A stretch of 64,000 bases of DNA, taken from Bradyrhizobium sp. AZCC 1610. Its GTDB lineage: Bacteria > Pseudomonadota > Alphaproteobacteria > Rhizobiales > Xanthobacteraceae. Under the pieces are notes generated by a model that was not told the origin of the DNA, did not search any database, and was given only the letters and a program-made list of their open reading frames with translations. This document shows positions 1-64,000 of this stretch, in pieces. The translations under genes were made by a program, and so were the position numbers. Each line of letters begins with the position of its first letter. Position 1 is the first letter of the stretch. The DNA lies in the NCBI RefSeq assembly GCF_036924515.1, contig NZ_JAZHRR010000001.1:4125001-4189000 (forward strand), in the 5' to 3' direction.

Positions 1-1
1 G

Positions 2-58
2 TGCCTGGCTTTCCTGGCGCCGCTGGCAGGTTGGATCGCCGGACGTCGTGCCGGCTAG
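2..58 (+). CDS. 3' end of an unidentified hydrophobic protein (partial)
   Basis: The first bases read in one open frame as a short hydrophobic stretch (CLAFLAPLAGWIAGRRAG) ending in TAG at 56-58, 11 bases before the convergent stop of plsC. It looks like the last transmembrane segment and basic cytoplasmic tail of a membrane protein whose body lies left of the window. Family cannot be named from 18 residues. Confidence 0.35.
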   Translation, partial: CLAFLAPLAGWIAGRRAG

Positions 59-69
59 GCGACGTCGTC

Positions 70-822
70 TCATCGCGTCACGGGCCGACGCGAAACCTTC
101 GCCTCGCTGACCGTGAGCAGGCGGCTCGCCTCCTCGGCAATCATCCGCTCCATGTTTTCCTGAAATTCCTTGCGCGGCAAGCCCGGCGCGATCGGCGGCA
201 GAAACGACAGTGTGATGATGCCTGAGTGCATCGTCAGCTTCTTCTTGTCCCAGAACAGGCCGGAATTGCACGCGGCCGGCACGACGGGGACGTCGAGATT
301 GGTGTAGAGCGCAGAGATGCCGGCAGACTGGAACTTCACAGGCTCGTCGATCGCCTGACGCGTGCCTTGCGGAAACAACAGCACCTTGCGCCCCTCGCCG
401 ACCGCGCGCCTGGCTTCATCGACCATCTGGCGCAGCGCCTGGCGGCCAGCCGAGCGATCGACCAGGATCATCGGATAGCGCTCGAGAAACCAACCAACGA
501 GCGGCAGCTTCCTCAACTCTTTCTTGGCGACGATGCTGGCATCGGGGAAAATCACGCAGAGCGCCGCCGTCTCCCACAGCGATTGATGATTGCAGGCGAT
601 GATGCAGGGTCCATCGGGAACGTGCTCGCGCCCCTCGATGCGATAATCCAGCCCCACCACGTACTTCATCAGGAACAGGATGCCGTTGGCCCAGACCTGG
701 GAGACCGCACGCACCGTCGCGCTGCTCGCGTTGAACAGTGCCATGACAGGCACCGACAGCGAAACGACGACCGTCAGGATCACCACGGCGGCATCGAATA
801 GTATAGACCTCAGATAATGCAA
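70..822 (-). CDS. plsC: 1-acyl-sn-glycerol-3-phosphate acyltransferase (PlsC/LPLAT family)
   Basis: Transfers an acyl group to the sn-2 position of lysophosphatidate in membrane phospholipid synthesis; acts at the inner membrane. The 250-residue protein has an N-terminal membrane segment (about residues 8-30), the acyltransferase motif NHQSLWE with catalytic His near residue 79 (an H-x4-E form of H-x4-D), and FPQGTR near 150-154, a close variant of the family FPEGTR block. I chose the TTG at 822 because a GAGGGACGG stretch lies just upstream and the protein then has the usual family length. A longer open frame exists but runs antisense through the neighbouring hydrolase gene. Gene identity is secure at family level; the exact start is less so. 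Confidence 0.85.
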   Translation of the reverse strand: MHYLRSILFDAAVVILTVVVSLSVPVMALFNASSATVRAVSQVWANGILFLMKYVVGLDYRIEGREHVPDGPCIIACNHQSLWETAALCVIFPDASIVAKKELRKLPLVGWFLERYPMILVDRSAGRQALRQMVDEARRAVGEGRKVLLFPQGTRQAIDEPVKFQSAGISALYTNLDVPVVPAACNSGLFWDKKKLTMHSGIITLSFLPPIAPGLPRKEFQENMERMIAEEASRLLTVSEAKVSRRPVTR

Positions 823-948
823 ACGTCCGTCCCTCGGGCCTCTATGCGGCTTCCAATACAGCACTTTTCCCGGGTTGCACAATTCCGCCCACCCCGCTGA
901 AATATGGCCCACCATGGATCGGCCCGATTGCCGATCCAGGATCGCCCC

Positions 949-1806
949 ATGCCAACCTTCGAAAAAATCTCCATCGCGCCGCACCTCGCCTTCAACGCCA
1001 TCACCGCCGGTCCACCCGGCGCGCCGCTGGTGCTGCTGCTGCACGGCTTTGCAGAATCGATGCATTGCTGGTGCGCGCAGGTCGCTTGCCTTGGCGACAT
1101 GGGCTATCGCGCCATTGCGCCGAGCCAGCGCGGCTATTCGCCGGGCGCCCGGCCGGATCCGCGTGAGTTTTCGCACTACCTGATCGACCGCCTGATGAAC
1201 GACGCCATGGCGATCGCGGCGGCCGCGGGCTATGGCGAGGCGCGCTTTCATCTCGTTGGCCACGACTGGGGCGGCAGCATCGCCTGGGGTATCGCTGAGC
1301 GCCACCACGAGCGGCTGGCTTCGCTCACCATTCTCTCGCGGCCGCATCCGAACGCGTTCAATCGCGCGCTGACGGCCGACAGCGAGCAGGCGCAACGCTC
1401 AAAGCACCACAAGGCGTTTCTGGAACCGGATGCCGCCGATGTCGTACTGGCTGACGACGCCAAATGGCTGCGCGAACGCCTGACCGCCAATGGCGTCCCG
1501 GCCGACGCGATCGAGAGGCATCTCGCCGTGCTTGGCAACAAGGAGGCGATGGAAGCCGCGCTGGCCTGGTATCGTGCCCGCGGCGCGATCCGCGGGCCGC
1601 TCGGTCCGATCCGCGTACCGACCCTTTATATCTGGGGTGACGCCGACGACACCGTCGGCCGCGCCGCCGCCGAAGGTACAGTCGATTTCATCGCCGCGCC
1701 CTATCGCTTCGAGGTGCTTCCGGGCATCGGGCATTTTGCGGCGGATCAGGCACCGGAACGGGTGTGCGAATTGCTGCTGGAACACATCGCCGCGCATCCG
1801 GCCTGA
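949..1806 (+). CDS. Alpha/beta hydrolase, epoxide hydrolase-like
   Basis: A 285-residue alpha/beta-hydrolase. HGF (residues 32-34) forms the oxyanion-side loop. GHDWGG has Asp106 at the nucleophile elbow, as in epoxide hydrolases and haloalkane dehalogenases rather than Ser esterases. WGDADD supplies a plausible acid and GIGHF the C-terminal catalytic His. The ATG at 949 is preferred over an upstream frame extension because it follows an AGGA and matches the family N-terminus. It is divergent from plsC and the two 5' ends are about 125 bases apart. Substrate cannot be deduced; the Asp nucleophile points to epoxide or halide chemistry. Confidence 0.85.
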   Translation: MPTFEKISIAPHLAFNAITAGPPGAPLVLLLHGFAESMHCWCAQVACLGDMGYRAIAPSQRGYSPGARPDPREFSHYLIDRLMNDAMAIAAAAGYGEARFHLVGHDWGGSIAWGIAERHHERLASLTILSRPHPNAFNRALTADSEQAQRSKHHKAFLEPDAADVVLADDAKWLRERLTANGVPADAIERHLAVLGNKEAMEAALAWYRARGAIRGPLGPIRVPTLYIWGDADDTVGRAAAEGTVDFIAAPYRFEVLPGIGHFAADQAPERVCELLLEHIAAHPA

Positions 1807-1858
1807 GGAACACGCCGCCCGCAAAAATGTTGTCATGCACAAAGACGGAGTATGACAA

Positions 1859-2005
1859 ATGGCCAACGAACAATCCGCGGACAAGCCTGCCGCAACCGGA
1901 CGCAAACCGCCCCGGAATGAGCGTCCACCACAATCACAACCGCCGCAAGTCCAGCCGCCGCTTCTGAGCGACGGGCCGGAACTGGTGCGCGACACCCATT
2001 GCTGA
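1859..2005 (+). CDS. Small proline/glutamine-rich hypothetical protein (48 aa)
   Basis: A 48-codon frame starting with ATG at 1859 and preceded by GGAG nine bases upstream. The product is polar, very rich in Pro and Gln (PPQSQPPQVQPPLL near residues 23-36) and ends in ThrHisCys. No domain is recognised. It lies in the 280-base gap between the epoxide-hydrolase-like gene and the convergent transporter ATPase gene, and could be a genuine small protein or chance. Support is only the ribosome-binding site and low-complexity composition. Confidence 0.4.
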   Translation: MANEQSADKPAATGRKPPRNERPPQSQPPQVQPPLLSDGPELVRDTHC

Positions 2006-2087
2006 CTTCACCGTCATTACGAGCCAACGGACGCGCATTCGCGCGATCCGTTGGCTCAATGACGAAGGGTAGATTTGCGCGACGCCA

Positions 2088-3704
2088 TCAGGCGCTAGCG
2101 GCAAATTCCTGATGCCGGCCGGGTGCGGCGTCAAACAATGCCTTGGTGTATTCGTGCTGGGGTGCCGCAAAAACGTCTGCCGTGGCGCCCTGCTCGACAA
2201 TCACCCCGCGCTGCATGACCGCGATCCGGTCACAGACTTGGGCTGCCACCCTCAAATCATGGGTGATGAACAGCACCGCCAGATCGAACTTGCGGCGCAC
2301 TTCGTCCAAAAGCTTCAGCACCTGATCCTGCACGGAGACGTCGAGCGCCGAAACCGGCTCGTCGCCGATCAGCAATTCAGGCTCCATCGCCAGCGCCCGC
2401 GCAATACAGATCCGCTGCCGCTGGCCGCCGGAGAACTGATGCGGGAAACGATCGATCGCAGCCGGCGGCAGATGCACCACGGCCATCAGGTCGCGTGCGC
2501 GCTGCAGCGCCTCCTTGCGGCTGAGGCCAAAATTCATCGGCCCCTCGATGATCGCCTCGCCGACCGTGCGGCGCGGATTGAGCGATCGATACGGGTCCTG
2601 GAAGATGAACTGAATGCGCCGGCGCATCGGGCGGAATTTCGCCTCCCGCATCGCCGCGATATCGACGCCGTCGATCTTGATGCCGCCGGCTGACGTATCG
2701 ACCAGCCGCGCGACGCAGCGCGCCACCGTCGACTTGCCGGAACCGGACTCGCCGACAATGCCCAGCGTTTCGCCGCGCCGGATCGTCAGCGAGACGTCCT
2801 TGACCGCGGCAACCACGCGCGCCTTCGGCTGGAACAGCGAGCGCTTGCCATAGGTCTTGAAAAGATTCTCGGTCTGCAGAACCACCGGTCCGATCACCGG
2901 CGACCGCTTCGGCGGCGTCATGCTCGGGACCGCGGCCAGCAGCATCCTGGTATAGTCCTCGCGCGGATTCCGCAGCACCTCCTCGCAGGGGCCCTGCTCC
3001 ACGATCCGGCCCATCTGCATCACCACGACACGGTCGGCGATCTCGGAGACGACGCCGAAATCATGGGTGATGAACAGCACGCCGGTTTTCTTGCGGCCCT
3101 GCATTTCCCGAACGAGCTTGAGGATCTGTGCCTGCGTGGTGACGTCGAGTGCGGTGGTCGGCTCGTCGGCAATCAGCAGCGCGGGATCGAGCACCAGCGC
3201 CGCCGCGATCATGATGCGCTGGCGCTGGCCGCCGGAGAGCTGGTGCGGATAGGCGTCGATCATCTGTTCTGGATCAGGCAGATGCACCGCGCGCATGATC
3301 TCGAGCACGCGCGCACGCTGCTCCTTCTGGTCGAGGCCGGTATGGATCTCCAGCACTTCGCGGATCTGATCGCCGACCCGCTCGACTGGATTGAGCGCCG
3401 TCATCGGTTCCTGGAACACCATGGCCATGCGGGTACCGCGGACAGCGCGCAACTCGGCGTCGGATTTGGTGAGCAGTTGATCGCCCTGCAGTCGGATCGA
3501 GCCGCTCTCGACCTGCATCGCGCCTTTCGGCAGCAGGCCCATGACGGCCTGCGCCGTCACCGATTTGCCGGAGCCGGATTCGCCGACCACGCAGACGATT
3601 TCGTCGGCACCGACGGTCAGGTTGATGCCCTGCACGGCATGCGTCCGGTCGCCTCCGTTGATGGCGACGGAAAGATTCGAGACTTCGAGGACGGTGTTGC
3701 TCAC
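2088..3704 (-). CDS. Peptide ABC transporter, fused double ATPase (DppD-DppF type)
   Basis: Powers uptake through the two permeases encoded just upstream. The 538-residue protein contains two complete ABC domains. Each has Walker A GESGSGKS (near residues 41 and 320), a signature (LSGGQRQR and FSGGQRQR), Walker B followed by DEP, and a switch His. The oligopeptide-type C-terminal extension lies between the domains. The single polypeptide replaces the separate DppD and DppF subunits, as in YejF/GsiA. Start is a GTG at 3704, one base after the permease stop (GTG TAA T GTG), so translation is probably coupled. Last gene of a four-gene minus-strand operon. Confidence 0.95.
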
Positions 3705-3705
3705 A

Positions 3706-4629
3706 TTACACCCGCTTCACCATCTTGGGATCGAGCGTATCGCGCAAGCCGTCGCCGAGAACGTTGACGGCAAGGATCGTCAGCGCAAGGCACACGCCGG
3801 GATAGATGATGTTGTGCGGATACAGGCTGAAGACCTGCCGGCCCTCGGCCATGATGTTGCCCCAGGTCGGCACCTCGGGCGGCACGCCGATGCCGAGGAA
3901 CGACAGGATGGCCTCGATGAGAATGGCCGAGGCACAGATGAAGGTGCCCTGCACGATCATGGGCGCGATCGTGTTCGGCAGCACATGCCGCCACAACAAT
4001 TTCGGAACCGAAGTGCCGAGCGTGACCGCGGCCTCGACATAGGGCTCCTCGCGCACGCTGAGCACGATCGAGCGCACCAGCCGCACGACACCGGGAATTT
4101 GGGGAACCGTGATGGCGATGATGACGGTCAGCACGCTGGAGCGGAACAGCGACACCATGGCAATCGCCAGCAGGATCGCCGGAATGGCCATCAACCCATC
4201 CATGATCCGCATGATCACGGCATCCAGAATGCGGAAGAAGCCGGCCAATAGCCCGATGAACAGGCCGGCGGCGACGCTGATCAGTGCGACCGAAACGCCG
4301 ACCAGCAGCGAGACGCGCGCGCCGTAGACGACGCGGCTGTAGACGTCGCGCCCAAGCCCGTCGGTGCCTAAGGCGGCAATCATGCGAATGCGCTCGCCGG
4401 TATCGGTCCGCATCGAAAATTCCGCGCCGGGAACCTTGTTGCGCGCCACCGGGTTGATCCCCGTCGGGTCGATGGTGCCGAGCCACGGCGCGAGCAGTCC
4501 CATCAGCAGGACAATCGCGATGATCGTGGCGCCGAACATCACGCCCGGGTTACGCAGCAATTTGCGATACGCAGCCGGCTTGCCCGGGCTGGCCGGCAGT
4601 ACGGGTTCGAGGATCGTCGCGTCCACCAT
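3706..4629 (-). CDS. Peptide ABC transporter permease (DppC type)
   Basis: Inner-membrane subunit of a dipeptide/oligopeptide importer, 307 residues. It has a first membrane segment near residues 30-50, a periplasmic loop, and the BPD-transp core with the DppC-type segment GTDGLGRDVYSRVVYGARVS, followed by five more hydrophobic segments and a cytoplasmic EAA-type loop (EEPYVEAAVTLG). The ATG overlaps the TGA of the DppB-type gene (TGATG), so the two permeases are translationally coupled. Confidence 0.94.
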   Translation of the reverse strand: MVDATILEPVLPASPGKPAAYRKLLRNPGVMFGATIIAIVLLMGLLAPWLGTIDPTGINPVARNKVPGAEFSMRTDTGERIRMIAALGTDGLGRDVYSRVVYGARVSLLVGVSVALISVAAGLFIGLLAGFFRILDAVIMRIMDGLMAIPAILLAIAMVSLFRSSVLTVIIAITVPQIPGVVRLVRSIVLSVREEPYVEAAVTLGTSVPKLLWRHVLPNTIAPMIVQGTFICASAILIEAILSFLGIGVPPEVPTWGNIMAEGRQVFSLYPHNIIYPGVCLALTILAVNVLGDGLRDTLDPKMVKRV

Positions 4630-5570
4630 CAGTAGCGAATCCTGGGATCGAGCACGGTATAGATCATATCAACTGCCAGGTTGATCATGACGTAAACGAA
4701 TGAAAACAGCAGGATGACGGCCTGGATCGTCGGATAGTCACGCGCCAGCACGGCGTCGACCGTCAGCCGGCCAAGGCCCGGAATCGTGAACACGCTTTCG
4801 GTCACGACAACGCCGCCGATCAGGAGCGCCACACCGAGGCCGATCACCGTAACGATCGGCACCGCCGCATTGCGCAGCGCATGGCGGAACAGCACATTTC
4901 GCTCGGACTGTCCCTTGGCGCGCGCGGTGCGGATGTAATCTTCCGAGAGCACCTCAAGCACGCTGGTGCGGGTCATGCGCGCAATCAGCGCGATATAAAT
5001 CACCGACAAGGTCACCGACGGCAGGATCAGCCGTTGCACCCAGCCACCAATCCCCTCCGAGATTCGCTGATAGCCCTGCACCGGCAGCCAGTTCAAATAG
5101 ACCGCGAACAGGTAGATCAGGAGGTAGCCGATCACGAACACGGGCACGGAAAAGCCGAGCACCGAAAAGCCCATCACGATGCGGTCAATCCACGAACCGT
5201 GCCGGTGCGCCGCTAGTACGCCGAGCGGAACAGCGACAAACACCGCAATCAGGATCGTGAACAAGGCGAGCGACAGGGTCGGCTCGATCCGCTCGCCGAT
5301 CAGCGAGGCCACCGTCTTCCTGAAGAAGAAACTCTCGCCGAAATTACCGGTCAGCACCCGGCCCGACCAGATCACGAACTGCTCGATCATCGGCCGGTCG
5401 AGGCCGAGCTGGCTGCGGATCTGCGCCACCTGTTCGGTGGTGGCATTGTCGCCGGCGATGATCGCCGCCGGATCGGAGGGGGTCAGGCGCAGCATCAGGA
5501 AGATGAAGACCGCAACCACCAGCATCACAGGGATCGTGCCGAGCAGTCGCCGGAAGAAGTAGCCATACAT
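4629..5570 (-). CDS. Peptide ABC transporter permease (DppB type)
   Basis: Partner of the DppC-type permease, 313 residues. The N-terminus MYGYFFRRLLGTIPVMLVV is typical of DppB proteins. It is followed by a long periplasmic loop with PAAIIAGDNAT and LGLDRP, then the BPD-transp domain with the EAA-type loop (SEDYIRTARAKG) near residues 200-215. Six membrane segments are expected. It is separated from the binding-protein gene by 53 bases holding a strong hairpin and overlaps the next gene by one base. Confidence 0.94.
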   Translation of the reverse strand: MYGYFFRRLLGTIPVMLVVAVFIFLMLRLTPSDPAAIIAGDNATTEQVAQIRSQLGLDRPMIEQFVIWSGRVLTGNFGESFFFRKTVASLIGERIEPTLSLALFTILIAVFVAVPLGVLAAHRHGSWIDRIVMGFSVLGFSVPVFVIGYLLIYLFAVYLNWLPVQGYQRISEGIGGWVQRLILPSVTLSVIYIALIARMTRTSVLEVLSEDYIRTARAKGQSERNVLFRHALRNAAVPIVTVIGLGVALLIGGVVVTESVFTIPGLGRLTVDAVLARDYPTIQAVILLFSFVYVMINLAVDMIYTVLDPRIRY

Positions 5571-5587
5571 AGGTCGATCCCCGAAAC

Positions 5588-5616
5588 GAAGCGGGCGGCG
5601 GGAAGCCGCCCGCTTC
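5588..5616 (-). promoter_or_regulatory. Intercistronic hairpin between binding-protein and permease genes
   Basis: A perfect 12-bp inverted repeat (GAAGCGGGCGGC and complement) with a 5-base loop, between the stop of the substrate-binding protein and the start of the DppB-type permease. On the transcribed strand it is followed by only a short broken T tract. A leaky terminator or an mRNA-end stabiliser, making more binding protein than permease, is the likely role (inference). Confidence 0.65.
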
Positions 5617-5623
5617 CTTCACA

Positions 5624-7207
5624 TCACTTCGTGACTTCGATGTTCCAATGCACCGGGACCGGCGCCATCAAGAGCCCCTTGACGTTCTTGCGAATGGCAA
5701 TGGGCTGTACGTACTCGCCGACCGGGATCATGGCCGTGATCTCGATATTGCGCTTCTGGACCGCTTCCGCGATCTCTTTCTGCTTGGCCAGATCGGATGA
5801 GCGCGCGAATTCGTCGCGCAGCTTCTCCATCTCTGCATCGCAGGGCCATCCGAACGAAGCCTTTTCGCACCCCGAATTCACATAGGCGGCAGAGACCGGG
5901 TTCATCACGTCGGCCGTGACCCAGGCCGTAAGGAAGGCATTCCAGCCACCGGCGCTCGGTGGATCCTTCTTGGCGCGGCGCGCAACAAGAGTCTGCCAGT
6001 CCATCGACTGCATGTCGACCTTGAAGCCTGCTTTTTCCATCAGTGATTTCGCCACCGGCGCGAGGTTGGTCAGAACTTTCAGGTCGGTGGAGTGCATCAG
6101 CAGCACGGGCGTCCCGTCATAGCCCGCTTCCTTCAAGAGTTCCTGCGCCTTCTTGGCGTTCGAGGTGAGAATTGCATCCGTTCCCTTGGTCGTCCCGAAC
6201 GGGGTGTCGCAGATGAACAGCGCCTTGCACGCCTTGATGTAGTTTTCGTCACCGATAGTCGCCATCAGGAAGTCTTCCTGATTGAAGGCGTACCACAGCG
6301 CCTGGCGAACCTTCGGGTTGTCGAACGGCTTGTGCAGGTGGTTCGGACGGAAGACGTACTGCGCCTTGATTTGCGGCACCTCGACGATTGAGATGTTGGT
6401 ATCCTTCTTCAAGGTGCCCAGGAGATCGTGGCTGGGCTGCTCGATGTAGTCGATCTCGCCCTTTTGCAGCGCGTTGACCGCTTGCTGCGCGTCGGAAATG
6501 GCGCGCCATTCGACGCGATCCACCTTCGCGACCTTGCCGCCCGCGAGACCCGAGGCAGGCTCGGCGCGCGGCTTGTACTTGTCGAACTTGACGTAAACGG
6601 TCTTGTCGCCGGGCTTCCATTCATCCTTGACGAAGACGAAGGGGCCGGAACCAGTAAAATCCTCGATCTGCTTGTTGGGATCGGTGTCGGCGACGCGCTT
6701 GGGCATCATGAACGGCACGTTGGATGACGGCTTCGACAGACCTAGCAGCACGAGGCCGGTCGGTTCCTTGAGCTTGATGGTGAAAGTCTTGGCATCGACC
6801 GCATCGATCGAAGCAACGAAGGTCATCATCTTCTGACCGAGCGAGTCCTTGACCGCCCAGCGTTTGATGGAGGCAATGCAGTCTTCCGACGTCACCGGCT
6901 TGCCGTCGTGCCACAACAGGCCTTCGCGCAACGTGAAAGTGTAGGTCTTCTTGTCGGCCGACGTGTCGTACTTCTCGACCATCTGCGGCTTGACCTCGCC
7001 CTTTTCATCCTGCGCGAGCAGCGTGTCGTAGATCATGTAACCGTGGTTGCGGACGATGTAGGCCGTGGTCCAGATCGGATCCAGGATCTTCAGATCCGAG
7101 TGCATGACGGCACGCAGCGTGGTCTGCGCAAGCGCAGGCGCTGCCGCAACAACCATCAGGCTGCCGACGCAAGTTGCAGCAAGAATTGCTTTTCTGAACG
7201 CGTTCAT
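5624..7207 (-). CDS. Peptide ABC transporter substrate-binding protein (SBP_bac_5)
   Basis: Periplasmic receptor, 527 residues. A Sec signal peptide covers about residues 1-28 (cleavage after PALAQ is likely). The mature part has the family-5 features: GLLWHDGKPVTSEDCIASIKRW, the LKEPTG and TGSGPF segments, and a C-terminal lobe with VGEYVQPIAIRKNV. A strong AGGTGAAGGA ribosome-binding site precedes the ATG. First gene of the transporter operon, divergent from the M20/M81 peptidase genes, which suggests the ligand is a peptide or amide that those enzymes process. Confidence 0.94.
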   Translation of the reverse strand: MNAFRKAILAATCVGSLMVVAAAPALAQTTLRAVMHSDLKILDPIWTTAYIVRNHGYMIYDTLLAQDEKGEVKPQMVEKYDTSADKKTYTFTLREGLLWHDGKPVTSEDCIASIKRWAVKDSLGQKMMTFVASIDAVDAKTFTIKLKEPTGLVLLGLSKPSSNVPFMMPKRVADTDPNKQIEDFTGSGPFVFVKDEWKPGDKTVYVKFDKYKPRAEPASGLAGGKVAKVDRVEWRAISDAQQAVNALQKGEIDYIEQPSHDLLGTLKKDTNISIVEVPQIKAQYVFRPNHLHKPFDNPKVRQALWYAFNQEDFLMATIGDENYIKACKALFICDTPFGTTKGTDAILTSNAKKAQELLKEAGYDGTPVLLMHSTDLKVLTNLAPVAKSLMEKAGFKVDMQSMDWQTLVARRAKKDPPSAGGWNAFLTAWVTADVMNPVSAAYVNSGCEKASFGWPCDAEMEKLRDEFARSSDLAKQKEIAEAVQKRNIEITAMIPVGEYVQPIAIRKNVKGLLMAPVPVHWNIEVTK

Positions 7208-7611
7208 TCCTTCACCTCCATTGTCGTCTCCACGCCCGAACGCCTATTGTTCGGGCCCCTGCCCGGTTTCTCACCGGACTATAGGGTCGATATTCAGCTT
7301 CACAACACCCTTTTGACCCGACGACACTGGTGACGCCGCGCTCAGACAGAAATCAGGACAGCCCTCCGGACAGATCCTTTCGCGGCCGGCTTACGCCCGC
7401 CGCCGGATGGATTGCAGTCCCGGTTCAGCTCCGCCAACACGCCTCCTCGAAAATCTACAATCAAGAATGATGCCAGAAATACCGTTGCCCTGACCTCGCG
7501 CCCGGAAAGTCCGAACGCGCCATGTTTTCCCTTTACAAATTCGCCGCCGATCCTTCTCGTAACGGGTCCACGCCGAACCCAAACATTCCGGCCCAACCGG
7601 GAGGACCCATC
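7208..7611. other. Divergent intergenic region, transporter operon / peptidase genes
   Basis: 404 bases between two divergent transcription units. It must hold the promoters of both. No convincing -35/-10 pair, operator palindrome or small gene was found. The only clear signals are the ribosome-binding sites at its two ends (minus-strand AGGTGAAGGA and plus-strand GGGAGG at about 7599). Confidence 0.4.
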
Positions 7612-8742
7612 ATGAATCCTGCCAACCTCCCCTTCGATTCCCAGACCATGCTGCAGGGTTTGCGGGCCTGGGTCGAATGCGAAAGCCCCACCTGGGATGC
7701 GCGCGCGGTCGATCGTATGCTCGATGTTGCGGCGCGCGAAATGGCCATCATGGGTGCGACCATCGAACGCATCGCCGGACGGCAGGGTTTTGCCGGCTGC
7801 GTCCGCGCGCGCTTCCCTCACCCGAAGCAGGGCGAGCCTGGAATCCTGATCGCGGGCCATCTCGATACCGTCCATCCCGTCGGCACGCTGGAAAAGCTGG
7901 CGTGGCGGCGCGAAGGCAACAAATGCTACGGTCCGGGCATCTTCGACATGAAGGGTGGCAACTACCTCACTCTCGAAGCGATCCGGCAACTGGCCCGCGC
8001 CGCGTTCACGACGCCGCTGCCGATCACCGTGCTGTTCACGCCGGACGAAGAGGTCGGCACGCCATCGACCCGCGACATCATCGAGGCCGAAGCCGCCCGC
8101 AACAAATATGTGCTGGTGCCGGAGCCTGGCCGCACCAACAACGGCGTGGTCACCGGGCGATATGCCATTGCCCGCTTCAATCTCGAAGCCATCGGCAAGC
8201 CGAGCCATGCCGGCGCCACACTCTCCGCCGGCCGTTCCGCGATCCGCGAGATGGCACGCCAGATTATCACTATCGACGGCATGACGACTGAAGATTGTAC
8301 TTTCTCGGTCGGCGTCGTGCATGGCGGCCAATGGGTCAATTGCGTTGCCACCACCTGCACCGGCGAGGCGCTCAGCATGGCCAAACGACAGGCCGACCTC
8401 GATCGCGGTGTCGAACGGATGCTCGCGCTTTCCGGAAGCAGCAATGATGTCACGTTCAAGGTCACCCGTGGTGTGACCCGGCCGGTGTGGGAACCCGATG
8501 CCGGCACGATGGCGCTTTACGAACACGCGCGCAGCGTGGCCAGGCAAATGGGCGTCGAGCTCCCGCATGGCAGCGCCGGTGGCGGCTCCGACGGCAATTT
8601 TACGGGTGCGATGGGCATCCCCACCCTTGATGGCTTGGGTGTTCGTGGCGCCGACGCTCATACGCTCAACGAACATATCGAGGTCGACAGCCTCGCCGAG
8701 CGGGGCCGTTTGATGGCGGGCTTGCTGGCGACGCTAACGTGA
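7612..8742 (+). CDS. M20 family metallopeptidase (carboxypeptidase G2-like)
   Basis: A 376-residue zinc peptidase of the M20/ArgE-CPG2 clan that removes C-terminal residues or deacylates small peptides in the cytoplasm. Visible motifs: metal-binding AGHLDTVHP near residues 82-90, FDMKGG with the bridging Asp, catalytic and metal-binding Glu pair in TPDEEVGTPS, EPGR, and the C-terminal His ligand in GADAHTLNEHIE. The dimerisation (lid) domain lies between. The ATG at 7612 is chosen because GGGAGG lies 8 bases upstream; the frame is open further 5' but without a site. Start of a catabolic gene run facing away from the peptide importer. Confidence 0.93.
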   Translation: MNPANLPFDSQTMLQGLRAWVECESPTWDARAVDRMLDVAAREMAIMGATIERIAGRQGFAGCVRARFPHPKQGEPGILIAGHLDTVHPVGTLEKLAWRREGNKCYGPGIFDMKGGNYLTLEAIRQLARAAFTTPLPITVLFTPDEEVGTPSTRDIIEAEAARNKYVLVPEPGRTNNGVVTGRYAIARFNLEAIGKPSHAGATLSAGRSAIREMARQIITIDGMTTEDCTFSVGVVHGGQWVNCVATTCTGEALSMAKRQADLDRGVERMLALSGSSNDVTFKVTRGVTRPVWEPDAGTMALYEHARSVARQMGVELPHGSAGGGSDGNFTGAMGIPTLDGLGVRGADAHTLNEHIEVDSLAERGRLMAGLLATLT

Positions 8743-8756
8743 TCTGCGCGCCGCAA

Positions 8757-8860
8757 GACGCAGCATGGATTGCTTCCGCCTTCGCTCATTGAGCTACGGC
8801 GGACGAGTCGCTTCCTTGCGCAAACGCTTCGCGTTTGTCGCAGGCAATGACGGTGGGGCG
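8757..8860. repeat. REP-like palindromic repeat
   Basis: The M20-M81 gap contains fragments of the motif ggattgcttcgcttcg...gcaatgacgg that recurs at 41984-42059 and 61246-61322. It also has an internal hairpin CAAACGC/GCGTTTG. It is more diverged and longer than the other copies. Confidence 0.5.
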
Positions 8861-8950
8861 GCATGCAAAACGGAATTGCTTCACAGCTTGCGCTTGCCAC
8901 GATGTCACGCTTAACGTCCTCCCAACGAAAAGCATTGGCCGAGACACTGA

Positions 8951-10483
8951 ATGACCCGCATCGCCGTTGGCGCCTTTCTGCACGAGACCAACACCTTCGC
9001 GCCGACCAAGGCGACCTACGACGATTTCGTCCATGGCGGCGGCTGGCCGTCGATGGCGCATGGCGCCGATGTCCTCAAGGTCATGCGCGACATCAATGTC
9101 GGCCTCGCCGGCTTCGTCGAGGCGGCTGAAGCCAATGGCTGGGAGCTGGTCCCGACGATCTCGGCTGCCGCCAGCCCATCGGCGCATGTCACCAGGGATG
9201 CCTTCGAACGCGTCATGAGGGAGATGATCGACGGCATCGCTGCAGCCGGACCGATCGATGCCGTCTATCTCGATCTGCATGGCGCCATGGTGACCGAACA
9301 TTACGACGATGGCGAAGGCGAAACCCTTGCCCGCCTGCGCCAGGTGATCGGCAAGGACCTGCCGCTGGTCGCAAGCCTCGACCTCCATGCCAACGTCTCG
9401 CCCGAGATGATGGAGCATGCGGATGCCCTCATTGCCTACCGCACCTACCCTCACATCGACATGGCCGACACCGGCCGCGCCTGTGCAAGACACCTCGCGC
9501 TGATGCTGAAGACGAAGGAGCGCTTTGCAAAGGCGTTCCGGCAATTACCGTTCCTGATCCCGATCTCCTGGCAATGCACCGACGACCAGCCGACCAAGGG
9601 CATTTATCAGAAGCTAGCGGCGCTCGAGAGCGACGCGGTGCCGACACTGTCCTTTGCGCCGGGCTTTCCGGCCGCGGATTTCCGGGATTGCGGGCCGAGC
9701 GTGTTCGCTTATGGCCTGACGCAGGCCGACGCCGACGCTGCTGCCGACAAACTGGCGGCGCTCGTCGAGAGCCACGAGGACGATTTCGACGGCCGCATCT
9801 ATTCACCCGACGATGGCGTTCGCCTTGCGATGGAGCTCGCGAAATCGGCGACGAGGCCGATCGTCATTGCCGACACCCAGGACAATCCCGGCGCCGGCGG
9901 CGATTCCGATACCACGGGAATGCTGCGCGCGCTGGTGCGCAACAAGGCGTCCGGCGCCACCGGCGTGATCAACGATCCGGAGTCGGCCAGGGCCGCGCAC
10001 GCGGCAGGCCTCGGCGCCACGGTTACGCTGGATATCGGCGGCAAGTCCGGCATTCCAGGCGACGCGCCCTACAGGGAAACCTTTGTCGTCGAGAAACTGT
10101 CCGATGGCAAATTCGTAGCGACCGGCCCCTATTACCGCGGACGCGACATGGATATGGGGCCGTCCGCCTGCCTGCGCATCGGTGATATCAGAGTGGTCGT
10201 CGGCTCCTACAAGGCGCAGCTCGCGGACCAGTCGATGTACCGCTATGTCGGCATCGAGCCGACCGAACAGAAAATCCTGGTCAACAAGAGCTCGGTGCAT
10301 TTCCGCGCCGATTTCGAGCCGATCGCCGAAAAACTGCTGATCTGCGCCGCGCCCGGCGCGATGCCGGCCGATACGGCGGCGCTGCCCTGGACGCGGCTGC
10401 GTCCGGGCATCCGCATCAAGCCGAACGGCGCCGCCTTCACCCCGCCCGCCCAGTTACGCTCAACAGCTTCAGTCACGGGATAA
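8951..10483 (+). CDS. M81 family metallopeptidase (MlrC / microcystinase C-like)
   Basis: 510 residues, the normal MlrC length. The N-terminal motif RIAVGAFLHETNTFAP is the family signature and carries a zinc-binding His/Glu. DLHGAMV and SLDLHANVS supply further metal-site residues, and DTQDNPGAGGDSDTTGM begins the C-terminal domain. Known MlrC proteins hydrolyse linearised microcystin and related peptides; here the substrate is unknown and a general peptide or amide role is more likely. It lies between two M20 genes and ends 5 bases before the second. Confidence 0.93.
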   Translation: MTRIAVGAFLHETNTFAPTKATYDDFVHGGGWPSMAHGADVLKVMRDINVGLAGFVEAAEANGWELVPTISAAASPSAHVTRDAFERVMREMIDGIAAAGPIDAVYLDLHGAMVTEHYDDGEGETLARLRQVIGKDLPLVASLDLHANVSPEMMEHADALIAYRTYPHIDMADTGRACARHLALMLKTKERFAKAFRQLPFLIPISWQCTDDQPTKGIYQKLAALESDAVPTLSFAPGFPAADFRDCGPSVFAYGLTQADADAAADKLAALVESHEDDFDGRIYSPDDGVRLAMELAKSATRPIVIADTQDNPGAGGDSDTTGMLRALVRNKASGATGVINDPESARAAHAAGLGATVTLDIGGKSGIPGDAPYRETFVVEKLSDGKFVATGPYYRGRDMDMGPSACLRIGDIRVVVGSYKAQLADQSMYRYVGIEPTEQKILVNKSSVHFRADFEPIAEKLLICAAPGAMPADTAALPWTRLRPGIRIKPNGAAFTPPAQLRSTASVTG

Positions 10484-10488
10484 CAGAC

Positions 10489-11661
10489 ATGCCCACCATC
10501 GACCGCATCGACGGCTATGCCGAGGAACTCACCGCCATCAGGCGCGATCTGCATGCCCATCCCGAGATCGGCTTCGAGGAAGTGCGTACCTCCGGCATCG
10601 TCGCGGAGAAGCTGAAGGGATGGGGCATCGAGGTGCATCGCGGCCTCGGCGGCACCGGCGTGATCGGCGTGCTCAAGGGCAAGGGCAATGGCGGCAAGCG
10701 CATCGGCCTGCGTGCCGACATGGACGCGCTGCCGATGGAAGAGAACACCAACCTGAAATGGCGCTCGACGATCCCCGGCCGCTTCCACGGCTGCGGCCAT
10801 GACGGCCACACCACCATGCTGCTCGGCACCGCGCGCTATCTGGCCGAGACCAAAAATTTCGACGGCACCGTGCATTTCATCTTCCAGCCCGCCGAGGAAG
10901 GCCTCGGCGGCGCCCGCGCCATGATCAAGGACGGCCTGTTCCAGAAATTTCCCTGCGACGAGGTTTACGGCCTGCACAACGCGCCGGACCTGAACCACGG
11001 CGAAATCGCGATCCTCCCCGGACCTGCGATGGCCGGCGCAGATTTCTTCGACATCAACATCCAGGGCTACGGCGCGCATGGCGCGATGCCGGAGCGGTCC
11101 AAGGATGCGGTCGTGATTGCAACCACGCTGGCGCAGGCGCTGCAAACGATCGTCAGCCGCAACGTCGATCCCTTGAAGGCGGCGGTGCTGTCGATCACCC
11201 AGATTCATTCCGGCTCCGCCTATAATGTAATCCCCGGCGACGCCAAGCTGTGCGGCACGGTGCGCGCGTTCGACGATGGCGTGCGCGCGCTGATCCGTGA
11301 ACGCATGCGCGCGATCAGCGCCGGCATTGCCGCGACCTTCCAGTGCGAAATATCCGTCGATATCCGCGATGGTTTCAGCGTGTTGGTCAACGAGGAGGAA
11401 CAGTGCAGGGTGGTCGAGGCCGTGGCGAAGACCGTGGTCGATCCGGCCAAGGTGTTCACGCGGGCAACGCCGAAGATGGGCAGCGAGGATTTCGCCGACA
11501 TGATGCAGGTCGTGCCCGGCGCCTACTTCTGGATCGGCCATGACGGCTCGGTGCCGGTGCACAATCCCGGCTACGTCCTCGACGACAAGATCCTGCCGAT
11601 CGGCGCCAGCATGTTCGCCCGCATCATCGAAACCCGTCTCCCGGTAGGTCCGCATGCATAA
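10489..11661 (+). CDS. M20 family amidohydrolase (hippurate hydrolase / IAA-amino acid hydrolase type)
   Basis: A 390-residue M20D enzyme that cleaves N-acyl amino acids or similar amides. Signature RRDLHAHPEIGFEE near residues 14-27, RADMDALPM, HGCGHDGHTTMLLG with the Cys/His metal ligands near 100, the catalytic Glu in QPAEEG, and the C-terminal MGSEDFADM. The ATG lies 5 bases after the MlrC-like stop, and the 3' end overlaps the amidase start by 8 bases, so the three genes are probably co-translated. Confidence 0.93.
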   Translation: MPTIDRIDGYAEELTAIRRDLHAHPEIGFEEVRTSGIVAEKLKGWGIEVHRGLGGTGVIGVLKGKGNGGKRIGLRADMDALPMEENTNLKWRSTIPGRFHGCGHDGHTTMLLGTARYLAETKNFDGTVHFIFQPAEEGLGGARAMIKDGLFQKFPCDEVYGLHNAPDLNHGEIAILPGPAMAGADFFDINIQGYGAHGAMPERSKDAVVIATTLAQALQTIVSRNVDPLKAAVLSITQIHSGSAYNVIPGDAKLCGTVRAFDDGVRALIRERMRAISAGIAATFQCEISVDIRDGFSVLVNEEEQCRVVEAVAKTVVDPAKVFTRATPKMGSEDFADMMQVVPGAYFWIGHDGSVPVHNPGYVLDDKILPIGASMFARIIETRLPVGPHA

Positions 11662-13075
11662 ACCAAGCGCCGAAGAAGAGATCACCTCGCTGCATGACCT
11701 TTCCGCCGTCGACCTGATCGCCGGCTATCGCGCCAAGCAGTTCTCGCCATCGGAAGTGCTGGAGGAAGTGATTGAGCATGTCGCGGTGTGGGAGCCACAC
11801 ATCAGGGCGCTCTATTTGTTCGATCCCGACGGCGCGCGCGCTGCCGCGAAGGCTTCGACCGATCGCTGGCAAAGGGACGAGCCCGCAGGCGCGCTCGACG
11901 GCGTGCCTGTTACCATCAAGGACAATATCGCGACCAAGGGCCAGCCGATCCCGCTCGGCGCCGCCAGTGTCAGGCTGGTACCGGCAGAGAAGGATGCGCC
12001 GCCCGCCGCGCGGTTGCGCGAATCCGGCGCGATCATCTTCTCCAAGACCACGATGCCTGATTACGGCATGCTGTCGTCGGGCCTCTCCAGTTTCCATCCC
12101 CTCACCCGCAATCCCTGGGACCTGGCCAAGAATCCCGGTGGCTCCTCCGCCGGCGCCGGCGCGGCGGGCGCCGCCGGCTACGGCCCGCTGCATCTCGGCA
12201 CCGACATCGGCGGCTCGGTGCGGCTGCCGGCCTCGTGGTGCGGGCTGGTCGCGCTGAAGCCGAGTTTTGGGCGCGTTCCGGTCGATCCGCCCTATGTCGG
12301 CCGCGTCGCCGGACCGATGACCCGCACCGTCGACGACGCGGCGCTGATGATGTGCGTGTTGGCGAAGCCGGATCGCCGCGACGGCATGAGCCTGCCGGCG
12401 GACAGCAGCATTCACTGGAAGACACTCGATAAGTCGCCGCGCAAGCTGCGCATCGGCCTGATGCTCGATCCCGGCACCGGCCAGGCGCTGGAAAGCGAAG
12501 TGCGAAGCGTTGCCATCAACGCCGCCAAGGCGTTTGAGTCCGCAGGCGCCGCGATTACGGAAGTCGGCGGTATCCTGACGCGCGAGATGCTCGACGGGCT
12601 GGACAATTTCTGGCGCGCGCGGATGTGGGACGATCTGTCAAAACTATCGCCCGAGGAGCGCGCCAAGACACTGCCCTACATCCATAGATGGGCAGAAGCG
12701 GGCGCGAAACTTTCCGGCGTCGATGTCATCAGGGGATTCAACGCGACGATGGCGATCCGCGCCGCTGCCGCAAAGCTGTTCCACGACCTCGACTACGTAA
12801 TTTCGCCGGTGTCGCCGGTGGTGAACTTCCCCGCCGAATTCGCCGCCCCGATCAACGATCCGGACAAGCCGTTCGAGCACATCGCCTATACCGTGCCGTG
12901 GAACATGTCTGAAAATCCCGCGATCTCGATCAATGGCGGCTATGACGAAAAGGGTTTCCCGATCGGCGTGCAGATCATCGGCCGCCGCTTCGACGATCTC
13001 GGCGTGCTCGGCATGGCCAAGGCGTTCGAAGGCCTGCGCGGCCCGCAGCGGCCGTGGCCGTCGCCGCCGAAGTAG
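11654..13075 (+). CDS. Amidase (amidase signature family)
   Basis: 473 residues with the full amidase-signature core: catalytic Lys in VTIKDNIATKG (near residue 92), cis-Ser in the Gly/Ser-rich NPGGSSAGAGAAGAAG, and the nucleophilic Ser in DIGGSVRLPASWCG (near 195). It hydrolyses carboxylic amides to acid and ammonia in the cytoplasm. It overlaps the M20 amidohydrolase gene by 8 bases. Together with the two M20 and the M81 enzymes it fits a pathway stripping amide bonds from an imported compound. Specific substrate unknown. Confidence 0.93.
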   Translation: MHKPSAEEEITSLHDLSAVDLIAGYRAKQFSPSEVLEEVIEHVAVWEPHIRALYLFDPDGARAAAKASTDRWQRDEPAGALDGVPVTIKDNIATKGQPIPLGAASVRLVPAEKDAPPAARLRESGAIIFSKTTMPDYGMLSSGLSSFHPLTRNPWDLAKNPGGSSAGAGAAGAAGYGPLHLGTDIGGSVRLPASWCGLVALKPSFGRVPVDPPYVGRVAGPMTRTVDDAALMMCVLAKPDRRDGMSLPADSSIHWKTLDKSPRKLRIGLMLDPGTGQALESEVRSVAINAAKAFESAGAAITEVGGILTREMLDGLDNFWRARMWDDLSKLSPEERAKTLPYIHRWAEAGAKLSGVDVIRGFNATMAIRAAAAKLFHDLDYVISPVSPVVNFPAEFAAPINDPDKPFEHIAYTVPWNMSENPAISINGGYDEKGFPIGVQIIGRRFDDLGVLGMAKAFEGLRGPQRPWPSPPK

Positions 13076-13093
13076 TAGATTCTGGATAGCTCC

Positions 13094-13122
13094 GTCATGG
13101 CCGGGCTTGTCCCGGGCATGAC
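13094..13122. repeat. Short REP palindrome
   Basis: gtcatggccggg ... cccgggcatgac between the amidase and enoyl-CoA hydratase genes: a compact imperfect palindrome of the gtcat...atgac class found repeatedly in this window. Confidence 0.55.
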
Positions 13123-13172
13123 GATGTGTGTTGAGCAGTCGAACAAGAAAACAAAGGAAGGAAACCCACGCG

Positions 13173-14761
<1,589 letters not shown>

Positions 14762-14836
14762 TCCAGATGCTATGGGGGGAGCGGCGGCGAGGGTGTGGAT
14801 ACCCTCGAGCGCCGTGATCACGCAATGGAGCACCCC

Positions 14837-15910
14837 ATGTCGCAATCGTTTGACGCCAGCAGGTCCCTCACCGCCTTCGAACAGGATAGCACGTTGGTCG
14901 CAGTGATCGAGATGAGCCAGTCGAAGTGGCTTGTTGCGGCTGTGATCCCGGGGGGCGAGCGCCAGCCCCTGAAGAAGCTTGGTGCAAATGCGGACGCTCT
15001 GCTGAAGCTGTTGCAGCGCTGGCAGGATGAAGCGCGCAAGGCCGGGCGGACGGTCAGGCGGATCGTCTGCGCCTATGAGGCCGGACGGGACGGATTCTGG
15101 CTGGCGCGCTGGCTGCAGGCGCGCGCCATCGAGGCCTACGTCATCCATGCTGCGAGTATTGCGGTGTCCCGCGAGCACCGGCGCGCCAAGACCGATCGGA
15201 TCGACACGGAACTGCTGATGCGATCGTTTCTCGGCTGGCTGCGTGGCGAGAAGCGCCATTGCAGCATGGTCGCGATCCCGACCATGGCAGAAGAAGATGC
15301 GCGGCGGCCGAGCCGCGAACGGGAGAGCCTCGTGGGCGAGCAGACACGGATCGTCAACCGGATCAAGGCTGTCCTCGCCCTGTTCGGCATCGGCGGGTTC
15401 AATCCGAGGCTGCGCAAGGCGGCGCAGAAGCTGGAGACACTGCACACCGCGGAAGGAACACCGCTGCCGCAGAATGCCGACGCGGAGCTGCGCCACGATC
15501 TGGAGCGGCTGCGCCTGGTGCACGACCAGGTCCACATCATCGAAAGTGAACGGTTGCGCCGGCTCGCGCTCGCGCCGGCCGCAACGACAAGGCCTCACGC
15601 GATGGTGCGTCTGATCGCAAGGGTTTTTGGCGTCGGCATCGAGACTGCCGACATGCTGGTGAATGAGGCGTTGGCGCGCAATCTGCGTGATCGCAGAGCC
15701 GTGGCGCGCTATGCCGGACTAACCGGCGCGCCGGACGAAAGCGGCAAGCGCCGGCGCGAGAAGGGACTGGCCCGCGCCGGCAACGGTCGGGTCCGCCGCG
15801 GCATGATCCAACTGGCCTGGCGCTTTCTGATCTTCCAGAAGGATAGCCGGCTCGTCCGCTGGTTCCGCGAGCGCACCGCGGATGGCCGCAGCGCCACGCG
15901 CAAACCATGA
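14837..15910 (+). pseudogene. IS110-family transposase, C-terminally truncated by a one-base deletion
   Basis: DEDD-type transposase with an N-terminal RuvC-like domain (VIEMSQSKW, YEAGRDGFWLARWL, KTDRIDTELLMR), a coiled-coil linker and the Tnp_20 domain (VFGVGIETADM, ARYAGLTGAPDESGKRRREKG with the candidate catalytic Ser). At 15902-15904 it has three A where copy 2 has four, giving K-P-stop and 357 residues instead of 390; without the deletion the frame would run to 16008. Start ATG 14837 is favoured by GGAG six bases upstream; the frame is open from 14795. Both catalytic domains are kept, so loss of activity is not certain. Confidence 0.88.
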
Positions 15911-16008
15911 TCGTGGCGCTGGCGCGCAAGCTGCTCATCGCGCTGTGGCGGCTGGCAACCACCGGCGAGATAACTGAGGGGCTCAGGCTGCGCCCGGCCG
16001 GCACTTGA

Positions 16009-16481
16009 CCATGCAGCTTCCGCAACTCCAACACGATTGACGGTTCAGCAGCCGGCAGTCTGCCGACGACATCCGAGGTGGCGGTGATCCGCCGGAATAC
16101 ATGGCCTTTGCGCCGCGACCCAGAATGGACCCGCCGCCCCGGAGCTTCGCCCCCCGATGCGCATGCATGCATCATGGTTCTGGTCCCGATCGATCAACCG
16201 AATACAAGTCTGCGACGCGGTATCGCGTCCACGGTGGGCTCGCCTCGGAAGTCGTCCCTATGCCGCTAACGCCAAACCTCGTCCCGCCCTCAAGCCTGCC
16301 GCCGGGCTCACGACCGTCAAGGGCTGCGTCGCTCCGCGATGGCCTGCGGCCACCCTTGACCGTCGTTCCGCCCAGGCGGCTAGTCGTCTCGGGGTCGGGA
16401 CGAGGAGATGTCGGTCTTCGTCGAACAAGGAGACGACAGCAATGATCTGACAACGATCACTCTTGATCACCCCCATACAAG
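16009..16481 (+). ncRNA. Candidate bridge RNA (seekRNA) region of IS copy 1; RNA ends not determined
   Basis: The 473-nt non-coding right end of the IS. Seen directly: GGTGATCC at 16083-16090 equals the left target flank (GGTGATCC|AG); GGAATAC at 16094-16100 is the reverse complement of the right target (G|TATTCC plus core G); ATACAAG at 16202-16208 equals the IS right end; ATCGCGTC at 16222-16229 is a near complement (one mismatch, one wobble) of the left-end sequence GATGCTAT. Hairpins include GGCGG/CCGCC around 16080-16093, GACGCG/CGCGTC 16214-16229, GTCAAGGG/CCCTTGAC 16316-16360 and GTCGTCTC/GAGACGAC 16383-16437. Known: IS1111-type elements encode the guide RNA downstream of the transposase. 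That this region does so here is inference. Confidence 0.65.
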
Positions 16482-16588
16482 TATTCCAGAGACATCTGTG
16501 CTTGAACCGAAAGGCCGCGGCGTACTGGATGCCCCGCCAGAGCCTGTCATCGGGCGGCCATTCGGCCGACCCGTTGGCGGGGCATGAC
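16482..16588. repeat. REP-like element, right part after IS copy 1
   Basis: Begins TATTCCAGAGAC and continues with the segment that ends ggcgtactggat, followed by a second hairpin closing in ggggcatgac. It is the continuation of the repeat cut at 14766. The 16482-16594 gap holds nothing else. Confidence 0.8.
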
Positions 16589-16594
16589 AAGAAA

Positions 16595-17569
16595 CTACCC
16601 CATCGTCAGCGCCACCCGACCGATTGCCTTGCGCTCGATCAGCAGCCGCATCGCCTTCGCGTAATCTTCCAGCGGCAGGCGGTGCGAGACGTTGGGGCGG
16701 ATTTTTCCGGCTTCCGCCCATTCCGTGAGCGCCTTGATCCTGACCTCGCCGAGCGCGGGATTTCGCCGCACCGCTTCGCCGGCGCGCACCCCGAGCACGC
16801 TCGCGCCCTTGATCATCAGGAGGTTGGTCTTGGCGAGCCCGATGCCGCCGGTGAAGCCGATGACCAGCAGCCTTGCGCCCCAGTTGATGCAGCGCATTGA
16901 GTTCTCGAACACCTCGCCGCCGACGGGATCGAACACCACGTCCGCGCCCTGCCCGCCGGTGATGCGCTTCACGGCGTCGCGGAACGGTTCGCGATCGTAG
17001 CGGATGAGATGATCGGCGCCCCTCGCCTTCGCAATTGCCAGCTTCTCATCGCTCGAGGCGGTGGCGATCACGGTCGCGCCCAGCATCTTCCCGATCTCGA
17101 CGGCGGCGAGCCCGACACCCCCGCCCGCGCCATGCACCAGAAGAACCTCGCCGGGTTCAAGCCAGCCGCGGTCGATCAACGCGTGATAGGCCGTGCCGTG
17201 GCCGGCCAGAAACGTCGCGCCCTCGGCATAGTCGAACGTCGACGGCAGTTTTACGAGCTGCGAGGGCGAGGCGACGGCTTCATCGCAATAGGCACCGTGG
17301 CGCATCCTGACGATCACGCGGTCACCAACAGCGACGCCCTCGGCCGCGTTGACCTCGACGACATCGCCGGCGGCTTCGACACCCGGCGTAAACGGCAATG
17401 GCGGCTTGAGCTGATACTCGCCCGCTGCCATCAAAATATCGGGGAAATTGATTCCGGCGGCGCGGATGGCGATGCGCACCTGCCCGGCGGCCAGGGGTGC
17501 TGCGTCAAACGTTTCCAGGCGCAGGCTTTCGGGCGGCCCAAGCTCGCGGCAGACGACGGCTTTCGGCAT
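16595..17569 (-). CDS. NADPH:quinone oxidoreductase family protein (zinc-free MDR)
   Basis: 324 residues. GroES-like N-terminal domain with RAAGINFPDILMAAGEYQ and LPFTPGVEAAGDVVEV, then a Rossmann domain with the NAD(P)-binding VHGAGGGVGLAAVEIGK near residues 140-156. The structural-zinc cysteines of alcohol dehydrogenases are absent, placing it with quinone oxidoreductase/enoyl reductase proteins. The ATG overlaps the stop of the isomerase-like gene (TGATG), so the two are co-translated and may act on the same aromatic or electrophilic compound. Confidence 0.9.
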   Translation of the reverse strand: MPKAVVCRELGPPESLRLETFDAAPLAAGQVRIAIRAAGINFPDILMAAGEYQLKPPLPFTPGVEAAGDVVEVNAAEGVAVGDRVIVRMRHGAYCDEAVASPSQLVKLPSTFDYAEGATFLAGHGTAYHALIDRGWLEPGEVLLVHGAGGGVGLAAVEIGKMLGATVIATASSDEKLAIAKARGADHLIRYDREPFRDAVKRITGGQGADVVFDPVGGEVFENSMRCINWGARLLVIGFTGGIGLAKTNLLMIKGASVLGVRAGEAVRRNPALGEVRIKALTEWAEAGKIRPNVSHRLPLEDYAKAMRLLIERKAIGRVALTMG

Positions 17570-18177
17570 CAGGCGGCGCGCTCCTTGTGGCGCTCCAGCG
17601 CCTCGCGGATCAGCGGCATCCGGTCGTTGCCGAAATACATGTCGGTCTTGTCGATAAAGATGGTCGGCGAACCAAAACCGCCGCGCGCCATCACCTCATC
17701 CGTGTTGGCCTTGAGCTGGTCCTTGACCGCCTGCTGGCTGATGCCCTCGAAGAATTTGACATGGTCGACGCCGGCCTTCTTGCAGATCTCCGTCAGCACC
17801 GAATCCTGCGAGATGTCCTTGTCGCCACCCCAATAGGCCTCGAACACCGCGGTGGCGAACGGCACCATCTCCTGGCCTAGCCAGATGCAGCCGCGCATCG
17901 CTTTCACGCTGTTCACCGGAAACACCGTCGGCGGCATCTTGATGGCGAGTCCAGCGGAGCGCGCCCAGTCGGCGAGATCCTTCTTCATGTAGCGCGCCTT
18001 CAACGGCACCGGCGTCTCGCGCTGCGCGTAAACGCTCGGATTGACGGTATTGAAGATGCCGCCGACCAGGATCGGCCGCCAATTGATCTCAACGCCGAGC
18101 TCTTTGGCGAGCGGCTGGATGTTGTGAAAGGCGAGATAGGTCCAGGGACTGGAGCAGTCGAAGAAGAATTCGAGCAT
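17569..18177 (-). CDS. 2-hydroxychromene-2-carboxylate isomerase-like (DsbA/kappa-GST family)
   Basis: 202 residues with thioredoxin/DsbA fold. N-terminus LEFFFDCSSPWTYLAFHN has the Ser-Pro in place of the DsbA CXXC, as in HCCA isomerases that use glutathione. FGSPTIFIDKTDMYFGNDR near the C-terminus is the conserved cis-Pro block. Family members act in naphthalene-type aromatic degradation, but many homologues are uncharacterised glutathione-dependent enzymes. A nu-class GST gene lies upstream in the same direction. Confidence 0.9.
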   Translation of the reverse strand: MLEFFFDCSSPWTYLAFHNIQPLAKELGVEINWRPILVGGIFNTVNPSVYAQRETPVPLKARYMKKDLADWARSAGLAIKMPPTVFPVNSVKAMRGCIWLGQEMVPFATAVFEAYWGGDKDISQDSVLTEICKKAGVDHVKFFEGISQQAVKDQLKANTDEVMARGGFGSPTIFIDKTDMYFGNDRMPLIREALERHKERAA

Positions 18178-18212
18178 GGGGTTTCCTTTGGGTTTGCTCT
18201 TGGCTCATCCTC

Positions 18213-18308
18213 GTCATTCCGGGATGCGCCGCAAGGCGCAGGCCCGGAATCCATGTTTCCGCGCGGCATGGATTCCGGGCTCGCCGCTTCGCGGCGCCCC
18301 GGAATGAC
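18213..18308. repeat. REP/BIME-like palindrome
   Basis: gtcattccggg ... cccggaatgac, with an inner ggaatccatg/catggattcc arm pair. It fills the gap between the isomerase-like and GST genes. The short element at 20930-20969 belongs to the same class. Confidence 0.75.
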
Positions 18309-18314
18309 AGCTAG

Positions 18315-19016
18315 TTATCTTTTCTCCGCCAGCTCCTTCGCACGCGCGCCGAACATATTCCGCCGCGCTTCCTCGTCGAACGGCTCCTTCACGAACTTGC
18401 CGATCGCCAACCCTGCCTGCACCTGCGGCCGCGCGCGGACTTCGGCGTACCAGCGCTTGACGTTCGGATAATCGTGGAGCGTAAAGCCCTGCGCCTTGTG
18501 GGTCATGGTCCAGGGAAAGCAGGCGATGTCGGCAATCGAATAATCGCCAGCGACATAGGCGCCGGTCTTGCCAAGCTGCGTATCGAGCACGCGGTAGAGC
18601 CTCGCCGCCTCGTCACGGTAGCGCTCGATTGCGTACGGGATTTTTTCCGCCGCATAGAGCGCGAAATGGCCGTGCTGGCCGAGCATGGGCCCCAGCCCAC
18701 TCATCTGCCACATCAGCCATTCCATGACGCGGGAGCGGGCCCGCGTTTCCTTCGGCAGAAAACGCCCGGTCTTGTCGGCGAGGTAGATCAGGATCGCCCC
18801 GGTCTCAAACACCGGGATCGGCTCGCCGCCATCGCCAGGTGCGCGGTCGACGATGGCCGGAATGCGGCTATTCGGGCTGATCGCCAAAAATTCCGGCCTG
18901 AACTGCTCGCCGGCCCGGATGTTGACCGGAATGACCTGATACGGAAGCCCGAGTTCCTCCAGCATGATCGAAATTTTCCAGCCGTTGGGCGTCGGCGCGT
19001 AATGCAGGTCGATCAT
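18315..19016 (-). CDS. Glutathione S-transferase, nu class (YfcG/YghU-like)
   Basis: 233 residues. The N-terminal thioredoxin-like domain starts MIDLHYAPTPNGWKISIMLEELG; the TPNGWK segment with Asn is typical of nu-class GSTs acting as disulfide reductases. NSRIPAIVDR carries the cis-Pro, FETGAILIYLADK binds the gamma-Glu of glutathione, and the helical C-terminal domain contains YSIADIACFPW. The ATG at 19016 is chosen because it gives the canonical N-terminus; the open frame extends upstream antisense through the methyltransferase gene. Confidence 0.92.
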   Translation of the reverse strand: MIDLHYAPTPNGWKISIMLEELGLPYQVIPVNIRAGEQFRPEFLAISPNSRIPAIVDRAPGDGGEPIPVFETGAILIYLADKTGRFLPKETRARSRVMEWLMWQMSGLGPMLGQHGHFALYAAEKIPYAIERYRDEAARLYRVLDTQLGKTGAYVAGDYSIADIACFPWTMTHKAQGFTLHDYPNVKRWYAEVRARPQVQAGLAIGKFVKEPFDEEARRNMFGARAKELAEKR

Positions 19017-19131
19017 GGCTCCCCTTGCTGCCGATGTGGGATATTCCCCGCAGCGGCGACTTTGTTGTTCTGTACCTCGATCATAAGACATGGCAGACAG
19101 GCGCTCAATCACGACCGAACGGGAGGCTCCC

Positions 19132-20154
19132 ATGCTGTTTCCAACCACGATCGCAGGCTCGCTGCCGAAGCCGGAATGGCTGGCCGAGCCGAACACGCTC
19201 TGGGCCCCCTGGAAATCGAAAGGCGACGAGCTCGCCCGCGCCAAGCGCGACGCCACCATGCTGGCGGTGAAGCTGCAGGAGGATGCCGGCGTCGACATCG
19301 TCACCGAGGGCGAACAGGCCCGCCAGCATTTCGTCCATGGTTTTCTGGAGAAGGTCGAGGGCATCGATTTCGCCCACAAGGTCGAGATGGGCATCCGGAA
19401 AGACCGCTACAAGGCGATGGTGCCGCAAGTGATCGCGCCGCTGACGCTGAAGGGCCGCGTCCATGCCGATGAAGCCCGCGTCGCCCGCACCCACACCACC
19501 CGCAAGCTGAAATTCACCCTGCCCGGCCCGATGACCATCGCCGACACCGTCGCCGACAAATATTACGGCGACAAGGTCAAGATGGCGTTCGCCTTTGCGG
19601 AACTGCTCAACAACGAGGCCAAGGCGCTGCAGGCCGACGGCGTCGATGTGATCCAGTTCGACGAACCTGCCTTCAACGTCTTCATGGACGAGGTCTCCGA
19701 CTGGGGCATCAAGGCGCTGGAGCGCGCCGCCGAAGGCCTGACCTGCACCACCGCCGTCCACATCTGCTACGGCTACGGCATCAAGGCCAATACCGACTGG
19801 AAGCAGACGCTGGGCAGCGAGTGGCGGCAATACGAGGATATTTTCCCGGCGATCGCCAAAAGCCCGATCCAGCAGGTCGCGATCGAGTGCCGCAATTCAA
19901 AGGTGCCGCTGGATCTGCTGGCGCTGCTCCCGGGCAAGGTCGTCCAGGCCGGCGTGATCGATGTTGCCAGCGATTCGGTGGAGACCGCCGAGGATGTCGT
20001 GAAGGTGATCGAGGCAGTGTCGAAATTCGTGCCGCTTAGCAACATCGTCGCGACCACCAATTGCGGCATGGCGCCGATGCGGCGGGATATCGCGGAGGCG
20101 AAGCTGGCGGCGCTGGGTGCGGGGGCGAAGCTGGCAAGGCAGAAGTTGGGTTGA
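19132..20154 (+). CDS. MetE C-terminal-like methyltransferase (cobalamin-independent methionine synthase family)
   Basis: 340 residues, corresponding to only the C-terminal catalytic half of MetE. Starts LFPTTIAGSLPKPEWL; zinc-ligand motifs VHICYGYG (His, Cys) near residues 205-212 and TNCGMAPM (Cys) near 315, and QFDEPAF near 180. Such short proteins exist in many bacteria and may use a methyl donor other than methyl-tetrahydropteroyltriglutamate. ATG 19132 follows GGGAGG; an upstream in-frame ATG lacks a site. Followed by a large palindromic repeat. Confidence 0.88.
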   Translation: MLFPTTIAGSLPKPEWLAEPNTLWAPWKSKGDELARAKRDATMLAVKLQEDAGVDIVTEGEQARQHFVHGFLEKVEGIDFAHKVEMGIRKDRYKAMVPQVIAPLTLKGRVHADEARVARTHTTRKLKFTLPGPMTIADTVADKYYGDKVKMAFAFAELLNNEAKALQADGVDVIQFDEPAFNVFMDEVSDWGIKALERAAEGLTCTTAVHICYGYGIKANTDWKQTLGSEWRQYEDIFPAIAKSPIQQVAIECRNSKVPLDLLALLPGKVVQAGVIDVASDSVETAEDVVKVIEAVSKFVPLSNIVATTNCGMAPMRRDIAEAKLAALGAGAKLARQKLG

Positions 20155-20163
20155 TGTTTCCGT

Positions 20164-20272
20164 CCCCTCTCCCGCTTGCGGGGGAGGGTTAGGGTGGGGG
20201 CTCTCTCCACGGGCGCGAATCGCGGAGAGAGCCCCCACTCCAGCTCTCCCCCGCAAGCGGGAGAGAGAGCAG
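20164..20272. repeat. Large inverted repeat (BIME-like, possible terminator)
   Basis: cctctcccgcttgcggggga ... tcccccgcaagcgggagag, with a second inner arm pair gggggctctctcc/ggagagagccccc. The RNA would fold into a long hairpin just downstream of the methyltransferase stop and just beyond the convergent gene at 20301. It may end both transcripts, although it has no T tract. Confidence 0.7.
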
Positions 20273-20300
20273 ACCGCGCAAGCGGCGCCACCTTCGCTAG

Positions 20301-20918
20301 CTAGCTACACGCGCTTGGATGCAGCACTGGGCGATATCCGGCATTCAACGCGCGCAGCGTTGACGGCGGCGTCAAGAGTTGAGAGTTGGCGATGGTGCAC
20401 TCTGCTTCGCTGTAACCAGCCATCGACCATTGCAGCGCCCTGCCCTGCACGATCAGAAAACTCTCCTCGCGCGCCTGCACCATCGCGCCATCGGGCAATT
20501 GCTCCACCTGCATCGGCAGCGGATGCAGTCGCTTCCTGCCGCGGTCCAGCCGCTCACCATGCAGCACCTTGTCAATCTCGCGCGCGCGAACGCCCCTCAC
20601 GCCATTGCCCTCCTCCCACGCCGCGCGGAAACGATTGGCGTCGTCGCGGCGGCAGAAAAAGCACGGGCGATGGCCAGCCGCGAATGCGGTGGCCTCGTCG
20701 AGAAAGAACAGCTCGGTCCAGCTCCGCCCGCCCATCACCTTGCGCCGCCAGCCCCTGAACTCACAGACGCAAGTGATCCACGCCGGGCTCGACCAGCGCT
20801 TCCTGAGCAGCGTCTTCGTCGCGGGATCGTGGATGATGCCGCGGTTGCCCGTGAACAGGCCGCGATGCGGGGTGGCGATGATGTCGCCGGTGGGTGTGAC
20901 GCGGTTTTGAAGGGGCAT
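20301..20918 (-). CDS. Conserved hypothetical protein with Ada-like zinc-knuckle motif
   Basis: 205 residues, no enzyme family recognised. The N-terminal third reads GLFTGNRGIIHD and WITCVCEFRGWRR. GHRPCFFCRRDDANRF near residues 80-95 resembles the RPC-x2-C metal-binding loop of Ada, and the earlier CVC could provide the other thiolates of a four-Cys zinc site. The remainder has basic segments (LDRGRKRLHPLPMQVEQLPDG). It could be a nucleic-acid-binding or repair-related protein, but that is speculative. It lies just upstream of gpt on the opposite side of a REP palindrome. Confidence 0.65.
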   Translation of the reverse strand: MPLQNRVTPTGDIIATPHRGLFTGNRGIIHDPATKTLLRKRWSSPAWITCVCEFRGWRRKVMGGRSWTELFFLDEATAFAAGHRPCFFCRRDDANRFRAAWEEGNGVRGVRAREIDKVLHGERLDRGRKRLHPLPMQVEQLPDGAMVQAREESFLIVQGRALQWSMAGYSEAECTIANSQLLTPPSTLRALNAGYRPVLHPSACS

Positions 20919-20929
20919 TTTCGGCTACC

Positions 20930-20969
20930 GTCATTCCGGGGCGATGCGCAGCATCGAACCCGGAATGAC
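20930..20969. repeat. REP palindrome
   Basis: gtcattccgggg-cgatgc-gca-gcatcg-aacccggaatgac, a near-perfect hairpin between the hypothetical gene and gpt. Confidence 0.7.
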
Positions 20970-20989
20970 GAACACATCAACCCGCCCCG

Positions 20990-21499
20990 TCACGGACGGA
21001 TCGGCGGCTGGAACGACAGCGCAGTATCCCAGGGAAAGTGGATCCAGGTATCCTGCGACACTTCGGTAATGAACGTGTCAACCAGCGGCTTGCCCTGCGG
21101 CTTGGCATAGACGGCTGCAAAATGCGCGTCCGGCATCATCGAGCGCACCAGCCGCCCGGTCTTGCCGGTGTCGACGAGATCGTCGACGATCAACAGCCCC
21201 TTGCCGGTGCCGCCGCCGAGTCTTGCCACTTCGGCCGAAACGCCCTTAAGAGCCTGCAGGTCGCCCTGCCTGGTGTGGTCGTAGCTGGCAATGCAGACGG
21301 TATCGATGATGCGAATGCCGAGTTCGCGCGCCACGATGGCCGCCGGCACCAGCCCACCGCGGGTAATCGCGATGATGGCATGAAACGGCCCGACCTCGTT
21401 GAGCCGCCAGGTCAGCGCCCGGCAATCCCGGTGAAACTGGTCCCAGGAGACCGGAAAGGCCTTCTCCGGCGGCGGGGTGGCTTTTTCGCGCTCCGTCAC
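20990..21499 (-). CDS. gpt: Xanthine-guanine phosphoribosyltransferase
   Basis: Salvages xanthine and guanine with PRPP to form XMP/GMP. 169 residues. The type I PRTase fold shows [23 protein letters not shown] (PPi loop) and the PRPP motif [13 protein letters not shown] near residues 105-117, with a C-terminal hood ending [19 protein letters not shown] prefer the GTG at 21499 (TEREKATP follows) because GGAG lies 7 bases before it; a TTG six codons upstream would add LWSAF. Confidence 0.93.
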
Positions 21500-21521
21500 G
21501 AACGCGCTCCAGAGCAAGCGG

Positions 21522-22004
21522 TCACTTTTGTTCTCCTGACAATAGTATCTTTGCTATCTCGCTTGTTCCTGTCCATCCCATCCGTTCGTAGAGCGGCTTT
21601 CCCATGCGTGTCGCGTGAAGTATGCAAAAGGACACACCGCGCTTCCGGAGTTCGGCCTCTCCCAATTCCATCAGCATGCTTCCCAGTCCCCGCCGCCGGT
21701 GCGAAGGCTCGGTGAAGACGTTGAGGACATAGCCGCGCTTGTCCTCCAGCGGATGCGACGGATGTGGCGGCCAATTGATAACCATCAATCCGATGCCAGC
21801 AACCGACGCGCCCGCGTCCTCTACGATATAGCCGAAGTAGCTTCCATCCTTCAGACGCGGTTCGGCCCAAACCCTGAAAGCCGCCGTCATGGCCTTCAGG
21901 ACGTCCTCGGTTCTGCCCGGCGCATTCGATTCGCGAAACATTGCCTCGCGATGTCGGCAGACCAGATCCAGATCCCGCGGTGTGATGGGCCTCGTTGTCG
22001 CCAT
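21522..22004 (-). CDS. GNAT family N-acetyltransferase
   Basis: 160 residues with the GNAT core: a central beta-strand [18 protein letters not shown], the acetyl-CoA pyrophosphate loop [25 protein letters not shown] near residues 105-129, and the C-terminal strand pair ending in PLYERMGW. Acceptor substrate unknown. Located between gpt and the CinA-like gene on the same strand with short gaps. Confidence 0.9.
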
Positions 22005-22018
22005 CGTCGAGACAGCCT

Positions 22019-22756
22019 CTACCGTACTGTGTTGAGCCCCGCCAGCATCTCCTTCACCGCAGTCATCGCGGCGGTGAGCTTTTCCGGATCGCGCGAGCGG
22101 ACGACGAGGTTGGTGTTCGGCTTCTTGTCATCGTCCATGAACGGATAGCTGCCGATGATGGTGTCGGGATGGGCGATAGCGATCTCGCGCAGCGGCCCGC
22201 CGATGTCCCCTTCCCGCGCATTGGCGCGGACCGAGTCCGACAGCATCCGCACGCCCGACTTCAGCTTGGGCGCGACGATGTCCATCATCGCCTGCATGAT
22301 CGAGGGGATGCCGGCCATCACGATGACATTGCCGAGCTTGAAGCCGGGCGCCAGGATGGTCGCGCTCTGGATCAGTTCGGCGCCGTCGGGGACGCGTGCC
22401 ATGCGCAGCCGCGCCTCGTTCAGATCCTGCTCGCTCCAGCGCTCGCGGAAGCGCGCCACCACCTCGGGGTGATGGTCGATGCCGACACCAAATGCCTTGG
22501 CGACGCTGTCGGCGGTAATGTCGTCATGGGTCGGCCCGATGCCGCCGGTGGTAAAGACGTAGGTATAGCGATTCCGCAGTGCATTAAGAGCATCGACAAT
22601 GTCGGCCTCGTCGTCGGCGACGACGCGGACCTCCTTGAGGTCGATTCCAATATTGGTCAGGTACTCGGCGATGAAGCCGATGTTCTTGTCCTTGGTCCGG
22701 CCGGACAGGATCTCGTCGCCAATGACCAGAATACCCGCCGTGACGATCTCGCTCAT
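22019..22756 (-). CDS. CinA N-terminal / competence-damage-inducible protein A, MoaB/Mog-like domain
   Basis: 245 residues: only the molybdopterin-binding-fold half (COG1058) of CinA, without the nicotinamide-mononucleotide amidohydrolase half. AGILVIGDEILSGRTKDKN at the N-terminus and TTGGIGPTHDDITADSVAKAFG near residues 65-85 are the family signatures. COG1058-type proteins have been linked to ADP-ribose/NAD metabolite hydrolysis. The ATG at 22756 follows GGGGAG; the upstream frame extension has no such site. Confidence 0.9.
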   Translation of the reverse strand: MSEIVTAGILVIGDEILSGRTKDKNIGFIAEYLTNIGIDLKEVRVVADDEADIVDALNALRNRYTYVFTTGGIGPTHDDITADSVAKAFGVGIDHHPEVVARFRERWSEQDLNEARLRMARVPDGAELIQSATILAPGFKLGNVIVMAGIPSIMQAMMDIVAPKLKSGVRMLSDSVRANAREGDIGGPLREIAIAHPDTIIGSYPFMDDDKKPNTNLVVRSRDPEKLTAAMTAVKEMLAGLNTVR

Positions 22757-22975
22757 GACTTCTCCCCACCTGTCCCGTACCTTGCGCAAGCAACGCATTG
22801 AAGTCACGGGGGTTTGCTGCCGAAATAAGCACCCGGCAGCCTTTTTTTAGGGCAGCGCGGCAAGCTACCCACACGAAATGCCGCAAGCCAATGCATATCG
22901 CGCTGGCCCGAGCCTTGCTACCATCCCGTGAAGTCATGCACTGTGCCGCATGGCTTCGAGAGATAGTCAGGATTT

Positions 22976-24394
22976 ATGGCCGTTGCCTTCGACGAAATGA
23001 ACGGGCCCGGCGGCGATCTCCGCCAGGCCTATCGGGAGCTCTCCCGCTGGCTGAAGGAGACGCCTCCGGATGCCCTGGAATATCGCCGGCAGGAGGCGGA
23101 ACTGCTGTTCCGCCGGATCGGCATCACCTTCGCCGTTTATGGCGACGCCGAAGCCCAGGAGCGGCTGATACCCTTCGACGTGATCCCGCGGATCATATCG
23201 GCGAAGGAATGGACGGTGCTGGAAAAGGGCCTGAAGCAGCGGGTCCGCGCGCTCAACATGTTCCTGCGCGACATCTATCACGGCCGCGACATCCTGCGCG
23301 CCAACATCATTCCCGACGACCTGATCTTCCAGAACCCGGTGTTCCGCCCGGAAATGAACGGCCAGAGCGTGCCGCACGATGTCTACGTCCACATCGCCGG
23401 GATCGACATCGTCCGGGTCGACGCCGACAATTTCATCGTGCTGGAGGACAATGCGCGGACGCCGTCCGGCGTCTCCTACATGCTGGAAAACCGCGAAATC
23501 ATGATGCGGCTGTTTCCGGACCTGTTCGCCCGCCACCGCGTCGCGCCGGTGGAACGATATCCCGACGAATTGCTGTCGGCGTTGCGCTCGGTGGCGCCGC
23601 TCTCCGCCTCGGCGGAGCCGACGGTCGCGCTGATGACGCCCGGCGTCTACAATTCCGCCTATTACGAACACTCGTTTTTGGCCGACAAGCTCGGAATCGA
23701 GCTGGTCGAGGGCCGCGACCTCATCGTCAAGAACGATGAGGTGTTCATGCGCACCACCGAGGGCCTCAAGCGCGTCGACGTGATCTACCGCCGCGTCGAC
23801 GACGATTTCCTCGACCCCCTCACCTTCCGCCCGGATTCGGCGCTTGGCGTGCCCGGGCTGATGTCCGCCTATGCCGCCGGCAACATCACGCTGGCGAACG
23901 CGGTCGGCACCGGGATTGCCGACGACAAGGCGATCTACTCCTACATGCCTGAGGTCGTGAAATTCTATCTCGGCGAAGAGCCGATCCTGAAGAACGTGCC
24001 GACCTGGCGCTGCCGCGAGCCGAAGGACCTGGCCTACGTGCTCGACAATCTGAGCGACCTGGTCGTGAAGGAAGTCCACGGCTCTGGCGGCTACGGCATG
24101 CTGATCGGCCCCGCCGCGACCAAAGCGACGATCGAGGCGTTCCGCGACAAGCTCAAGCGCGAGCCCGAAGGCTTCATCGCCCAGCCGACGCTGGCACTCT
24201 CGACCTGCCCGACCTGCACCGCCTCCGGCCTGGCGCCGCGCCATGTCGATCTCAGGCCGTTCGTGCTGACGGGCAGCAAGCACGTCACCATCGTGCCCGG
24301 TGGGTTGACGCGGGTGGCGCTGAAGGAAGGCTCGCTGGTGGTCAATTCGAGCCAGGGCGGCGGCACCAAGGACACCTGGATACTGGACGAATAG
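22976..24394 (+). CDS. Circularly permuted ATP-grasp protein (DUF404/DUF407)
   Basis: 472 residues of the type-2 circularly permuted ATP-grasp family (CP_ATPgrasp_1), predicted to form peptide or amide bonds with ATP. Typical blocks: RQAYRELSRWLKE, FGVYGD-like ITFAVYGDAEAQERLIPFDVIPR, LILEDN-like FIVLEDNARTPSGVSYMLENR, RTTEGLKRVDVIYRRVDDDFLDP and KEVHGSGGYGMLIGP. Start ATG 22976 follows AGGA. It is 16 bases upstream of the alpha-E gene and belongs to the conserved ATP-grasp / alpha-E / transglutaminase / Anbu neighbourhood known from proteobacteria, whose product is still unknown. Confidence 0.94.
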   Translation: MAVAFDEMNGPGGDLRQAYRELSRWLKETPPDALEYRRQEAELLFRRIGITFAVYGDAEAQERLIPFDVIPRIISAKEWTVLEKGLKQRVRALNMFLRDIYHGRDILRANIIPDDLIFQNPVFRPEMNGQSVPHDVYVHIAGIDIVRVDADNFIVLEDNARTPSGVSYMLENREIMMRLFPDLFARHRVAPVERYPDELLSALRSVAPLSASAEPTVALMTPGVYNSAYYEHSFLADKLGIELVEGRDLIVKNDEVFMRTTEGLKRVDVIYRRVDDDFLDPLTFRPDSALGVPGLMSAYAAGNITLANAVGTGIADDKAIYSYMPEVVKFYLGEEPILKNVPTWRCREPKDLAYVLDNLSDLVVKEVHGSGGYGMLIGPAATKATIEAFRDKLKREPEGFIAQPTLALSTCPTCTASGLAPRHVDLRPFVLTGSKHVTIVPGGLTRVALKEGSLVVNSSQGGGTKDTWILDE

Positions 24395-24410
24395 AGAGCG
24401 AAATTTCCGT

Positions 24411-25355
24411 ATGCTGTCGCGCACCGCCGAAAACCTGTACTGGCTGGCCCGCTATGTCGAGCGCGCCGAATACATCGCGCGCACCATCGACGCGACCTTG
24501 CGCGTTACCGCGCTTCCCGCCGCCTATATCGGCAAGACCAATGAGTGGGAATCGGCGCTGCTGACCGCCGGCGTCAGCGCGAGCTTCTACGAAGCCTATC
24601 AGGAAGCCAACGAACAGAACGTCGTCGAGTATCTGGCGTTTTCGCCGTCCAATCCTTCGTCGATCAAGAACTGCATCGAGGCAGCCCGGCTCAATTCGCG
24701 CTCGGTACGAACGGCGCTGACCAGTGAGATGTGGGACACCATCAACTCGGCCTGGATCGAACTCGGGGAACTCTGGGGCAAAGGCACATCGAGCCGCGAG
24801 GAACTGGCGAGGTTTCTCCGTTTCGTGCAGGAGACCTCGCTGCGGTTCGACGGTTCGGCTTATCGGACCATGCTTCGCAACGACGCCTACTGGTTCTCGC
24901 GGCTCGGGCTGCACCTGGAGCGCGCCGACAACACCGCCCGCATTCTCGATGTGAAGTATCACGTGCTGCTGCCTGAAGAGGAACATGTCGGCGGCCCGCT
25001 GGACTACTACCAGTGGACCTCGATCCTGCGCTCGGTGTCGGCGCTGACGGCCTATCACTGGGTCTATCGCGAGACCTTAAAACCGTGGCTGATCGCCGAC
25101 CTGCTGATCCTCAACGACACGCTGCCGCGCTCGCTGGCGAGCTGCTACAGCAATCTGGTGCGCAACCTCGACCAGATCGGCGTCGCCTATGGCCGCCAGG
25201 GCGCCTCGCAGCGCCACGCCCGCGGCGTCCGCAACCGGCTTGAACACAGCCATATGGACGATATCTTCCAGCACGGCGTGCATGAGTTCATTCAGGAATT
25301 CATTTCGGATAACGCGCGGCTCGGTGAGATCATCACCAGGCAGTATTTGATTTAG
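24411..25355 (+). CDS. Alpha-E domain protein (DUF403)
   Basis: 314 residues, nearly all helical. Starts MLSRTAENLYWLARYVERAEYIARTIDATLRV, the family hallmark; FLRFVQETSLRFDGSAYRTMLRNDAYWFSRLGLHLERADNTARILDVKYH is the repeated E/R-containing helix pair. Biochemical role unestablished; always found beside the circularly permuted ATP-grasp protein, as here (16-base gap), and often fused to it. Confidence 0.94.
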   Translation: MLSRTAENLYWLARYVERAEYIARTIDATLRVTALPAAYIGKTNEWESALLTAGVSASFYEAYQEANEQNVVEYLAFSPSNPSSIKNCIEAARLNSRSVRTALTSEMWDTINSAWIELGELWGKGTSSREELARFLRFVQETSLRFDGSAYRTMLRNDAYWFSRLGLHLERADNTARILDVKYHVLLPEEEHVGGPLDYYQWTSILRSVSALTAYHWVYRETLKPWLIADLLILNDTLPRSLASCYSNLVRNLDQIGVAYGRQGASQRHARGVRNRLEHSHMDDIFQHGVHEFIQEFISDNARLGEIITRQYLI

Positions 25356-25385
25356 AGATTTTGGATGCGCGCAACAAAAACTCCG

Positions 25386-25531
25386 TCATGGCCGGGCAAA
25401 AGCGCGGAGCGCGTCTTTTTTGGTAGTTGTCCCGGCCATCCACGTCTTGCTATGCCACCTGAGTAAGAAAAACGTGGATGCCCGGCACATCTAGCGCGAA
25501 GAAGCGCTTCGCGCTACTGGCCGGGCACAAC
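25386..25531. repeat. REP-like repeats between alpha-E and transglutaminase genes
   Basis: Two tandem palindromic units built on gtcatggccgggc / gcccggccat and tgcccggc ... ggccgggca, with an inner gcgcgaagaagcgcttcgcgc hairpin. They separate genes that normally form one operon. Confidence 0.6.
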
Positions 25532-25551
25532 GATCCGAACCGGGTTGAGTC

Positions 25552-26394
25552 ATGCGCCTGCGAATTGCCCATACCACGAGCTATCGCTACGAGCCGCCGG
25601 CTTCGGGCGTAATCCAGATTCTGCGGATGACGCCCAGCAGCCATGACGGGCAATATGTCGCCGAGTGGCAGATCGACGTCTCAACCGACTCCCGCCTCGA
25701 CATGCATCAGGATGCGTTCGGCAATGTCACGCATGTGCTCACGCACGGGCCGATCGCCGACCTGACCATCCGTGTCGAGGGCCTGATCGAGACCCACGAC
25801 ACCGGTGGCGTGCTGCGCGGCACCGACGAGCGATTCCCCGCGAGCCTGTTCCTGCGCCAGACCGCGCTCACCGAAGTCAATCCGGCGATGGCGACGTTTG
25901 CCCGCGAGCTGCGCTCGGAATCCGACGGCGACGTGCTTGGCTTCCTGCATGCGCTGATGGTGCAGATCAACGAACACATGACCTTCGACGAGGACCCCAC
26001 CAATTCAGGCACGTCGGCGGCGGAAGCCTTTGCGCTCAAGCGCGGCGTCTGCCAGGACTACGCCCACATCTTCATCGCCTGCGCCCGCTCCGGCGGCGTG
26101 CCGGCACGCTTCGTCTCCGGACACTTCCTGCGCTCCGACGGCACCATCCACCAGCAGGCCGGCCACGCCTGGGCTGAAGCCTTCGTGGCTGACCTGGGCT
26201 GGGTCGGCTTCGATGCCGCCAACGGCCTCTGCACCACCGACGCCCATGCCCGCGTCGCCATCGGGCTCGACTACCTCGGCGCCGCCCCGGTGCGCGGCAC
26301 CCGCTATGGCGGCGGGACGGAGACATTGGCGGTCGCGGTCAAGGTCGAACACGCCGGGCGGCCGGGTCAGTGGCAGAGCCAGTCGCAGTCGTAG
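25552..26394 (+). CDS. Transglutaminase-like cysteine protease family protein
   Basis: 280 residues. N-terminal beta domain (LRIAHTTSYRYEPPASGVIQILRMTP) followed by the transglutaminase core: catalytic Cys in KRGVCQDYAHIFIACAR (near residue 165), His in GHAWAEAFVADLGWVGFDAANG (near 204) and the Asp in the same block. It could hydrolyse or rearrange peptide bonds made by the neighbouring ATP-grasp protein. The C-terminus ends in a Q/S-rich tail. Third gene of the ATP-grasp/alpha-E set. Confidence 0.94.
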   Translation: MRLRIAHTTSYRYEPPASGVIQILRMTPSSHDGQYVAEWQIDVSTDSRLDMHQDAFGNVTHVLTHGPIADLTIRVEGLIETHDTGGVLRGTDERFPASLFLRQTALTEVNPAMATFARELRSESDGDVLGFLHALMVQINEHMTFDEDPTNSGTSAAEAFALKRGVCQDYAHIFIACARSGGVPARFVSGHFLRSDGTIHQQAGHAWAEAFVADLGWVGFDAANGLCTTDAHARVAIGLDYLGAAPVRGTRYGGGTETLAVAVKVEHAGRPGQWQSQSQS

Positions 26395-26440
26395 CTGAAA
26401 AAAGACGCGTCGCGTGCAACGACATCAGGCGTCTACGCCG

Positions 26441-27391
26441 TCAGTGCTTTGAGCGCCTGATTTGCTGCTTCGCAGTGTGGTGCACGCACTCAATGAAGCG
26501 TTTTGCCACGGGACTAAGCGTGCGGTTCTTCAGTGTCACGATTCCCACTGGCCGCAACTGAACAGGCAGCTTGATCGGGAGGACCCTGAGAAGCCGATCG
26601 TGATGCGCCCCACGTAACACCGACATCGGAAGTGTTGTCACGTATTGCCCGGTGGAAGCCAACCGACAGCAGAGATGGATCGAAAGCGTCGTTACGAAAG
26701 CGCGCGGCATCTTGAGGCTGCCGGCGCGAAACCATTCGGCAGCCAAAATACCTGCGATGGTATCTGCGGGCGGCAGGACCCAGCGCTCTTCGGCGAGTTC
26801 GGCGAGTGTAAGCCGGCGCGAGCGCGCCCATTTGCTATGGCGGCCGGCGACCACGACCACTGGGTCGTCGTATGCCGTTTCGACATCAAGATCGCCCTCA
26901 TCGAACGGCGTTGGTATGCGTCCTAACAGGAGATCGATGCTACGCTCGCGCAAATCGCGATAATGCTGTGCATTCATGACCGCTTGTGCAACGTAGAGCC
27001 GGACGTGCGGCTGCTCGCGCGAGAAGTTCTCGATCACCGCCGGCAAGAAACCCGCAGCAATGCTCTCCGTGCTGGCGATACGCAATTCGCCAACAGTCGG
27101 GTCGGCGAGAAAAGCCAACTCGTCTACCCCTCTCTTCAACTCGTCGAAGATCGCGCGGCCACGCGCAACGAGTGCGCGGCCGTAAATCGTCGGCTCGATG
27201 CCGTTGCGTCCACGGTCGAGCAAACGAAGCCCCAGCGCATGCTCAACGTCGGATATCGCTTTCGATACCGCAGGCTGCGAGATGGCCAGTTCGCCTGCAG
27301 CCTTCGCCATGCTGCCGTGCTGCACTACGGCGAGCAAAATATGCAGGTCGCGCAGCTTCAGGCGCCTTCCAACGCGGTCAACCCACTGCAT
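26441..27391 (-). CDS. LysR family transcriptional regulator
   Basis: 316 residues. N-terminal winged helix-turn-helix RLKLRDLHILLAVVQHGSMAKAAGELAISQPAVSKAISDVEHALG (about residues 9-53), then a periplasmic-binding-protein-like effector domain with PTVGELRIASTESIAAGFLP. Divergent from the Bug-type binding-protein gene with a 113-base gap, the standard arrangement for a LysR activator of the adjacent operon. Effector unknown. Confidence 0.93.
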   Translation of the reverse strand: MQWVDRVGRRLKLRDLHILLAVVQHGSMAKAAGELAISQPAVSKAISDVEHALGLRLLDRGRNGIEPTIYGRALVARGRAIFDELKRGVDELAFLADPTVGELRIASTESIAAGFLPAVIENFSREQPHVRLYVAQAVMNAQHYRDLRERSIDLLLGRIPTPFDEGDLDVETAYDDPVVVVAGRHSKWARSRRLTLAELAEERWVLPPADTIAGILAAEWFRAGSLKMPRAFVTTLSIHLCCRLASTGQYVTTLPMSVLRGAHHDRLLRVLPIKLPVQLRPVGIVTLKNRTLSPVAKRFIECVHHTAKQQIRRSKH

Positions 27392-27504
27392 GGCACGGAC
27401 CTTATCAAAATGGTTATGCCATCGTCATATATCAGAACTGGACCGTTATGTCTGCCCGACGCAGGATCGCGGCAATCGTCGCTCAGGATGGCCGGAGGTG
27501 ATCG

Positions 27505-28500
27505 ATGACCGCATCAATTCCCTTGAGAAGCCTCATGGCTGCCGTGGCAACCGTCGCCGTGATCAGCCTGGCCTTCGGCACGGGCGCCGCCGCGCAGGAT
27601 TATCCGTCGAGATCCGTGAAGATCGTGGTGCCGTTTCCACCCGGAGGACCGCTGGATTTCACCGCACGAATGCTGGCCGACAGACTCGCCTCAAGCCTCA
27701 AGCGGGCTTTCGTGGTGGAAAACCGTCCCGGCGCTTCCGGCAACATCGGGGCCGATGCGGTGGCCAAGGCGGAGCCGGATGGCTACACGCTGCTGTTCGC
27801 TCTCGATACGCCGCTCACAGTCAGTCCGACGCTCTATCCGAAACTCCCATTCGATCCGGTCAGGGATTTCGAGCCGATCTCTGTCGCGGCAAGTTTTTCG
27901 ATGTCGCTCGTCGTGCATCCTTCCGTTCCCGTGACATCGGTCCGGGAGTTCGTCACCTATGCAAAAAATCTGGATCGGCCACTGCTTTACGGCAGCGGCG
28001 GCGGAAGCGGCAATCCCGGCCATCTGACGATGGAATACTTTCGAATGAAGGCGGGATTTGAAGGCCTGCACGTCCCCTACAAGGGCAACGCCGAGGTCGT
28101 GATGGGTCTCGTCGGTGGGCAGGTTCAGGCAGGCTTCCTTGCAACCCCCGGCGTCCTGCCGCTGGCGCGCGAAGGCCGGCTGAAGGCACTTGCTCTATCC
28201 AGTCTGGAACGCGCCCTGTACGCGCCAGAGATCGGCACCATCACTGAAAACGGTTACGCCGGCTTCGAGGTCGGGTTCTACCAGGTGATGCTGTCGCCAA
28301 AGGGCGTTCCGGAATCCATTCGCGCGCTGCTGGAGCGGGAGGTGCGTCAGGCTTTGCAATTGCCTGAGCTGCAGACCCGCCTTCGCGCACAGGCATTGGA
28401 GCCGATCGCAAGCACCGGCGCTGAAGCCAGAGTTTTGCTCAAATCGGCTTCCGAGCGATGGCAGACCGTCATCAAGACATCAAACATCCGGCCGGAATGA
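27505..28500 (+). CDS. Bug-type tripartite tricarboxylate transporter substrate-binding protein
   Basis: 331 residues. Signal peptide to about residue 32 (AFGTGAAAQD), then the Bug family start YPSRSVKIVVPFPPGGPLDFTARMLADRL, FVVENRPGASGNIGADAVAKAEPDGYTLLF and HVPYKGNAEVVMGLVGGQVQAGF. Binds a small carboxylate or similar ligand in the periplasm. No TctA/TctB membrane partners are nearby, so it is an orphan receptor. The ATG of the following metallo-hydrolase overlaps its stop (ATGA). Confidence 0.93.
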   Translation: MTASIPLRSLMAAVATVAVISLAFGTGAAAQDYPSRSVKIVVPFPPGGPLDFTARMLADRLASSLKRAFVVENRPGASGNIGADAVAKAEPDGYTLLFALDTPLTVSPTLYPKLPFDPVRDFEPISVAASFSMSLVVHPSVPVTSVREFVTYAKNLDRPLLYGSGGGSGNPGHLTMEYFRMKAGFEGLHVPYKGNAEVVMGLVGGQVQAGFLATPGVLPLAREGRLKALALSSLERALYAPEIGTITENGYAGFEVGFYQVMLSPKGVPESIRALLEREVRQALQLPELQTRLRAQALEPIASTGAEARVLLKSASERWQTVIKTSNIRPE

Positions 28501-29399
28501 TGCCTTCCCGCCGGACGCTAAAAACAGCGCGTGCGCTGCAGACGTCAACGACACAGATCGTCATGCTTGGCACAGGCACGCCGCGCCCTGATCCCGCGCG
28601 GTCCGGACCCGCGACCGCCATCGTGGTGAATGGAACGCCATATTTGGTTGATTTCGGCCCGGGCGTCGTCCGTCGCGTGGCAGCGGCGTACAACAAGGGC
28701 GTAACTGCGCTCGGACCCGCCGCAGGCGGAATAAAGACGGCCTTCCTGACCCATATGCACGCGGACCACACCGCCGGCTATCCGGACCTCATCCTCACGC
28801 CGTGGATTCTCGGCCGTAAAGAGCCGATCGAAGTCTATGGTCCCAAGGGCCTCCGCGCTATGACGAAGCACGTACTGAGCGCCTGGACGATCGACATCAA
28901 CAATCGCGTCAACGGTATCGACCGGCTGCCGCGGGCGGGATGCCGGGTCGTTGTGCACGAGATAACGCAAGGAGAGATCTACTCCGACGGCAATATCCGC
29001 GTCACGGCCTTTCCGGTGCGACACGGACTGAAGCACGCCTACGGCTTTCGGTTTGAGACGCCCGATAAAGTCATCGTCTTGTCAGGGGATACAGCGCCGA
29101 CTCCAAACCTTGCCGAGCATTGTGCCGGTTGCGACGTGCTGATTCACGAGACCTATTCGCAACACACTTACGAGAAGGTCTCGCCCAAGTGGCAACGGTA
29201 CCGTCGAACCCATCATACTTCCTCCAGGGAGCTCGCTGCGCTTGCCTCGCGGGCCAAGCCGGGCCTGCTGGTGCTCTATCACCGTGCAAACGCCGGCGGC
29301 GCGTTGACGCTTGCCGACCCGGAAGAGGCCGTATTGAAGGAGATCAAGCAACACTATGACGGCCGCGTGATGACCGCCCACGATCTTGACGTGATCTGA
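28497..29399 (+). CDS. MBL-fold metallo-hydrolase (RNase Z / arylsulfatase-like)
   Basis: 300 residues. Metal motif THMHADHTAGYPD (HxHxDH) near residues 83-95, LGTGTPRPDPARSGPATAIVV at the start of the beta-lactamase fold, SGDTAPTPNLAEHCAGCDVLIHE with the metal-binding Asp and His, and a late His in LLVLYHRAN. This pattern matches RNase Z-like and AtsA-type hydrolases. ATG 28497 overlaps the Bug gene stop, so both are in one transcript with the LysR gene opposite. Probably a hydrolase for the ligand of the Bug protein (inference). Confidence 0.9.
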   Translation: MMPSRRTLKTARALQTSTTQIVMLGTGTPRPDPARSGPATAIVVNGTPYLVDFGPGVVRRVAAAYNKGVTALGPAAGGIKTAFLTHMHADHTAGYPDLILTPWILGRKEPIEVYGPKGLRAMTKHVLSAWTIDINNRVNGIDRLPRAGCRVVVHEITQGEIYSDGNIRVTAFPVRHGLKHAYGFRFETPDKVIVLSGDTAPTPNLAEHCAGCDVLIHETYSQHTYEKVSPKWQRYRRTHHTSSRELAALASRAKPGLLVLYHRANAGGALTLADPEEAVLKEIKQHYDGRVMTAHDLDVI

Positions 29400-29408
29400 G
29401 GCGCGCCG

Positions 29409-31019
29409 TCACTTATCCAGCCACACATCCTCGAACCGCAAATTGTTGTACTGGCTGTTGTCGTGCGGCCGGAAATTCTTCACATAAGGCTGCCAGCAAT
29501 TGCCGGCCGATGAGTGCAGGATGATCGGCCGCGCTGCATCCTCGACCAATAACCGCTCGATGTCCCAGACCATCTTTCTGCGCTTTTCCTTGTCGAGCTC
29601 GCTCGATTGCGCGGTCAGCAGCCGGTCGACCTCGGCATTGCAATACTGCGTGTAATTGCGCTCCGACTTGCAGGAATAGTTCTCGACGATGTTGCCGTCG
29701 GGATCGTCGACGCTGACGCCGGTCACGTTCAGTCCGATCGTGTAATCCTTCTTTGCCAGCCGCGCGTACCAGCGCGGCGTGTCGAGAATGTCGAGTTCGC
29801 TCGTGATGTAGATCTTCTTGAGCTGGTCGGTCAGGATCACGGCGGGATCGCGATAGGTCGGCAGGTTCCGGGTCTGGATCTTGATCTGCAGCGGTTTGGC
29901 GTCGCTGTAGCCGAGCTTCTGCATGATCGCCTGCGCCTCGGCGATGTTCTTTTCGGCATCGGGACCGTAGCCGGTCAGATCAGTCACCATTTCCGGTGGC
30001 ATGCCCCATTCGCCCTCGGGCTTCGCCAGCATCGCCCCGCCCATGCGCGCCAGCCCTTCCATCAGGATGGTGTTGAAGGGCTTGCGGTCCAGCGCCAGCG
30101 ACATGGCCTTTCGGATATCCGGATTGTCGAACGGCGGGTTGACGCGGTTGACCATCAAATTGATCTGGGTTCCCGTCGTCGTCATCTCGCAAATCGCGTG
30201 CGGCGCGCGCGCCTTCATGTCCTTCATCAGGGGAACACTGACGTCGGAGGGAAAGGTGATGTCGTAGTCGCCGGTGGCGAACGCCAGCATGCGCGTGGCG
30301 CGGCTGTCGATCATCCGGAACGTGATCTCGTCGAGATAGGGCCGGTCCTTCTTCCAGTAATCGGGATTGCGCACCAGGCGAATGGACTCGCCGCGCTTGA
30401 ACTCGACGAATTTGAACGGGCCGGTGCCGACCGGCCTGGTGCGCATGACCTGCTGCGGCACGTGGCAGGGATAGACCGGCGAAAACGCGCTCGCGAGCAA
30501 TACCGGCAGGCTGGGTTGTGGCTCGCTCAGCTCAAACGTTGCCTCATGATCGCTGTTGACGCTGACGTCCTGCAGCTTGGTGTACCAGACCTTGCGCGGA
30601 TTGCGCTTGAAGTCCTGGGTCTCGGTCTTGCCGATCAGCATCCGCCAGGTGCACTGCACGTCCTTTGCGGTGAATGGCTGGCCGTCGTGCCATTTTACGC
30701 CCTGCCTCAACTTGAAGGTCAATTTGGTGTTGGTGGAATCCCAGGACCAGCTTTCCGCCAGATCGGGAACGACAGTATCGATGCTTTCGTGGACCTTGGC
30801 GGGATCGAACACGACGAGATTGTTGAAGATCGCCGCGAACGGCGTGACCGAGGCAATCGTCGCTTCTTCGTGCAGCGAGGTCGAGGGCGGATTGTCGTTG
30901 TGATAGAGCCGCAGCGTGCCGCCCTTTTTCTGCGCCGCGGCGGGAACCGCCGTGAGCAATGCGATGCAAAGCGTAGCCACGGATACGGTGAGTTCGCGTG
31001 ACAACCGACTGGCGCGCAT
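29409..31019 (-). CDS. Orphan peptide-type ABC substrate-binding protein (SBP_bac_5)
   Basis: 536 residues. Signal peptide to about residue 29 (PAAAQK), then KGGTLRLYHNDNPPSTSLHE, TFKLRQGVKWHDGQPFTAKDVQCTWRML and PVGTGPFKFVEFKRGESI, all typical of family-5 binding proteins. No permease or ATPase genes adjoin it. It converges with the metallo-hydrolase gene and is one of the genes lying between the transglutaminase and Anbu genes. Confidence 0.92.
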   Translation of the reverse strand: MRASRLSRELTVSVATLCIALLTAVPAAAQKKGGTLRLYHNDNPPSTSLHEEATIASVTPFAAIFNNLVVFDPAKVHESIDTVVPDLAESWSWDSTNTKLTFKLRQGVKWHDGQPFTAKDVQCTWRMLIGKTETQDFKRNPRKVWYTKLQDVSVNSDHEATFELSEPQPSLPVLLASAFSPVYPCHVPQQVMRTRPVGTGPFKFVEFKRGESIRLVRNPDYWKKDRPYLDEITFRMIDSRATRMLAFATGDYDITFPSDVSVPLMKDMKARAPHAICEMTTTGTQINLMVNRVNPPFDNPDIRKAMSLALDRKPFNTILMEGLARMGGAMLAKPEGEWGMPPEMVTDLTGYGPDAEKNIAEAQAIMQKLGYSDAKPLQIKIQTRNLPTYRDPAVILTDQLKKIYITSELDILDTPRWYARLAKKDYTIGLNVTGVSVDDPDGNIVENYSCKSERNYTQYCNAEVDRLLTAQSSELDKEKRRKMVWDIERLLVEDAARPIILHSSAGNCWQPYVKNFRPHDNSQYNNLRFEDVWLDK

Positions 31020-31082
31020 GATGACCTCCCAGTGTTTCTTGTTCTTGTGGGACAGCCAGCGTGCCGGAGGCGGCAGACTTAA

Positions 31083-31472
31083 TCAATATTCGCAAGCCCG
31101 ATAGTTGGAGGCGGCGCAGGCTCCCGCCATGGCCTCAGCCTGCGACATTTCCGCAGGGGTCATGGTCCTCGCGACTTCGCGCAAGCTCGCCCTCGCCTTG
31201 GCATCGCCGCGCTTGGCGGCAAGGCTGAACCACATGAAGGCGCGGGAGGGCCTGGGCGCCAAGCCCTCGCCTTTGCGATACATCGTTCCGATCTGGGTCT
31301 GCGTCCTGGGATTGCCCGCTTCCGCCAGCGGGCGGAACAGCCGGATCGCCGGCACATAGTCGCCGCGGTTATAGGCCACCATTCCGTCTTCCCAAGGTCC
31401 GGCTAGCGCATGGGTGCAGCCAAGGAAGAGGAACGTCGCCATAATCGCGCTTGTCAGAGCTGCTTTCTGCAT
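31083..31472 (-). CDS. Secreted Sel1-repeat protein
   Basis: 129 residues with a signal peptide (about residues 1-24, ending HALAG; a Cys at 19 could instead make it a lipoprotein). Two Sel1/TPR-like helical repeats follow: AYNRGDYVPAIRLFRPLAEAGNPRTQTQIG and MYRKGEGLAPRPSRAFMWFSLAAKRGDAKAR. Two Cys lie near the C-terminus. Probably a periplasmic protein-protein adaptor. Divergent from the Anbu gene. Confidence 0.8.
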   Translation of the reverse strand: MQKAALTSAIMATFLFLGCTHALAGPWEDGMVAYNRGDYVPAIRLFRPLAEAGNPRTQTQIGTMYRKGEGLAPRPSRAFMWFSLAAKRGDAKARASLREVARTMTPAEMSQAEAMAGACAASNYRACEY

Positions 31473-31608
31473 GCCTACCCCGCCGTCCCGTAGGGCATGT
31501 TTTACCCGCCCGGCGCATGCCGCGCCGCGGGGAATTGGGGTTGGATGCCCCCCTGAAATTGGCTACTAGTCTGGCGCCGAAAAAATCAGGCGCGTTCGGG
31601 GATCGGGA

Positions 31609-32367
31609 ATGACCTATTGCTGCGGAATTCTGGTGCGGGACGGTCTCGTCATGATCGCGGATACCCGCACCAATGCCGGCCTCGACAACGTCTCGACCTT
31701 CCGCAAGCTTCATATTTTTAGTAAGCCCGGCGAGCGCATCATGGCGATCGCCAGCGCCGGCAACCTGGCGATCAGCCAGTCGGTGCTCTCAACACTGACC
31801 GAGGGCGTCGAGGACCCCAACACCGGTGAGGTCGAGACGCTGATGAACGCGCCGACCATGTTCCAGGCGGCGCAGCGCATCGGGCGGGCGATCCGCCTGG
31901 TGCATGCCACCGAAGGTCCGGCGCTGCAATCCGAAGACGTCAGCTTCGACGTCTCCTTCCTGTTCGGCGGACAGATCAAGGGCTCGCGGATGCGGCTGTT
32001 CATGGTCTACACCGCCGGCAATTTCATCGAATGCACCACCGACACGCCCTATTTGCAGATCGGCGAGCACAAATACGGCAAGCCGGTGCTCGACCGCGCG
32101 ATGCATTACGACGTCGAACTGTATGAGGCGCTGAAGACCGGCCTGATCTCGATGGATTCGACCATGCGCTCCAATCTCGGCGTCGGCCTGCCGATCGACG
32201 TTCTGGTGGTGCGCACGGATGCCTGCGAGGCCGATCTCAACCACCGCATCGAGGCCGGCGAGCCCTATTTCCACGATCTGCGTTCCCGCTGGTCGGCGGC
32301 ACTGCGCGCGGCGCACCAGAATATTCCAAGACCACCCTACAAGACCGAAACAGAAGCAAAAAACTGA
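31609..32367 (+). CDS. Anbu, proteasome-like peptidase (ancestral beta subunit)
   Basis: 252 residues. Starts [24 protein letters not shown]: removal of Met would expose Thr as the N-terminal nucleophile, and Asp18 and Lys33 (precursor numbering) occupy the positions of the proteasome catalytic Asp and Lys. Anbu proteins assemble into open helical rings and are typically encoded beside circularly permuted ATP-grasp, alpha-E and transglutaminase genes. Here those genes end at 26394, so the usual operon is split by about 5.2 kb. The 3' end is 13 bases from the SDR start. Confidence 0.93.
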
Positions 32368-32380
32368 AGGCGAGGAAAAC

Positions 32381-33145
32381 ATGGCCGACCCAACAAACAG
32401 AATCGCAATCGTGACCGGTGCAGGCACCGGCGTCGGGCGCGCCGCATCGCTGGCGCTGATGAATGCGGGATTCACCGTGGTGCTCGCCGGGCGTCGCATG
32501 GAGATGCTGGAGGAAACCAAGAAGCTCGGCGACAACATCGGCAAGAGCCTGTGCGTGTCCGCCGACATGACCAACCCCGGCTCGATCGCAGCCCTGTTCG
32601 CCAAGGTGATGGACACCTACGGCCGGCTCGACGTTCTCTTCAACAATGCCGGCATGGGCGCACCGCCGGTGAATTTCGAAGACCTCAGCCTCGAGCAGTG
32701 GCAGGCGGTGGTGAACACCAACCTCACCGGGCCGTTCCTGTGCACGCAGCACGCCTTCCGCATCATGAAGGACCAGAAGCCGCGCGGCGGCCGCATCATC
32801 AACAACGGCTCGATCTCGGCACACGCGCCGCGGCCGTTCTCTGCCGCCTACACCTCAACCAAGCACGCGATCACCGGCCTGACCAAGGCGTCCAATCTCG
32901 ACGGCCGCATGTACGACATCGCGGTCGGCCAGGTCGACATCGGCAACGCCGCGACCCCGATGACGGATCGCATGGTCGCCGGCCCCGGCGTGATGCAGCC
33001 CGATGGCACGATGAAACACGAGCCGCGCATGGACGCAAAGGCGGTCGGCGACGCGGTCGCCTACATGGCCGGCCTGCCGCTCGACGCCAACGTGCTGTTC
33101 ATGACGGTCATGGCGACCAAGATGCCGTTTGTGGGGCGGGGGTAA
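32381..33145 (+). CDS. SDR family oxidoreductase
   Basis: 254 residues. Rossmann start [18 protein letters not shown] with the TGxxxGxG motif, NNAG at about residue 88, catalytic Ser in NNGSIS and Tyr/Lys in [12 protein letters not shown]. Classical short-chain dehydrogenase. ATG 32381 is preceded by GAGG; 13 bases after Anbu, so it is probably co-transcribed. Substrate not predictable. Confidence 0.92.
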
Positions 33146-33155
33146 GCGCGTTCTC

Positions 33156-33272
33156 GTGCCCCGGACGCAGCGCGGCATGAAGTGCTGCGCTGCAGAGCCG
33201 GGGGCCATACGCTGCACGATGGGTCCCGGCTCTGCGGAGCAGCGTGAAGACGCTGCACCGCGTCCGGGACAC
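33156..33272. repeat. Palindromic repeat, copy 1 of a pair
   Basis: gtgccccggacgcagcgcgg ... ccgcgtccgggacac, with an inner gagccggg / cccggctc arm pair. It recurs at 33573-33693 in the same orientation with similar sequence. The two copies bracket the MFS remnant. Confidence 0.8.
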
Positions 33273-33284
33273 GGCAGCCGCCCC

Positions 33285-33519
33285 CTACTCCAGCCGCTCC
33301 ACCTTCCCGCAGCGCCGGAAACAGCTTCATCCATAGCAACGCGATCGCGATGGTGCCGACGCCGCCGAGAACGGCGGCCGGCACAGTGCCGAACAGCGCC
33401 GCCGTGACGCCGCTCTCGAACTGGCTGGCGAAGCGTGAGAGGCTACGCGACAACAGGGAGAACAGGAACGGCCGGTGCCTGAGCAGGTCGCGGGCGCCGA
33501 CAGGCGTGGTGGCGGACAT
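33285..33519 (-). pseudogene. MFS transporter remnant: N-terminus joined to C-terminus, frameshifted
   Basis: The start MSATTPVGARDLLRHRPFLF and following SLLSRSLSRFASQ look like the first helix of an MFS exporter. They run directly into FESGVTAALFGTVPAAVLGG and GTIAIALLWMKLFPAL, which look like its last helix. Only about 78 codons remain of an expected 400 or so, so the middle has been deleted in frame. After FPALR the frame has an extra G; removing it gives KVERLE and a TAG at 33285, a plausible original end. The family assignment rests on recollection of this class of sequence. Confidence 0.65.
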
Positions 33520-33572
33520 ATCCGAGCGGTGACGCCAGGCTGTTGTCAATGGCTGCGGTTGATGGGGCTCAC

Positions 33573-33693
33573 GTGTCCCCGGACGCAGCGCGGCGCGAAT
33601 GCTGCGCTGCTGAGCCGGGCCCATTCCGCGTGGCGTGAGATGGGTCCCGGCTCTGCGGCGCAACGCTAAGGCGCTGCACCGCGTCCGGGACAC
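33573..33693. repeat. Palindromic repeat, copy 2 of a pair
   Basis: gtgtccccggacgcagcgcgg ... gctgcaccgcgtccgggacac; same layout as 33156-33272. It lies immediately upstream of the nucleoside transporter gene. Confidence 0.8.
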
Positions 33694-33754
33694 CAGTTGG
33701 GTTTTCACGAACCGGCAAGGCTGGCATAATCGTTTCCGGGGTTCTGGGGGATTC

Positions 33755-35005
33755 ATGCTGCAACTGCAATCGGCGTTCGGCGTGCTGGCGTTGCTGGCGA
33801 TAGCGTGGTCGCTCAGCGAAAGCCGCCGCGCGGTCTCGTTGCGGCAAATGGCGGTCGGGCTTGCCGTCACCGTTATCACCGCGCTGGTGCTGCTCAAGCT
33901 GCCGCCGGTGGCGAAGGCGTTCGGCGCCATCAATGACGCCGTCAACACCATCTCGGCTGCATCCCGCGCCGGCACGTCGTTCGTGTTCGGTTACCTCGGC
34001 GGCGGCGCGCTGCCGTTCGACCTCAAGGCGCCGGGTGCGGATTTCATCCTGGCGTTTCAGGCGCTGCCGATTGTGCTGGTCATGAGCGTTCTCACGACGC
34101 TACTGTTCTATTGGCGCGTGCTGCCGCCGATCGTGCGCGGCATGGCATGGATGCTGGAGCGCACGCTCGGCGTTGGCGGCGCGGTGGGACTGTCGACCGC
34201 GTCGAATATCTTTCTCGGCATGGTCGAGGCGCCGCTGTTCATCCGCCCGTATCTGGCGCAGCTCACGCGCAGCGAATTGTTCCTGGTCATGACCGGCGGC
34301 ATGGCCGGCATCGCCGGCACCGTGCTGGTGCTCTACGCCACCTTCCTTGCGCCGCTGATCCCGGATGCGGCGGCGCATTTCGTCATCGCCTCCGTGCTGG
34401 GCGCGCCGGCGGCCATTCTCGTCAGCCTGATCATCGTTCCGGAGACTTCGGACAAGCGCACCGGCGGCTCACTGGCCGATCCCGACATGCATGCCTCCTC
34501 CACGATGGACGCCATCGCCAAGGGCACCACGGCGGGACTTGAACTTCTCCTGAACATCGTCGCCATGCTGCTGGTGCTGGTAGCGCTGGTCTTTCTCGTC
34601 AACGCCATCCTCGGGCTGTTGCCCGAGATCGGCGGCGCCAAAATTTCGCTGCAGCGTTTACTCGGGCTTCTGATGGCGCCCGTGTGCTGGCTGATGGGCT
34701 TGCCCTGGCCGCAGGCGATCACGGCGGGCAGCCTGATGGGCACCAAGACCGTGCTCAATGAATTGATCGCCTATGTCGACCTGTCGAAACTCGGCACCGA
34801 TGCGCTCGACCCGCGCTCGCGGCTGATCATGCTCTATGCGATGTGCGGCTTTGCCAATTTTGCCAGCCTCGGCATCATGATCGGCGGCCTCGGGACGATG
34901 GCACCGGAGCGGCGCGAGGAGATCAATGCGCTGGGGTTGAAGTCGATCGTCTCGGGCACGCTGACGACGTGTTTGATGGGCGCAGTGGTGGGGGTGATGA
35001 CGTAG
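33755..35005 (+). CDS. Concentrative nucleoside transporter (CNT/NupC family)
   Basis: 416 residues with about ten hydrophobic segments. CNT signatures: FVFGYLGGGALPFDL with the re-entrant loop Gly run, STASNIFLGMVEAPLFIRPYLAQLTRSELF (nucleoside-binding region) and GTKTVLNELIAYVDL, plus CGFANFASLGIMIGGLG near the C-terminus. Imports nucleosides with H+ or Na+. ATG 33755 follows a G-rich site; the frame is open upstream through the palindromic repeat. Confidence 0.92.
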   Translation: MLQLQSAFGVLALLAIAWSLSESRRAVSLRQMAVGLAVTVITALVLLKLPPVAKAFGAINDAVNTISAASRAGTSFVFGYLGGGALPFDLKAPGADFILAFQALPIVLVMSVLTTLLFYWRVLPPIVRGMAWMLERTLGVGGAVGLSTASNIFLGMVEAPLFIRPYLAQLTRSELFLVMTGGMAGIAGTVLVLYATFLAPLIPDAAAHFVIASVLGAPAAILVSLIIVPETSDKRTGGSLADPDMHASSTMDAIAKGTTAGLELLLNIVAMLLVLVALVFLVNAILGLLPEIGGAKISLQRLLGLLMAPVCWLMGLPWPQAITAGSLMGTKTVLNELIAYVDLSKLGTDALDPRSRLIMLYAMCGFANFASLGIMIGGLGTMAPERREEINALGLKSIVSGTLTTCLMGAVVGVMT

Positions 35006-35016
35006 CCCGGCAGCCC

Positions 35017-35104
35017 GTAGCCCGGATGGAGCGGAGCGCAATCCGGGACTCTTGCTCAATCGCTCCTACCGTTCCCGGATTTCGCTTCGCTCCATCCGGG
35101 CTAC
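35017..35104. repeat. REP repeat (gtagcccggatgg family)
   Basis: gtagcccggatggagcggag ... ctccatccgggctac, an interrupted palindrome between convergent genes. A second copy is at 55065-55153. Confidence 0.8.
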
Positions 35105-35108
35105 AAGA

Positions 35109-35657
35109 TCAACTCGCCAACTCCACCGTCTTGAACTCCGCCGGCAAAATCACTTCCAGCAATTCGACGTCGTCGGAATAATCCATGATCAGATGCTTGA
35201 TGCGCGGCGGCTGGGTCCAGGCGCTGCCCTCTTTCATCAGCGTCTCGCCCTGGCCTTCCATGTAGGTCTTCACCCAGCCCTTGAGCACGTAGACCATCTG
35301 GAATTCGACGTCGTGGTAATGCAGTTTTGAAACTTCCGCCGGATTGCAGGGCCCCTGCAGGCGGATCACATGCGCCTGCGCCAGGCCGTGCGTCGCGTCC
35401 GCGATGCCGAGGTCGCGGTATTTCGCGTAGGTGCGCAGCCCGTCGGCCTTGAAATCCTCTTCGCGGTGATGGCTGATGGCAATGCGCTGCTTCGGCCGCG
35501 CCTTGGACTTGACGGCCTTTGACTTCGCGGCGGACACGCGTCCCTTGGACTTGATGGTCTTGCGCGCGGAGGATTTGGCGGCGGTCTGGTGCCCCGTCCA
35601 TTTCTTCTTCACCGCGGTCTTGGCTGCGGCTTTTGATGTCGCCTTCTGCTTGGCCAT
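35109..35657 (-). CDS. Cupin-domain protein with Lys/Ala-rich histone H1-like N-terminal tail
   Basis: 182 residues in two parts. Residues 1-58 are Lys/Ala/Ser-rich with many AAK, SKA and VKSKA motifs, like histone H1 or bacterial H1-like tails. Residues about 70-182 form a small cupin: QAHVIRLQGPCNPAEVSKLHYHDVEF has the metal-type His pair, and GWVKTYMEGQGETLMKEGSAWTQPPRIKH the second conserved motif. The cupin might bind a small ligand while the tail contacts DNA or RNA; this is inference. Convergent with the nucleoside transporter. Confidence 0.85.
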   Translation of the reverse strand: MAKQKATSKAAAKTAVKKKWTGHQTAAKSSARKTIKSKGRVSAAKSKAVKSKARPKQRIAISHHREEDFKADGLRTYAKYRDLGIADATHGLAQAHVIRLQGPCNPAEVSKLHYHDVEFQMVYVLKGWVKTYMEGQGETLMKEGSAWTQPPRIKHLIMDYSDDVELLEVILPAEFKTVELAS

Positions 35658-35761
35658 TGGTGCCTCCCTTGTTGATGCAGGGAGGCTACCACGAATTCAA
35701 TTTCACAGGATGGGCAAAGGCGCGCTTCGCGCCGTGCTCACCCTACAAAATCAGCGCGCTT

Positions 35762-36049
35762 TCAATGCAGCCTGAACACGCCGTCGACGGCGCGCAGCTC
35801 GGCCGGCTTGATCAGCTTGCAATGCGCTACCGTCACCGAGAACAGCGGACCATCGAGCTTCTCGTGCCAGAAGGCGAGGAAATCCTTCAGCGCCGGGAAT
35901 TTCGGGCAAAGATCGTAGTTCTGCCAGACATAGGTCTGCAGCAATGAGGGATGATCCGGCATCCGATAAAGGATTTGCGCCGTCGTCAGCCCGTAACCCA
36001 GCACCTGCTTCCGGAAATCGTCGGAAGCAACTCCAACCTGCGAGACCAT
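35762..36049 (-). CDS. usg: Usg family protein
   Basis: 95 residues, function unknown. The sequence DFRKQVLGYGLTTAQILYRM and PDHPSLLQTYVWQNYDLCPKFP is characteristic of the small alphaproteobacterial Usg family, named for its position upstream of trp genes elsewhere; no trp gene is present here. ATG 36049 is chosen because GGAGG precedes it and the result has family length; the open frame extends 37 codons further 5' without a site. Confidence 0.85.
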   Translation of the reverse strand: MVSQVGVASDDFRKQVLGYGLTTAQILYRMPDHPSLLQTYVWQNYDLCPKFPALKDFLAFWHEKLDGPLFSVTVAHCKLIKPAELRAVDGVFRLH

Positions 36050-36198
36050 GCCAAACCTCCATTGCTGGAAGCGCATTTCACGTGGTGGCCACACACCGAG
36101 CCACCCCGGCGGAGATGCGCTCACATGAGAGAAATGTGACGCACGAGACCAACCCATCACAAGCCTAAATGTTTAACGATCTGTTGAAAAAGGTCGCG

Positions 36199-36225
36199 TT
36201 AGCAGCACCTTACCGCACGTGCTAA
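36199..36225. promoter_or_regulatory. Degenerate upstream CIRCE-like element
   Basis: TTAGCAGCA - 9 bases - ACGTGCTAA. The CIRCE consensus is TTAGCACTC-N9-GAGTGCTAA. Six of nine left-arm and seven of nine right-arm positions are kept, with exact spacing. It lies 75 bases upstream of the better-placed element, so HrcA could bind both. Confidence 0.4.
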
Positions 36226-36273
36226 TACGGGGTCCCGGGGCCCCGCCGCCCCGGTTAATCATGATTAATCAAA

Positions 36274-36300
36274 TTGGCAGCCGTCATATTTGAGTGCCAA
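36274..36300. promoter_or_regulatory. CIRCE operator upstream of groESL
   Basis: TTGGCAGCC - GTCATATTT - GAGTGCCAA: right arm is a perfect CIRCE half-site variant, left arm differs at two positions, spacer is the canonical 9 bases. Located 131 bases before the groES ATG. Indicates repression by HrcA. A perfect 14-bp palindrome TTAATCATGATTAA lies just upstream (36255-36268). Confidence 0.75.
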
Positions 36301-36431
36301 TTTTTCTGCTAGAAGCCCTTGTCCCCCGAACAAGACTGGCTTATGTCCACCGCAGCCGAGCTGGCACTCGCCTGCCCGGACTGCCAAAATTCCAGAATTC
36401 GACAACATCTTCAGAAACTTAGGAGGACTGC

Positions 36432-36749
36432 ATGAAATTCCGTCCGCTTCACGACCGCGTCGTGGTCAAGCGCATCGACGCCGAAGAGAAGACCGCTGGC
36501 GGCATCATCATTCCGGACAGTGCCAAGGAAAAGCCCTCGCAGGGCGAAATCACCGCCGTGGGCCCGGGCGGCCGCGACGAAGCCGGCAAGCTGATCCCGA
36601 TCGACCTCAAGGTCGGCGACCGCGTGCTGTTCGGCAAATGGTCGGGCACCGAGGTCAAGATCGACGGTGAAGAACTCCTGATCATGAAGGAGTCCGACAT
36701 CATGGGCGTTCTCACCGACGTTCCCGCCAGCAAGAAGAAGGCTGCCTAA
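36432..36749 (+). CDS. groES: Co-chaperonin GroES
   Basis: 105 residues. Starts [35 protein letters not shown] with the mobile loop that contacts GroEL; SDIMGVL near the end. Caps the GroEL cavity in the cytoplasm. GGAGGA ribosome-binding site. First gene of the heat-shock operon; groEL starts 91 bases downstream. Confidence 0.98.
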
Positions 36750-36810
36750 GCGCTTCGCCCGCACCGCTCACCCTGAGGAGCGCCCGCGCGGCGCCTCCCC
36801 GACAGGGTGA

Positions 36811-38484
<1,674 letters not shown>

Positions 38485-38554
38485 TCCAGCCTTTCCCGGG
38501 CGCGGTGCGGCATTCATGCCGCTCCGCAGAACCGGGACCTCGCTCGAAAAATGC

Positions 38555-38582
38555 AAAACTCCGGCAGAAATGCCGGGGTTTT
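38555..38582 (+). terminator. Rho-independent terminator of groESL
   Basis: AAAACTCCGGCA - GAAA - TGCCGGGGTTTT: a stem of up to 12 bp with a GNRA-type tetraloop, merging into a T-rich run. About 70 bases after the groEL stop. Confidence 0.88.
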
Positions 38583-38911
38583 TGTTTGGGCAGGACGATG
38601 GTGATGCCCGCCACACAACGCGGGAATTTCCCCCGCAACGCTACGCTGAAGAAAAGGCTTCCTGCGTCCTCGGATATCCTTGTTATGCACAGCGTTGTGT
38701 AAAATATACCATCGTTTGTATTGACAAATCCGGAAAAAATTTCGCGCGAGAGTCGCAATTCGAACCGACGCACTCCTTCTCTTAGCGCAAAGTCGTATCG
38801 GGTCGGGGCTAATCAAGGCTCATCCAAAATCTGATCGAACACGGAGCGCGAGCTCTCGTGACGCTTGCGAGCGTCGCGGAGAATGCTTTCGCCTGAGAGG
38901 AGTAATGTTGC
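38583..38911. other. Intergenic region groEL terminator to phasin gene
   Basis: Relatively AT-rich around 38700-38760, including TTGACA at 38721-38726 followed by an A/T-rich stretch, a possible promoter for the phasin gene. No small gene recognised. Confidence 0.35.
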
Positions 38912-39373
38912 GTGAATGAAAGCGAAATGAAAGTGACACCGAACGGAACCAATGTTTTCGGGATGCCGCTGCCGGACTTCTCGAAGATCGGCTTGGCTGG
39001 CATCGGCGGCAATGAGCAGGCCCTCGCCCGCGCACGGGAAGGTTTTGAAAAGATCAGGGCCGCGTCGGAGGAGATGACGGAAGCGCTGCGCGAGACCTAT
39101 TCGGGCAACGCCAGAAGCGCGACCGACTACGGGCTGAAGGTAATTGAAATTTCAAACGCCAATGCCGCCTCTGCGTTCGATTTTCTGATCGATCTCTGCG
39201 GCAGCAAGTCAGCGACCGATGTCTTTACCTTGTCGGCGGCGCAAACGCGCAAGGCGTTTAACACCGCTTCCGACCAGAACAGAGAATTATGGGCGCTCAC
39301 CCAGAAGCTCGCAACGGAAACGGGCGAGCCGATCAGGAAGCACTTCACCAAGGCTTTCCACCGAGCAGGTTAA
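38912..39373 (+). CDS. Phasin family protein (Phasin_2)
   Basis: 153 residues, amphipathic helices. NEQALARAREGFEKIRAASEEMTEALRETYSGNARSATDYGLKVIEISNANAASAFDFLIDL and SATDVFTLSAAQTRKAFNTASDQNRELW are the typical Phasin_2 heptad-like blocks. Phasins coat polyhydroxyalkanoate granules. GTG 38912 has GGAG upstream; ATG 38927 is an alternative. A second phasin lies at 51847-52458. Confidence 0.88.
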   Translation: MNESEMKVTPNGTNVFGMPLPDFSKIGLAGIGGNEQALARAREGFEKIRAASEEMTEALRETYSGNARSATDYGLKVIEISNANAASAFDFLIDLCGSKSATDVFTLSAAQTRKAFNTASDQNRELWALTQKLATETGEPIRKHFTKAFHRAG

Positions 39374-39580
39374 AAAAGCCGCCCGATTCACGACTGAGGA
39401 TTCGTTTGAGGAGAGATCCGGCCGGTTGGAATAAGCCCGGCGAGCATGCAGCCCCCACTGGCCTTGCTCGACCAAACAAGGTGCGCGATGCCCCCCAAGT
39501 AACCCGCACCGACAGGCGCACTCCAACCGGCCGGTACTTATTTGTAAAAATCCATAAAGACGATCGCAAGGGAGAACGGC

Positions 39581-39793
39581 ATGGGTATGGTGATGATCAA
39601 ATGTCCGCAAACCGGACACGCGATTCCCACGGGCATCAAGACTGATCGCGAAAGCTTCGGGCGCCGCGCGGTGTTTTTCTCGCGCACGCGTTGCGTGATC
39701 TGCCACACCGATCACGCTTGGTTTGCGCGCGAAGCCTGGGTCGACGAACCGAGCATTCGGGTGCAGCATCGCCGGGCGGCCGCCCCGGCTTAA
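39581..39793 (+). CDS. Small zinc-ribbon-like hypothetical protein (70 aa)
   Basis: Two Cys clusters, IKCPQTGHAIPTGI near residue 8 and TRCVICHTDHAWF near 38, resemble a small zinc knuckle (Cys-x-x-x-x-His / Cys-x-x-Cys-His). Pattern recalls short alphaproteobacterial hypotheticals. AGGGAG precedes the ATG. No function assignable. Confidence 0.7.
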   Translation: MGMVMIKCPQTGHAIPTGIKTDRESFGRRAVFFSRTRCVICHTDHAWFAREAWVDEPSIRVQHRRAAAPA

Positions 39794-39816
39794 TCATCGA
39801 CACGGATCACGTGATT

Positions 39817-40032
39817 ATGGCGATGGGGGACACCATGCCGCGCATGCAAATCTCAAATGAGACATCCACCTGGCTGCTGCAGGCCAAGGACATTCTTGAT
39901 GAAGCACGACGGTTAAAGCCGGGTCCCGAGCGCAAGCAGCTGCGCCAGACGGCGAAGGTGCTGCGAGAAATTGCGAAGCTCGAGGCGGCATCCGAGCAAG
40001 CATTCGAACGTGATTGGCTGCAAAGAACCTGA
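39817..40032 (+). CDS. Small helical hypothetical protein (71 aa)
   Basis: Predominantly helical, charged: WLLQAKDILDEARRLKPGPERKQLRQTAKVLREIAKLEAASEQAF. No domain recognised. The start is uncertain: ATG 39817, 39823 or 39835; the last follows GGGGGA. It lies 23 bases after the zinc-ribbon-like gene and could be co-transcribed. Confidence 0.6.
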   Translation: MAMGDTMPRMQISNETSTWLLQAKDILDEARRLKPGPERKQLRQTAKVLREIAKLEAASEQAFERDWLQRT

Positions 40033-40124
40033 TCGGACCGAGCATCAGCTCCTTGATGGGGCTTTGCCCAACGCCGCAGCGGCAGGTGGCGACCTGGAGG
40101 ATGAAGCGGTCGCATGAAACGCGC

Positions 40125-40886
40125 TCACCTGACGTCGCTCGATTTGACGCCGGGGATGCGCCTCTCTTCGAGCAGACCCCTCGCGCGGGATTGGCCCGAA
40201 CTCGTTGAGAAAATCTCCTCGACTTCGAGACGCATGACCCGATGGCATTCGCACGCTGCCGCAGCGAGCCGCGCCCGGTCGATCTCGATCAGGCCTCGCC
40301 GATCGGACCTGATCGCTCCGCGCGCGCGCAGATTGCGCATCAGGAGCGTCACGGTCGTACGCCGCACACCGAGCATTTGCGACAGCGTGTGCTGGGTGAG
40401 CGGGAGCACATCATGATCGACGCGGTCGCGAAGCTGAAGCAGCCAGCGGGCCATGCGGGCTTCGACCGGGTGCAGCGCATTGCAGGCCAGGCCGAGCTGG
40501 AACTGCATCAACATCGCCTTGACGTGATTCTGAACCATGCGTCGGATCGCGGGACTGCGGTTAAAGACGCCAAGAAATCGCGATGCTGGGATCCGAGACG
40601 CGGTGCCGGCCGCGCGCACGACGGCTGTCGTGGCCGAAGGTGATGGCCCGAGCACCGAAAGAATGCCAACGGCTCCCTCACGCCCGATTGCCGCGGTGGC
40701 AACCGTATGCCCGTCCGCCATGTCGATCATCAAGGTGATCGCGCCGCTGTGGGGAAAGACGACGTAGTCGATATCATCACCCGCCTGCGAAAGAACCGCG
40801 TCCTGATCGAGCGCGATCATCTCAAGTTCGGGTTCTAGCAGATCGAGGTCCAGTGCAGGCAATGCTGCAAGAAGGCGATTGCCCAT
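40125..40886 (-). CDS. Crp/Fnr family transcriptional regulator
   Basis: 253 residues. cNMP-binding-type beta-barrel (FPHSGAITLMIDMADGHTVATAAIGREGAVG, residues about 45-75) but without the Cys cluster of Fnr. The C-terminal winged helix contains LTQHTLSQMLGVRRTTVTLLMRNLRARGAI (near 178-207), the HTH_Crp_2 motif. Ligand unknown. ATG 40886 gives the family start MGNRLLAALPALD; a longer frame runs upstream through sequence with no similarity. Confidence 0.88.
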   Translation of the reverse strand: MGNRLLAALPALDLDLLEPELEMIALDQDAVLSQAGDDIDYVVFPHSGAITLMIDMADGHTVATAAIGREGAVGILSVLGPSPSATTAVVRAAGTASRIPASRFLGVFNRSPAIRRMVQNHVKAMLMQFQLGLACNALHPVEARMARWLLQLRDRVDHDVLPLTQHTLSQMLGVRRTTVTLLMRNLRARGAIRSDRRGLIEIDRARLAAAACECHRVMRLEVEEIFSTSSGQSRARGLLEERRIPGVKSSDVR

Positions 40887-41377
40887 TACGCCGCGAGGCT
40901 TCACCGCGGAGAACCCGCGGTGACGCGTCTGCGGCGTTCTCCATCTGGAGTGTCGCGAAACGGACAATTTAACATAGATCAAATCTTCTCTCTACGCGTA
41001 CTCACACAAACACGCTTCAACAACAAACTTCAAACGCTCGGTCGCGAGGGCGGACTTTCTGCTCGCAGGGCCTTAAGAGTTAGATGCAAATGGGCCGCCG
41101 GACGCAACCGAAAAATACGCATGGGTAATACGGTAACAGTGCCCGAAAGTTCCAATTCCGGCACATGGCAAGTGCTCTCGGTTCGCGCCGCTCCGCCGGA
41201 TCGAGCGTTTCCAGCATTTGCCTTTCGCGCTCGACAAAGCTTTTGATGATCGCGGCGCAGGTGGGTTGTCCGGCTTCGCTCGAATGCAAAACCCGCTGCC
41301 GGCTCTGGATCCGCAAATATCGTCCTGAGATTCGGGATAAGTGGATTCTCTGATGCGCAATTGCTCATCCGAGCTCG
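40887..41377. other. Non-coding, decayed stretch
   Basis: About 490 bases without a convincing gene. Short open frames on both strands have no recognisable domain and mixed codon use. It leads into the DUF2778 fragment and the dispersed repeats that follow. Confidence 0.4.
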
Positions 41378-41535
41378 ATGCTTCGTTGGACTGGCCGCTC
41401 GGCCCGAGCATGTAGGTGTGTGCGAGCAGCCTGTCGCGGCCATAGATTTTTTCCTCTTCGCCGAGCGGCGTCAGCCGCAGTGCCAGCACGCCGTGAAACA
41501 GCGCCTCGCGCGGCTTCAGCCGCAAAAATATTCCG
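41378..41535 (-). pseudogene. Fragment of a DUF2778 gene, duplicate of the neighbour at 42204-43391
   Basis: The minus-strand reading LKPREALFHGVLALRLTPLG and GRDRLLAHTYMLGPSGQSN matches the C-terminal domain of the intact gene nearly residue for residue, and about 136 bases (41383-41518) align to 42297-42432. The copy stops matching exactly after GQSN: the intact gene continues GCVSFKDYY with the catalytic Cys, the fragment continues into unrelated sequence. A non-functional duplication remnant. Confidence 0.8.
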
Positions 41536-41570
41536 CTTAACTTCCAAAGCAAATCATCGGCATAACTCCG

Positions 41571-41930
41571 CCCGTCTCACGGCAGATGAGGGGCGTTGGC
41601 CATCGTCACGAACGTGCGGTGAGATGCGATGGACGCGAGAGCTGCGACTGACGTGTGTGGTTCAAAGCGTACGGCGAAGTCGTGTGGTCCTGACGCCGCG
41701 GTGCTGGCGCTAAGTTTCACGGGTTACCTCGTGGAGCGACGGTGGCAAGAAAGCCGTTCACCGGGGAGAGCACGAAGTAAGCCGTAAAGCCATTGCGCAG
41801 GGAAGGTCGGAGTGTTTCCGCCGAACCTGTATGCTCGTGTGCATTTTTGTTTGCGCAAATAGCACGCGAGACCGCGGGTGCGGCGCGCACCCGGTCTTCC
41901 CTGCGCCCTCTGACAAAGAGGGCGACAAAC
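41571..41930 (+). repeat. Long dispersed repeat, copy A
   Basis: Matches the reverse strand of 63221-63650 in several blocks: cccgtctc...gaggggcg, atcgtcacgaacg, cgtgtggtcctgac, taagccgt(c/a)aa, gccattgcgcaggga, acctgtatgctcgtgtgc, gcgagaccgcgggtgc and cgcacccgg...ttccctg. No protein is conserved between the copies. A family of long, structured, non-coding repeats. Confidence 0.75.
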
Positions 41931-41983
41931 GAAGTTGCAGGCCTCGGGCAGATCATGTCGCGAGAGGGCGAACTCGTATCTGC

Positions 41984-42059
41984 GTCATTGCGAGCGCAGC
42001 GAAGCATTCCATAGCTCAGCATGGGGATGGATGGATTGCTTCGCTTCGCTCGCAATGAC
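41984..42059. repeat. REP repeat (gtcattgcgag family)
   Basis: gtcattgcgagcgcagcgaa ... ttcgcttcgctcgcaatgac, imperfect palindrome. The same element is at 61246-61322. Confidence 0.8.
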
Positions 42060-42076
42060 GGTGGCAGCTCCTACTC

Positions 42077-42178
42077 GTCATCGCCCGGCTTGACCGGGCG
42101 ACCCGGTATTCCAGAGACGTCAATGATTGAACCGATAGGCCGCAGCGTACTGGATACCTCGCTTTCGCGGAGTATGAC
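42077..42178. repeat. Composite REP repeat with unoccupied IS target site
   Basis: Two hairpins (gcccggcttgaccgggc and acctcgctttcgcggagt arms) joined by the segment tattccagagacgtcaatga and its continuation to ggcgtactgg-type sequence. At 42105-42107 it reads GG|T of cccggtattccag, exactly where the two IS copies are inserted in sister repeats. It shows the uninterrupted target. Confidence 0.85.
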
Positions 42179-42203
42179 GGCCCTCCTGCAGCGCCAGCGC
42201 CGC

Positions 42204-43391
42204 TTACTGGATCTTCGCCAGCACCGCGAGGCGGCGGATGCCCTTGTTCTTGTAGGCGTCGAGGAACGCGTAGTAGTCCTTGAACGAGACGCAGCCGTTG
42301 GACTGGCCGCTCGGCCCGAGCATGTAGGTGTGCGCGAGCAGCCCGTCGCGGCCGTGGATTTTTTCCTCGCCGCCGAGCGGCGTCAGCCGCAGCGCCGGCA
42401 CGCCGTGAAACAGCGCCTCGCGCGGCTTCAGTTCGTAGATGTGCGGCGGCGTCACGCCCTGCATACGCACATGCGAATAGCGCACGTCATCCATCTTGGA
42501 GCCGAGGCCGGAATGCGCCTCCAGCCTGGTGCCGTCGGGCAGATACACCGTCTTGGCGGCGATATCGTACACCGCGGTCTGGCGGTCATAAGGCGGCGAT
42601 CCGCCCATCATCGGGTTCTGGCTTCGTGTATCGATGATGCTGCCGGTGACACTGGCGTCGGCGGATGCATAAGCCAGGAGCCCTCCGGCTGCCGGCTGCT
42701 TGCCCCACAGCTTTTCGACCATGGTCTGCTTCTCGTTGGAAGCAATCGACATCACGGCGGCCTTGGCGCGCTGCGCCATATCGCGAACGGAAGTACCGGA
42801 TGGCTTCGCGGCCTTGTCCTCCGCAGTTCTGGCTTCGACAGTCTTGGCCTCGGCCTCCTTCGGCGTCGTTGCCGGAACGTTCAACGCGAGCTTGGTGGCC
42901 GGTGCGGAAACTTTCGGCTTCGGCGTCTCAACAGGCCTCGACGCCTGAACGGCCTTTTGCGCTTCGGCCCGCGGCGAAGCTTCCGCCAGCTTCGTCGCTT
43001 CGACCGGTTGGGGCTCGACAGCTCTGGATGGCGCGCCTTGCGCCGCCGCTGCGGCGAACCGTTCGGTGAACATCAGCGAAGACGCGACGTTCTCTGGCGC
43101 GGGGATCACCAGGGACTGTTGCGGCAGCGATGCGAATATCTCGTTGAAAGCCGGCTGCACCGGACGGGCAGCGGCGGTGGTCGTATGCTTGACGGCAGGC
43201 GCCTCGAAGGCGGCGCCGTTCACGGATGGATAGACGCTGGCGCCGAGCACGTTGGTGTAAACGGTCCAGGCGCAGCCCAGCACGAGGCCCGCGACCGCGA
43301 CACCGCCGAGGAAATATTGAGGAATACCCTTGCGAGAGGATTTCCTGCGGTTGTGGGCCGCAGGGCCGAACGCACGCGTACGCTTACTCAT
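42204..43391 (-). CDS. DUF2778 (Tlde1-like L,D-transpeptidase fold) membrane-anchored protein
   Basis: 395 residues. Basic N-terminus, one membrane segment at about 29-47 (FLGGVAVAGLVLGCAWTVY), then a long Pro/Ala/Lys-rich linker with repeated PVE/PKAE motifs, and a C-terminal catalytic domain with HTYMLGPSGQSNGCVSF carrying the His and Cys of L,D-transpeptidase-like enzymes. Known DUF2778 proteins include Tlde1, which acts on peptidoglycan tetrapeptides. Here it is probably an inner-membrane, periplasm-facing cell-wall enzyme. A truncated duplicate lies at 41378-41535. Confidence 0.87.
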   Translation of the reverse strand: MSKRTRAFGPAAHNRRKSSRKGIPQYFLGGVAVAGLVLGCAWTVYTNVLGASVYPSVNGAAFEAPAVKHTTTAAARPVQPAFNEIFASLPQQSLVIPAPENVASSLMFTERFAAAAAQGAPSRAVEPQPVEATKLAEASPRAEAQKAVQASRPVETPKPKVSAPATKLALNVPATTPKEAEAKTVEARTAEDKAAKPSGTSVRDMAQRAKAAVMSIASNEKQTMVEKLWGKQPAAGGLLAYASADASVTGSIIDTRSQNPMMGGSPPYDRQTAVYDIAAKTVYLPDGTRLEAHSGLGSKMDDVRYSHVRMQGVTPPHIYELKPREALFHGVPALRLTPLGGEEKIHGRDGLLAHTYMLGPSGQSNGCVSFKDYYAFLDAYKNKGIRRLAVLAKIQ

Positions 43392-43652
43392 TCACACAAC
43401 GCCCAGAACAATTCCACCAAGTCCCCCATTGATGCTGCGTCCGGAGACGTTCCCTGCAGCATCTCGCAGAGGCACAGAGCGTCATTAAGGCGACTTTTAG
43501 TTAAATCCGGCTTAAACGCGGGCGGATATAAGGCGGGCCCAAATCCATGGAACTATTGGGGAAATTACCCCGTAACGATGCGGGGATCAGTCCCAATCAG
43601 GGACATCCGGCATTGTGCGCGCCGGATGTCCCATATCGGGCCAAGTTCGGCC

Positions 43653-44993
43653 TCAATCCTTGAACGGGTCGAACTCATTCTCGCCGGCCATCGCCACCGC
43701 GAACGGACGCAGCGTGTGCTGCACCCTGATCGAACCGGCGTGCTCGGCCAGCACTTCCGGCAGCCTGCGATAGGCCATCGGACTTTCATCGAGGTCAGCG
43801 CCTACCAGCGTCACGCCACGCGATTGCAGCCACGCGTCCATCTCGGCCCGTGTGAATCGCCGCTTGGCCTCCTTGCGGCCAAACAAGCGGCCCGCGCCGT
43901 GCACCGTCGAGTAGAGCGAAGCCTTCGCCTCCTCGCTATCGACGCCTTCAACGATGACCGCATCGTCGCCCATCGATCCGCCGACGAAGCCACGCTGGCC
44001 GGGAAATGCCGGGGTTGCACCCTTGCGAACCACCCACAAATCCCTGCCGCCATGGTTCTCCCGCCACGCATAATTGTGGTGGTTGTGAACCATGTCGGTG
44101 ACTTCGCCGCCGATGATCCTGCGCACGCGCTCGATCACCCACTCGCGACCGGCATAGGAGTAGCGCCCGGCGAGTTGCATCGCCGCGATGTAGCGCCGCC
44201 CGATCTCGCTGTCCTCATCGATGACAGCGGGCGGCACGTTCATGCCGTCCTTGCCGCCCGCGGCCTTGAGGTAGCGGGTCGCACTGGTATGGCCGAGGCC
44301 GCGGCTGCCGAAGTGCACGCCGATCCAGACAAGGCCCTCCTCGTCGCGCAACAGGTCGACATAGTGGTTGCCCGATCCGACGGTGCCGAGTTGCGAGACC
44401 GCCTTCTGCCGGTAAGCGCCCATATCGGATTCACGCCACGCATCGGCGTCGTCGAACAGTTCATGCTCGACGCGCTCGTCGTTGCTGCGTCCGACGCCGA
44501 ACGAGATCACGTTGTGCACGTCCTTGATGATCGTGCCGACGTTGCCTTCGATCTGGCTGAACGGCGTGTCGAGGCGCACGGCCATGTTACCGAAACCGAT
44601 GTCGAACCCGACGCCGGAGATGCTGATCTGCTTCTCATAGGCAATCACGCCGCCGACCGGCTGGGCGTAGCCTAGATGGCCGTCGGCGCAAATCACGCCG
44701 GCGACCGCATTGCCGACCGACATGCAATTGCGCATCTGCGCGATCGTCGCCTCATCGTGCTTGCCGAAGATCTTCAGCGGGCTGTTCTGGTATTGCTGAG
44801 CCTGCGGCTTGAGCGCGATATCAACGGCAACGGCCTGCGCATCGCGCGCAAGCGTCTCCTTGCGCGCGGCATCGCGAAACAGGCACCAGGTCGGCATCGG
44901 CCGCTGGCCGGGCCGATCGATCTTCGCATCGGGGTCGAGCCCGGCTTCGGCGGCCAAAGCCCTGGCCCGCTCCTGGTAGGGATCGGATCGCAT
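43653..44993 (-). CDS. rtcB: RtcB family RNA ligase homologue lacking the metal-binding Cys
   Basis: 446 residues. RtcB joins 3'-phosphate (or 2',3'-cyclic phosphate) and 5'-OH RNA ends with GTP and Mn2+. Conserved parts: GSGNHYVD, WIGVHFGSRGLGH, VHNHHNYAW and STVHGAGRLFGR with the guanylated His. However the N-terminal metal motif reads GVGFDIGFGNM where family members have GVG[FY]DIxCG: the Cys that bridges both Mn ions is Phe (TTC; Cys would be TGC). Everything else appears intact. No rtcA or rtcR gene nearby. Either an altered or inactive paralogue, or a base-calling error. Confidence 0.9.
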   Translation of the reverse strand: MRSDPYQERARALAAEAGLDPDAKIDRPGQRPMPTWCLFRDAARKETLARDAQAVAVDIALKPQAQQYQNSPLKIFGKHDEATIAQMRNCMSVGNAVAGVICADGHLGYAQPVGGVIAYEKQISISGVGFDIGFGNMAVRLDTPFSQIEGNVGTIIKDVHNVISFGVGRSNDERVEHELFDDADAWRESDMGAYRQKAVSQLGTVGSGNHYVDLLRDEEGLVWIGVHFGSRGLGHTSATRYLKAAGGKDGMNVPPAVIDEDSEIGRRYIAAMQLAGRYSYAGREWVIERVRRIIGGEVTDMVHNHHNYAWRENHGGRDLWVVRKGATPAFPGQRGFVGGSMGDDAVIVEGVDSEEAKASLYSTVHGAGRLFGRKEAKRRFTRAEMDAWLQSRGVTLVGADLDESPMAYRRLPEVLAEHAGSIRVQHTLRPFAVAMAGENEFDPFKD

Positions 44994-45128
44994 CAGTTCT
45001 CCTTCACTGCAAACACTTCATATCGAAAACCGTTCGAGGCTTCGGAGGATCCCTTGTCGGTCGCAACAGAGGTCCGTTCAGTTCGCAGCGAGGTATCACA
45101 ACGCGAATGGCTTTGCCCGCCCCGGGCG

Positions 45129-45824
45129 CTAATAGCTCAACCGCGGGTACCAGTCCTTGCCGCGGCCTTCCGGCGTCGTATCCAAGATGGTCCACAGCGG
45201 ATCGAAGTCGGGCGCGCCGCGCGGGTCCTGTCCGGGATCGGCGGTCGATGGCCCCATTTCGCCGGACCAGAAATGACGAATGCTGCCGTCGTGACGCGTG
45301 AACACATTATAGCCGGGCATGTCTGCATCCGCCGCGCTGACGTAATCGCGCGTGAATGCACCAGACGGGTCCGAATAGATCCGGTGCCGCGTCCAACCGC
45401 GCGCCTTCTTGGCCGCGATCAACCGCGCGATCGGCGAACGCGCCGTGAAGACAAACGCGATGCGCTGCTCGACATCGGGCAGCTTTGCTTCCCAGGTGCT
45501 CATGAAGGACGTGCACATCGGACACGGTTGCTCGCGCGCGGGACCGAACATGTAGCTGTAGATCACGAGCGTCTGCTTGTTGCCGAACAGGTCCGGCAAG
45601 GTTGTCTTGCCGCCCTCGCCTTCGAATTCATAGTTCTTCGTCACTGCGCCTCCCGGCGGCAGCGCGCGGCGCAATTCGGCGACGCGTTCGATGTGACGGC
45701 GCAGCTCGATCTCTTCCGTCAGCAATTGCTCGCGGGCGCGGCGATACTCGGCGCTCTCGTTGGGAAAGCGCACGCTATTTCCGCGTGCGAGTTCAGCGGC
45801 AGGTTTCAGTGCGGAACCGGACAT
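45129..45824 (-). CDS. DUF899 thioredoxin-family protein
   Basis: 231 residues. YSYMFGPAREQPCPMCTSFMSTWEAKLPDVEQRIAF has the PCPMC dithiol at the position typical of the DUF899 thioredoxin-like fold, with SGEMGPSTADPGQDPRGAPDFDPLWTILDTTPEGRG being the family C-terminus. Probably a cytoplasmic dithiol-disulfide oxidoreductase; physiological role unknown. Confidence 0.88.
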   Translation of the reverse strand: MSGSALKPAAELARGNSVRFPNESAEYRRAREQLLTEEIELRRHIERVAELRRALPPGGAVTKNYEFEGEGGKTTLPDLFGNKQTLVIYSYMFGPAREQPCPMCTSFMSTWEAKLPDVEQRIAFVFTARSPIARLIAAKKARGWTRHRIYSDPSGAFTRDYVSAADADMPGYNVFTRHDGSIRHFWSGEMGPSTADPGQDPRGAPDFDPLWTILDTTPEGRGKDWYPRLSY

Positions 45825-46098
45825 GGCAATACCTCGTATCGGGTTGGACCATTACAAGACGCTTTGGACCCCCATCCCGCCGACAGCCGCGGGCAAAAAA
45901 TTCGGCCTACAACCGCCGTTTCCGCCCGGTTTGGAGCCGATTTGCGCGGATTTTCTGCATGGGAGCTATCACCGAACCTTAACCGCCGGATGCAGACATA
46001 CTATCGCCTGCCGATGGCTTTGCACTGGAGGCTAGCCTTGTGATACGGTGGCGTATCACCCACACCTGTTTCGCCCGTACCCCGAAGGGGAAGCTGCC

Positions 46099-46620
46099 AT
46101 GACCATACCGGCACGCGCCGTAAGTATCGCTGTTGCGAGCCTTGGCCTCCTCGCTGGTCATGCCTTGGCCCAGCCAGCGAAACCGGGCTGCACGTCCGCG
46201 CCGACGGCCCAGGGAACGCAAACCCTGCATTGCCCGGCGGCAATCACGATCGTGGCCGAAAGCGGCGCGAAGTTCGAGCTCGGGGATCGCAACCGCGACG
46301 GCCACGTCGATTCCGTCGAACTCAGCAACAAGGCCCTGCTGCTCGAGGTGCCGAAGAAGCCGGGCCGTGTCAGGTTCAACGTGCTGACGCCGCAGGCGAT
46401 TGCCGCGGTACGCGGCACCAAATGGGCTGTTGATGCCGAGGGCGGAAAGACCTCCGTCTTCGTCGTCGACGGCCGCGTGAGCGTCGCGCGATCCGCCGGC
46501 CGCGGCAGCGTCGTGCTTGGCCCCGGCGACGGCGTCGACGTCGAGACATCAGGCGACCTGATCGTCAAGCGCTGGCCGCCTGCGCGCGTTACCGCCCTAA
46601 TGGCAAGATTGGGACAATAG
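46099..46620 (+). CDS. FecR-domain periplasmic protein
   Basis: 173 residues with a signal peptide to about residue 30 (HALAQPAK). The rest is a FecR-type beta domain: NVLTPQAIAAVRGTKWAVDAEGGKTSVFVVDGRVSVARSAGRGSVVLGPGDGVDV. Two Cys in the mature N-terminus may form a disulfide. ATG 46099 is at the signal-peptide start. Eleven bases upstream of the CHASE2-cyclase gene; FecR/CHASE2-cyclase pairs are common, suggesting the FecR protein modulates the sensor domain. Confidence 0.85.
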   Translation: MTIPARAVSIAVASLGLLAGHALAQPAKPGCTSAPTAQGTQTLHCPAAITIVAESGAKFELGDRNRDGHVDSVELSNKALLLEVPKKPGRVRFNVLTPQAIAAVRGTKWAVDAEGGKTSVFVVDGRVSVARSAGRGSVVLGPGDGVDVETSGDLIVKRWPPARVTALMARLGQ

Positions 46621-46631
46621 AAGCCGGGCAA

Positions 46632-48465
46632 ATGAGCCATCGACGTCTTCATATTCTGGTTGCGTTGCTTTGCACGGGATTGTGGGCAGGCGCGATATGG
46701 CTCGGCCATTCAAGCGGCTATTTGCGGTTTCTCGACCGGCTCGAGTCGGCACTGACCGATGTGCGAACACTGGCGCGCGGCGTAAAGGCGCCGCCGGACC
46801 TCGTCACGATCGTTGCGATCGACGACACCATGGTTACGCTCAGCGGCGCCTATCCCCTGCCGCGCGCGGAGATAGCCAAAATCGTCGAGGCGATCGCGCG
46901 GCTGGAGCCGAAGGTAATCGCGATCGATCTTCTGCTGGTCGACAAGGGATCCGCCGATGGCGATGCGGCCCTCGCGCAATCATTGGCGGCGAGTCCGACC
47001 GTGCTTGCGGCGGCGGCGGTGTTTTCCAACATCCTGCAGCCTTCCGCAGAAGACGACGGGCCGCTGGCCCGCCTGCCGACGGCCGACCGCTTCCCAGACC
47101 GGCACGCCGCTGTCGGTCCCGATGCTGTTCCGGACAAACGACAAGATCGAGTTGTCGTTTCCGCTTCGCGTCGCATCCATTGCGATCGGCCAGAAGCTGA
47201 CGATTGAGCCCGACCGCCTGCTGTTCGGCGATCGGCCGATCGCGACCGCTTCCGGTTATGCGCTGCCGATTTCCTATTACGGCCCGCGCCGCACCATTCG
47301 CACCGTCACCGCCGCAAATCTGATCGACGGCAACGTCGCCAAGGAAGCCATTCAGGGCCGGATCGTCGTGCTCGGCGCGACCGCAACCGGCGCCGGCGAC
47401 TTCTTTCCGACGCCGTTCGATTCACTGATGCCGGGGGTGGAAATCATTTCCACCGCGATTACGCATCTGGTCGCAGGCGACGGCGTCGTGCGCGACCGGC
47501 CGGTTCGCATCGTCGAGGCCATTACGACGATCCTGCTCCCGATACTGCTGGTCGGTTTGCTGGCGTGGCGGCGAAACGCGATTGGGCTCCTCGCTGTCAG
47601 CGCAGTGATGCTCGCATGGGCGGCTGCGAACACGGTTGCTCTCGCGTACGGCATATGGCTCGACGCCGCGACGACAATGGCCGCGGCAGTGCCGCCGGTC
47701 GTCCTGTTCGGTACGTTGCAGCTATGGTCGGGCCGGAGCAGCGCGCAGCATCTCGCTGCGCAAAACAAGCTGCTCGAGCAATTCCAGACGCCGGGCCTGC
47801 AGGAATGGCTGACGCGCGATCCCGACTTCCTGGTGGCACCGGTCAGGCAGAATGCCGCCGTCGTGTTCGTCGACCTGTCCGGATTTACCTCACTCAGCGA
47901 AACGCTCGATCCGGACGCCACGAGGGGACTGGTGAAGGAGTTTCACGCGTTGGTCGACAAGGAAGTGACGCGGTGCGGCGGCGTGATCACGAGCTTCCTG
48001 GGTGATGGCGCCATGATCCTGTTCGGCCTGCCGAAGGCGGCGCCGGATGATGCCGCGCGCGCGGGGCAATGTTCGATCGCCCTCTGCGTCAAGACCGAAC
48101 GCTGGATCGCAGCATTGCCGCCGCAGATCGCGGTGCGGATCGGCTTCAAGATCGGTGCGCATTTCGGACCGATCGTCGCCTCGCGCCTCGGCGGCCGCAA
48201 CCATCAGCACATCACCGCAACCGGCGACACCGTGAATGTGGCGAGCCGTCTGATGGAAGTAGCGGCCCACCACGATGTCAGGCTGGCGCTGAGCGATACG
48301 CTGCGCATCGCGGCCGAAGGCACCGGCGCCCGGCTGAAAACCGGAAGCCTTGCCGGCCCCGTCGAGGCGCAGATTCGCGGCAGGTCAGGCACCCTCACGG
48401 TCTGGCTGTGGCACGGCGAACGTCCCACGATCGATCAACGCACACATCCCGACGCCGCGGAGTGA
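46632..48465 (+). pseudogene. CHASE2-domain adenylate/guanylate cyclase, frameshifted
   Basis: Two overlapping frames that together make one protein. Frame one (46632 onward): signal anchor and the first half of a CHASE2 sensor (PPDLVTIVAIDDTMVTLSGAYPLPRAEIAKIV, KVIAIDLLLVDKGSADGDAALAQ). Frame two (from about 47095): rest of CHASE2 (LSVPMLFRTNDKIELSFPLRVA, GRIVVLGATATGAGDFFPTPFD), three membrane segments and a class III cyclase domain with VDLSGFTSL and FLGDGAMILFGLP metal Asp residues and TGDTVNVASRLME. The frame change is near 47091-47096 (ttcccag). Unless recoded, no full receptor is made. Confidence 0.8.
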
Positions 48466-48478
48466 CCGGCTTCGCGGC

Positions 48479-49978
48479 CTACTGCAATTCCGGCGGCGGC
48501 GTGCGGTCAAACACGTCGCCCTTCGGGCCCTGCATCAGATGAAGCGCATAGGTCTCGATCACGAAGGACCCACGCTTGCGCTCGACCTCGCCGATCTTCT
48601 CGACGCGGGCGAACTTGTCCTTCAACGGAGCATCGCCTCGGAAGACCTCGCGGACATAGAGCAACGGACCGGCGAGTTTCATCGTATCGGGCTCGGGCAT
48701 ATTGACCCAGCGGAAGCGCTGGCTCTGCTGCGAGACGCAAGTGTCCTTCGGCAGATAGAAGGCAAGCCAGCCGGTGGTACCGTAGTCAGAGGCCAGCACG
48801 CAGGTAGCTCCCGTTCGCGCCCTCACAGCTTCAATCGCGTCGGCCGTCTCGCGCCAGCCGACGCCGACGCTGCGCACGGTGGCATCGCGGCGATAGCCCG
48901 ACAGCACGCCGGTGTCGGCCTGCACGACCAGCAGGACGAACATCAGGACGCCACATGGCGCCGCCCAGCGCCGGCAGAAATCGACCAGGCGCTGCCGGCG
49001 CGGCTCCCATTCGACCAGATGCGCGGCGACAGCCGCGGCGATGGCGAATGCAGGATAGACCGGCGCAAACCAGTTGGCCTCGACGCGGGCATGCAGCGAA
49101 TGCCAGACGAAATAGGCAACGATGACCCAGAACATCGTGTTGACGAGTGCGCGCGCCGGCGGCGCACCGGCGCGGCGGCGGAACAGCGCGTAAAGCCCCA
49201 TCGCACCGAGGATCCACACCAGCGGCGTCGCGAAGGCTATCTGCGTCGGGATCAGTTCGGCGATGAAGACCGGGCGGAAATCCTCGATCCTCGCCCGCCC
49301 CATCTGCTTGATGAAGGAAACCCAGTGGTGCCCGGCGTTCCAGAGAATGACCGGCGCAAACAGCAGCAGCGCGACGAGGCCGCCGAGATAAAGCCAGGGC
49401 GAGATCAGCCAGTGCCGCAGCTTGGGAACGGCGACCAGCCAGATCAGGATTGCCGGTCCGAAGAACAGCGCGGTGTATTTCGACAGCAGCGCGCAACCGG
49501 CGGCGGCGCCGACCGCCAGCCACCACACGCCTTGGCCGGTGTGCAGCACCTTGGCCAGCGCAAACAGCAGAAGACTGGAAGCCACCAGCAGCGGCGCGTC
49601 CGGCGTGACAATCATGGTGCCGACCGCGGCCATCAGCGTGACGTTCAGAAGGATCGCCGACGAGGCGGCCACGCGCCGACTACCGAACAGGATGGCGGCG
49701 GCCTGATAGATCGCCCAGCTCATCGGCAGCGCCAGCAGGATCGAAACCAGCCGCACGCCGAACTCGGTATCGCCTGCGATCAGGGTGCCAAGCCGGATCA
49801 CCACTGCGACTATCGGCGGGTGATCGTAATAACCGCCGGCGAGATGCTTCGACCACATCCAGTAGTAGGCTTCGTCGAAGGTGATCGGCGTGAACGCCGC
49901 GGCAATCAGGCGCAAGCCAACCAGCCCCAGGATCGCCAGACCCGTGTTGAGGGCAACCCGCGCCTCGTTCGGATTCAT
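48479..49978 (-). CDS. Glycosyltransferase family 39 / ArnT-like membrane protein
   Basis: 499 residues with about 11-12 hydrophobic segments. PITFDEAYYWMWSKHLAGGYYDHPPIVAVVIRLG near the N-terminus has the acidic catalytic DE motif and DHPP of lipid-linked-sugar GT-C transferases. Transfers a sugar from polyprenyl phosphate on the periplasmic side. The gene starts 7 bases after the GT2-GtrA gene on the same strand, which likely makes and flips the donor. Confidence 0.9.
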   Translation of the reverse strand: MNPNEARVALNTGLAILGLVGLRLIAAAFTPITFDEAYYWMWSKHLAGGYYDHPPIVAVVIRLGTLIAGDTEFGVRLVSILLALPMSWAIYQAAAILFGSRRVAASSAILLNVTLMAAVGTMIVTPDAPLLVASSLLLFALAKVLHTGQGVWWLAVGAAAGCALLSKYTALFFGPAILIWLVAVPKLRHWLISPWLYLGGLVALLLFAPVILWNAGHHWVSFIKQMGRARIEDFRPVFIAELIPTQIAFATPLVWILGAMGLYALFRRRAGAPPARALVNTMFWVIVAYFVWHSLHARVEANWFAPVYPAFAIAAAVAAHLVEWEPRRQRLVDFCRRWAAPCGVLMFVLLVVQADTGVLSGYRRDATVRSVGVGWRETADAIEAVRARTGATCVLASDYGTTGWLAFYLPKDTCVSQQSQRFRWVNMPEPDTMKLAGPLLYVREVFRGDAPLKDKFARVEKIGEVERKRGSFVIETYALHLMQGPKGDVFDRTPPPELQ

Positions 49979-49985
49979 TTTCCGG

Positions 49986-51116
49986 TCATCGCTTGCGCCA
50001 GACGAACAGTCCGGACATCGCGTAGTTCCAGACCACGCCCATCAGCGCGCCTGCGGCGCCTGCGAGCCACCAGATCGGTTCCTGATCGAAGACCGCGAAC
50101 GCTACGCCGACATTGGCGAGCAGTCCGACGCCGCAGACGAGATAGAACAGCAACAGGCCGCGCAGGATCGCAAATCCCTTGAGCCGCTGGTCGCGATAGG
50201 TGAGAAAATTGTTCAGGATGAAGTTGCTGGTCATCGCAACCAGCGCGCCGGCCGCCTGCGCCTCCGCAAACGGCTCCCTGAAGATTTCGTGCGCGATGAA
50301 CAGCGTCGCGAGATGCACGACAAGGCCGATGCCCCCGACCATTGCGAACAACAGGAAACGCAGCGACACCACATCGTGCGTCAGCTTGGCCAGCACCAGG
50401 CCGAGGAAGTCCAGCGCCACCATGGAATCGAGCTTGCTCTCGCCGTGCTGACGCGAACCGAAGGTGTAAGGAATCTCGACGGCGCGCAGCTTGCCCGCCG
50501 CGGTCGCGATGATATCGAGCAGGATCTTGAAGCCCTGGGTCGAAAGCTGCGGCGCCAGTTGTTCGAAGCGGTCGCGGCGGATCATGAAGAAGCCGCTCAT
50601 GGGATCGGCGACCTCGACCTTCAGGACGCGCCTGGCGACCTCGGTTGCAAGCTGACTGGCCCCTGCCCGCTGCTTGTTGAAACTATCGGCGCTGCCGCCC
50701 TCGATATAGCGGCTGCCGACCACGAGTTCCGCCTCGCCGCTTCGCAGCAGCGCGACCATTTTCGGCAGTTGCGTTTCGTCGTGCTGCAGGTCGGCGTCGA
50801 TCACCGCCGCATAGGGGCCGCTGGAGGCCAAAATGCCCTCGATGCACGCACCCGACAGTCCGCGGCGCCCGACCCGGCGGATACAGCGGACACGAGAATC
50901 CTTCTGCGCCAGCGCCCGCACCACTTGCCAGGTTCCGTCAGGGGAATTGTCGTCGACAAACACGACTTCCCAGGCAATGCCGGTCAGCGTGGCCTCCAGC
51001 CGCCGGTACAGTACGGTGACATTGTCGCGTTCGTTGAAGGTCGGCACAACGACCGAAAGCTCAGGCAAGCCGGCCTGCGACGCGGTTTCTGGGCTCGGCT
51101 TGATGGCGTGATTCAT
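49986..51116 (-). CDS. GT2 polyprenyl-phosphate glycosyltransferase fused to GtrA domain
   Basis: 376 residues. N-terminal GT2 domain (DPM1-like): LSVVVPTFNERDNVTVLYRRLE, VFVDDNSPDGTW, AAVIDADLQHDETQLPKMV (DxD) and a C-terminal FGSRQHGESKL block; from about residue 240 four membrane segments of a GtrA domain (FLLFAMVGGIGLVVHLATL, NFILNNFLTYRD). Makes and possibly flips undecaprenyl-phosphate sugar for the downstream GT39 enzyme. ATG 51116; the upstream frame has no site. Confidence 0.92.
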   Translation of the reverse strand: MNHAIKPSPETASQAGLPELSVVVPTFNERDNVTVLYRRLEATLTGIAWEVVFVDDNSPDGTWQVVRALAQKDSRVRCIRRVGRRGLSGACIEGILASSGPYAAVIDADLQHDETQLPKMVALLRSGEAELVVGSRYIEGGSADSFNKQRAGASQLATEVARRVLKVEVADPMSGFFMIRRDRFEQLAPQLSTQGFKILLDIIATAAGKLRAVEIPYTFGSRQHGESKLDSMVALDFLGLVLAKLTHDVVSLRFLLFAMVGGIGLVVHLATLFIAHEIFREPFAEAQAAGALVAMTSNFILNNFLTYRDQRLKGFAILRGLLLFYLVCGVGLLANVGVAFAVFDQEPIWWLAGAAGALMGVVWNYAMSGLFVWRKR

Positions 51117-51439
51117 GACCGGCAGCGTATATCCGCAGCCGGCTGACATGCCAAGGCGAGCTAAGGGAATGAGGTGACTGGGCAGTGAAAAAGGGGGCGA
51201 AATCGACCCGGTGCCTGCCCGGCGCGCGCGAACCGGTAGCCGTCGCCGGATCGGATCCGGGGCCTGCTTCGCTTGCAAATGCTCTGAAAATGCCAACGAC
51301 CACGAACAGATGGCGCGCGTACATCCGGCGCAGCCAAACTATTCATGGTCGTTCCTGCGCCGGAGCCTTGAAGCGTCAACGTCGCCGTTAGATTCGATGT
51401 GGGAACACCGCCAGCGTTCCGCAAGGGGCGATCCGCCTC
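51117..51439. other. Intergenic region upstream of GT2-GtrA gene
   Basis: About 320 bases between two minus-strand genes. No repeat of the families seen elsewhere and no small gene with a ribosome-binding site was recognised. It presumably contains the promoter of the two-gene glycosyltransferase operon. Confidence 0.35.
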
Positions 51440-51637
51440 CTAATTCGGCACTTCCCGAATCACCGGCCCGCGCGGCGCCACAGGAGCCGGCTGCACCGGC
51501 GCCGGTTGCTGGATGCTGGCCGGTTTGGCGGGCTTTCCATATTGGCCGATCGGCCCGTAGGCAATTGCTACCACCAGCACGATCGAGGCGACGATGGCGC
51601 CCAAAAGACCGGCGACTGACTGCGAATTCATACTCAA
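51440..51637 (-). CDS. Small single-pass membrane protein with Pro/Ala/Gln tail (65 aa)
   Basis: One hydrophobic segment (VAGLLGAIVASIVLVVAIAYG, residues about 8-28) followed by a Pro-rich tail with PAPVQPAPVAP. No known domain. The start may be ATG 51637 or 51631. Single-pass anchors of this type are common but functionally unassigned. Confidence 0.65.
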   Translation of the reverse strand: MSMNSQSVAGLLGAIVASIVLVVAIAYGPIGQYGKPAKPASIQQPAPVQPAPVAPRGPVIREVPN

Positions 51638-51846
51638 TTATCCCCTACGCCTGACCGGGAACTGATATCACGGAAAGAGCTTGTCGAGGAATAGTCCCGG
51701 CGTCAGCCATCGACAAGACCGGCCACCGACACCGCCTTCAAAATCTCACCACGCGAGCGCCGCGCAACGGACAAGTAAGAACCGCGATTCCATCGCAAAC
51801 AAGGCGGAGTCTCGACCTTTGGGTTGACAGGGAATAGGGGAAGAAG

Positions 51847-52458
51847 ATGTCGAATACAGACCAGGGCAAACCGACCGGGAAATCCGGACGGCGCAAGGGC
51901 AAGGGGGAGCGGGGCAAAAAAGCCATCTCCCAGGAGAGTTTGCCTGAGAGCCCTGCGCCGGCTCAACCGCTAAGCCCGGATCAGGATCAAGAACTGCAGC
52001 AGCCGCAGCCGGATCACGCGGAGAGCCCGAAGGTGGATCAGCAGCCGGCCGTCGAAGAGCCTGCCGTTGCCGTCGTCGCGTCACCCGAGCCGCAGCCGGC
52101 CGCTGCGCCCTCGCCGTCCGAGCCCTCGCCCGCCGAGCCCGTCTCAGCCGAGTCCGTCTCAGCCGAACCGTCACCGGCCGAGCCTGCGCCGGTAAGCCTG
52201 CAGACCATCGCGAATGCCTATCGCGACTACACAAGGAAATCGTTCGAGGAGTTCGGATCGTTTGTCGAACAGCTCAGCGGCGTTCGCTCGCTCGACAAGG
52301 CGATGACGGTTCAGACCGAATTCGTGAAACGGGCCTATGAAACGTCGGTCGCCGAGTCGCAGAAGATCTGCGAACTCCACAACCGGCTTGCCAGGCAGAC
52401 CCTCGACCCGTTCAAGGGGGTGACGGGCAAGGCGTCGGCAACACACGGCAAATCTTAA
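51847..52458 (+). CDS. Phasin family protein with acidic Pro/Glu/Ala-rich N-terminal region
   Basis: 203 residues. Residues 1-20 are basic (GKSGRRKGKGERGKK). Residues about 30-118 are a low-complexity tract of SPAEP, VSAES and QPAAAPSP units. The C-terminal 85 residues form a Phasin_2 domain (SLQTIANAYRDYTRKSFEEFGSFVEQLSGVRSLDKAMTVQTEFVKRAYE). The domain binds PHA granules or serves as a general amphipathic protein; the tail could keep a granule coat extended. The two phasins of this window are not duplicates. A rho-independent terminator follows. Confidence 0.85.
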   Translation: MSNTDQGKPTGKSGRRKGKGERGKKAISQESLPESPAPAQPLSPDQDQELQQPQPDHAESPKVDQQPAVEEPAVAVVASPEPQPAAAPSPSEPSPAEPVSAESVSAEPSPAEPAPVSLQTIANAYRDYTRKSFEEFGSFVEQLSGVRSLDKAMTVQTEFVKRAYETSVAESQKICELHNRLARQTLDPFKGVTGKASATHGKS

Positions 52459-52507
52459 GGCGCTACGCGAAACTGGTTTGGCGTGGCGTAAACGGGTGGA
52501 AGCACGA

Positions 52508-52533
52508 GGCTCCGGTTTTCCGGAGCCTTTTTT
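52508..52533 (+). terminator. Rho-independent terminator of phasin gene
   Basis: GGCTCCGG - TTTT - CCGGAGCC followed by six T: perfect 8-bp stem. About 50 bases after the stop. Confidence 0.92.
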
Positions 52534-52650
52534 CGTGGGATCACGCCTATGAACCGACGCCTTGTGAACCGACGCCTTGGCAAACTGGCCAATCAGGGCC
52601 GACTTGGCTAACATGCACCAGCTCCCTCCCCATTTCCGACGAGCCATCCC

Positions 52651-53475
52651 GTGAGCAAGCCTTCAAAATCGACCGCGAAAAATAGCGGCAGCATCTATAT
52701 CGGCATCGGCGGCTGGACCTTCGAGCCGTGGCGCGGCGTGTTTTATCCGGAGAAGCTCACGCAGGCGAAAGAGCTGTCCTACGCTGCATCGAAGCTGACC
52801 TCGATCGAGATCAACGGCACCTATTACGGCTCGCAGAAGCCGGAGAGTTTTCGCAAATGGGCGCGCGAGGTGCCCGACGGATTCGTATTCTCGTTGAAGG
52901 GACCGCGCTTCGCGACCAATCGTCGTGTGCTGGCGGAAGCCGGCGATTCCGTAAAACGCTTCTACGATTCCGGCGTGCTGGAACTCGGCGACCGGCTAGG
53001 GCCCGTGCTGTGGCAGTTCGCGCCGACCAAAAAATTCGACGAGGCCGATTTCGGCAAGTTCCTCGAACTGTTGCCGCGCAAACTCGAGGGACGCGCGCTA
53101 CGGCATGTGGTCGAGGTGCGGCATGATAGTTTCTGCGTGCCGGAGTTCATTGCATTGCTGCGCAAGTTCGAGACGCCTGTCGTATTCGCCGAGCACGGCA
53201 AATATCCCGCGATCGCCGACGTGGTCAGCGACTTCGTCTATGCCCGGCTGCAGAAGGGCAATGACGAGCTCAAGACCTGCTATCCGCCGAAGCAGCTCGA
53301 CGCCTGGGCCAAGCGCTTTCAGGCCTGGGCCGGTGGCGGCGAACCCGACGATCTGCCGCGTGTCGACAAGGCCAAGCCCGCGAAGACGCCGCGCGACGTG
53401 TTCGCCTATGTCATCCACGAGGGCAAGGTGCGGGCACCGGCCGGCGCGATGGAGTTGATCGAGCGCGTGAAGTAA
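52651..53475 (+). CDS. DUF72 family protein
   Basis: 274 residues. YIGIGGWTFEPWRGVFYPEKLTQAKELSYAASKLTSIEINGTYYGSQKPESFRKWA is the family's N-terminal signature; LWQFAPTKKFD and VEVRHDSF further on. TIM-barrel-like fold, function unknown (DUF72, once yecE). GTG start at 52651. Convergent with the Bug-type gene. Confidence 0.9.
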   Translation: MSKPSKSTAKNSGSIYIGIGGWTFEPWRGVFYPEKLTQAKELSYAASKLTSIEINGTYYGSQKPESFRKWAREVPDGFVFSLKGPRFATNRRVLAEAGDSVKRFYDSGVLELGDRLGPVLWQFAPTKKFDEADFGKFLELLPRKLEGRALRHVVEVRHDSFCVPEFIALLRKFETPVVFAEHGKYPAIADVVSDFVYARLQKGNDELKTCYPPKQLDAWAKRFQAWAGGGEPDDLPRVDKAKPAKTPRDVFAYVIHEGKVRAPAGAMELIERVK

Positions 53476-53479
53476 CTCC

Positions 53480-54451
53480 CTAGTCCAGCTTGATGCCGGC
53501 TTCGCGGATCAGTTTTGTCCAGTTGTCGTATTCGGACGCGACGAAGGCATCGAGCTTGTCGTCCGGCAGATCCCACACCTCTCCGCCACTCTTCTCAAAA
53601 CGCTCCTTGAGTTCGGGCAACGAGGCGCGGATTTCCTTCCGCAGTTTTGCGATCGCCTCGGGCGGGGTTTTGGCGGGCGCGAATATCCCGAGCCAGGAAT
53701 CGACGTCGAGGCCGGATACGCCGGCTTCCGACATCGTCGGCACGTCAGGCGCCAGCGGGCTACGCTTCGACGACAGCACCGCAATGCCCCTCGCCTGCCC
53801 GGACTGCACGTAAGGGAGCCCCGCGGCCATCGAATCGAAAAACAGGTCGATGCGGCCGGCGAGCAGGTCGGCGAAGGCCGGCGGCGAACCCTTGTAGGGT
53901 ATCTCCTGAAATTTTACGCCCGCGGCCTTCATGAACGCAGCCGCCACCAGATGCTGGCCGGTGCCAACGCCGGCGGTCGCGACCGAAATCGAACCGGGGT
54001 TGGCCTTTGCAGCGGCGACGATGTCCTGCAGCTTGGCGTGCGGCAAATCCTTGCGGCCGACCATCACGTAGCCGAACTTGTAGATCAGCGCGACCGGCAC
54101 GAAATCGTTGCGCGGATCGTAGGCGAGCTTCGAATACAACGCCGAATTGAACGCCATGTTGGATAGCCCGCCGACCACCAGCGTGTAGCCATCCGGCGCG
54201 CTCTGGCTGGCCGCCTGCGTGCCGACCACGGTGCCGGCACCCGGCTTGTTCTCGACCACGAAGCCCTGCCCCATCCGCTTCGACAGCGCGTCCGCAAGCT
54301 GCCGCCCGACCAGATCGTAGCTGCCGCCGGGCCCGATCGGGACGATGATTTTCACCGGGCGGTCGGGATAACCGGTCTGTGCGTGCGCTGCCACAACGCC
54401 GCAGGCGAGAAGCGCGAGCAACCATGCGAGCGAGCGACCAATGCGGTTCAT
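53480..54451 (-). CDS. Bug-type tripartite tricarboxylate transporter substrate-binding protein
   Basis: 323 residues. Signal peptide to about residue 25 (VVAAHAQ), then YPDRPVKIIVPIGPGGSYDLVGRQLADALSKRMGQGFVVENKPGAGTVVGTQAASQSAPDGYTL and EIPYKGSPPAFADLLAGRIDLFFDSMAAGLPYV. Orphan periplasmic receptor with no membrane partners nearby. ATG 54451 is at the signal-peptide start. Confidence 0.92.
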   Translation of the reverse strand: MNRIGRSLAWLLALLACGVVAAHAQTGYPDRPVKIIVPIGPGGSYDLVGRQLADALSKRMGQGFVVENKPGAGTVVGTQAASQSAPDGYTLVVGGLSNMAFNSALYSKLAYDPRNDFVPVALIYKFGYVMVGRKDLPHAKLQDIVAAAKANPGSISVATAGVGTGQHLVAAAFMKAAGVKFQEIPYKGSPPAFADLLAGRIDLFFDSMAAGLPYVQSGQARGIAVLSSKRSPLAPDVPTMSEAGVSGLDVDSWLGIFAPAKTPPEAIAKLRKEIRASLPELKERFEKSGGEVWDLPDDKLDAFVASEYDNWTKLIREAGIKLD

Positions 54452-54587
54452 GCTGTTTCCCCCAGAGAGTGAGCTTCGACGGGCTCTTTGCGGAACTATG
54501 CGACACGCCGCCCCCGGCGGCAACGTCGATGTGGAAATTGATCGGGCGGTGCCGTAGCCTTGCGCGGACGACATCCGGACGCTCTCG

Positions 54588-55052
54588 ATGGCCCGCAAGA
54601 CCAAACGCCTCTTCACCATCGGCTACGAGCAGACGCCGCCGAAGGCCGTGCTCGACGAGTTGGAAGCTACCGGCGTCAAGCTGCTGGTGGACGTGCGCGC
54701 GGTCGCGTCCTCGCGGCGGCCGGGCTTTTCGAAGAATCAGCTTGCGGCCGGCCTCGACGAACGCGGCATTTCCTATCTGCACCTCAAGGGCCTCGGAACG
54801 CCGAAGGCCGGCCGCGAGGCGGCGCGCAGCGGCAAGTTTGGCTTGCTGCACCGGATCTACTCGGCGCATCTGAAGACGGCTCAGGCCAAGGAGGAGCTCG
54901 ACGAGCTGTCGGCGTTGGTGAAGCAATCGGGGCCAGTCTGCATTCTCTGCTATGAGCGCGACCACACCCATTGCCACCGGCAATGGATCGCCGAGATCAT
55001 CGAGGACCGCGACGGTGTGAAGGTGGAGAATCTGGTCGCGCCGCAAGTGTAG
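54588..55052 (+). CDS. DUF488 family protein
   Basis: 154 residues. TIGYEQTPPKAVLDELEATGVKLLVDVRAVASSRRPGFSK and CILCYERDHTHCHRQWIAEII are the family motifs, the latter with Cys and His that could bind metal. Function unknown. Followed by a REP element. Confidence 0.9.
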   Translation: MARKTKRLFTIGYEQTPPKAVLDELEATGVKLLVDVRAVASSRRPGFSKNQLAAGLDERGISYLHLKGLGTPKAGREAARSGKFGLLHRIYSAHLKTAQAKEELDELSALVKQSGPVCILCYERDHTHCHRQWIAEIIEDRDGVKVENLVAPQV

Positions 55053-55064
55053 AACCGTAGCTTC

Positions 55065-55153
55065 GTAGCCCGGATGGAGCGCAGCGCAATCCGGGAACGG
55101 TGTCGAAGGCGGATCGACCTGCCCCGGATTACGCTGCGCTCCATCCGGGCTAC
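55065..55153. repeat. REP repeat (gtagcccggatgg family), second copy
   Basis: gtagcccggatggagcgcag ... gctgcgctccatccgggctac, palindromic. Same family as 35017-35104. It sits between convergent genes, as the other does. Confidence 0.8.
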
Positions 55154-55160
55154 GAAGTAA

Positions 55161-56075
55161 TCACCCCTCTCCATCAAGCCGGAACGTGCCCTCCATCATC
55201 TTCACGCTACTGCCGCCGACATGAATGGATGCGACCGCGCCATCTTTCTTGCGGACGCGCGTCAGCAGCAGGCTCGGCCGTCCCATGTCGACGCCCTGGC
55301 CGATCCTCAATCTCAGTTCGCCGTCTTTGATGTCGTCGAGATCGGCCAGCAGCGCCGCGCAGGCCGCCGTCGCGCTGCCGGTCGCGGGGTCTTCGGACAG
55401 CCCGCTGACGGCTGGGTGAAACATCCGCGCCTGCAGCTCGCATGGCTTTTCGCCGGCTGGCACGTCGCGGGTATAGAAGTAGACGGCGTCGCTGCCGTCA
55501 CACGGGAAGGTTTTTGCGAACGCCACAGCATCCGGCCTGGCCCGCCGTAGCGCCGCACGGGAGGCGACTTCGACGGCCAGGAACGACAGCCCGACCGAGA
55601 TGATCTGCGGTGCATGCCGGTCGGTCTTGACGTCGCCGGCCGACAGCGAGAGGCAGGCCGCTGCCTGCTCGACAGGAAGATGTGACATCCGCTTCAACGG
55701 CTGCGGCGCCGTGAATTCGGTGCTGACGACCTTGCCCTGCTCGGTCACGATCTCGACCGGCACGAGGCCTGCTCCTTCCTCGAACAGCAGCCGCGCCGGT
55801 GGCTTTGCCGCCAACGTCGCCAGCACGAAGGCAGTGCCGACATTTGGGTGACCTGCGAACGGAAGCTCCCTGTTCACGGTGAAGATGCGCACCTGCGCGT
55901 CGTGGGCGGGATCGGCCGGCGGCAGCACGAAAGTCGTCTCCGAATAATTGAACTCTGTGGCGACCGCCTGCATCTGTTCGGTCGACATCCCGCCGGCATC
56001 GAGAACCACGGCCAGCGGATTGCCGCCGAAGGCGCGATCGGTGAAAACGTCCACAGTGATATAACGCCGCTGCAT
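55161..56075 (-). CDS. PhzF family isomerase/epimerase
   Basis: 304 residues, the usual PhzF length. Start YITVDVFTDRAFGGNPLAVVLDAGGMSTEQMQAVATEFNYSETTFVLPP carries the catalytic Glu in NYSETTF. GHPNVGTAFVL is a second motif, and SEDPATGSATAACAALL a third. PhzF proteins isomerise hydroxyanthranilate-type compounds in phenazine synthesis, but most bacterial homologues have other unknown substrates. No other phenazine genes here. Confidence 0.92.
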   Translation of the reverse strand: MQRRYITVDVFTDRAFGGNPLAVVLDAGGMSTEQMQAVATEFNYSETTFVLPPADPAHDAQVRIFTVNRELPFAGHPNVGTAFVLATLAAKPPARLLFEEGAGLVPVEIVTEQGKVVSTEFTAPQPLKRMSHLPVEQAAACLSLSAGDVKTDRHAPQIISVGLSFLAVEVASRAALRRARPDAVAFAKTFPCDGSDAVYFYTRDVPAGEKPCELQARMFHPAVSGLSEDPATGSATAACAALLADLDDIKDGELRLRIGQGVDMGRPSLLLTRVRKKDGAVASIHVGGSSVKMMEGTFRLDGEG

Positions 56076-56087
56076 TTCGATACTCCC

Positions 56088-57398
56088 TTATCCCAACCGC
56101 CACACGGCCATCGGCCGCTCATAGCCTCTGACCTCGACCTCGCCGAGCGAGACGGCATCGCCGCATGCTTCGCCAAGCGCATCGCGAACCGCTTCCGAAA
56201 TCAGGAATTGCGAATTGAAGTCCTTGTTGAGCGCTTCGAGCCGTGAGGCGAAGTTCACGGTGTCGCCGATCACGGTGTATTCCTTGCGCCGCGGCGAACC
56301 GATATTGCCCGCGACCACCTCACCGAGATGAATACCGATGCCGATACGCAGCGGCCAGCTCGACGCCTCGTTGACCCGCGCATTGGCTTCCAGCATTTCG
56401 CGCGCCGCGGCGACCGCCCGGTGAGCCGGGTCCGGCGCTACCAGCGGCGCGCCGAACAGCGCCAGGAATCCGTCACCCAGAAATTTGTTCACGATGCCGC
56501 CGTGGCGATCGAGAATGTCGACCAGCACCGCAAACGCGCCGTCGAGCCGGTCCACGACTTCCTGCGGCGTGCGCGTGCGCGCGCCGGCCGTGAAGCTGCG
56601 GAAATCGACGAACATGACGGCGACGCGGCGGATGTTGCTGTCGGTTTTTGTGCCCTCGGCCATCAGGCGTTCGACCACCTGCGGCGAGACGTGCTGGCCG
56701 AACAGATTGGTGATGCGGTCGCGCGCGGTTGCCGCCTTGATGCTCGCCTCGAACTGCCGCCGCAACTGGTGCCCGACCGCGCCCGCGAGCACGCCGCAGA
56801 TCAGGAGGATCAGGCTGCGCGCGGCGTGATAATAGAGGGGTTCGGCCTGGTCGCCGATAGCCGGATGATAGAACATCGCCATGCAGAACAACTGCACGGC
56901 GGCAACCGCGCCGGTGAAGGTCGAGAGCCAGAAATCCAGCCGCAGCGTGGAGAGGATGATGAAGATGAAATAGATCATCGGCGTCACGAAGCCGAGCGCG
57001 GCCACCGATCCCATGCTGTTGATGTGCAGCGCTAGCGCGACCGTCGGCATCGAAGTCTCGATCAGCGCGCCGATATAGCGCCGGATCACCGGCAAATCGC
57101 GCCCCTGTTTCATGTGCCGGGTGATCTGGCTATGCACCCACAGCTCGAACAGGATGAACGGCACGATGATCGAATAGAGATATTCCGGCTTCAGATTGCC
57201 GTGCCAGACGCGGCTCACCGCCTCGGATGCGAAGAAATAGACCGTCCCGAGGATGATGGCGAGCAGTGCGGTGGTGGCAATCAGCGCTTTGATCCGCAAC
57301 AGCTCGGTCGTCATCACTTCCTGCATCAACGCGCGCTGGAAGTCAGCCGACACCCCCGTGTCTTGGTCGCTCTTCCCTTTGCCCCAGAACCCAGCCAT
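56088..57398 (-). CDS. Membrane-bound adenylate/guanylate cyclase
   Basis: 436 residues. Six hydrophobic segments in the first 220 residues (such as ALIATTALLAIILGTVYFF), then a class III cyclase domain: VAVMFVDFRSFTAG and FLGDGFLALFGAP supply the metal Asp residues, YTVIGDTVNFASRLEALN the substrate-binding Asn/Arg block. Makes cyclic nucleotide in response to an unknown membrane signal. The Crp-like protein in this window could be a receptor, but no linkage is visible. Confidence 0.9.
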   Translation of the reverse strand: MAGFWGKGKSDQDTGVSADFQRALMQEVMTTELLRIKALIATTALLAIILGTVYFFASEAVSRVWHGNLKPEYLYSIIVPFILFELWVHSQITRHMKQGRDLPVIRRYIGALIETSMPTVALALHINSMGSVAALGFVTPMIYFIFIILSTLRLDFWLSTFTGAVAAVQLFCMAMFYHPAIGDQAEPLYYHAARSLILLICGVLAGAVGHQLRRQFEASIKAATARDRITNLFGQHVSPQVVERLMAEGTKTDSNIRRVAVMFVDFRSFTAGARTRTPQEVVDRLDGAFAVLVDILDRHGGIVNKFLGDGFLALFGAPLVAPDPAHRAVAAAREMLEANARVNEASSWPLRIGIGIHLGEVVAGNIGSPRRKEYTVIGDTVNFASRLEALNKDFNSQFLISEAVRDALGEACGDAVSLGEVEVRGYERPMAVWRLG

Positions 57399-57463
57399 CC
57401 CTTATCCTGTCATTCCGGGGCGCGCGCAGCGTGACGTCGATCAACTGACATCGACTATATGCC

Positions 57464-58630
57464 TCAATCGAGCGTGCGACGGAAGCGTGTCACGGCGATC
57501 GTCATCGCCACCAGCATCAGTACAATGAGTGCAATCGTGTCGTATTGCAGGTTGGAAGGCGCAGCGCCCTTCAGCATGATGGCGCGGACGATGCGGATGT
57601 AGTGCGTCAGCGGCAGAGCCTCGCCGAGATACTGCGCCCAGACCGGCATGCCGGCGAACGGAAACATGAATCCGGACAACAGAATGCTGGGCAGGAAGAA
57701 CATCATCGACATCTGCATCGCCTGCAACTGGTTCTGCACGATGGTGGAGAAGGTGTAGCCGATCGACAGATTGGTGGTGATGAACAGCGTCGTCAGAACA
57801 GCCAGCAGCGCCACGCTGCCGAGGATCGGCACCCCGAACAGCAGGACCCCGATGCCGACGATCAGCGAGGCCTGGATGAAGCCGACGATCACGTAGGGAA
57901 TGATCTTTCCGAACATGACTTCCACGGGCCTGATCGGCATCGACAGCAGGCTCTCCATCGTGCCGCGTTCGATTTCGCGCGTCACCGACAGCGCGGTGAA
58001 GATCAGCATGGTCATGGTGAGGATGGTGCCGACGAGGCCCGGCACGATATTGAGCCGCGATTCCGCGGCCGGGTTGTAGCGGGCATGCGCCCTGATCTCG
58101 AACGGCATTGCGGGCGGATCGCCGATATGGAGGTCGTGTGCGAGTGCGGTCTGCACCACCACGCCGAGCGTGCCGAGCGCAGAGCCGGCCGCAACCGGAT
58201 CGGTCGCATCCGCCGCAACGAGCAGCGCCGGGCGGTCGCCGCGCCGCACCGCGCGTTCGAAGCCGCGCGGGATCTCGACCCCGAACAGCACCTTGCCGGA
58301 CTGCAGCAGGTCGTCGAATTCGGCGACGCTGTGCACTTCGCGGGTGAAGCGGAAGTAGCTGGTATTCTCCAGCGCCTTCAGCACGGAGCGCGCCAGATCG
58401 CTCTCCTCCTGTATCAATACCGCCGTCGGCAGATGACGCGGCGTGGTGTTGATGGCATAGCCGAACAGCAGCAACTGCATCACCGGGATCATCACGATCA
58501 TCGCGAACGAAACGCGGTCACGACGGAGCTGAATGAATTCCTTGACCAGCATCGCATAGCTGCGCCGCCAGAAGCCGAAAGCCGGCTCCCTCGCCTCGTC
58601 CACGGGATGAACAGCTTCGGTTGCACTCAT
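57464..58630 (-). CDS. ABC-2 type exporter permease (YhhJ-like)
   Basis: 388 residues. One membrane segment near residue 40 (MIVMIPVMQLLLFGYAI), a large periplasmic domain, then five segments, with MESLLSMPIRPVEVMFGKIIPY, the ABC-2 coupling loop, in between. It forms the membrane part of a drug/lipid exporter. Overlaps the ATPase gene by 4 bases (ATGA). Confidence 0.92.
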   Translation of the reverse strand: MSATEAVHPVDEAREPAFGFWRRSYAMLVKEFIQLRRDRVSFAMIVMIPVMQLLLFGYAINTTPRHLPTAVLIQEESDLARSVLKALENTSYFRFTREVHSVAEFDDLLQSGKVLFGVEIPRGFERAVRRGDRPALLVAADATDPVAAGSALGTLGVVVQTALAHDLHIGDPPAMPFEIRAHARYNPAAESRLNIVPGLVGTILTMTMLIFTALSVTREIERGTMESLLSMPIRPVEVMFGKIIPYVIVGFIQASLIVGIGVLLFGVPILGSVALLAVLTTLFITTNLSIGYTFSTIVQNQLQAMQMSMMFFLPSILLSGFMFPFAGMPVWAQYLGEALPLTHYIRIVRAIMLKGAAPSNLQYDTIALIVLMLVAMTIAVTRFRRTLD

Positions 58631-59571
58631 TGGAAATTGTCCTTTGAGCGGTTCATGAGATCGATGAACACATCTTCCAGCGACGGCTCGCTATCCTGCC
58701 AGTGCCATCCCCTCGTATCGCGATAAGGCGCGATGGTCGCCTCGAGCGCCGATTTGTCGCGCCCCGAGACGTGCAGGCTGGTGCCGAACGGCGCCACCAT
58801 GTCGATGCCGGGCTTGCCTGCGAGTTCAGCCGCAAGCCCGTTGAGGTCGTCGCCGGAGACCGTGTAGGTCGACAACGCCGACTTCGCGATCACCTCGTCC
58901 ACCGTGCCATGCGCCAGCAGGTGGCCGTAGGCGATATAGGCGATCTCGTGACAGCGCTCGGCCTCGTCCATGTAATGGGTGGAGACCAGCACCGTCAGCC
59001 CCTCGGCGGCGAGCGCGTGAATCTCGTTCCAGAAATCGCGCCGCGCCTTGGGATCGACGCCGGCGGTCGGCTCGTCCAGCAGCAGCAATTGCGGATTAGG
59101 CAGCGTGCAGGCGCCGAGCGCCAGCCGCTGCTTCCAGCCGCCCGAAAGCTCGCCGGCGAGTTGCTCCTCGCGGCCGCTCAGGCCGATGCGCCGGATCATC
59201 TCGGCCGCGGCGCTGCGCGCATCGCGCATGCCGTAGAGCCGTGCGACGAATTCGAGATTCTCGCGCACCGAGAGATCCTGGTACAGGCTGAAGCGCTGCG
59301 TCATGTAGCCGACCAGGCGTTTGATCTTGTCGGCGTCACGGCGGATGTCGTAGCCGAGGCAGGTGCCCTCGCCGGCGTCCGGCGTCAGCAGCCCGCACAG
59401 CATGCGGATGGTGGTGGTCTTGCCGGAGCCGTTGGGCCCAAGGAAGCCGTAGATAGAGCCGCGCTTCACCTGCATCGAGAGGTCATGCACGACCTCGCGG
59501 CCGCCGAACGATTTTGACAGGCCCTCGACGTTGATGGCGATGTCGGGACCTGATGCGGGAGCCGCACTCAT
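58627..59571 (-). CDS. ABC exporter ATPase (single domain)
   Basis: 314 residues with one ABC domain: Walker A GPNGSGKTTT (near 45), signature LSGGWKQRLALG, Walker B LLLLDEPTAGVDP, and a switch His in VSTHYMDEAERC. C-terminal 80 residues lack a second ABC domain. Energises the ABC-2 permease. Coupled by 4-base overlaps to both flanking genes. Confidence 0.94.
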   Translation of the reverse strand: MSAAPASGPDIAINVEGLSKSFGGREVVHDLSMQVKRGSIYGFLGPNGSGKTTTIRMLCGLLTPDAGEGTCLGYDIRRDADKIKRLVGYMTQRFSLYQDLSVRENLEFVARLYGMRDARSAAAEMIRRIGLSGREEQLAGELSGGWKQRLALGACTLPNPQLLLLDEPTAGVDPKARRDFWNEIHALAAEGLTVLVSTHYMDEAERCHEIAYIAYGHLLAHGTVDEVIAKSALSTYTVSGDDLNGLAAELAGKPGIDMVAPFGTSLHVSGRDKSALEATIAPYRDTRGWHWQDSEPSLEDVFIDLMNRSKDNFQ

Positions 59572-60353
59572 CGCTTGTCCGCCATTGGCGTTCGAGGGTT
59601 GAGAAACACGCTGATCGGCTGGCCGACGCGCAGCACGTCAGGCCGGCTCGGCCGCGCCTGGATCAAATAGACCAGCTTGTTGCGCTCATCGAGGCTGTAG
59701 ATCACCGGCGGGGTGTATTCGGCCGTGGTCGCGATGAAATAGATCTTTGCCGTCAGGTCGGCCGCGCAATTGTCGCACGTCACCCTCACCTCGTCACCGA
59801 TCGCGAGCTTCGGCAGTTCCGTCTCCGGCACGAAGAAGCGCAGCTTCATGTTGCCGGGCGGCATGATCGACAATACCGGCCGCTGCGCCGGCACCATCTC
59901 GCCTTCCCGGAAATAGATCTGCTGGATGGTGCCGCCGACCGGCGCAAAGCCGCTGCGCCGCGCCAGCCGGGTCTGCGAGGTGTTGACGCGGGCTTCGGCC
60001 ACGCGCAGCGCCGAGGTCGCCGAATCCAGATTAGCCTGCGTGCCGGAGCCGGTCTTGCTCAGCGACGCCGCGCGATCGTAGGTCTGCTGTGCATTGGCGA
60101 GCGTGGCCTTGTTCTGATTGAGGTCCGCCTGCTGCAAGTCGTCGTCGACCGAATAGAGCTGCATTCCGGGCTTCACCTCGTCGCCCTCACGCACATTGAG
60201 CTTGGTGACGCGGCCGGTCTCATCGGGACTGACGAAGATCATGTCGGCCTCGACCCAGCCCTGAAAGCCCGGATCCTTGCGCTCATTGCAACCCGTGAGC
60301 ACGGCAGCGAGCGTCAGCACGGCCAGGATCGTTATGGTTCGCGACGACGTCAT
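59568..60353 (-). CDS. HlyD-family periplasmic adaptor, probable lipoprotein
   Basis: 261 residues. LTLAAVLTGCNERKD has a lipobox (LTGC, Cys21). The lipoyl half-motifs (GRVTKLNVREGDEVKPGMQLYSVD and GTIQQIYFREGEMV) flank a coiled coil (LQQADLNQNKATLANAQQTYDRAA ... ARVNTSQTRLARR). It links the ABC-2 transporter to the outer part of an efflux path. ATG 60353 overlaps the TetR stop (ATGA); the longer upstream frame is antisense noise. Confidence 0.92.
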   Translation of the reverse strand: MTSSRTITILAVLTLAAVLTGCNERKDPGFQGWVEADMIFVSPDETGRVTKLNVREGDEVKPGMQLYSVDDDLQQADLNQNKATLANAQQTYDRAASLSKTGSGTQANLDSATSALRVAEARVNTSQTRLARRSGFAPVGGTIQQIYFREGEMVPAQRPVLSIMPPGNMKLRFFVPETELPKLAIGDEVRVTCDNCAADLTAKIYFIATTAEYTPPVIYSLDERNKLVYLIQARPSRPDVLRVGQPISVFLNPRTPMADKR

Positions 60354-61063
60354 GCCGTTCTCCGTTCGCCAAAAATCAGATCGAGATGCACCCGAAACAT
60401 TTCGAGGGCGTCCAGTGGCGCATGTCTGCTGAAAAGGCTCTGCCAGATCACCGCAATCAGCGCGGGCGCCACCATGATTTGCGGAAACCGCGCTAGGTTC
60501 TTGTGTTGGATCTCGCCGCGCGCGATGCCGAGTTCGATCAGCGCACGCATACCCGCAAGGCCTCGGGACACCACTTCGCGGTAATAGAAGTCGGCGACCG
60601 CGGGAAATCGCGGTCCCTCGGCGACGACCAGGCGCACGAGGTCGCCGCGCCGCGTGGTCGCCACCTCCTCGATGAAGGTTTTGGCGAAACCCTCGACCAT
60701 GTCGCGCACCGATGCTCCGGGCTGCGGCGGCGTCGCCCACAAGCGGGTCACCAGCGGCACGATCGCGGTCCGGATCAATTCCTCGAACATCGATTCCTTG
60801 TCCTTGAAGTGCAGGTAGATCGTGCCCTTGGCGACCCCGGCGCGCTTGGCAATGTCGTCGAGCCGCGTCGCCGCAAACCCGCGCGCAATGAACTCGTCCA
60901 TCGCCGCCTCGATAATGGCCCCGCGCCGCTCGGCCGCGCGTTCGGCGCGGTTGGAGGCGGGCTTGGGTGGCGGGCTCGATCCGGCCGATGCCCTCGCCCC
61001 TGGCCGGCGGTTGGCCGGTTTTGGAGCGGATTTCCGGGCGCTTTTGGTAGCTTCCTTTGTCAT
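60350..61063 (-). CDS. TetR family repressor of the exporter operon
   Basis: 237 residues. Basic, Pro/Ala-rich first 45 residues, then the TetR DNA-binding domain with RGAIIEAAMDEFIARGFAATRLDDIAKRAGVAKGTIYLHFKDKESMFEELI. The C-terminal domain is the ligand sensor. First gene of an operon with HlyD, ATPase and permease, all with 4-base overlaps. It probably represses its own operon by binding the palindrome 11 bases upstream of its start. Confidence 0.93.
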   Translation of the reverse strand: MTKEATKSARKSAPKPANRRPGARASAGSSPPPKPASNRAERAAERRGAIIEAAMDEFIARGFAATRLDDIAKRAGVAKGTIYLHFKDKESMFEELIRTAIVPLVTRLWATPPQPGASVRDMVEGFAKTFIEEVATTRRGDLVRLVVAEGPRFPAVADFYYREVVSRGLAGMRALIELGIARGEIQHKNLARFPQIMVAPALIAVIWQSLFSRHAPLDALEMFRVHLDLIFGERRTA

Positions 61064-61073
61064 GGTCTTAATA

Positions 61074-61091
61074 TGACTGACCGGTCAGTCA
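61074..61091. promoter_or_regulatory. TetR operator, perfect 18-bp palindrome
   Basis: TGACTGACCGGTCAGTCA, perfect dyad immediately upstream of the tetR start. The TGACTGACCGGTCAGTCA form is a classic site for TetR/AcrR-type repressors of efflux operons. Operator occupancy would block the whole four-gene operon. Confidence 0.88.
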
Positions 61092-61245
61092 TTGTCAACG
61101 TCGAATGAAAAGCGGCTTCTCACATGGGCGTGACTGACACCGGTGAACCTCGATCGCGCTGCCGGCCTTGAGGATTTTGCGTGTCGCCAACGGGTCGTCA
61201 TATCCCACACATACGGGGGTATCCGGTACGATGCGGTCTATCCAC

Positions 61246-61322
61246 GTCATTGCGAGTGCAGCGAAGCAATCCACCTCGCGTCACAAAGAAAGAGTGGATT
61301 GCTTCGCTTCGCTCGCAATGAC
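61246..61322. repeat. REP repeat (gtcattgcgag family), second copy
   Basis: gtcattgcgagtgcagcgaa ... ttcgcttcgctcgcaatgac; same family as 41984-42059. It follows a partial copy of the IS-target repeat (about 61198-61240), so repeats are nested or tandem in the 61092-61417 gap, which holds no gene. Confidence 0.8.
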
Positions 61323-61347
61323 GGAGGTGACCGCTCCACATTAGGTC

Positions 61348-61417
61348 GTCATACCCGCCCATGCGGGTATCCAGTACGCCGCGGCTTATCGGTTCAATCA
61401 TTGACGTCTCTGGAATA
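61348..61417. repeat. REP-like element, part interrupted by IS copy 2
   Basis: gtcatacccgcccatgcggg ... ttgacgtctctggaata, ending precisely where the IS begins. The other hairpin of the same repeat is at 63134-63162. Confidence 0.85.
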
Positions 61418-61890
61418 CTTGTATGGGGGTGATCAAGAGTGATCGTTGTCAGATCATTGCTATCGTCTCCTTGTTCGACGAAGACCGACATCTCCTCGTC
61501 CCGACCCCGAGACGACTAGCCGCCTGGGCGGAACGACGGTCAAGGGTGGCCGCAGGCCATCGCGGAGCGACGCAGCCCTTGACGGTCGTGAGCCCGGCGG
61601 CAGGCTTGAGGGCGGGACGAGGTTTGGCGTTAGCGGCATAGGGACGATTTCCGAGGCGAGCCCGCCGTGGACGCGATACCGCGTCGCAGACTTGTATTCG
61701 CTTGATCGATCGGGACCAGAACCATGATGCATGCATGCGCATCGGGGGGCGAAGCTCCGGGGCGGCGGGTCCATTCTGGGTCGCGGCGCAAAGGCCATGT
61801 ATTCCGGCGGATCACCGCCACCTCGGATGTCGTCGGCAGACTGCCGGCTGCTGAACCGTCAATCGTGTTGGAGTTGCGGAAGCTGCATGG
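61418..61890 (-). ncRNA. Candidate bridge RNA (seekRNA) region of IS copy 2; RNA ends not determined
   Basis: Same 473-nt non-coding region as in copy 1. The putative guides are unchanged: left-target match at 61809-61816 (GGTGATCC on the minus strand), right-target complement at 61799-61805 (GGAATAC) and right-end match at 61691-61697 (ATACAAG). The flank of this copy is GGTGACCC, which the guide can pair with through one U-G wobble. Confidence 0.62.
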
Positions 61891-63063
61891 TCAGGTGCCG
61901 GCCGGGCGCAGCCTGAGCCCCTCAGTTATCTCGCCGGTGGTTGCCAGCCGCCACAGCGCGATGAGCAGCTTGCGCGCCAGCGCCACGATCATGGTTTTGC
62001 GCGTGGCGCTGCGGCCATCTGCGGTGCGCTCGCGGAACCAGCGGACGAGCCGGCTATCCTTCTGGAAGATCAGAAAGCGCCAGGCCAGTTGGATCATGCC
62101 GCGGCGGACCCGACCATTGCCGGCGCGGGCCAGTCCCTTCTCGCGCCGGCGCTTGCCGCTCTCGTCCGGCGCGCCGGTCAGTCCAGCATAGCGCGCAACA
62201 GCTTTGCGATCGCGCAGCTTGCGCGCCAGCGCCTCATTTACCAGCATGTCGGCGGTCGCAATGCCGACGCCAAAAACCCTTGCGATCAGACGAACCATCG
62301 CGTGAGGCCTTGTCGTTGCGGCCGGCGCGAGCGCGAGCCGGCGCAACCGTTCACTTTCGATGATGTGGATCTGGTCGTGCACCAGGCGCAGCCGCTCCAG
62401 ATCGCGGCGCAATTCGGCGTGGGCATTTTCCGGTAACGGTGTTCCTTCCGCGGTGTGCAGTGTCTCCAGCTTCTGCGCCGCCTTGCGCAGCCTCGGATTG
62501 AACCCGCCGATGCCGAACAGGGCGAGGACAGCCTTGATCCGGTTGACGATCCGTGTCTGCTCGCCCACGAGGCTCTCCCGCTCACGACTCGGCCGCCGCG
62601 CATCTTCTTCCGCCATGGTCGGGATCGCGACCATGCTGCAATGGCGCTTCTCGCCACGCAGCCAGCCGAGAAACGAGCGCATCAGCAGTTCCGTATCGAT
62701 CCGATCGGTCTTGGCCCGGCGGTGCTCGCGGGACACTGCGATGCTTGCGGCATGGATGACGTAGGCCTCGATGGCGCGCGCCTGCAGCCAGCGCGCCAGC
62801 CAGAATCCGTCTCGCCCGGCCTCATAGGCGCAGACGATCCGCCTGACCGTCCGCCCGGCCTTGCGCGCTTCATCCTGCCAGCGCTGCAACAGCTTCAGCA
62901 GAGCGTCCGCATTTGCACCAAGCTTCTTCAGGGGCTGGCGCTCGACCCCCGGGATCACAGCCGCAACAAGCCACTTCGACTGGCTCATCTCGATCACTGC
63001 GACCAACGTGCTATCCTGTTCGAAGGCGGTGAGGGACCTGCTGGCGTCAAACGATTGCGACAT
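61891..63063 (-). CDS. IS110-family transposase, intact
   Basis: 390 residues. DEDD N-terminal domain (VIEMSQSKW, YEAGRDGFWLARWL, KTDRIDTELLMR) and C-terminal Tnp_20 domain with VFGVGIATADM, GAPDESGKRRREKG and GNGRVRRGMIQLAWRFL. The C-terminus TMIVALARKLLIALWRLATTGEITEGLRLRPAGT-type tail, missing from copy 1, is present. Differences from copy 1 include PGVER/PGGER, LPENAHAELRRD/LPQNADAELRHD and ARKLRDRKAV/ARNLRDRRAV. The ATG at 63063 has GGAG six bases upstream; frame open from 63105. Could act on both copies. Confidence 0.92.
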   Translation of the reverse strand: MSQSFDASRSLTAFEQDSTLVAVIEMSQSKWLVAAVIPGVERQPLKKLGANADALLKLLQRWQDEARKAGRTVRRIVCAYEAGRDGFWLARWLQARAIEAYVIHAASIAVSREHRRAKTDRIDTELLMRSFLGWLRGEKRHCSMVAIPTMAEEDARRPSRERESLVGEQTRIVNRIKAVLALFGIGGFNPRLRKAAQKLETLHTAEGTPLPENAHAELRRDLERLRLVHDQIHIIESERLRRLALAPAATTRPHAMVRLIARVFGVGIATADMLVNEALARKLRDRKAVARYAGLTGAPDESGKRRREKGLARAGNGRVRRGMIQLAWRFLIFQKDSRLVRWFRERTADGRSATRKTMIVALARKLLIALWRLATTGEITEGLRLRPAGT

Positions 63064-63133
63064 GGGGTGCTCCATTGCGTGATCACGGCGCTCGAGGGTA
63101 TCCACACCCTCGCCGCCGCTCCCCCCATAGCAT

Positions 63134-63162
63134 CTGGGTCACCCGCCTTCGCGGGTGATGAC
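63134..63162. repeat. REP-like element, remaining part after IS copy 2
   Basis: ctgggtcacccgccttcgcg and on to ggtgatgac: the hairpin that forms the other half of the repeat at 61348-61417. Confidence 0.85.
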
Positions 63163-63220
63163 AACTGAATGTGTGTTCGCGTTCTCGCGACGCAAAGCGC
63201 CCGAGCTTTTCCACGAACCT

Positions 63221-63650
63221 TGTCCCTCCTGAGAGGGAGCAGGGAATGCCGGGTGCACGCTGCACCCGCGGTCTCGTGTGCAAATGTGCATAGAAGTGCG
63301 CACACGAGCATACAGGTACAGTCGGAACACTCCGGCATTCCCTGCGCAATGGCTTGACGGCTTATGCCGCGCTCTCCCTGGAGACGAATTCGTCTTGCCT
63401 CCATCGCTGCCGGCTTGATGGCTAAATCGATCCGGTTGGACCAACTTCGCCACCGACAGCTTGGCACCAGCCACGGGTGTCAGGACCACACGGTTTTGCC
63501 GTACGCATCGGCGTCGTACGTCCTGCGCGACGTGAGCCACTCACAGGATAGACCTGCCCTGCGGCCACTCTTCGCGCCGACGCCCTCGCGTCCACCACAT
63601 CCCGTCCCGCGTTCGTGACGATCGCGATACGCCCCTCTTGTCGAGACGGG
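63221..63650 (-). repeat. Long dispersed repeat, copy B
   Basis: About 430 bases, reading on the minus strand in the same order as copy A (41571-41930), with a longer middle part. Conserved blocks include gaggggcg, atcgtcacgaacg, cgtgtggtcctgac, gccattgcgcaggga, acctgtatgctcgtgtgc and gagaccgcgggtgc. An open frame of 108 codons runs through it but is not conserved in copy A. Together with REP pieces it fills 63163-63786, which otherwise holds no gene. Confidence 0.75.
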
Positions 63651-63786
63651 ACAGCGCGGAAATAGCCACTGATTTGGGGTGACAGGGAAGCGGAATATAT
63701 TTGCGTGCGAGACTGGACGACCCAAATCAGATTGAATCTATTCGACAAATTGGATTTTACGCGCAGCGCGATGGTCCGCGCCGGTG

Positions 63787-64000
63787 TCAGAAACTCGGCG
63801 GACCAACGCGAACACTCTCAAACTTCTCAAGGTTGACTCTTCTCCCGCCGTTCAGCGGAAATTCATAGTGAAAGCCGAGGCGGTCGGAGCCGGTCACGTC
63901 TAGCTGAAGTTCTTTTGGGCAGTCCTTTGGCGAATCGATATTTAGCGCGAACGGAATAGGAAGCGTCGTCCTGGTATTCGGGAATTCGAACGACTGAAAG
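63787..64000 (-). CDS. 3' end of an unidentified protein (partial)
   Basis: The minus strand is open from the window edge to TGA at 63787-63789, giving 70 residues: FQSFEFPNTRTTLPIPFALN, then IDSPKDCPKELQLDVTGSDR, LGFHYEFPLNGGRRVNLEKF and ESVRVGPPSF. The composition is that of a folded beta-rich protein end, not repeat sequence, and codon use differs from the GC-rich neighbours (more A and T at third positions). The body lies to the right of the window. No family recognised. Confidence 0.6.
   Translation of the reverse strand, partial: FQSFEFPNTRTTLPIPFALNIDSPKDCPKELQLDVTGSDRLGFHYEFPLNGGRRVNLEKFESVRVGPPSF

Follow-up and report, generated by a model that had tools for sequence, protein, structure and literature searches.

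The window analysed here, a stretch of 64,000 nucleotides from Bradyrhizobium sp. AZCC 1610, very probably carries an RNA-guided element of the IS110/IS1111 family whose four-guide RNA of ~192 nt addresses the edge of a REP-type repeat. The element, its copies, its target, a conserved RNA structure and the covariation of four RNA windows with DNA can all be read directly from the DNA. The general mechanism, RNA guiding and REP targeting were already known; what our analysis adds is a map of the four guides, in which two of the four placed by an initial annotation of this DNA are corrected.

The element, its copies and its insertion site

The window holds two copies of the element, on opposite strands, with the following features (LTG and RTG are the left and right target guides, LDG and RDG the left and right donor guides).

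14757..14764, + strand: left target (LT) GGTGATCC, the 3' tail of a REP-type palindrome, from the flank and free repeats
14765..16479, + strand: whole insertion sequence, copy 1, 1715 bp, from ends and a flank type common to 12 copies
14765..14771, + strand: left 7-bp extension AGATGCT, the core AG plus bases predicted to be read by the RDG; conserved in relatives and in part varying with the RDG
14772..14778, + strand: left subterminal inverted repeat ATGGGGG, from sequence, with its partner at 16470-16476
14825..15910, + strand: DEDD-type transposase gene, frameshifted in copy 1 and ending after 361 aa; Pfam PF01548 and PF02371
16470..16476, + strand: right subterminal inverted repeat CCCCCAT, from sequence
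16477..16479, + strand: right 3-bp extension ACA, predicted to be read by the LDG, from copy comparison and covariation
16480..16487, + strand: core AG and right target TATTCC, the same in 12/12 copies
61365..63162, - strand: repeat holding copy 2 and parts of its flanks, with an intact 394-aa transposase and the same guides; RNA at 61643-61834

The element ends read AGATGCT-ATGGGGG on the left and CCCCCAT-ACA, then target AG, on the right, and the AG found at both junctions of copy 1 was counted with the left end, following published IS1111 practice. The subterminal inverted repeats ATGGGGG/CCCCCAT are perfect over 7 bp, and comparison with free repeats gave extensions of 7 bp on the left and 3 bp on the right, without target duplication. 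A non-coding stretch of about 470 nt, which includes the RNA, lies 3' of the transposase gene (tnp). Of 69 elements from the sample described below, 63 have a TTGAC box in the 26 bases preceding the right end; in the window's copies it reads TTGATC.

The genome contains 12 near-full copies, 96-97% identical to copy 1, and all 12 are inserted between CC and AGTATTCCAGAG, at the edge of a palindromic REP-type repeat. The repeats at these copies are of one kind with variable left halves; empty ones occur elsewhere and show the site uninterrupted. Sites of the form CCAGTATTCCAGAG number 15 in the genome, 12 of them occupied and 3 free, and the shorter CCAGTATTCC has 13 free matches (including the 3 free CCAGTATTCCAGAG sites) compared with 5 for the reversed control.

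A full 394-aa transposase is encoded by 8 of the 12 copies, the gene being broken in the other four (copy 1 and loci L006, L010 and L012); the target guides are identical in all 12. The domains detected by Pfam are PF01548 (RuvC-like DEDD) and PF02371 (Transposase_20), and the copy 2 protein matched the NCBIfam family NF033542, 'IS110 family RNA-guided transposase', with 163.5 bits against a cut-off of 140. In a PDB profile search, the solved ISCro4 and IS621 matched the C-terminal part of a profile from 44 relatives; phmmer with a single transposase sequence found no IS110-type chain in the PDB. Residues E85, D124, D127, S306 and G307 are kept in all 71 transposases compared (10 from this genome); at the presumed first acidic position, residue 29 of the L003 transposase, 70 of them have Glu and one (L125) has Asp. 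If the residues correspond as read, a fixed Glu in place of D11 of IS621 is notable, because mutation of D11 is described as abolishing IS621 activity (PMC11208158); the correspondence is a reading of motifs, and the PDB profile match does not reach E29. The Ser-Gly motif region reads GLTGAPDESG; set against the IS1111 definition of 330-350 aa and a GL-P----S(t)G motif, this protein is longer and has its proline two residues later. Assignment of the element to the IS110/IS1111 family, as an IS1111-type insertion sequence, is supported by its transposase domains, its inverted repeats and end extensions and its downstream non-coding region.

A conserved RNA structure downstream of the transposase

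Transposase searches retrieved relatives at 56-84% identity from Bradyrhizobium, Mesorhizobium, Ensifer, Belnapia, Azospirillum and others, together with relatives at 37-44% identity from the same genus and order. They have common ends but different flanks, and their 3' non-coding regions align well, in the frame GAGGTGGCGG...CCG-[RTG]-NTGG...GCCG-[LTG]-AGAATGG...GATGCG..TGCATCATGG...CCGNATACAAG, where the variable RTG and LTG columns sit between conserved ones. This alignment used 43 of 60 distinct RNAs; duplicates from the window's own genome were removed before elements were counted. Two structured features were delimited in copy 1.

16065..16256, + strand: predicted bridge RNA or seekRNA, 192 nt, from the alignment, folds, a match of 167.5 bits to model R1 and pair counts
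16214..16229, + strand: terminal hairpin GACGCG-GTAT-CGCGTC, from the fold; similar in many relatives, without a left-end match, and including the segment 16222-16229 earlier taken for the RDG

The ends of the RNA were drawn at helix P1 (16065-16078 with 16243-16256) rather than at mapped transcript ends, and copy 1 is itself part of the model behind its R1 score. This closing helix is present in the fold of the window's own sequence and absent from the tool's consensus fold of the 43 aligned RNAs. The consensus contains 27 pairs, with 96.2% of cells paired and both sides changed in 11 of the 27; none of 500 shuffles reached any of five pairing measures, and slid controls dropped to 33-55%. 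The conserved pairing across relatives that the initial annotation had named as a check was found. In the predicted fold an internal loop places the RTG opposite the LTG, the RDG lies within the 3' arm of a conserved hairpin and the LDG is single-stranded. The hairpin around the RDG would have to open for the RDG to pair with DNA; the potential donor-binding bases of many IS1111 RNAs are reported to lie in a multiloop (PMC11208160). A search of Rfam at gathering thresholds returned no match in the window.

Further along, before the right end is reached, the DNA 3' of the bridge RNA contains a second strong hairpin (16314-16362, CCGTCAAGG ... CCTTGACCG). An exact-pattern scan of the 77 elements detected both of its arms in 13, of which two are at 42-44% transposase identity; this patchy spread suggests a separate unit.

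Model R1 was built from close relatives, and 16 loci of 37-44% transposase identity were kept out of its building. Thirteen of these 16 gave full-span matches, all a short way downstream of the transposase gene and on the same strand; L050 matched in part, and L062 and L063 gave nothing of use. At an E-value of 1, R1 had no match in L049, L063, L069, L070, L071, L073 and L077, and its match in L062 was weak and on the wrong strand. In a run over 88 loci at an E-value of 0.01, 10 were without a match (L035, L050, L053, L057, L062, L068, L099, L107, L143 and L145); L050, L053 and L057 did match in another run. Three of the loci without a match, L035, L107 and L099, have open transposases of 68-72% identity and have lost the right part, including the RNA, directly after the gene; they are perhaps relics, or movable only by the RNA of another copy. 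Elsewhere, loci lacking a match were truncated (L063) or remnants only (L062, L068). At L134 the model match (2596-2782) lies upstream of the transposase and is perhaps the end of a neighbouring element; the element set excludes this locus, as well as an additional match on the opposite strand of L032. Across 398 genomes of the phylum, R1 had a match in 8. Among the seven matches outside the window's own genome, three have an IS110-type transposase next to them; the other four (L168-L171, from other genera, E-values 2.5e-4 to 8.1e-4) are weak, have no such transposase within about 1.5 kb on each side and are probably false positives.

Covariation of the guides with the target and the element ends

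The aligned set comprised 77 elements (66 close and 11 distant, copy 2 among them) in 52 clusters. The left end was resolved in 62 of them, 60 with at least seven flank bases, and the right end in 69; distinct flanks numbered 52 of 60 on the left and 57 of 69 on the right. All 182 seven-base windows of the RNA were compared with both strands of every DNA segment, the choice of window being left free, and permutation tests at the cluster level used one element per 90%-identity cluster. The scanned elements are those in which the slots were first spotted, the independent part being the 11 distant clusters. Four guides emerged from the scan.

16094..16100, + strand: RTG GGAATAC, predicted to pair with the top strand of the right target GTATTCC; z 15.8, top of the 182 windows, over 46 clusters, 0/20000 permutations
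16115..16121, + strand: LTG GCGACCC, followed by the core AG at 16122-16123, predicted to pair with the bottom strand of the left target; z 15.7, top of the 182 windows, over 42 clusters, 0/20000 permutations
16168..16174, + strand: RDG slot TGCATCA, of which GCATC can pair with the top strand of the IS left end GATGC; z 7.1, top of the 182 windows, over 44 clusters, with controls reaching 4.9
16202..16208, + strand: LDG ATACAAG, predicted to pair with the bottom strand of the IS right end ATACA plus core AG; z 8.0, top of the 182 windows, over 46 clusters, with controls reaching 5.0

Comparison of guide bases with flanks across differing insertion sites, another check named at the outset, showed that the RTG and LTG slots follow the target. 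Wrong-strand controls in the target scans reached z values of only 3.5 (left target) and 3.3 (right target). With slots chosen by eye, the LTG matched its own flank at 4.93 of 7 positions compared with 2.05 for the flanks of others (n=44), and the RTG at 5.84 compared with 2.81 (n=49), each with 0/20000 permutations as good and with crossed controls at chance. The cluster tests gave 4.79 own against 1.83 others of 7 for the LTG (n=42) and 6.02 against 3.07 of 8 for the RTG (n=46), again 0/20000 each, as did both guides in the distant clusters alone (n=11). In this genome the RTG is the reverse complement of the right flank in all 12 copies; the LTG is identical to the window's own LT at 5 of 7 positions and to the 12 sites at 4-7 of 7. 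The RTG match was 4 of 8 or less in 10 of 69 elements, some of which are one-base register shifts. L041, one of the 10, shares an identical RNA with L040, from a different genome and with different flanks, and looks like an off-target insertion.

The right core is GG in 4 and AA in 2 of 69 relatives. Two free repeats in our locus set, L015 and L017, have a perfect RTG match but a GG core, and L015 has a perfect LTG match as well; that both are empty suggests that the core is selective.

In the donor scans, the control values of 4.9-5.0 and a second window in the right-end scan (z 5.3) come from relatedness alone, which makes the donor signals less prominent than the target ones. For the LDG, the cluster test gave 6.89 own against 6.14 others of 7 (n=46, 0/20000). 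In the 11 distant clusters the result was also 0/20000, every one of them matching at 7 of 7 positions; close relatives by themselves are uninformative for this guide (20000/20000) because their right ends hardly vary. The slot repeats the letters of right ends ATACA, ATATG, ATGTG, ATATA and ATGTA, each followed by the core, and matches at 7 of 7 positions in 61 of 69 elements and at 6 of 7 in the other 8.

Support for the RDG is the weakest of the four guides. Its slot was taken from model-aligned columns, extraction from the leftmost TGG having given the wrong slot in several rows, and the cluster test gave 4.55 own against 4.12 others of 7 (n=44, 0/20000), with 1/20000 in close relatives and 2236/20000 in the 11 distant clusters. 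Left end AGAAGC goes with RDG GCTTC (L037-L039, L042), AGACGC with GCGTC (L122) and AGATCCC with GGGATCT (L061); the fit is incomplete for AGAAGC of L120 and L121 and for the left ends AGATAC, AGATGA, AGATGG and AGATTC. In L037-L039 and L042 the 5' arm of the RDG hairpin is altered along with the RDG, so the change to GCTTC could also be driven by the hairpin; in L122 the RDG alone is altered. As judged from this covariation, the donor guides read the 7-bp and 3-bp end extensions typical of IS1111.

Alternative readings of the RNA

The initial annotation had assigned a right-end bridge RNA or seekRNA of an IS1111-type element, with guides matching its REP-type target, and covariation with the flanks supports it in this. 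It had placed the guides in the IS110 order, with LTG GGTGATCC at 16083-16090, RTG GGAATAC at 16094-16100, LDG ATACAAG at 16202-16208 and RDG ATCGCGTC at 16222-16229; all four strings are present there and in copy 2. We consider that arrangement highly improbable. An order like that of IS110 was itself a warning sign, because the published IS1111 order is the reverse, and the best windows of our scan run RTG-LTG-RDG-LDG instead of LTG-RTG-LDG-RDG. What speaks for 16083-16090 is an exact 8-mer shared with the left flank in copy 1 and two other copies, and the fact that, with wobble counted, its last seven bases are a closer fit than the LTG at 16115-16121 to most of the 12 sites. The identity with the left flank holds for three of the 12 copies (L001, L006 and L007) and not for the others. 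In relatives this slot is indifferent to the target: its own flank is matched at 2.00 of 7 positions and the flanks of others at 2.19, with 18575 of 20000 permutations as good (n=42), and an eye-chosen test gave 2.02 against 2.03 (n=46, 11516/20000). This segment is part of a conserved framework (GAGGTGGCGGTGACCCG and similar), has some of its bases paired in the consensus fold and is unchanged in many relatives with unrelated targets, which the initial annotation had said would count against a guide there; the annotation's appeal to U-G wobble applied to the wrong LTG. The stretch 16222-16229 matches the left end at chance level (3.55 own and 3.55 others of 7, for 62 elements not reduced to clusters) and forms an arm of the hairpin 16214-16229. 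For GGAATAC and ATACAAG, the z values of 15.8 and 8.0 in the window scan rule out chance as the source of the matches. By covariation, then, two of the four proposed matches are real guides and two are coincidences.

It is equally improbable, in our judgement, that the region is a structured 3' UTR or a regulatory sRNA (for example an antisense sponge) that guides nothing, its matches being accidental or derived from REP sequence. Such a role has a precedent in ISPpu9, a REP-targeting IS110-family element for whose downstream sRNA, Ssr9, the account in PMC8450116 proposes a regulatory function. However, matches of accidental or REP origin would stay the same when the insertion site changes, and here the own-target match is confined to two slots and to the right strand across 52 left and 57 right distinct flanks. 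A third possibility, compatible with a guide RNA addressing the REP-type repeat, is that the RNA family is real and the copies in this genome are immobile relics. The four broken transposases and the TTGATC reading of the right-end box point that way; set against them are the eight full-length transposases, the RTG and LTG identical in every copy and the close identity among copies, and we regard immobility as possible but rather unlikely.

Proposed mechanism and comparison with known systems

For the guide RNA addressing the REP-type repeat, transcription, processing, binding, catalysis and a circular intermediate are modelled by homology on published IS1111 and IS621. The transposase and the ~192-nt RNA from the 3' non-coding region would make up a recombinase with two substrates to be joined, the circular IS (right end-AG-left end) and a target carrying the core AG. 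On the 5' side of the target loop, the RTG would pair with the top strand to the right of the core and the LTG on the 3' side with the bottom strand to its left; in the donor part, the RDG at 16168-16174 would pair with the left end and the LDG at 16202-16208 with the right end. By analogy, joining of the ends may form a promoter for a transcript through tnp that is processed to the guide RNA, and the recombinase may hold target and donor on the two RNA parts while its serine cleaves next to the AG core. As the guides spell the edge of the REP-type repeat, the element would insert there, in one orientation; this would account for a single element filling most sites of one kind of repeat.

On balance we lean towards the view that these elements form an alphaproteobacterial bridge-RNA clade with an E-E-D-D transposase, in which both guide pairs are reversed relative to IS621 and the 7-bp and 3-bp extensions are RNA-read donor sequence reprogrammed in evolution along with the target guides. 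Two slots of one RNA follow the insertion site over the natural flanks sampled and two follow the IS ends, and how asymmetric IS1111 ends are recognised becomes directly testable. Such naturally re-addressed recombinases are a resource for genome-insertion tools; in practice, reprogramming of 16083-16090 should alter the RNA framework and not specificity. A full-text literature search for IS110 elements in Bradyrhizobium palindromic repeats found no paper.

It has been published that IS1111 elements are RNA-guided and that ISPa11 targets REP (PMC11187229); IS110-family elements that target REP have also been described (PMC1525189), and bridge RNAs are given as predicted in 93% of IS1111 elements (PMC11208160). 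As described for ISPa11, ISEc11 and ISKpn4 (PMC11187229), the RNA lies downstream of tnp and the ends have 7-bp left and 3-bp right extensions; like ISPa11, the element sits in REP sequences. According to the same source, the guide that pairs with the top strand comes first in IS1111 seekRNAs and second in IS110; here, too, covariation places this guide 5' of the one for the bottom strand (RTG before LTG). Unlike the IS1111 transposases of 330-350 aa described there, the present one has 394 aa, and unlike those of ISPa11, ISEc11 and ISKpn4, it has a displaced proline in the SG motif and E as the presumed first catalytic residue. The inverted repeats, at 7 bp, are shorter than the usual 11-13 bp (PMC11187229) and at the lower limit of the 7-17 bp range in PMC11208160, and the RNA, as drawn, has 192 nt compared with 70-100 nt for seekRNAs and 145-170 nt for their long form (PMC11187229).

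ISRel9, annotated in Rhizobium plasmids, has a related but distant transposase (42% identity over 93% of the protein). ISPpu9, ISPpu10 and ISRm19 likewise have REP as their target, in other hosts, and for ISPpu9 an sRNA of about 180 nt is reported to have been detected downstream, along with a direct repeat AG (PMC1525189, PMC8450116). With IS621, as described in PMC11208160 and PMC11208158, the element shares two DNA-binding RNA parts with a left and a right guide each, a core common to target and donor, and a recombinase with RuvC-like and Tnp domains and a Ser-Gly. It differs from IS621 in carrying its RNA at the opposite end of the element, in its core (AG, not CT), in E29 in place of D11 by motif reading, in an RDG within a hairpin arm and an LDG in a multiloop, and in a guide order of RTG-LTG and RDG-LDG compared with LTG-RTG and LDG-RDG.
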